Both the position numbers and the translations under genes were made by a program. From the IMG/VR virus record IMGVR_UViG_3300044730_001246, positions 1-24,177 of that record: a DNA stretch of 24,177 nt. One strand, given 5' to 3'. The stretch comes from a virus. The first letter of the stretch is position 1, and every line of letters begins with the position of its first letter. The notes under the pieces were generated by a model. The model was not told where the DNA came from. It did no database searches and saw only the letters and a list, made by a program, of their open reading frames with translations. Below, in pieces: positions 1 through 24,177 of the stretch.

Positions 1-464
1 ATTTCATCACCCTCTCCCTGAAGGATTGAGATAACATCGACCATCGGTTGACGGAGAGCTTCGAAGTCTGTGCCGCCTAGACCGAGATACTTTTTCGGCA
101 AAACGCTTCCGATCTCGAGGAGAGCGCCCATCAGCTTCCCCAGGCTGCTGGACGCGGCGGCGAGCTTGTCGACGTCGCTTGCCATCGCAGCGGCGGTCGT
201 CAGACCTGTCGTGAACTCAGCGTTACCGAAGGGCTTCACAATATCTTTGATCACGCTGCCTACACCGCCGAGAAGCTTCCCGAAGAAACCCTCGCCGTCA
301 CCTTTGGGAATCAATGAGAGCCCAAACGCGAGTGCCGCACCCCCGATGAGGAGACCGATCCCCTGCATGGTGCTGAGCTTGCTGGCCTGTGATGTGATCA
401 CGTATAGCACGCCACCAACTCCCAGCATGACACCCGCGAGCACCGCGCCGAGTGATGCGAGGTT
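1..464 (-). CDS. Continuation of the tape-measure reading frame after an in-frame amber codon (runs off the left edge)
   Basis: Reading on in the same frame after the TAG at 467-465, there is no further stop for 154 codons to the window edge. The translation keeps tape-measure character: a hydrophobic helix starting LASLGAVLAGVMLGVGG, a second one around GIGLLIGGAALAFGLSLIP, then an amphipathic stretch with K/D/E and Ala-rich helices. The first in-frame ATG after the stop is at 428-426 and a GTG lies at 443-441. Neither has a convincing ribosome-binding site, so independent initiation looks poor. I infer this is the C-terminal part of the same protein, reached by readthrough or suppression, or separated by a recent point mutation or sequence error. 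A separate gene is the less likely reading. Confidence 0.6.
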
Positions 465-2918
465 CTACACGGAAACGTCATTGAACTTGTTGGCTGATTC
501 CACAACGACATCGATGAAGCTCTGCTTGGGTGTCCGGCCAGGGAGAGGGTCCATGAACGCAAGCAGGACATCCCTGATCGCGACTCCAATCCTACCGATC
601 GCATACGCGATCGCGCCAGCCATCGCCGTGATCTTTGCAGGCTCCTCGAGGATGTCGAAGATGCGGCTGATGATGCCCTGGCTCTTCTCCACGACGGGTG
701 CGACGGCGGCAGCTCCCACCGTCTCAACTCCTGCTGCGAGACCGCTGATCGCTGCACCCGCACCCGCTGTTCCGGCTGCACCGCTCGCCGCGGCCGAGGC
801 TGCCGAGCTGCCGAATACCGACCCCAGCGTCCCCCAAAGCTGATTCGCGATACCGCTAAGTGCGACAACGATCGGCCCACCAGTAGCGAACAGGGTCGTG
901 ATCTTAAAACTCTTGAAGAACCTTGGAAGAGCCTTGAGCAGCTCCTCTCCGAAACCTATCAGCGCTTTACCGAGATCGGGAAGCGCGTCGATGAGTCCGT
1001 CGATCGCAGCGCCGAAACCGTCGGTCAGACCCTTCTTACCGTCCTTACCCACCGTCTCCACAAACATGGTGCTGAGACTCTTTGTCCAGATTGTCAGCTG
1101 CTTTGGGAGCCACTTGACAACGCCGGTGAGAACCTTGATGATGGTCAGACCGAACTTATTTACCATGGCCCCGAAATCGAAACCCGCAGTGCCACCGCCG
1201 AACGCGCTGGACACAGAGTCGAATATGCCGGTGAACAGCTTGTCAACAGCTCCGACGATGTCACCCTTTTGGATCGTGGTGACAAAGTCCTTTATGCTCG
1301 TCGCGATCCCAATGAACATGGTCGATATGGTATTCGCGAGGGAGACGAGAGGTGAACTTTTAGGATTAGTCTGCTCTCCGAAGAAGAGCTCGGCGACAAT
1401 CTTGCCGACCTCCCCACCGATCTCGGCGACCTTGAGCATTCCGTCAGCGAGGGGCTGAAGCACCTTCATGAAACTGCCGGATGTTCCGAATCCCCTGAGG
1501 AATCCTTCGACGAACGCGGATACAAACCCTGTGAACTCCTTGAACGGAGTGATGACGTTCTCGATGTTGTCAGCGAGATCGTTCATGACCTCCTGAGTCG
1601 ACTTTTGCTTCTTGCTCGCCGCGTCAGCGCCCTTGACGATGTCATCGTATGACTGCGAGAGACCCTTCGCGGAGAGAGCCTGCGTCAGGATCTCCTCACT
1701 GAGACCCGATGTCGAAGCAAGAAGCTCCCTTTCCTTTCTTGTCATCGATTCTACCGATCGACCCGTCGCAGTGAATGCTCGTTGAACCTCTTGCAGTCGA
1801 GCAGCCGGATCCTCCATGTTCATCATCTTCAGAGGATCAAGGACTAGACCAAACCCCTGCGCGAGCTGCGCGGCTGCCTCGGCGCCCTGCTCGAAATCGT
1901 CGAACTTATCAACGAGCCCTGTGAGCTCCGTGAGCTCGAAACCTAACTTGCGGGTGAAAGTTGCAGCTTGCGTGATCTGCTTCACGTAATCACCTGTCAT
2001 CTTGCCCAGCATCTTGAAGTTGCTGAGCGCCTTGCCAACATCGGCGCCGAGGACCTTGGTCGAGACCCCGAAGTTCTTCCCGATCTTATCGACCGAGGCC
2101 ATGATCTCCTGGCTGAACTGCTTCACGCTCTTGCCGTTCAGCATAGCGAGACGGGCTGTCTGCTGCAACCCCTGATCGGTGAAGTGTAATCCGTCCTTCA
2201 GGACGTAGAGCTCAGCGGTCGCGTCGTTGAACTGCTGACCCATCGCATCGAATACAGGTCCAAGATCGCCAGCAATCTCAGTGATCTTCTGCAGCTGCTG
2301 GATAGCTCCGTCAATTCCCATCTGGAACTTCGATGCGAAGGCCGTCGAATTACCTGCCGCTGCCCTTAATGATCCTGAGAATTGCTCGTAACCTGTCTTT
2401 ATTCTACGTGAAGTGTTATCCGTGAAACTTCCGAACTTGTCTCTGACTTTCTCAAACTCGTTGAGCAGCTCATACTGTTTTTTCGCTAGCTCAGCGGCTT
2501 TCTCGATGATGGTATCGTAAGCCTGTCTCAAGAAACCGAACGCAGCCCCTATCGGGTTCGTGATGATATCGGTAAGAGACTGGAAATTCACTCCAAGCAG
2601 CTCCAGCCCGTCTTTGAACGGACCCAGATACTTCGTCAGGGTTTCCGTGATCTTGGCGTTGAACTTTTTTATTCCATTCACGAACCCTGAGAGAAAGCCC
2701 TCTGATTTCTCCGCGCTTTCACCCGCAGCGGTGATGGCATCACTCATGTCGCCAGTCGCAGATGTTACTCCTTCCGCCGCCTCAGCGAGCTCATTGTAAG
2801 CTCCTGATTGACCGCCCATGCGCTGCTCGAGAGCAGCCAGCTTCTCGAGCTGCTGCGTGAGCAGGCGGTTCATGGACTCCATGAGCTCTACCTGACGTGA
2901 TAGCTGATTCGGATCCAC
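465..2918 (-). CDS. Tail tape-measure protein (N-terminal 817 residues, ends at TAG)
   Basis: Tape-measure proteins span the tail lumen, set tail length and are usually ejected with the DNA. This one has the expected composition and position. It opens with a coiled-coil-like stretch rich in Q, L and E (residues ~5-35), followed by long Ala/Lys/Phe helices with repeated phrases such as NNxxxLG-like helices and FGVSTKVLGADVGKAL. Glycine/alanine-rich hydrophobic segments occupy ~650-760. It follows the tail tube and two or three small genes, the classical place for a tape measure and unlike T4, where gp29 sits in the hub cluster. The start is GTG at 2918, with GGGA five bases upstream and an ATANTTA motif at 2948-2940. 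The oddity is the end: TAG at 467-465 interrupts a frame that stays open to the window edge. Family identity rests on composition and context, not on a sharp signature. Confidence 0.75.
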   Translation of the reverse strand: MDPNQLSRQVELMESMNRLLTQQLEKLAALEQRMGGQSGAYNELAEAAEGVTSATGDMSDAITAAGESAEKSEGFLSGFVNGIKKFNAKITETLTKYLGPFKDGLELLGVNFQSLTDIITNPIGAAFGFLRQAYDTIIEKAAELAKKQYELLNEFEKVRDKFGSFTDNTSRRIKTGYEQFSGSLRAAAGNSTAFASKFQMGIDGAIQQLQKITEIAGDLGPVFDAMGQQFNDATAELYVLKDGLHFTDQGLQQTARLAMLNGKSVKQFSQEIMASVDKIGKNFGVSTKVLGADVGKALSNFKMLGKMTGDYVKQITQAATFTRKLGFELTELTGLVDKFDDFEQGAEAAAQLAQGFGLVLDPLKMMNMEDPAARLQEVQRAFTATGRSVESMTRKERELLASTSGLSEEILTQALSAKGLSQSYDDIVKGADAASKKQKSTQEVMNDLADNIENVITPFKEFTGFVSAFVEGFLRGFGTSGSFMKVLQPLADGMLKVAEIGGEVGKIVAELFFGEQTNPKSSPLVSLANTISTMFIGIATSIKDFVTTIQKGDIVGAVDKLFTGIFDSVSSAFGGGTAGFDFGAMVNKFGLTIIKVLTGVVKWLPKQLTIWTKSLSTMFVETVGKDGKKGLTDGFGAAIDGLIDALPDLGKALIGFGEELLKALPRFFKSFKITTLFATGGPIVVALSGIANQLWGTLGSVFGSSAASAAASGAAGTAGAGAAISGLAAGVETVGAAAVAPVVEKSQGIISRIFDILEEPAKITAMAGAIAYAIGRIGVAIRDVLLAFMDPLPGRTPKQSFIDVVVESANKFNDVSV

Positions 2919-2939
2919 TCAGTTCCCGCGCTCCGTGAT

Positions 2940-2948
2940 CTAACTATT
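2940..2948 (-). promoter_or_regulatory. Promoter-like motif AATAGTTAG before the tape measure
   Basis: Coding-strand AATAGTTAG lies 22 bases before the GTG start, in the 45-base gap. It is one member of a motif family, ATANTTA, found in most gaps of the window. Confidence 0.45.
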
Positions 2949-2963
2949 CAAGCAATAAATTTT

Positions 2964-3227
2964 TCAGAGACGCCAAGGACGACCAAACATGCGTTCAAAG
3001 TCCATCGCTGCCCGGCGCTTCTCATCGGTCATCACCGCGATGGTGTCAAGGGTCGACCGCTCATCGCAGAGAGCCTCGTAGAGTCTCCTCGAGGCGAGGG
3101 TCGCCCGCCTGATGACCTTCATCTGCTCCTTATCACCTGAGAGCTTCGGCATATCACCGCCCTCGAGTATGTAACGTCCCATCTCACCGACAACCTCGGC
3201 CAGCAGCTTCTCCTGATTTTTCGCCAT
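2964..3227 (-). CDS. Small helical protein of unknown function (87 aa)
   Basis: I do not recognise a family. The 87-residue product is charged and predicted helical by composition, with many K/R/E and M residues and an invariant-looking aromatic end (RMFGRPWRL). It has no signal peptide or membrane segment. The ATG start at 3227 has AGGAG six bases upstream, so it is clearly translated. It lies between the gp51-like/overlapping ORF and the tape measure, where many phages keep tail-assembly factors. A role as tape-measure partner or chaperone is an inference from position only. Confidence 0.7.
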   Translation of the reverse strand: MAKNQEKLLAEVVGEMGRYILEGGDMPKLSGDKEQMKVIRRATLASRRLYEALCDERSTLDTIAVMTDEKRRAAMDFERMFGRPWRL

Positions 3228-3242
3228 ATTACGCTCCTGACG

Positions 3243-3251
3243 CTAAGTATT
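3243..3251 (-). promoter_or_regulatory. Promoter-like motif AATACTTAG
   Basis: Coding-strand AATACTTAG lies 16 bases before the ATG of the 87-residue gene. It overlaps the TAA stop of the preceding ORF, so a regulatory site and a stop codon share bases here. Confidence 0.45.
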
Positions 3252-3549
3252 ACGTGAATCGACGAAGCCGCGCGGGTGTCTCACCCCTTTGCATCCCCAT
3301 CATAGCCCGTGTCTGAGCGTCATTCTGATGGGCAGCCCGCGTAGGGGTGTTCTCTCGTTCGCTGTTCCTTGAGAGCTCCTTGTTCAACCGTGTGATGAAC
3401 CACTCACGATACCGTATCGGTATGTTGTAGCACTCCCAGTAGCTGAACCCCATGTAGTACATGAGTAGGAAGCTCTGCTCGAGGTAGATCTCACGATCTT
3501 CAGGCGTCAGGCCAAAAAAAGCTGGCACCCAGCGGTACGCGCACCTCAC
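3250..3549 (-). CDS. Small tail/baseplate assembly protein overlapping the gp26-like gene in the +1 frame (99 aa or less)
   Basis: The core (FFGLTPEDRE, then FLLMYYMGFSYWECYNIP and REWFITRLNKEL) resembles the short proteins that follow gp26-like genes in T4-related phages, with an aromatic 'Y-x-Y-N-(I/L)-P' helix pattern. T4 gp51, a hub-assembly factor, sits next to gp26, so a gp51-like role is plausible but not proven. The reading frame overlaps the upstream gene by 50 bases and is +1 relative to it. Possible starts are GTG at 3549 (a GAGG only one or two bases away, too close) and GTG at 3528 (weak site). No start is well supported. A run of seven T at 3520-3514 lies in the overlap, so translation by frameshifting from the upstream gene is a real alternative. 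The C-terminal third is polar and looks disordered. Confidence 0.7.
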   Translation of the reverse strand: MRCAYRWVPAFFGLTPEDREIYLEQSFLLMYYMGFSYWECYNIPIRYREWFITRLNKELSRNSERENTPTRAAHQNDAQTRAMMGMQRGETPARLRRFT

Positions 3550-4342
3550 TCACCTCACTGCAGGCGGGGCAATCGTACTCTCCCTTCATGTCGATACCCG
3601 GTTCCTGAGCATCTATGTACTTACGCAGGGCCATGGAGTCCCTGGCAGGCATGCTCCTGATGAAGCCGTTCACGGCTGCTCGATCGGTCTTGCCGTCCAC
3701 GGAAACGATCGCGTACTGCAGGCGGGTTGTCACGTTGTTGTCACCGATCGCACCCTGCTTCTTTGCACGCTCCTGAACGACTGAGATCTCCTCCTCGTCG
3801 CGGCCCGTGAGGAACTTGAAGTGCACGGTCTTCTTGGTGACGGGAAGCTTGAATTCGAAAACGTTCTGTCCCTTCGCCACGGGCTCGATCTCAAGCCGCT
3901 TGATCGGCATGTCTGCGAGATTGAACTCCTGCTTGGATCTCTTACCGCACTTCGGGCAGTCAGCCTCAACGCCGTAATCAGCGCCGTAGCCCGTGATGCG
4001 AAGGGCGATCATGATCGCGTTCCTGTCACCCGCGAGCATGTCGGGAACGTAGATTCTCTTATCAACGAGGCAGCTCTTGATGAGCTCCGTGATAACAGTG
4101 CCCTTCTTGATGAGGGCTCTCGACGTCAGGATGTCCTCCTCGCGTGCCGTCATCGAACGAATATCAACCGTTTCCTTACCGCTGAGTGGGGACTCGGCTG
4201 GGTACACGGTACCGTTCGAGGGAAGCGGGACCGACTCGACTGGAATCTCAAAACCGAAATCATCACGCATGACATCTTTCGTCTGGATGCCTGCTGGAAC
4301 CGCCCCACCGAAGAGAGCGCTACGATCTGTCTCACCTGCCAC
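3500..4342 (-). CDS. 26-like: gp26-like baseplate/hub protein (T4_baseplate family) with two CxxC pairs
   Basis: About 280 residues. The product resembles the T4 gp26-related baseplate proteins of large myoviruses: an N-terminal strand-rich part, then VDIRSMTAREEDILTSR and a helix with ALIKKGTVITELIKSCL. Two cysteine pairs, CPKC (~129-132) and CPAC (~258-261), are spaced like a split zinc ribbon. T4 gp26 works in assembly of the baseplate hub. I choose GTG at 4342 because AGGAG at 4355-4351 is eight bases away; a longer GTG start at 4351 would overlap that ribosome site. The gene sits between tail tube and tape measure, where other phages carry tail-assembly chaperones made by frameshifting. 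Its end holds a seven-T run and overlaps the next ORF. The gp26-like assignment is from remembered family features and is fairly secure; the biochemical role here is inferred. Confidence 0.7.
   Translation of the reverse strand: MAGETDRSALFGGAVPAGIQTKDVMRDDFGFEIPVESVPLPSNGTVYPAESPLSGKETVDIRSMTAREEDILTSRALIKKGTVITELIKSCLVDKRIYVPDMLAGDRNAIMIALRITGYGADYGVEADCPKCGKRSKQEFNLADMPIKRLEIEPVAKGQNVFEFKLPVTKKTVHFKFLTGRDEEEISVVQERAKKQGAIGDNNVTTRLQYAIVSVDGKTDRAAVNGFIRSMPARDSMALRKYIDAQEPGIDMKGEYDCPACSEVSEVRVPLGASFFWPDA
3514..3520 (-). promoter_or_regulatory. Candidate translational slippery site (seven T)
   Basis: On the coding strand the upstream gene reads AGC TTT TTT TGG CCT GAC GCC TGA. Slipping forward by one base on the T run gives TTT TTT GGC CTG and enters the 99-residue frame at FFGLTPEDRE. 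Without slipping, the upstream protein ends five codons after the second TTT with WPDA. A -1 slip would meet TGA at once. No downstream pseudoknot was modelled. Confidence 0.4.
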
Positions 4343-4396
4343 GTTGATCACTCCTAAAATCTGCTATGGCAATTGTTAGCGGTTCTCATGACAAGT

Positions 4397-4427
4397 AAAA
4401 AAAATGGCCGTGCAATATGCACGGCCA
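4397..4427 (-). terminator. Rho-independent terminator after the tail tube gene
   Basis: A perfect stem pairs TGGCCGTGCA with TGCACGGCCA across a three-base loop, and on the minus strand it is followed at once by eight T (4404-4397). It lies 28 bases after the tail tube stop and separates the sheath/tube genes from the gp26-like and tape-measure genes. It is the best terminator in the window. Confidence 0.9.
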
Positions 4428-4454
4428 CCTCAAGCTCGAAGCTTCGTCGTCGGA

Positions 4455-4943
4455 TCAGTACTGCAGAACGCAGTTGTCGAAGCGCAGATCGAGCTGAATT
4501 TCGAGGATATCGTCACCATCGTACCCGAGCTCACCGAAGTTAGCCGAGGTGATGAATGCGCCCTTGATGTCCCAGAGCTCGACCACGGTTCCAACCGGAT
4601 CGATGAGCTTTAGCTGGCAATCACGCTTGTAGAAGTCAGCGTAACCAGCACGACCGGAGACCGACTCGAAGTGAGTGCGGATCCACTCCATCACCTGCTG
4701 GGCACCCGACGGCGCGATCGCATCGTAGAGCGTGACCGAGAGGGTCTCGAATGTCGTCTTGCCAGCGATGTAGCGGCGAGAGTTGATCCAGGGAATCTCC
4801 TTCTCCTCGGTCTTCACGCTCGGGCGCTTTGTTGACTTGATGAGGTAAGCATCGATACCCTCGATGGCGAAAATCCATCGGTTCTTCCTCTTCGGTTCGA
4901 ACTTGTTGGGTAGCATATCGGTGACTGAGAGTGTCTCGGCCAT
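4455..4943 (-). CDS. 19: Tail tube protein, gp19 type
   Basis: The 162-residue product has almost exactly the length of T4 gp19 (163). Recognisable features are the N-terminal NKFEPKRKNRWIFAIEG, a central strand region with TLYDAIAPSGAQQVMEWIR, and a C-terminal WDIKGAFITSANFGELGYDG typical of gp19-type tubes. Hexamers of this protein stack into the inner tube of the contractile tail. The ATG start at 4943 has AGGAG six bases upstream. It follows the second sheath gene by 41 bases and is followed by a strong terminator, which fits a highly expressed unit. Confidence 0.92.
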   Translation of the reverse strand: MAETLSVTDMLPNKFEPKRKNRWIFAIEGIDAYLIKSTKRPSVKTEEKEIPWINSRRYIAGKTTFETLSVTLYDAIAPSGAQQVMEWIRTHFESVSGRAGYADFYKRDCQLKLIDPVGTVVELWDIKGAFITSANFGELGYDGDDILEIQLDLRFDNCVLQY

Positions 4944-4958
4944 GTTGTCTCCTGTTCC

Positions 4959-4967
4959 TTAACTATT
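4959..4967 (-). promoter_or_regulatory. Promoter-like motif AATAGTTAA before the tail tube gene
   Basis: Coding-strand AATAGTTAA lies 16 bases before the tube start. The same nine bases occur before the second sheath gene, suggesting separate initiation for each virion gene. Confidence 0.5.
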
Positions 4968-4984
4968 GTGGTTACGTTGAAATC

Positions 4985-7900
4985 TTAGAAACTTGCTGCG
5001 TTTCTCGCTTCGAAATCGATCGAGACAAACTCGGCCGAACGTGTGGGCTGCAGGTAGATCTTCCCGCGGATCGTATTGTTCTCGATGTCAGCCTGCGTGG
5101 TCGTCGTCGTGTCGATCTGAACACGGTAACGCTCAACACCACGCTGCGCCTGGATCTGCTTCATGATCGGGGTCACCGCCGCGTTGAAGCGAGCGATCGT
5201 TGCCGCGCGATTTGGCTCGAAGAGCAGCCCATAGGCGACAGCCTTCACTCGACGACGAACTTCGATGAGGAGACGACGGACGTTAACACGATCAAGAGCG
5301 CTACCCTCAACAAGGAGGGTCCTCTGGCCGTTGACGACGATACCAGCGCCAGGGGACGCGATGATCGGATTGATGCCCACATCGTAGACAGTGTCAACAT
5401 TCTCAGCGAGGAATTTCGTGCTAAGCTCCTCCGCTGGGATAACGGCGCGGATGTAACCTGCCGGAGCGTACCATGCGTGAGCGAGTCTGTCGTTCTGGCC
5501 GTAAGCTCCGAGCACCATGGTCGAAGCAGGCACCCTAACCGATGAAGAAACGCCGGTTCCGGGGTCAACGTTGACGAACATGTCCGGGAAGTACGCTGCA
5601 CCGAAAGAGTTGTTGAGGCTTCGAGCCCTGAAGCGCGTTGTGGTGTAGGCCACATTCACGCTCGGGTACGTGTTTGACGCCAGGGATGCTGTCACGTAGT
5701 TGTTGTTGTCATCCTTGAGCTCGACATCCATGATGTAAAGGGCATCGAACTTTGTCTGCATCGAGCTGAGAGCGTAATCGGTAACCACCGGGTGGCGGAC
5801 ATCTGGAATCGCCAGAAGGCTGATGTCAGAGTACGTCTTGTTCGCCATGATGTCCACAGCCTTACGGTAAGCTGCGACTGTCGGACCGTCGAGCTGACCC
5901 TGGTTCGTGTTGTCCATCTCACGACGGATCGCTGCATCACGCATGTAGAACTTGTCAGCGTCAAAGACATTCAGACCATCGAAACCACCCTGCATGAAGG
6001 TCACGAACTTCAGGTACGTCCTATTCGAAGCGTACTGGAAGTCGAGGTTGACATCCACGAACCTGCCCTCAGATCCGCCCAGTGTGGCGTTTCGACGATA
6101 CACAGCCTCGTCCCAACGAGTCGTGTCGATCGTTCCGTCGGAGCTTGTCATCACCTGGATACGCTCGAGGGTGAAGAGGTTCTTGTTGAACAGGTCCGCG
6201 TCGAGCACCGAGCCGTTGACGTCCGCGACGCCAGCGTTGTTACCGACCCACGGATTCAGGTAGGTTGTGTGGAAGCTTGGGAAGTACTTCGTGTAGGCCG
6301 ACAGAGCCGAGGAGTCAAGCTGAGCGCTTGCAACGGTGGTTCCATCGTTCGGCTGCTCTATTGAGTTGCAGACGTTGAACTGCGGACCCCAGTAATACTT
6401 GCTCTCGCCCACAGCGTTGGGATCGGCGGCGGCGGCTCCAACGTTTATCGAGCGACGGAAGAACACCGGGAACTCCCTAGCATTCGTGGTCGGAATCGTG
6501 AGGTGAGAGCTGCTGTCAGCCGAACCCGTGGAAAGAAGATTCGTACCAGCTGTGACGAGGTGGTAATAACCGCGAACGGCGACGGGTAGGCTGTTGGTGG
6601 GAACGATCTTGTTGAGAACATCATCTGAGAGCTCAACTCTGATGCGACGAGAGCTCTTACCGAAGAGACCCTCCTCAACAATCTTCTGGGCATCGGCAGA
6701 GCGATCGAAGTCGAAGTACGTGTTCTGATCACCGATCTTCTTACCCACGAAACTTGAGCTGTCCGGATCAAGATCGCAGTCGACGTAGCTCTCGAGGACC
6801 ACCGGAGCGTCGTCCGTGTCGTCCCATGCGCGTACCTTCACCGTGAACTTACCGTATCCGTCTGCAGTTGTCGGGTACTTGATGTTCTCGACGGTGATCT
6901 TGTACAGCTCGTTGGTGTAAGCTCCGTCTCCGCGAGCGTGAACCCTGAAGAGATCGTACCTTGAGCCACCAAAATTCTGAGATGCGATGAACGGGGTCGT
7001 CGGGTGCTGGAATCTGTCTTCGAAGCTATCGTAGTTCGGGGAGGTGGTTGAACCAGCGTTCCTCGACTGTGAGCCCGTCAGGCAGAACACGATCTCCTCA
7101 AGAGCCTCCGACGCTCCGAGTCTCCTGATCAGGGATTCCGCAGCCACACCTGAGCCCGTCGGAACCGCGAACGCGGGCAGAACATCGTAGTGATTGTAGA
7201 GAACGTAACCGTGCTCCTCAACGAGCAGCGGGTTGGTGTTGAACTTCTTGGCAAAGTAGGAGTCAGACGTCACGTCGAACGACGCGCTGAGCACGCTTGG
7301 GTACGCTGCAGAGTCAGTGTGACCGTTCAACAGGACCACGAAATCCTGCTTGCCGCCTCTCAGATCGAGTGATCCCGTGAACCACCCACGAGCAGGAGAA
7401 GCAGTCGTAGCTGCTGAGGAGTACGTTGTTGAATTGACACCCGGAGCGGATGACGACACGGCGATCTGCACGCCGGAGGCGGCGAAGAGAACGCCTCTGA
7501 CTATCGGCTGGGCTGCCGTGGTGGTCTGCACACCGGCATCCGATAGAACCCAGGATCCTGCAGACTCAGACATATAGCAGCCGAGAAAGTAAGTTCTTCC
7601 GAGAGATCCGAGAGATGTCGCGTAGGGGTTATTTCCCAGCTGACCGCTTCCCACCTGAACCTTCTGCGAACCAGCTATGAATCCAGCGTTGTTCACACGA
7701 CCCGAGTTGGGCGCAGTTGTCGTACGCTTCTTACCGTCTCCGATGCCAAGTGTACGGACGTAGGTTCCCGCCGACGCATTGTTTAGCCACTGATTGAGTG
7801 CAAGCGGCGACGAGTAGTCCGAATCAGCGAATCCAAACTCAGTCCTGAACTGCGTGTTGTTGGCGAAGCTGATCGGAACGAACGCGGTCCCCTGTGAGGC

Positions 7901-7996
7901 CGGTCCGATGACACCCGCGGAGCGGCCCGACGGCTGAACCTCGGTCGTACCCCCTGTGCTATCGATCTCGTTGAGTGTTATACCTGGTGCAGCCAT
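4985..7996 (-). CDS. 18: Tail sheath protein, second paralogue (gp18 type, 1003 aa)
   Basis: The start MAAPGITLNEID is the usual sheath N-terminus, followed by a GVIGPASQGTAFVP strand. The C-terminal quarter holds the conserved sheath core: AHAWYAPAGYIRA, NPIIASPGAGIVVNGQRTL, then DRVNVRRLLIEVRRRVKAVAYG and FVSIDFEA at the end. T4 gp18 is 659 residues, so about 340 residues of extra, Gly/Ser/Thr-rich domains are inserted in the middle; such domains face outward in known sheaths. The ATG at 7996 has AGGAG eight bases upstream. It is a clear paralogue of the gene just before it, with the same motif order but low overall identity by eye. Two sheath genes may give mixed sheaths, or one may be a variant used at one end; the sequence does not decide. 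Confidence 0.9.
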   Translation of the reverse strand: MAAPGITLNEIDSTGGTTEVQPSGRSAGVIGPASQGTAFVPISFANNTQFRTEFGFADSDYSSPLALNQWLNNASAGTYVRTLGIGDGKKRTTTAPNSGRVNNAGFIAGSQKVQVGSGQLGNNPYATSLGSLGRTYFLGCYMSESAGSWVLSDAGVQTTTAAQPIVRGVLFAASGVQIAVSSSAPGVNSTTYSSAATTASPARGWFTGSLDLRGGKQDFVVLLNGHTDSAAYPSVLSASFDVTSDSYFAKKFNTNPLLVEEHGYVLYNHYDVLPAFAVPTGSGVAAESLIRRLGASEALEEIVFCLTGSQSRNAGSTTSPNYDSFEDRFQHPTTPFIASQNFGGSRYDLFRVHARGDGAYTNELYKITVENIKYPTTADGYGKFTVKVRAWDDTDDAPVVLESYVDCDLDPDSSSFVGKKIGDQNTYFDFDRSADAQKIVEEGLFGKSSRRIRVELSDDVLNKIVPTNSLPVAVRGYYHLVTAGTNLLSTGSADSSSHLTIPTTNAREFPVFFRRSINVGAAAADPNAVGESKYYWGPQFNVCNSIEQPNDGTTVASAQLDSSALSAYTKYFPSFHTTYLNPWVGNNAGVADVNGSVLDADLFNKNLFTLERIQVMTSSDGTIDTTRWDEAVYRRNATLGGSEGRFVDVNLDFQYASNRTYLKFVTFMQGGFDGLNVFDADKFYMRDAAIRREMDNTNQGQLDGPTVAAYRKAVDIMANKTYSDISLLAIPDVRHPVVTDYALSSMQTKFDALYIMDVELKDDNNNYVTASLASNTYPSVNVAYTTTRFRARSLNNSFGAAYFPDMFVNVDPGTGVSSSVRVPASTMVLGAYGQNDRLAHAWYAPAGYIRAVIPAEELSTKFLAENVDTVYDVGINPIIASPGAGIVVNGQRTLLVEGSALDRVNVRRLLIEVRRRVKAVAYGLLFEPNRAATIARFNAAVTPIMKQIQAQRGVERYRVQIDTTTTTQADIENNTIRGKIYLQPTRSAEFVSIDFEARNAASF
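5457..5475. repeat. 19-base identity shared by the two sheath genes (copy 1)
   Basis: The 19 bases are identical to 8517-8535 and encode the WYAPAG core of the sheath C-terminal domain in both paralogues. It is a remnant of duplication, or selected codon identity, in otherwise diverged genes. Confidence 0.6.
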
Positions 7997-8021
7997 TGAA
8001 TGAACTCCTTAATCTCTCGCT

Positions 8022-8030
8022 TTAACTATT
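8022..8030 (-). promoter_or_regulatory. Promoter-like motif AATAGTTAA before the second sheath gene
   Basis: Coding-strand AATAGTTAA lies 26 bases before the ATG, between the TAA of the first sheath gene and the AGGAG of the second. No terminator separates the two sheath genes. Confidence 0.5.
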
Positions 8031-8035
8031 GCAGA

Positions 8036-11000
8036 TTAGATGAACTCGACGCCAGCAGGTGTGATGATAAAGTCAACAGCGATGAATTCGACGGCTCGGG
8101 TCGGAACCACGATTATCCTGCCGTTGAGCCTGCTGGCCTCGACATCAGCCTGGGTGTTGTTGGTCTCATCGCAGATGATCCTGAACTGCTCCACACCAGC
8201 CTGCGACTTTATCAGGCTGAGCAGCGGAGTAGCACGTTCCACGAAAGCTCTCCTTGTCGTCGCATCGTTCGGCTCGAAGATGAGACCACGAGCGACCTGC
8301 GCGATCACTCTCTTCAGCTCGAGGAAGAGTCTTCTGACGTTGACCCGATCGAAAGCTGACTTTGCGATCTGCAGGGTCCTCTGCCCGAAGATAACGAATC
8401 CGTTACCAGGGAAAGTGGCGATCGGATTGATCAGGTTCTCGTAGAGGTAATCCCGGTCCGATGTGCTCAGACGGACGTCAACGTTGCCGACGAAATCAAG
8501 CGCCGCCCTGTTGAATCCTGCCGGAGCGTACCATGGGTATGAGACCCGATCACCGTATGCAAGCGCTCCGAGCGCAGCCACCGAGGCCGGAACCTTCACC
8601 CTACGACCCGAGAGCTGGTCATTCACGAAAACATCGGGGAAGTAGGCAGCGGTGTAATTGCTGTTCAGGGCACGTGCAGTGAGAGCGTCCGTCGTCTTCG
8701 TCACGTTGGGCCTGACCCCCGTCGAATCCTCGAATATCCTGACGTTAGAGTCGCTGTAGCTTGGGATATCGATCACGTACATGCCGAGAGCGTAGGAAGG
8801 CATCCTACGAGCGACGTAGTCGGTAACGAGCGGTTCACGAATGCCCGGCACGGCGAGCATGTTGATGTTCACCGTTAGCTTGTCCGTCATGAGCTTCGCG
8901 GCCGTGCGATATGAATTGACAGCATTGTTGCTCAGACCGTCGCCGTTTGGATCGTAACCGAGGCCGGATCTCGCGAGACCTGCGGCAGCTGATGTGGCGA
9001 GACCGCCCGTCTCGATGGACGTCGCTCGATCTCCCATCTTCGCGGCGGCGCCGTCGAGGATGTTTAGACCATCGAAACCACCGTAGAATATCGTTGAGAA
9101 CTTAGCGTACTCTGAGAATTTGTTGAATGTGTTCGCGGACCCAGAGAGGAGAGAGGCGAACGTGATCCTGTTTAACGAGGAATCGTTGATCCTGTAGTCC
9201 AGGCTGTTGGGCACGCCGCTCCTGATGTAGGCAGTCTCCTTCATGTGGGATTCAACGGTTCCCGTGACGTCCGAGAGTGATGTGTTCGAGAGCGCTACCC
9301 GAGCGAGTGTGAACTTGTTCGCATTGAAGGCATCTGCGTCGGATCCCGTGATGAGGGCGTCGAGCTTCTGGATTCCCTGAAAGCGAGCGTAGGCTAGAAC
9401 TGTATTGTCGAACTCTGTGCCGGCGTTGGAATTCATAACTGAATTCTCGATCTTCCCACTTGTGGTTCCTGATGGTACGAGACGTTCGAACTTAACGCCC
9501 CAGTGAAGTCTAGAGTCAGGTATCTCGAGGATTCCCGGCTGACCAGTGTACGATGAACCGTTGACCTGTCCGTTGGTAACCTTGAATCGCAGCGGTAGGG
9601 GCGGGACTATGGATCCCGTGAGTCCGGTCTCGACCGAGCTGCTGCATGCGAGGCGCGGAAGCACATTCGCTCCAGCCCCGTAGGTTCGACCACCCAACGC
9701 AAGTGCGGAATTCGTGTCCGTCAGAGTCTGTGTGGTCCTTGCGACCGGAACACCACGGAACCCGAAAGGAAGCGCCGTCTTCGGAACGACACCTGAATCG
9801 AGTGCTGTGGAGATCGATACCCTGACCCGCCTGCTCGCGTTCGGGAACTTACCGCTGATCTGCAGCCTGCGTTCGTCCTCGGTCAGAGCGTCAAAGTTCA
9901 TGGTGACCTTTCGATCTCCGATTTTCTTCGCGATGTAGTTCTGGCTTGCGGGGTTGAGATCGCAACCAGTGAATGTCTCAAGAGCTCTCGGTGAGGTGTC
10001 AGTGTCAAACAGGTCACGAACAACGACGTCGAAAGTTCCATACGGATTCTTCGGGTCGGTCGAGGCGCGAACATTCGAGATGCTGATCTTGAATCGATCG
10101 TTACCCGATGCACCATCGGTCAGGGTCTCAAAGTTGAAGAGATCGTATTCTAGATCACCGAAAGGCTGGGAGATGATGGCTGGTGTGCGAGCGGTCGTGT
10201 ACCTCGTGTCGAAACGACCGAAGTTCTGCCTGTATGTCGAGCTCGAACCTGAGGCTATGGCGATGCAGGAATCGCCGACGGTGTCGAGAGGGGCGACCTC
10301 ATCATCGACCGGGAAGTCCAGATAGAGAAGATGCTGTTCATCCTGGAACTTCTTCGGATCCGTGTTGAACACCTTACCGAGGTAATCCGTGTCATTCGGG
10401 TTAAAGGAAGCGGTCAGGATTCGAAGACCGGTGAATCCGTCGGTCGTTCCGAACGCTGATCCTTGCGAGGACGAGATGACGAACTTGAACTTCTTGTAGG
10501 TCGACGATGTTGTTGAGAGATTCGTAGAAGATACATCGTCGATTAAGGCTCCCGAGCCTGACCACTGTGAATTGGCTCCCGTCATGTCGAGAACCATTCC
10601 CCTTGCTCCGGTTGGGAACATCAGGACACCACGGACAATGTTCAATGTATCGCCCCCAGCGGGTGGGCTAAAGCTTGGGTTGTCGCTGAATATTGGGAAG
10701 CCACGCCACTCCGATGGGGTGACCGTGTCGGCAGGAAGCGAGTGACGTGCGACAAGGAACTGCACGACTCCTGTGTTCCTGTTGTCATTGCCCGGAAGGG
10801 CTACGGTCGATCCAGTCACCTTGAAACCAGCGTTACGAACAGTTCCCTGTGCAACAGTTGTCGAGACGTCGGCCGTGGTCGCGTTGGCGCCTGCGCCGAG
10901 GACACGGGTGAATGTGAGTGCTCCCTTGTGCTTCAACCATTCGTTCGCCGCGTAGGTAGCTGGTCGATCGGGATCGAGGCCACCGAAGCGAGCCTCGAAA

Positions 11001-11155
11001 TCCGAGAATGATGCGACAGTCGTGGGCACGAAGGCTGGTCCTGACGCTGCTGCGCCAATGAGTCCACCCGGGACGCCCGTGGGTGCCGCACCCGGGGCGG
11101 TAAGCTCAATCTCCTGTTCGAAGAATCCAGGAGAGCGAAAGGTCTGTTCGGACAT
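8036..11155 (-). CDS. 18: Tail sheath protein, first paralogue (gp18 type, 1039 aa)
   Basis: The N-terminus (MSEQTFRSPGFFEQEIELT, then GGLIGAAASGPAFVPTTV) and the WLKHKGALTFTRVLGAG segment are typical of T4-like sheaths. The C-terminal core has SYPWYAPAGFNRA, NPIATFPGNGFVIFGQRTLQ, FDRVNVRRLFLELKRVIAQVARG and ends FIAVDF. With 1039 residues it is far longer than T4 gp18; the middle (~130-700) is a series of Ser/Thr/Asn-rich beta domains. The ATG at 11155 has AGGAG seven bases upstream. It is followed after 39 bases by its paralogue. The sheath identity is secure. Which of the two forms the bulk of the contractile sheath cannot be told from sequence. Confidence 0.92.
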   Translation of the reverse strand: MSEQTFRSPGFFEQEIELTAPGAAPTGVPGGLIGAAASGPAFVPTTVASFSDFEARFGGLDPDRPATYAANEWLKHKGALTFTRVLGAGANATTADVSTTVAQGTVRNAGFKVTGSTVALPGNDNRNTGVVQFLVARHSLPADTVTPSEWRGFPIFSDNPSFSPPAGGDTLNIVRGVLMFPTGARGMVLDMTGANSQWSGSGALIDDVSSTNLSTTSSTYKKFKFVISSSQGSAFGTTDGFTGLRILTASFNPNDTDYLGKVFNTDPKKFQDEQHLLYLDFPVDDEVAPLDTVGDSCIAIASGSSSTYRQNFGRFDTRYTTARTPAIISQPFGDLEYDLFNFETLTDGASGNDRFKISISNVRASTDPKNPYGTFDVVVRDLFDTDTSPRALETFTGCDLNPASQNYIAKKIGDRKVTMNFDALTEDERRLQISGKFPNASRRVRVSISTALDSGVVPKTALPFGFRGVPVARTTQTLTDTNSALALGGRTYGAGANVLPRLACSSSVETGLTGSIVPPLPLRFKVTNGQVNGSSYTGQPGILEIPDSRLHWGVKFERLVPSGTTSGKIENSVMNSNAGTEFDNTVLAYARFQGIQKLDALITGSDADAFNANKFTLARVALSNTSLSDVTGTVESHMKETAYIRSGVPNSLDYRINDSSLNRITFASLLSGSANTFNKFSEYAKFSTIFYGGFDGLNILDGAAAKMGDRATSIETGGLATSAAAGLARSGLGYDPNGDGLSNNAVNSYRTAAKLMTDKLTVNINMLAVPGIREPLVTDYVARRMPSYALGMYVIDIPSYSDSNVRIFEDSTGVRPNVTKTTDALTARALNSNYTAAYFPDVFVNDQLSGRRVKVPASVAALGALAYGDRVSYPWYAPAGFNRAALDFVGNVDVRLSTSDRDYLYENLINPIATFPGNGFVIFGQRTLQIAKSAFDRVNVRRLFLELKRVIAQVARGLIFEPNDATTRRAFVERATPLLSLIKSQAGVEQFRIICDETNNTQADVEASRLNGRIIVVPTRAVEFIAVDFIITPAGVEFI
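8517..8535. repeat. 19-base identity shared by the two sheath genes (copy 2)
   Basis: Partner of the copy at 5457-5475, in direct orientation and 3060 bases away. It could support recombination between the paralogues, although 19 bases is short. Confidence 0.6.
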
Positions 11156-11188
11156 CAGTTGCTCCTAATCTTATGGGCTAATCAGAAG

Positions 11189-11196
11189 CTAAGTAT
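11189..11196 (-). promoter_or_regulatory. Promoter-like motif ATACTTAG before the first sheath gene
   Basis: Coding-strand ATACTTAG (preceded by G) lies 34 bases before the first sheath start, inside the 65-base gap after the gp15-like gene. Confidence 0.5.
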
Positions 11197-11220
11197 CACG
11201 CAGAAAATGAAACGAGGACA

Positions 11221-12486
11221 TCATTTTAGGTCCTTGTCAGATTTGAAAGAATTACGAACGGCGGTCAGAACCTCCTCTCCGTGGGCGCTGGAGATGCGAC
11301 GCACTTTGACTGTAACATCCATCTCCTTACCGGTCAGAGGGTCCTCCGTGAGCTTCCTGATGGTGCTGGTGACCTTCGTGGACGTTGACTCCACACCTCC
11401 AACTGCGGTGGTGAGATTGACCTGCATCGATGTGCCAGCTCTCTGATTTCCCGCTGCCGCACGCTCGGCCTGACTTACCGGATTCGTCCCGATCGCCTGG
11501 AGGCTCGTGGGATCATCCACCGTCGTGACAGGATCTAGAATCCTCGAGTTGATCCTCATATCCTGAATGTTCGCCATCGGGTCGGACTCAGGGACGCCAT
11601 CTATGATGCCGAACGAGAATTGGGTTGCCGATAACGTGCGTCTCAACCCGTTAGGTATGCCCGGTGAGCTCGGAAGTATTATGAAAGCAGGCACTGTCAC
11701 CGTCATCGTGTTCTTGATCGCGCGCTCCTCATCCGTCATGCTGTCGAAAGTTGTATCGCTTCCAACATCAGGCTCGAAAGCCGCGTAGAACCAGTAACCT
11801 GAGGGTGTCTCTATACGATATGTTCTTGCCCTCACGTTGTGATACCCGCTCATGATGGTCGTCAGCAGATCGTTGCTGTGCTGCATGTACTGGGTCCACA
11901 GCGTTATCTCGTACTTCGCAGTGAAGAATTTTGGAACCGGAATGGATATCGTCTCGTATATGCCACCCGCCAGATTCGGCTCGAGTAGCCTACCGCCGGC
12001 TGTTCGACCGGGTCTGTCTAGATGCTCACGACGTGATTCGGTTATCGTTGACCCGACGTTATTGAATCCCAGCGCATTGGCCACACGTTGGTAAGCAGGG
12101 TCCTCGCTGGACAGTCTTCGTTGTATGTCTATCGTGCCGATGTCACCCATCTCGATCGATTTTGCAGCCTGCTGCTCGAGACCGCTTCGTGAGATTGTGA
12201 TCAGCGGAAGTATCAAGGCACCGTTCTTATCACGCAGCGGTTCCTTTCGACGGGTGATGGCGAACCTTTCACCTGTGGCGAAGATCACCGGAACACGCTT
12301 CAACGATCCATCTTTCTGCTGATAGACGAGCGGAAGATCTTTCTCGAAAAGATTAAAAATCGCTCGATCGACATCCTCTATGCCGCAGCTCGGTATTGTC
12401 AGGTCATCTGGTACCGAACCACTCCCGTACCCCAGATCGATCGTTTCACGACCGTACCGCCTACCTGGTGCAAATCTGGTGCTCAT
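11221..12486 (-). CDS. 15: Tail terminator / sheath stabiliser, gp15-like (421 aa)
   Basis: The N-terminal half resembles gp15-like tail terminators of T4-related phages. It has a region predicting GIEDVDRAIFNLF followed by VYQQKDGSLKRVPVIFATGERFA, and later the phrase AKYEITLWTQYMQHSNDLL, where a strand leads into a helix characteristic of this family. gp15 forms a ring on top of the finished tail and joins it to the neck. T4 gp15 is 272 residues; here an additional ~150-residue C-terminal part (~270-421) is polar and rich in S, T and N and looks flexible. The gene start overlaps the gp14-like stop in an ATGA arrangement, so the two are translationally coupled. Position between gp14 and gp18 matches the T4 order. 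Confidence 0.7.
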   Translation of the reverse strand: MSTRFAPGRRYGRETIDLGYGSGSVPDDLTIPSCGIEDVDRAIFNLFEKDLPLVYQQKDGSLKRVPVIFATGERFAITRRKEPLRDKNGALILPLITISRSGLEQQAAKSIEMGDIGTIDIQRRLSSEDPAYQRVANALGFNNVGSTITESRREHLDRPGRTAGGRLLEPNLAGGIYETISIPVPKFFTAKYEITLWTQYMQHSNDLLTTIMSGYHNVRARTYRIETPSGYWFYAAFEPDVGSDTTFDSMTDEERAIKNTMTVTVPAFIILPSSPGIPNGLRRTLSATQFSFGIIDGVPESDPMANIQDMRINSRILDPVTTVDDPTSLQAIGTNPVSQAERAAAGNQRAGTSMQVNLTTAVGGVESTSTKVTSTIRKLTEDPLTGKEMDVTVKVRRISSAHGEEVLTAVRNSFKSDKDLK

Positions 12487-13136
12487 TCGTCACCGTAGAA
12501 GGATGAGCTCACGTTGTCAGGAGTAACCTTCTTTGGACCTGTCAACGGTGCTTCCAATTTACCATCAGCCTGCAGCTCCCTGCGATCAGCCGTCGTGCCG
12601 AGCTCGTTCTCGGATGCGCCTCTCTGCTGAACGAAAGTATCCTGCGTAACTTTCTCGGTCTCGAGTGTCTGCGCTGCGGGGCCGGGAGCCGTCCTGCTGA
12701 TGAGACCCTCACGCGCCTGCTTACCGACCAGCTTATAGCCTGTCAGATGCTCGACCTGCCCAAAAATCTTGCTGATCGTAACGACCTGCGTGATCTCAAA
12801 GAAAACTGAGCCGTAGGACATGAAATCGCCGATCTTCATCCTAAGACCTTTGTCTATTAGATCCTGAGCGTGCAGCCGAGCCTCGATGGAGTGATACTTC
12901 TCGCTTCCGAACTTGTTCGTACGAATCTCCCCAGGCGTCCATTCGACCAGCGCATCGAGCTCAAGTGGAGGATCGAAGATTTTTTCGATCGACTCCTCGT
13001 ACACGTCGTGGACATTCGTTACGTCGGTTCTGACTGGGTAGTAAAATATCTTTTGGCCGATCACGTCCTTTATGACCTCTTTGGTGAGGTCACTGATAAG
13101 ATCGAGCTCACGTGGAGTGATGAATAGACGTGCCAT
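12483..13136 (-). CDS. 14: Neck protein, gp14-like (217 aa)
   Basis: The product begins MARLFITPRELDLISDLTKEVIKDV and contains KIFYYPVRTDVTNVHDVYEE and FGSEKYHSIEARLHAQDL, phrases I associate with gp14 neck proteins of T4-like phages. It is somewhat shorter than T4 gp14 (256). In T4, gp13 and gp14 form the neck that closes the filled head and accepts the tail. The last ~60 residues are polar and probably disordered. AGGA lies six bases before the ATG at 13136, inside the end of the gp13-like gene region, and the stop overlaps the next start by four bases. The run 13-14-15 is conserved with T4. Confidence 0.7.
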   Translation of the reverse strand: MARLFITPRELDLISDLTKEVIKDVIGQKIFYYPVRTDVTNVHDVYEESIEKIFDPPLELDALVEWTPGEIRTNKFGSEKYHSIEARLHAQDLIDKGLRMKIGDFMSYGSVFFEITQVVTISKIFGQVEHLTGYKLVGKQAREGLISRTAPGPAAQTLETEKVTQDTFVQQRGASENELGTTADRRELQADGKLEAPLTGPKKVTPDNVSSSFYGDE

Positions 13137-13139
13137 GGT

Positions 13140-14312
13140 TTATCCTATCGTGATCACACGACCCATCGGGACCGGGATCGCCTTGAGAATCTTCTGCTGG
13201 TTATCAATCTCACCCGCCTTGGTTTCGATGAGCTTGTTGTATGTCATGGAATCCAGCATCTCCTTCAGCTCGGTCCGGAGTTTATCCTTCTCCTCCTTGG
13301 CAGCGCTTTTCAGGTCACCTCCGTCGAGCTGCAGATCACCTCCAGGTATGGGCACAGATCCGAACTTCGAACGTATCATGCCGAGCAGCTCCTTACACAG
13401 CGCCAGGGTGTACTGCCTTACCCACTGGCGGGCCATCGAGTTAACTCTTGAGTACACAAAGTTACCGTAAGGTACGTTGGAGAGATTCGAAACGCCGTTG
13501 ACAGACTTGTCGTCGAAAGCAGGAGACAACGGATTACTCTCGAATCCCACGCGAACCCACAGATTTAGAGGATTTTCAGCTGTGGGCATCGGAAATATCC
13601 TGAGCTTCGTCCCGGTCACGCGATAGCTGTAGTTGGAACGACGAACCCTGTTTGAGATGTTCATCTGTCCACCGCGAAGTATGTCCTCGAAAACCGGAAG
13701 AACGTAAAAGACGGTCTCAGGTGTGAACGATTCGAAGCTGAATTCATTGTTGAGGTAGTTGATCGCGGATGTTGTGTCGAAGAATCGATACGCAGCGGAG
13801 GGGTTGTAGTGCATAATCTCGAAGATACGCATCTTACGACGCTCAGGATTCAACGAGGAGCTTACCACCGGAGTGTTGGTACTAGGATCCAGAAGATCAG
13901 TGTACAGATCATAGTCTTGGACATTCTGTCTCAGCTGGATCGAACCAGAGACGGTGTTGTATGTTCCTCCGAGCCCTGCTTCCACTGAGTACGGCTCCGC
14001 GAGCCTTACGATGTAATTCAACGTATCACGCGGAAACTTCTGCGTTGCCTCGTTGAGGCTGCCCGTCTGCATCCCTAGCAGCGAGAGAAGCTGACTTTTC
14101 GCCTGATACTGGTTCACTATTGAACCGTATTCGAGGAATGCCTCCTCGAAACATGCCCATATCTGCTTTTTCGTGAGCTCGACAGAGAGAATGTCATCTC
14201 CGAGACGTCTCTTGACGAACGTCACCATCGCATCAGCCTCGGATTGAAATGTTGTATCCGAGTCGAAGAATGAGAACGGTGTAGGGTTCAGGGTGCTGAT
14301 GAATGTGGACAT
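13140..14312 (-). CDS. 13: Neck protein, gp13-like (390 aa)
   Basis: Residues ~25-60 hold VTFVKRRLGDDILSVELTKKQIWACFEEAFLEYGSIV, a helix pair seen in head-completion/neck proteins. Further on are IRIFP-like strands (TKLRIFPMPTAENPLNLWVRV) and an NSMARQWVRQYTLALCKELLGMIRSKF helix followed by SVPIPGGDLQLDGGDL, features I recognise from gp13-like neck proteins of large marine T4-like phages. It is longer than T4 gp13 (309). The ATG at 14312 has GAGG about seven bases upstream. It starts the neck/tail-completion cluster after the LysM gene. The family call rests on memory of related proteins plus synteny with the gp14- and gp15-like genes. Confidence 0.7.
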   Translation of the reverse strand: MSTFISTLNPTPFSFFDSDTTFQSEADAMVTFVKRRLGDDILSVELTKKQIWACFEEAFLEYGSIVNQYQAKSQLLSLLGMQTGSLNEATQKFPRDTLNYIVRLAEPYSVEAGLGGTYNTVSGSIQLRQNVQDYDLYTDLLDPSTNTPVVSSSLNPERRKMRIFEIMHYNPSAAYRFFDTTSAINYLNNEFSFESFTPETVFYVLPVFEDILRGGQMNISNRVRRSNYSYRVTGTKLRIFPMPTAENPLNLWVRVGFESNPLSPAFDDKSVNGVSNLSNVPYGNFVYSRVNSMARQWVRQYTLALCKELLGMIRSKFGSVPIPGGDLQLDGGDLKSAAKEEKDKLRTELKEMLDSMTYNKLIETKAGEIDNQQKILKAIPVPMGRVITIG

Positions 14313-14327
14313 GGAGCCGCCTCTACC

Positions 14328-14335
14328 CTAAATAG
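14328..14335 (-). promoter_or_regulatory. Promoter-like motif CTATTTAG before the gp13-like gene
   Basis: Coding-strand CTATTTAG lies 16 bases before the start. It differs from the ATANTTA consensus in its first base and is the weakest of the series. Confidence 0.35.
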
Positions 14336-14340
14336 GAGCG

Positions 14341-14389
14341 GAGCGGCGAATGCCGCTCGTTCACATGATCTGATTGTAAAAAATCAGAT
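14341..14389 (-). terminator. Two adjacent hairpins after the LysM gene (possible terminator)
   Basis: First hairpin: ATCTGATT pairs with AATCAGAT (14389-14368) and includes the LysM gene's TGA stop. Second hairpin: GAGCGGC pairs with GCCGCTC over a four-base loop (14358-14341). Neither is followed by a clean T tract (next bases CGCTCCTATTT), so termination may be partial, or the structures may act in RNA stability instead. Confidence 0.4.
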
Positions 14390-15571
14390 TACGGAGGCAA
14401 GCACCGCTGCGCGTGTCGACTCATCAAGTGATATGAGGTACCTGTTGATCGTCGCAGCGTGAAGCATGTCGTTAGCCAGTTTCTGCACGACGTTGTTGCT
14501 TCTGTGTCCCCTGCGATTACGACTTTCCCTCATCGCCTGACCTGCCTGCACGGTCGCAGCGCCGGCTGCCTGCATACCGGCTCCAGCTGCGGAGACCGCC
14601 GCGCCAGCGCCTGCCAACGCAGTTCCAGCAGCAACGATCGCGGTTGAGATCGCTGCCTGGATCGCAGCAGCTCCTGCTCGGATCAACCCAGCGAAGCCGT
14701 TTATCAACCCTGTGACGACGGCAGCCGTTATACCGAGCGCCGCGAGTCCAGCGGATGCCAGCAGGCCGCCGAGAGCCTGAGCTCCCGTCTGGAGGAACGA
14801 TAGCACCGCGCCTATTCCGCCCTTAACGCCCGAGAGCATCGCGTCGAATCCTAGACCAAACGCACGACCGACCTCAGCCCCGAATGTCTTAAAATCGCAG
14901 GTCCTGGAAAACTTCGTTATCGCGTTCACGCATCCGCTTATGATTCCCGAGAATCCATCACAGAGTCCGATCACCACATTCTTCAAGAATTCGGAACCTC
15001 CGAAGCTGGCAAACTGTGCAGCCACCCCCGCAAGAGCACCCAACGCCGATTGGCCTCCCGTGCGGAGCTTGTCAGCGATTGCCTTGAGACCAGCAGCAGA
15101 CGCGTTGTAGAATTTACCAGAGATGATCAGGGCGATCGTGGCTGTCATCGCCATCCCAGCGATCCCAGCTTTTCCGAGAGCGGCCGGGAGGCTGTCCTTG
15201 TAGCTTGGGAGGTCGCACTGCTTTCCCTTTGCGGCAGGAGCTCCAGCTGCGGGAGCCGCTGCACCCTTACGAGGCTTCCCGCCGAGGGTAGGCGGAAGCT
15301 GGAGGACATCGCCCTGGGCGAGAATCTTGTCTGCGTTGGCGATACCGCTCAGCTTCGCAACCTGATTGTAGAGTGGATAGTTGGCCTTTCCGAGTGGGAT
15401 ACCGTAGTAGGTCTGCAGGACCGCAGAGATCGTATCACCCTGCTTTACCTTGTATGCGAGGTTACCGCCTGCGGCGGGTGCCGCGGCTGCCTCACGAATT
15501 CTACGTGATACTCCGGTTCTCATCATCTCATCGCGGACTATGCCTCGAAGATCGCTTTCACTGATCTGCAT
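14384..15571 (-). CDS. LysM-domain protein with long Ala/Gly-rich hydrophobic C-terminus (395 aa)
   Basis: Residues ~39-93 form a LysM-like domain: YKVKQGDTISAVLQTYYG, a middle asparagine/leucine helix, and a closing ILAQGDVLQLPP. LysM domains bind peptidoglycan or related glycans. The N-terminus (MQISESDLRGIVRDEMMR) is an amphipathic helix. After a short Ala/Pro linker come hydrophobic segments (~134-150, ~196-215) and an almost uninterrupted Ala/Gly-rich stretch (~250-345) that could insert in membranes or pack as helices, then a basic patch (SRNRRGHRS). Four cysteines (~119, 204, 214, 225) sit in the middle part. The start has AGGAG nine bases upstream. It lies between the enzyme cassette and the neck genes. 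I do not know a family with this architecture; a virion protein meeting the cell wall or membrane at infection is an inference. Confidence 0.7.
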   Translation of the reverse strand: MQISESDLRGIVRDEMMRTGVSRRIREAAAAPAAGGNLAYKVKQGDTISAVLQTYYGIPLGKANYPLYNQVAKLSGIANADKILAQGDVLQLPPTLGGKPRKGAAAPAAGAPAAKGKQCDLPSYKDSLPAALGKAGIAGMAMTATIALIISGKFYNASAAGLKAIADKLRTGGQSALGALAGVAAQFASFGGSEFLKNVVIGLCDGFSGIISGCVNAITKFSRTCDFKTFGAEVGRAFGLGFDAMLSGVKGGIGAVLSFLQTGAQALGGLLASAGLAALGITAAVVTGLINGFAGLIRAGAAAIQAAISTAIVAAGTALAGAGAAVSAAGAGMQAAGAATVQAGQAMRESRNRRGHRSNNVVQKLANDMLHAATINRYLISLDESTRAAVLASVI

Positions 15572-15598
15572 GAACTTATTCTCCTAGGGACTTCTGGT

Positions 15599-15607
15599 GT
15601 AAATATT
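15599..15607 (-). promoter_or_regulatory. Promoter-like motif AATATTTAC before the LysM gene
   Basis: Coding-strand AATATTTAC lies 28 bases before the LysM start, in a 70-base AT-rich gap that has no good terminator hairpin. Confidence 0.45.
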
Positions 15608-15641
15608 GATCAAATTCAAAACGTATGATGACATTATCATT

Positions 15642-17420
15642 TTAACGCCTTGTTGCCTCAAGCAACGCAGCCAGCACGCTGGATCTCCTGCGTGAATCTG
15701 CGATTCGGCCGTGCTCGCCCTTTAGTATCGACCAGTACTTATCCTTCATGTCCTGACCTAGAGTCTGCGGGACGTACTCATCGAACGATCTCTTGTCATT
15801 GGTGGCGAGGAACTGACGCATCCTCGTTCCAGATATTTGGACAGTCTCGGATCTTGCCACAGGCCTTTGCTGCAGTTTCGAGAAAGCGACGGGATCGCGA
15901 ATGTAATCAGACATCCTTTCGGAGGCGTACTTCCCGCGAGCGTCCTCATCGTCGGAATAGAACACGAACTTGCTCACGACGTCCTTAAGCTGCCTCATCT
16001 TGTCAACAGCGAGCTGCAGCGGTGATTCGGGGGTGATGATCAGGGTGGCATTCGGGTAATCACGGTGGAATTGGGGCTCCAGCACCGCTTTCCAGGCGTC
16101 GATCATCACACCCGGCGGCAGCTCATCACGACCGGAGGTCGACGTGATGATAAGCGCCTCATCGCATTCCTGCGACGCGAGACCGATCATGCTCCAGTGA
16201 CCAGCATGTACCGGCTTACCAGCAACCACGAATATACCGATGCTGATCCCACTCTGAGTTCCGATCTCGAGGCGGCGCATCACCTGGGATTTTGTCGTGA
16301 GGAAAAGGTCCTCCTGGCGTTGAATCAATGATTTTGGATGATTCAGGGCTCCAAGTCGATTGGCAATCGCTGAGTCGAAGTAACATTCCTGGTGAATGTC
16401 CTCGAGCGTGCTGTTGAGATCAGCCTCCGGAACATTTCGACGCTGCGCCGGCGCGTATTCCGCCGATATCTCGTTAGCAATCGCGATGACACCGTCCCAG
16501 TACGCTTGCTCATCCTCTCGGGTCGCAGCCCTGAACTTCTGCTTCATAGTCTGCCGATGCTCGACATCGTGCTGATCAAAGCGGAGCGCTTTGTAAAGAG
16601 CTCGTGTTGCTGACGTGCGGAACACGGAGCCCTCAGCTGGCGATCGCTCAGTCTCTGTCGATAATGACGTATCAAAATCTGAGAAGATCTCATACAGCGT
16701 ATCGACGATCTTCAATGGACGATCTGGGGACGAGTCGGAGTACGCTGCCCTGACCTTATCGATCAGATCTGCGACCCGCCGCTCGATGGACGCGCTCCGG
16801 ATCCCCGACTGCAAGCTCTGCAGTGACGATAGAGACCCTTCGAACAGTGCGGGGTAAGTGTTCACATCCAGGAGCCTCGCGTACTCCTCAAGCTTCACCT
16901 CGTCATCCACGGGTGTGATGTTGGTAACGAGATGGGTACCGGTCACCTTGTAGCGTGAAGGACCGAAGAGGGTCAGAAATATGCCATGTTTTCTGGGGTA
17001 CTCACGACTGATCGTCGGCTTACGCTGCACAAATTCAAGGAAGAATTCGGTACCCTGTGGGATCGAAGCGGTATTCCTGTGCACACGCGAGAGGTGAGAG
17101 TGAACGAGAGAGTATTGCGCCGTCCCAGACGAAGTTGCTCTGACCTCTTCCTCACGACTGGCCAAGCCTTGCGCTTCACCCGGGTAGATGACGTTACCCT
17201 TGTACGCGATGTACCAGTTCTTCGAGTAGTTGTCAGGATCGAACTCGTTGTTCCTGCGTAGCAAGGTCAGCTTCGTGCCATCGATCTTTTCAACGATCTT
17301 AATGCTGGGATCGTCAAGGAACGCCTGAGCCTTTGCACGATCATTTGCACGTGCCCGAGCCGACGCATCGGGCCTGACCATCACCTTCCTGAGATCATCG
17401 ATAGAGATATTAGTTGACAT
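15642..17420 (-). CDS. Fusion of an RNA-ligase-like adenylyltransferase domain and an HxGH nucleotidylyltransferase domain (592 aa)
   Basis: Two enzyme modules are visible. Residues ~38-285 carry covalent nucleotidyltransferase motifs of the RNA ligase superfamily: motif I KIDG (Lys45 the likely AMP-accepting lysine), a motif III-like FFLEF (~126-130), motif IV EGSV (263-266) and a motif V-like lysine (~277). Residues ~394-545 carry the nucleotidylyltransferase signature of NMN/pantetheine adenylyl- and cytidylyltransferases: IGIFVVAGKPVHAGH with the HxGH (405-408), and ISGTRMR (529-535). The first module should form an enzyme-AMP; the second should move a nucleotide onto a phosphate. The substrate is unknown: RNA repair, RNA capping or NAD-type cofactor chemistry are all possible. 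Its ATG overlaps the upstream TGA by one base (TGATG) and GGGGA lies upstream, so it is coupled to the nucleotidyltransferase gene. The tail (~570-592) is Arg-rich. Confidence 0.7.
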   Translation of the reverse strand: MSTNISIDDLRKVMVRPDASARARANDRAKAQAFLDDPSIKIVEKIDGTKLTLLRRNNEFDPDNYSKNWYIAYKGNVIYPGEAQGLASREEEVRATSSGTAQYSLVHSHLSRVHRNTASIPQGTEFFLEFVQRKPTISREYPRKHGIFLTLFGPSRYKVTGTHLVTNITPVDDEVKLEEYARLLDVNTYPALFEGSLSSLQSLQSGIRSASIERRVADLIDKVRAAYSDSSPDRPLKIVDTLYEIFSDFDTSLSTETERSPAEGSVFRTSATRALYKALRFDQHDVEHRQTMKQKFRAATREDEQAYWDGVIAIANEISAEYAPAQRRNVPEADLNSTLEDIHQECYFDSAIANRLGALNHPKSLIQRQEDLFLTTKSQVMRRLEIGTQSGISIGIFVVAGKPVHAGHWSMIGLASQECDEALIITSTSGRDELPPGVMIDAWKAVLEPQFHRDYPNATLIITPESPLQLAVDKMRQLKDVVSKFVFYSDDEDARGKYASERMSDYIRDPVAFSKLQQRPVARSETVQISGTRMRQFLATNDKRSFDEYVPQTLGQDMKDKYWSILKGEHGRIADSRRRSSVLAALLEATRR

Positions 17421-18952
17421 CAGCTTCCCCAGATGACAGCTTCTATGAGCCGAGCCATCTTCCTTGTACGCGACTCATCGATATTAGGCTGGTCTCCGTC
17501 CTCTTCGAACCCTTCCTGACCCCTGACCTTGTACCTGGCGTAAAATTTGCTCTTGATTCCTTCGAGATCGACAGTTGATGACTCAGAATCGGGAAGCAGC
17601 TGCCTGAACGTCTCAAGAACCTTGTCCTTGACCCCCATATCCTCACTTGGGTCGGTCGCTGACAGCTGCTGACCACGATCGCCGAAGAAACGATCGATCA
17701 TCTCCTCGTACACTTTGACGATCTCCTGCGGAGCAAAGCGCTCCTTCATGAGATCTATCACCCCGAGGAACGATCCAAACTTCTCCAAATCGTCAGGAGT
17801 CGGTGGTGGGTTAGCCCCCATCAGATTCTCGAATATCAGCTTCACATCACGTATCGAGTTCGTACGTTCCGAGCGCTTGAGGTATTTGTATACCTCATCT
17901 CCGTTGTAGGTCCAGTCGAGCCTCTGGTATCGATCGCCTAACCCTGTCACGAGATCCAGCGTTCTCACGGGTCTGAGTGGGGCCGGCATTCTCGATGATT
18001 TTCTGACCTGGGAAGCGATCTCCCTCTCGGCAGCTTTCCGAGCGGATTCAGGATTCTTCCGCTTCTGATCCGCCATTATCTCATTCTGCCGTGCTGCTAT
18101 CATCCGCTCGATCTCATCGGGTGATGGCTCAACGAAGCTGGGGTCTCGCGTCGTCTTGATGGTTGGGTTCTCTGCAGACGCAGTAGGAGTCGCCTCACGA
18201 GCACCGACGGGCGGTGGTGATTTCACAGCTGCGATGGAGAAGAGCAGGACCTTGTGCGCAAGTCCCTTAACACCTGCGATGACGTCACGCCAGGATGATG
18301 AGTATGAAAACTTCGCCCACTCAGTGGGTCTACCGCCCTCGTACTCCGATCCCTCAAAGTCAATCTGGAAGAATGTATCTCCCTCACCCTCTGGCGCGTC
18401 AGGATCCCATGTGTAGGCAAAGAGAGCATTGATCTGATGAGACCCAGGTGTCTTCTTGTTGTGACCGACGTAGGCGATCTTGGGTGTCAGCTGTGCATCC
18501 TCACGTCGATTGAGAGTTTTGTACAGTTCGTCCATCCTCTCAGCAGGTACTGTGAGATCGATATCACCGACGGTGGGTTTGTACTTGATGAACTCCTCGT
18601 CAGACAGGGTCTCCGGCGGAGCGAAGAGATGCGACGATGAGCCGTTGAACGCGAAACCTGATCCTATAATATCGTTTCGCTGGGTACGATCCCATATAGG
18701 ATGACCGTGATCGAGCTCGAACTCCTCGTCGAGCTTTGTCAGCATCTCAATCACATCGTTCCTGAGCTGCTGCCTCGTGATCCTTCCTGACCTGAGATCT
18801 ATCTTCTCAGCATAAGCTTCACGACCCCGGAAGGTGCGAACCTGCTCACTCCCGGCGACAAGACCCGTCGCGGGATCTCGAACCAGAGCGCGAGTGTTAC
18901 CACCTTCGTTAACGCTGGTGGGACCGAACATGAAATTGGAGATGCTAAACAT
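17420..18952 (-). CDS. DNA-polymerase-beta-type nucleotidyltransferase (510 aa)
   Basis: The minimal motif of the polymerase-beta nucleotidyltransferase fold is visible: GSSSHLF (104-110), then VGDIDLTV with the DxD carboxylates Asp130 and Asp132, and a possible third carboxylate in FFQIDFEG (Asp198). This is followed by a helix FSYSSSWRDVIAGVKGLAHKVLLFSI that looks like the core of the same enzyme. Such enzymes move a nucleotide monophosphate onto RNA, protein or small molecules. Residues ~245-330 are a charged, probably flexible linker; ~350-480 are helical. The start at 18952 has only a weak AGG site. It forms a coupled pair with the ligase-like gene, so the products probably share a pathway. 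Similar proteins occur, as I remember, in other large marine T4-like phages, without known function. Substrate unknown. Confidence 0.7.
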   Translation of the reverse strand: MFSISNFMFGPTSVNEGGNTRALVRDPATGLVAGSEQVRTFRGREAYAEKIDLRSGRITRQQLRNDVIEMLTKLDEEFELDHGHPIWDRTQRNDIIGSGFAFNGSSSHLFAPPETLSDEEFIKYKPTVGDIDLTVPAERMDELYKTLNRREDAQLTPKIAYVGHNKKTPGSHQINALFAYTWDPDAPEGEGDTFFQIDFEGSEYEGGRPTEWAKFSYSSSWRDVIAGVKGLAHKVLLFSIAAVKSPPPVGAREATPTASAENPTIKTTRDPSFVEPSPDEIERMIAARQNEIMADQKRKNPESARKAAEREIASQVRKSSRMPAPLRPVRTLDLVTGLGDRYQRLDWTYNGDEVYKYLKRSERTNSIRDVKLIFENLMGANPPPTPDDLEKFGSFLGVIDLMKERFAPQEIVKVYEEMIDRFFGDRGQQLSATDPSEDMGVKDKVLETFRQLLPDSESSTVDLEGIKSKFYARYKVRGQEGFEEDGDQPNIDESRTRKMARLIEAVIWGS

Positions 18953-18958
18953 TCACAC

Positions 18959-18966
18959 CTAAATAT
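18959..18966 (-). promoter_or_regulatory. ATATTTAG motif just before the nucleotidyltransferase gene
   Basis: It matches the recurrent motif but ends only six bases before the ATG, so as a promoter it would give an almost leaderless message. It may instead serve as part of the ribosome site (TTAGG). Confidence 0.3.
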
Positions 18967-18986
18967 CTCCCGTACGGAGAAATGAT

Positions 18987-19014
18987 AAAACAACGGCCCG
19001 AAATCGGGCCGTTG
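18987..19014 (-). terminator. Rho-independent terminator after the 147-residue gene
   Basis: CAACGGCCCG pairs perfectly with CGGGCCGTTG over a four-base loop (19014-18991), followed on the minus strand by TTTTAT. It lies just after the TGA at 19032 and before the enzyme cassette. Confidence 0.85.
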
Positions 19015-19031
19015 AGGTAAGAAAACGAGTT

Positions 19032-19475
19032 TCAGGTCCCTGAGAATGCTGGCGCGGTGCCGCTGACGGCGAGAACGCAGAAGCTCAAACCATCCGAGAT
19101 GAGGGAGACCGAGTGACCGACTCCACTGCCAATCGTAAGCCTGCTGCCGTTCGCTCCGTTGGTGACCGAACCGTTTGTCATGAACTTACCCAGGGCATCA
19201 GCCGCGGATCCCGTGAGGAAGTGCTGCTTTCCAGCGGTTCCGAGGGACCTGAACACCACCACACCGCCTGGCATCGTGGATGGATTCGGTAGGAATACAC
19301 CGGCTTCGGTAGGGTTGCTGATGGTGTAAACGCCTGGATGGGTGATGGACCCTGATGCCTCGATCGTCTGAACCGTGGTCTCGGGTAGATAGGTGAATGT
19401 TGCCGGAACGGACACTGTGAGGCTGGCGCCCGTTGGTGTGTCTATGGTGCCGCGGGTGTCGATTGTTGTTGCCAT
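19032..19475 (-). CDS. Small beta-rich protein of unknown function (147 aa), possible head decoration
   Basis: I do not recognise this family. The 147-residue product is rich in T, S, G and V with alternating hydrophobic residues, suggesting an all-beta fold. It lacks a signal peptide and has one cysteine near the end. Phrases such as HPGVYTISNPTEAGVFLPNP and GGVVVFRSLGTAGKQHFLTG resemble a beta-sandwich or a fibre-tip domain. Its ribosome site is strong (AGGAG eight bases before the ATG). It lies directly after the major capsid gene, has its own promoter-like motif, and is enclosed by hairpins on both sides, so it is likely made in large amounts alone. A capsid decoration or head-fibre role is inferred from that. 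Confidence 0.75.
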   Translation of the reverse strand: MATTIDTRGTIDTPTGASLTVSVPATFTYLPETTVQTIEASGSITHPGVYTISNPTEAGVFLPNPSTMPGGVVVFRSLGTAGKQHFLTGSAADALGKFMTNGSVTNGANGSRLTIGSGVGHSVSLISDGLSFCVLAVSGTAPAFSGT

Positions 19476-19534
19476 CTTGAAATCTCCTCTCTTTGATCTC
19501 TAACGTTTGATCGAGGAATTCGATCGTTACGGTT

Positions 19535-19543
19535 GTAAGTATG
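19535..19543 (-). promoter_or_regulatory. Promoter-like motif CATACTTAC before the 147-residue gene
   Basis: Coding-strand CATACTTAC lies 60 bases before the ATG, just after the UUCG hairpin of the capsid gene. This leaves a leader of roughly 50 bases, the longest in the window. Confidence 0.45.
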
Positions 19544-19557
19544 TCGTTCAAACTGAA

Positions 19558-19581
19558 TCGGCCACCCCGAAGGGTGGCCGA
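19558..19581 (-). terminator. UUCG-loop hairpin after the major capsid gene
   Basis: A ten-base perfect stem (TCGGCCACCC with GGGTGGCCGA) is closed by a TTCG loop on the minus strand, an unusually stable tetraloop. The following bases are TTCAGTTTG, a poor T tract. It could stop transcription partly or protect the 3' end of the capsid message. Confidence 0.6.
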
Positions 19582-19604
19582 CCAGTCGCCTATTGGCTAG
19601 AACA

Positions 19605-21500
19605 TCAGATGATGTTCATGTCGAGGCAGGTCACGGTGCCGTAGAAGTCGCTGCGGACCATCTTCTTGCCGTAGCGGGTCATGACACCCTTACGCGGCGT
19701 GAAGTCTTCCGGAGCGAAGATCGTCGGAGTGACGATGAGCGGGACGTACGGAGCGTAGACGTATCCAGTCTCCAGGTAGCTTCCGCCCTTGAATCCGACG
19801 AGGATCTTGTTACGCGGGAAGTACGGGTCCTTGTAGACCGTGAACCTGTTGGACAGGGTACCGACCTTCTCTGCGCCGATCGAGAACGGAGCGCCGACCT
19901 GGCCGGAGCCGTCGATGCTGTAGCTCGGACGGTAGTACGTCGAGGCCTCGAGGATCGTGGCGACGTCCGGACCGACCACGATGAAGTTCGCGGAGCCGCG
20001 AAGCGTCTTGCGGTGGATCTCGTTGGCGACGTCGATGATCGTCTCGGTGAGGGTCTCGTACCACTCGCGGACCGTACCGGTGAAGTTCGGGCCGGGCTGG
20101 GTCGTGGAGTCACGGGAGATGACGTTACCGTTGGTCTTGTTGACGAACTTGCCAGGAGCGCGGCTCCAGAAGTAGTTCGCACCGTTCGCCTGGGTGAGGA
20201 GGTCGTTCAGGATCTCGCGATCGAGCTCGAGGGCGATCTGCTCGGAGAGGATCTGGGTGAGCTCAACCTCAGCGTCGATGCTGTGGTAGGCATTCAGATC
20301 CTGCGCGAGCTCCGGGGACCAGCGAGCGCGGAGCTTGCGGGTCGTCGCGGTGACGGCGATCGATTCGATCTTGATGTCGATCTCGGGGATGACCGGTGAG
20401 GGATTCGCGCCGAAGTTCGACTCGAAGACCGGGATGGTGACCGTGGAGCCGCTGGAGCTCTCAACGTCGAGTGACGAGGCAAGCGGGTAGCTGACACGAA
20501 GAGCATCCGTGCGGCTAAGATCCACAAGAGTCGGATTGGAAGCCGAGACGACCATCAGGATGTGAGAACCGGTCAGCGGGCTCGGGGTGAAGACACCACC
20601 GGAGAGGCTACCAAGCTGGTTGAGACGACGGATGTTGAGAACGTTCGTACCACCTTGGAAGGTCTCACCCGGAGTTCCCAGACCAGCAGAGAGCGCACCC
20701 GGGAAGATCGCGAAATCCTTGACGAGGGAGAGGTCAGCGGAGGACGAGAGCGGTCCCGTCGGCAGGAACACGAACTTGAACATTCCGGTGTTGTTGAAGG
20801 CACCGTCAGCAGCGTCGGCCTCGATGAGAGTCGTGACCTGCGGATCGAAGCCGATCAGACGACCGTCGGTTCCTGAGGCATAGACGAAACCAGCGGCGGT
20901 GAGCCCGCCAGAGCCCTGGAACGAACCGGAGGAGGACGCGCCAATCGCAACGGAGTGGAACGCGTGCACGCGGCTGTAACCGACGCCAGCGAGATCGTAC
21001 ATACCACCCGTCGCGAGAGAGCCCGTCTGGACGCCCTTACCAGCTGGGTTGTTGTAGATTGACTGCCCTGCGGTGTAGGTCGACTGGGTCGCAGTGGACG
21101 AGAGGTCCGGACCTGCGTTGCCGCCAACATTCGAGCCGTAGGTGTAATCCAGGTAGAAGAGCAGGCCTGACGGGAGGCTCATCGGCTGGATCGAGACGAG
21201 CTCGTTCGCCACGAGGCCGCCGAAGACACGACGGACGATGGGGAACGCGATGTTCGAGAAGCCGCGGATGTCACCGCTGCCAGCAGGGGAGCCACCACCG
21301 CTCGAGAGAGAGTTGCTCTCACGGAGGAGGTTGGCAGTCTGGTTCTCGAGGAGGCGTGCCATGTTCTCACGGTTGACGCCATCGAGACCACGAAGCAGGC
21401 CGGTGCGGCTCCACTTCTCAACGAGGCGGCTGTTCTCCGCCCCAACGTCGCGGCCGCGGATACCTTCCGCGAGCTGCTCTAGTGTGAAAGTCCTTGACAT
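19605..21500 (-). CDS. 23: Major capsid protein, gp23 type (631 aa)
   Basis: The T4 gp23 signature is clear: FPIVRRVFGGLVANELVSIQPMSLPSG (~88-114 region), later RKLRARWSPELAQDLNAYHSIDAE with VELTQILSEQIALELDREI, and the C-terminal YVYAPYVPLIVTP ... DFTPRKGVMTRYGKK. The length is above T4 gp23 (521), with an extra Gly/Ser/Thr-rich insert (~125-320) that may be a surface domain. LxE sites at ~50-52 and ~59-61 match the T4 prohead protease consensus (L/I)xE and its cut after residue 65, so the first ~60 residues are probably removed during maturation. I choose ATG at 21500: GGAG is eight bases before it but only two before an upstream ATG at 21506. The gene follows the scaffold and is followed by a stable hairpin. 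No ATANTTA motif is visible in its gap. Confidence 0.95.
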   Translation of the reverse strand: MSRTFTLEQLAEGIRGRDVGAENSRLVEKWSRTGLLRGLDGVNRENMARLLENQTANLLRESNSLSSGGGSPAGSGDIRGFSNIAFPIVRRVFGGLVANELVSIQPMSLPSGLLFYLDYTYGSNVGGNAGPDLSSTATQSTYTAGQSIYNNPAGKGVQTGSLATGGMYDLAGVGYSRVHAFHSVAIGASSSGSFQGSGGLTAAGFVYASGTDGRLIGFDPQVTTLIEADAADGAFNNTGMFKFVFLPTGPLSSSADLSLVKDFAIFPGALSAGLGTPGETFQGGTNVLNIRRLNQLGSLSGGVFTPSPLTGSHILMVVSASNPTLVDLSRTDALRVSYPLASSLDVESSSGSTVTIPVFESNFGANPSPVIPEIDIKIESIAVTATTRKLRARWSPELAQDLNAYHSIDAEVELTQILSEQIALELDREILNDLLTQANGANYFWSRAPGKFVNKTNGNVISRDSTTQPGPNFTGTVREWYETLTETIIDVANEIHRKTLRGSANFIVVGPDVATILEASTYYRPSYSIDGSGQVGAPFSIGAEKVGTLSNRFTVYKDPYFPRNKILVGFKGGSYLETGYVYAPYVPLIVTPTIFAPEDFTPRKGVMTRYGKKMVRSDFYGTVTCLDMNII

Positions 21501-21542
21501 TTTCATTTCTCCATTTCTAGAAAGTTAAAACACTTAAACCAA

Positions 21543-21560
21543 CGGGTAATCACTTACCCG
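21543..21560 (-). terminator. Small hairpin spanning the scaffold stop codon
   Basis: CGGGTAA pairs with TTACCCG, with the scaffold TGA in the loop (bases GTGA), followed by TTGGTTTAAG. The seven-pair stem and weak T tract suggest partial termination or RNA processing between scaffold and capsid, where unequal expression would be expected. Confidence 0.4.
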
Positions 21561-23286
21561 GCTTGATACCTGCGAGGATTGCCCAGCGATCCGCCTCGAC
21601 GGATTCATTCAGGCTAGCAGCGGGGCTAGCTGATCTCGTCGATCTGGAGGATGACCCAAGGATCCGACCCTCATTGACCGTTCCTGACTTTGACTTGAGA
21701 GACTCAGTCAGGCTCGTGAAGAGAAGCTTAGCTTCCCGAACGGACTTCGCAGAGTCCAGAGACTCAACGACAGCCCTCTGCTGGCGTGGTGTGAGGTCAC
21801 GGTTCTGCATAAGCTTATTTACATAGAGAAGCTTAGCGTTGAACAGATTGACCTCCTCGAGCTGCTCGCGAAGCACAGCATTCGCGCGCTCGGACTCGTC
21901 GAGCTTGGACTTGAGGTCACGATTAACGCGTGCCTCCTTGATCCTCGCCTCGCGCTCTCCCTTGGCCACATCGGTCGCCTTCTTCGCAACCTTCAGCGCC
22001 TTTTCAGCCACCTCATCCGCCTCGTTGGTGTCATCACCCTCGTTGACGTTGAGTTCAAACTTATCCTTGACGGGGTGCTTGACAGCCTTACCACCGCCGA
22101 AGTTGCTCGCCTTTGGATCGGAGATGCCCTTACCACCGCCCTTCGACTCACGAAGGCGCCGGAGCTCACGACGGAGCATGGACTCATCGACGTGGAAGGT
22201 CTTGCCGTCCTCTTCCTCGTCCATACGATCATCCATCTCGCTCTGATCCTCATCCTCTTCAAGAGCGTCGTACTCTTCTTCCATGTAATCGCCTTCTTCC
22301 ATTTCGTACTCATCCATCGTGTCGTACTCGGAAGGAGCCGGAGGTGGGGGAGGAGCTCCGCCCTCGGCGCCACCAGCCGGCGCGCCTGCGCCGGTGTCTG
22401 CGACGTCGACCGGCATGTCGCCACCCTCGGCGGGTCCCTCGGCGAACTCAACACCGAAGCTCATACCCTGCAGCTTCGTCTTGAAGTCCTCATCATCCAG
22501 ACCTTCGAGGTCCGCTGGGTCGAAAACGATCTTTGCCTCGTTCCTGAGGCGTGACTTCCTACCCTCCATTTCCTCGAGTAGGCGACGGAATCTCGCGCTG
22601 TTTGACATCTGAATCATCTCCTTGACAATGCTGTTAAAACCCTTTTTGATCTCTGGGGTACCACCATTAGATATGAGGTGATTCCTGAAATCTCCCACAT
22701 TTTTCACTAAAATTGCATAAGCAGCTCTGAAGTTTACGCTTTCCGTCATCGGCAGGTTGTGGGAAACCCTGTTCAGGGACTCCAGCTGACGACGGATGCG
22801 CCCTAGAGAAGCTCTTTCCTGCTTCCTCTCACCTAGAACGAGATCTGCCAGAGCCTCCAGACTCTCTTTGTTCAAGGTAACATCGACGTCATCGCCCTCT
22901 GCGACGTCGGAATCAGCGGTCGCCGATGCCTCACCGTGCTTGTCGACCCTGACGTTGATCTTCACCTCTGTTCCCGATGCGGTCTTCGTGGTGACTGTAT
23001 GCGTCACCTCCTCATCAGGATCAGGTGTGGGGGACCCAGGCATGGATGCCATCGGGGGCGGAGGGGCTGAGGCATCCGCCATGGGCTCATCCGGAAGCGG
23101 CTCAAGGTCGAGGTTCGGAGCTGCATCGGCGTCAGCTTCCTCATCCTGCTCGGCCAGTATCTGACGCTCGACCATTCTCCTGATCTGAGGTGAAATTGAC
23201 TCGATGATCTTATTCCGCGCGTTGCGCTCTGCCATCTCTTTCAGAGACTTGGCGTCAGCTATTGCTTCATCGTACAAATTCGGCAT
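21550..23286 (-). CDS. 22: Prohead core/scaffold protein, gp22-like (578 aa)
   Basis: Scaffold proteins of this lineage fill the prohead and are digested by the prohead protease. The call rests on position directly before gp23 and on composition: a helical N-terminus (YDEAIADAKSLKEMAERNARNK), long acidic low-complexity regions (~45-95 and ~335-385, rich in D, E, A, P and G), a helical middle (~185-270), a K/R/E-rich coiled-coil stretch (~430-510) and a C-terminus ADRWAILAGIKPGK like the W-x-x-LAGI end I associate with gp22-like proteins. At 578 residues it is twice T4 gp22 (269). No protease active-site motif was seen, so it is not a gp21-gp22 fusion. The ATG at 23286 has AGGA ten bases upstream and an ATANTTA motif before it. 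Confidence 0.7.
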   Translation of the reverse strand: MPNLYDEAIADAKSLKEMAERNARNKIIESISPQIRRMVERQILAEQDEEADADAAPNLDLEPLPDEPMADASAPPPPMASMPGSPTPDPDEEVTHTVTTKTASGTEVKINVRVDKHGEASATADSDVAEGDDVDVTLNKESLEALADLVLGERKQERASLGRIRRQLESLNRVSHNLPMTESVNFRAAYAILVKNVGDFRNHLISNGGTPEIKKGFNSIVKEMIQMSNSARFRRLLEEMEGRKSRLRNEAKIVFDPADLEGLDDEDFKTKLQGMSFGVEFAEGPAEGGDMPVDVADTGAGAPAGGAEGGAPPPPPAPSEYDTMDEYEMEEGDYMEEEYDALEEDEDQSEMDDRMDEEEDGKTFHVDESMLRRELRRLRESKGGGKGISDPKASNFGGGKAVKHPVKDKFELNVNEGDDTNEADEVAEKALKVAKKATDVAKGEREARIKEARVNRDLKSKLDESERANAVLREQLEEVNLFNAKLLYVNKLMQNRDLTPRQQRAVVESLDSAKSVREAKLLFTSLTESLKSKSGTVNEGRILGSSSRSTRSASPAASLNESVEADRWAILAGIKPGK

Positions 23287-23305
23287 GTTATGTTCCTACG
23301 CTCAA

Positions 23306-23314
23306 TTAAGTATA
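23306..23314 (-). promoter_or_regulatory. Promoter-like motif TATACTTAA before the scaffold gene
   Basis: Coding-strand TATACTTAA lies 20 bases before the scaffold ATG in a 35-base gap and directly follows the TAA of the gene upstream. Confidence 0.5.
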
Positions 23315-23321
23315 TCGTCGC

Positions 23322-23915
23322 TTAGTCTTTTTCGAGGTCTTGCTGCAAATGAATTGCTCTGATTAATCTTCTCAACCTCGTCATCGTGAGATCATCGGGA
23401 TCTGGCAACTCCTCCAACGTATATGCAGGCTCCATGGAACCGGCATCTCTAAGCGGAAAGGCACTCGAATACCCGGCTTTCGATCCCGACAACGATATTC
23501 TAGCAGGAGCTGGTCGAATCGACGGTCCATCAGCACCGACCCCCAGGATCCCCTGCTTGTTCTTATACAGATCGGGCATAGGTGATATGCCACGACCTGT
23601 CGTCTGCTCATACATTCGAAAGTCAGCACCGACGAATCGTCTGTTGTCAGCCGCCCTATCTGCGTAGGAGTCCCAACGGATGTGTCCCTGCCCAGCTTTA
23701 TTTCCCAGGGCGACCTGCGTCAGGAGATCCTCCTCGTCCTCTATCTCATCCTCATCATCGACGTCGCAGGACGGTTCCTCGATATACGGCCATATCGACT
23801 GTGAAGATCTGGGCAGATCACGACGCCCGTCCGTGCCGTATCCAAGGCCGGTGCGGGCGTCGTAATTTGGATTGTTAGCTTCCCTGATGCGTCCGCGAGA
23901 CATGATACGTATCAC
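23322..23915 (-). CDS. Unknown acidic protein upstream of the scaffold (197 aa)
   Basis: I do not recognise this protein. It has a basic N-terminus (SRGRIREANNPNYDARTGLGYG), an acidic cluster DVDDEDEIEDEEDLL (~50-65), a Gly/Pro/Ser-rich middle, and a C-terminal helix LTMTRLRRLIRAIHLQQDLEKD. It has no membrane segment and no cysteine pair. The GTG at 23915 overlaps the upstream TGA as GTGA, a usual coupling arrangement; an ATG at 23903 is the alternative (185... i.e. four residues shorter) and also lacks a good ribosome site. In T4 the corresponding place holds gp20, 67, 68 and 21. The acidic, low-complexity nature recalls prohead-core proteins such as gp67/gp68, but that is only an inference from position. 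Confidence 0.65.
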   Translation of the reverse strand: MIRIMSRGRIREANNPNYDARTGLGYGTDGRRDLPRSSQSIWPYIEEPSCDVDDEDEIEDEEDLLTQVALGNKAGQGHIRWDSYADRAADNRRFVGADFRMYEQTTGRGISPMPDLYKNKQGILGVGADGPSIRPAPARISLSGSKAGYSSAFPLRDAGSMEPAYTLEELPDPDDLTMTRLRRLIRAIHLQQDLEKD

Positions 23916-24177
23916 GTCGTGGGATCGCCGTCAGCGCCTGGGTTCAAGCTGTGAGCTGCGCTCTGGCCCTTCGTTCCGGCGGATCCAGCAACCGCGATCG
24001 ACTGAGCTGCGAGAGCAGCTGCCGTGGCAGAAGGTATCACCTCATCTGCCTTTAGACCGGTTCCGAAGTTGTCATTGGCCTCAACTGCTGTTGCACCGGC
24101 CGCGACCGCGGAAGAGCCCTCACCACCCGCCGGATCGCTGTTCGCGATAAGGTTGGGGTAGTAGGACGAATCGAAAC
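23912..24177 (-). CDS. C-terminal end of an unknown protein (runs off the right edge)
   Basis: About 88 codons are open from the right edge (first full codon at 24175) to TGA at 23914-23912. The visible part starts FDSSYYPNLIANSDP and continues as an Ala/Gly/Ser-rich, low-complexity tail (SAVAAGATAVEAND, ATAAALAAQSIAVAGSAG), ending NPGADGDPTT. No family can be named. GC-rich, Ala-heavy codons and the GTGA overlap with the next start support real translation. A structural or prohead protein is likely from context, since it is the gene before the unknown acidic protein and the scaffold. Confidence 0.6.
   Translation of the reverse strand, partial: FDSSYYPNLIANSDPAGGEGSSAVAAGATAVEANDNFGTGLKADEVIPSATAAALAAQSIAVAGSAGTKGQSAAHSLNPGADGDPTT

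Follow-up and report, generated by a model that had tools for sequence, protein, structure and literature searches.

The window analysed here is a virus fragment of 24,177 bases (IMGVR_UViG_3300044730_001246). Its minus strand harbours a T4-type structural module, which includes a gp23-like capsid protein and a tape measure protein. The features considered in this work are the following:

Minus strand: gp23-like capsid protein and two sheath proteins, in the same T4-type module as the putative chaperone gene
4455-4943, minus strand: tail tube protein, gp19-like (phrog_4542, E=1.5e-28), directly upstream of the putative chaperone gene
4401-4431, minus strand: strong hairpin resembling an intrinsic terminator (14-bp stem, T run), located between the tube and chaperone genes
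3503-4342, minus strand: predicted TAC-N, gp26-like (T4_baseplate, PF12322), 280 aa, 0-frame, with GTG start at 4342 and stop TGA at 3500-3502
3509-3520, minus strand: putative slip site TTT-TTT-TGG-CCT
3253-3513, minus strand: predicted TAC-C, +1-frame extension of 87 codons from GGC (GLTPEDRE...LRRFT), with stop at 3250-3252
3253-4342, minus strand: TAC-NC, predicted 363-aa frameshift product over both frames
2964-3227, minus strand: 87-aa ORF of unassigned function between the chaperone and tape measure genes
465-2918, minus strand: tail length tape measure protein (phrog_167, E=1.1e-12)

The order of tube, chaperone and tape measure genes was found to be kept in isolated phages too. The two sheath-like proteins of the window are very large and encoded in tandem on the minus strand (4985-7996, 1003 aa; 8036-11155, 1039 aa), with the sheath domain restricted to the C-terminal third of each. 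In the head-to-neck region, the minus strand encodes a 592-aa protein (15642-17420), the C-terminal part of which resembles cytidylyltransferases and nicotinamide-nucleotide adenylyltransferases, while a KIDG motif near its N-terminus is reminiscent of nucleotidyltransferases or ligases. Of 63 homologues, 25 have a hairpin fulfilling a strict definition of terminator likeness in the 200 nt that precede the chaperone gene, as opposed to 0 of 315 shuffled sequences. The sequences of these hairpins differ from one another, and a terminator is annotated at the equivalent place in the record of phage SP-15. The hairpin at 4401-4431 may lower the transcription of the chaperone and tape measure genes relative to that of the tube gene, and in this way set the ratio of tube to chaperone.

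The 0-frame of the gp26-like gene starts at GTG 4342 with AGGAG upstream and ends with ...GCC AGC TTT TTT TGG CCT GAC GCC TGA, where the two TTT codons occupy positions 3520-3518 and 3517-3515, TGG 3514-3512, CCT 3511-3509 and the TGA stop 3502-3500. The run of seven T which an earlier note on this DNA had described near the end of the gene was confirmed at 3520-3514 on the minus strand, and the stop follows after four sense codons. A +1 shift inside the T run leads to ...A S F F G L T P E D R E and to an extension of 87 codons in all. The overlapping 99-residue frame which such a slip had been proposed to enter corresponds to the ORF 3250-3549 in the +1 frame, reading ...AFFGLTPEDRE. Its lack of a well-spaced start was borne out as well: the only in-frame starts ahead of the site are GTG 3549 and GTG 3528, none of them with a well-spaced Shine-Dalgarno sequence. 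The product lengths, estimated in the earlier note at about 280 residues for the short form and about 363 for the fused form, were computed as 280 aa and 363 aa, respectively. For the fused product, the predicted junction peptide is ...GASFFGLTPEDR in the case of a +1 slip and ...GASFFFGLTPEDR, with one extra residue, in the case of a -2 slip.

The gp26-like protein matched PF12322 (E=2.5e-16, 60.5 bits at a curated cut-off of 24.5) and phrog_150 (E=1.7e-19). The same two models are matched by gp26 and gp51 of phage T4, and the C-terminal part of phrog_150 is covered by T4 gp51 and not by gp26. A direct homology of the gp51 C-terminal tail to the extension was looked for by single-sequence comparison, which gave no match. 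The N part was modelled with AlphaFold (pLDDT 84.6), and a PDB search with this model gave nothing significant. The best PDB match by VIA-align was the HK97 tail assembly chaperone (2ob9_B, Z 4.8, rmsd 3.6, 88 of 104 residues), with a Foldseek E of 5.8 that lies in the chance range, so that the likeness of the modelled N-domain to the HK97 chaperone is suggestive only. The C-domain alone was predicted to fold into three helices, with a pLDDT of about 90 over residues 1-50. A match of the extension to DUF6760 (PF20546; E=0.0021, 18.5 bits) remained below the curated cut-off of 27, and DUF6760 was therefore not adopted as its name. A genome search for DUF6760 gave no matches, nor did its controls, so that it carries no information, and no mention of DUF6760 was found in the literature searched.

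Homologues were gathered by similarity to the 280-aa N part alone, and the junction was therefore not selected for. The wide set comprised 251 loci, from which 124 representatives with less than 80% identity were retained. The closest clade comprised 81 loci (the 80 nearest IMG/VR loci and the window), 64 of which were non-redundant. Past the stop, only the +1 frame was open in 114 of the 124 representatives, only the -1 frame in 4, and both frames in 6. Alignment of the homologues revealed a conserved slip site and showed the +1 relation to be kept in hundreds of them. All 81 loci of the closest clade display the site [TTT/TTC]-[TTT/CTT]-TGG-CCT, the two codons before TGG being TTT TTT in 58 loci, TTT CTT in 19 and TTC TTT in 4. 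The 0-frame stop lies 4-6 codons past the site in these loci, and the +1 extension measures 71-93 aa where it is complete. The seven T emphasised in the earlier note are as such not conserved (the variants being TTTTTTT, TTTCTTT and TTCTTTT), but the core YTT-T is.

The codon before TGG is TTT or CTT in 64 of the 64 non-redundant loci, and never TTC or one of the other five Leu codons. In these genes, TTC makes up 41% of the Phe codons and CTT 29% of the Leu codons. The chance of such a lock was calculated from each gene's own codon use at about 10^-23 (log10 P = -23), a value which treats the loci as independent and is only a guide. An in-frame YTT-TGG occurs nowhere else in the 17,040 codons of these genes, and no codons of the gene are under tighter synonymous constraint than the slip codons (identity 1.00 vs. 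a gene median of 0.36). The CCT after TGG is invariant too; this was not counted as evidence because the coding of Gly-Leu in the +1 frame could explain it. The A-site codon is TGG, or TAC in a few members. The observation is real and not a product of chance.

The base preceding the two slip codons was also found to be constrained. It is T in none of the 64 loci where 23 were expected (log10 P = -12.7, with the loci treated as independent). The absence of T at this position removes the tandem U_UUU_UUU and would thereby block slipping in the -1 direction. Among the wider members, T precedes the site in 5 of about 78 loci; a base other than T is a strong tendency there and not a law. Four loci (L185, L196, L207 and L210) carry TTT-CTA-TGG instead of TTT-CTT-TGG. 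Here the second codon is unable to slip, and a forward slip would be possible only at the first TTT (onto TTC). Judging by these loci, it may not be the same codon that slips in every member.

The +1 frame encodes a conserved domain with the pattern GL.P.D....LE..F.LMYY.GF.Y.E.Y..P.....WFI.R...E ... LRRFT. This extension is under strong purifying selection (pN 0.257 vs. pS 0.871), with pN smaller than pS in 478 of 478 pairs. Codons 6-17 of the extension, which are situated between the 0-frame stop and the first conserved ATG, show a ratio of 0.25 and are selected as strongly as the rest, which implies that translation must enter before this ATG. Starts by which it could do so are largely missing. 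In 49 of the 81 loci there is no ATG, GTG or TTG in the +1 frame upstream of the site, some of them having just 9-15 open bases there, and in 36 of the 64 non-redundant loci this frame lacks a start codon up to and including extension codon 15. No conserved start proper to a small gene outside the overlap was found among the homologues. These data bear on the possibility that the locus consists of two ordinary overlapping genes, with translation of the small protein either initiated internally or coupled to the gp26 stop. GTG 3549 and GTG 3528 of the window, the ATG conserved at extension codons 18 and 21 and the annotation of the downstream part as a separate gene (gp51) in cyanophage S-SSM7 could be taken in its favour. 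However, the lack of any start before codon 16 in more than half of the non-redundant loci and the selection on codons 6-17 speak against it, the internal ATG is preceded by no Shine-Dalgarno word in nearly all of the 81 loci, and a free overlap fails to explain the locked TTT/CTT codon. Two separate genes are thus very unlikely.

The pairing possibilities at the site suggest +1 rather than -1 as the best-supported direction of the shift. All +1 members of the closest clade share YUU with a U after it, which would allow tRNA-Phe or tRNA-Leu to re-pair from UUU or CUU onto UUU, and a -1 slip meets a stop in most members. The variants TTCTTTT and TTTCTTT argue at the same time against a -1 slip, a -2 slip, transcriptional slippage and a homopolymer error. 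A -2 ribosomal slip, known for phage Mu (PMC5009743), would give the same chaperone and fused product, since the resulting frame is identical and seven T let UUU re-pair two bases back. It would, however, put tRNA-Phe on UCU with a mismatch at the second position in the TTC-TTT-TGG members (7 of the 124 representatives), and would demand mismatch-like re-pairing on UUC in the TTT-CTT-TGG members. Moreover, T is conserved right after the P codon, with C in outlying members; the identity of this base is of consequence for a +1 slip but not for a -2 slip. A slip of -2 is accordingly regarded as unlikely.

T runs of such length can slip in RNA polymerase (Atkins 2016, PMC5009743). As the window and most members have seven T, the fused frame could in principle originate from transcriptional slippage and not from the ribosome; yet the TTTCTTT and TTCTTTT members retain the same frame relation with runs of 3-4 T, and slippage of the polymerase would yield -1 and +1 products alike, which makes this origin extremely improbable. 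Lastly, one T fewer would fuse the two frames exactly, as if the true gene were a single open frame with six T and the seventh an error of sequencing or assembly. The two frames stand in the same relation in 251 loci, and complete genomes of isolated phages show it as well, also in variants that lack a long T run, so that the probability of such an error is close to nil, and a homopolymer error is refuted for the family.

Elements known to stimulate frameshifting elsewhere were searched around the site. Downstream RNA structure gave z scores near 0 in five members and a mean of -0.48 in 40, no better than shuffled sequences, and was ruled out as stimulator on this basis. An upstream Shine-Dalgarno word like that of RF2 is not conserved, core words being present within 20 nt in 5 of 64 loci, and the energy of upstream anti-Shine-Dalgarno pairing is modestly raised only. 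Since neither RNA structure nor an RF2-like Shine-Dalgarno word is kept, a competition between the codons UGG and GGC is proposed as the driver. At the RF2 site, where the ribosome slips by +1, CUU is the natural codon, followed in slipperiness by CCC and UUU in tests of that site (PMC10885494). The RF2 gene (prfB, CUU_UGA) and the present site share a P-site tRNA that would slip forward from CUU (here CUU or UUU) onto UUU. In contrast to RF2, the site of the window has the sense codon UGG in the A site and not a stop, is devoid of a Shine-Dalgarno word 3 nt upstream and is not a feedback switch.

Protein family, location ahead of the tape measure gene, the pair of predicted forms and the proposed frameshift jointly indicate a tail assembly chaperone. 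On these sequence-based grounds, the segment 3250-4342 very probably represents one T4-lineage tail assembly chaperone gene, with the predicted forms TAC-N (280 aa) and TAC-NC (363 aa) produced via +1 ribosomal frameshifting at YUU_U. The suggestion of the earlier note that the pair is the T4-lineage counterpart of frameshifted tail chaperones is supported: the slip site and the +1 relation are kept among the homologues, and the small frame lacks a conserved start of its own. Most ribosomes would stop at 3502-3500 and release TAC-N. At UUU_UUU_UGG, the P-site peptidyl-tRNA (Phe on UUU, or Leu on CUU in other members) would occasionally move one base forward onto UUU, favoured by the slow decoding of UGG against GGC; GGC would then be read in place of UGG, and 87 further codons would be translated to give TAC-NC. 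The lambda model assigns to the short form the coating of the tape measure protein, and to the extension the delivery of tube subunits (PMC5009743). By analogy with lambda G/GT, TAC-N would coat the tape measure protein and TAC-C recruit tube subunits; the two forms would be needed at a set ratio, and neither would stay in the virion.

The +1 junction was also identified in isolated phages, namely Flavobacterium phage immuto, Microcystis phage Mel-JY01, Bacillus phage SP-15, Listeria phage LIS04, Streptococcus phage GXN1 and Streptomyces phage BRock. In immuto the site reads TTT CTT TGG CCT and the extension is unannotated. Other members have the -1 frame open: Cronobacter phage GAP32, Pseudomonas phage Ettore and Stenotrophomonas phage RAS14 at U_UUU_UUC or U_UUU_UUU, cyanophage S-SSM7 at U_UUU_UUC and Rhizobium phage RL2RES at U_UUU_UUG. 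Loci with the same junctions were found in metagenome-assembled genomes. The five -1 phages, which are cyanophage, rhizobiophage and jumbo-phage members, share with the window a homologous N-domain and an open frame past the stop, and differ from it by the -1 direction at their sites. In GAP32, Ettore and RAS14 the C-domain is related as well: comparison of the C-domains of the +1 set with those of the -1 set (these three phages and locus L265) gave an hhalign probability of 94% (E=1.3e-7). When the direction is mapped on a tree built from 42 N-domains, it has to change 4 times, and well-supported branches force at least 2 of these changes. It appears somewhat more probable than the contrary that the direction was reversed several times in one homologous chaperone family, and that it is set by the bases around the same UUU: U before and UUY at the end would give -1, a base other than U before and U (or C) after YUU would give +1, neither RNA structure nor a Shine-Dalgarno word being needed.

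Three further loci deserve a comment. The first (L170, 1501-2235) lies inside the +1 clade and has the site TTC-TTC-TGG-CCT with an open extension frame in -1; the direction may have been reversed recently here, or the assembly may be wrong, and the locus was left out as proof of reversal. The second (L275, 3965-7635) belongs to a deltaproteobacterial contig on which genes for sheath, tube, chaperone (with a -1 extension), tape measure and LysM-like proteins follow each other in the order of a phage tail; the contig may represent a prophage or an injection system. The third (L282, 2974-3884) is that of S-SSM7, where the annotated gp51 corresponds to the -1 frame after T_TTT_TTC at the end of gp26. 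Rather than a gene of its own, the S-SSM7 "gp51" is probably the C-terminal domain of a frameshifted protein.

Frameshifted tail chaperones were reportedly described in lambda and other long-tailed phages by Xu, Hendrix and Duda in 2004. Vladimirov, Gautam and Davidson (in Virology 2022, 566:9-15) are said to have identified the chaperone genes of T4-like phages, with frameshifting kept in several T4-like groups and T4 using genes 26 and 51. Tail chaperone frameshifting is widely known, with -1, -2 and +1 cases, and T4 still figured as the exception in a review of 2016 (PMC5009743). Two papers refer to Vladimirov 2022: in the passage of one of them T4-like chaperones use separate genes (PMC10885494), in that of the other, later one T4-like TAC-N genes carry -1 poly-T signals (PMC12846349). 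The gene of the window has in common with the T4-like chaperones (T4 gp26/gp51) the family PF12322/phrog_150 and a short N form next to a long N+C form. Several T4-like groups are also reported to frameshift, ahead of the tape measure region, at a site rich in T; the poly-T signals in the citing passage are -1, whereas the group of the window would use +1 at YUU_U with a base other than T before it. T4 itself differs by having two separate genes (gp26, gp51) in place of one frameshifted gene. Lambda gpG/gpGT resembles the present case in its location between tube and tape measure, and in making two products from one start with a shift near the end of the first frame. It differs by its -1 shift, and no likeness in sequence was shown, the HK97 chaperone being the only structural hint. 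Directions other than -1 are also used by the tail chaperones of the haloarchaeal myovirus HSTV-2 (+1) and of phage Mu (-2), the sequences of which are unrelated to the chaperone of the window and which are not T4-like (PMC5009743). Judging from the citing passages, frameshifted T4-like chaperones are already known as a concept. As far as checked, the +1 site and its apparent protection against -1, together with the proposed reversals of direction, are new; the +1 group might already figure in Vladimirov 2022 (doi 10.1016/j.virol.2021.11.003), which is known here via the papers citing it.

For a large group of T4-like phages, most of them uncultured, the predicted fused product would fill the place of the second chaperone form that has been missing. 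In isolated members the extension is at present unannotated or labelled hypothetical. None of 481 forward RECODE sites was predicted in an evaluation of general tools, which handle +1 sites poorly (PMC10885494), and gene callers lose the extension for this reason. The site represents a minimal +1 signal of about nine bases that is kept over deep divergence, while homologues would shift the opposite way at the same place. If the reversals are true, the family constitutes a natural experiment on the direction of frameshifting, and +1 at YUU_UGG would predominate in a large group of T4-like phages from the environment. The direction would then have been swapped in evolution with its purpose apparently unchanged.
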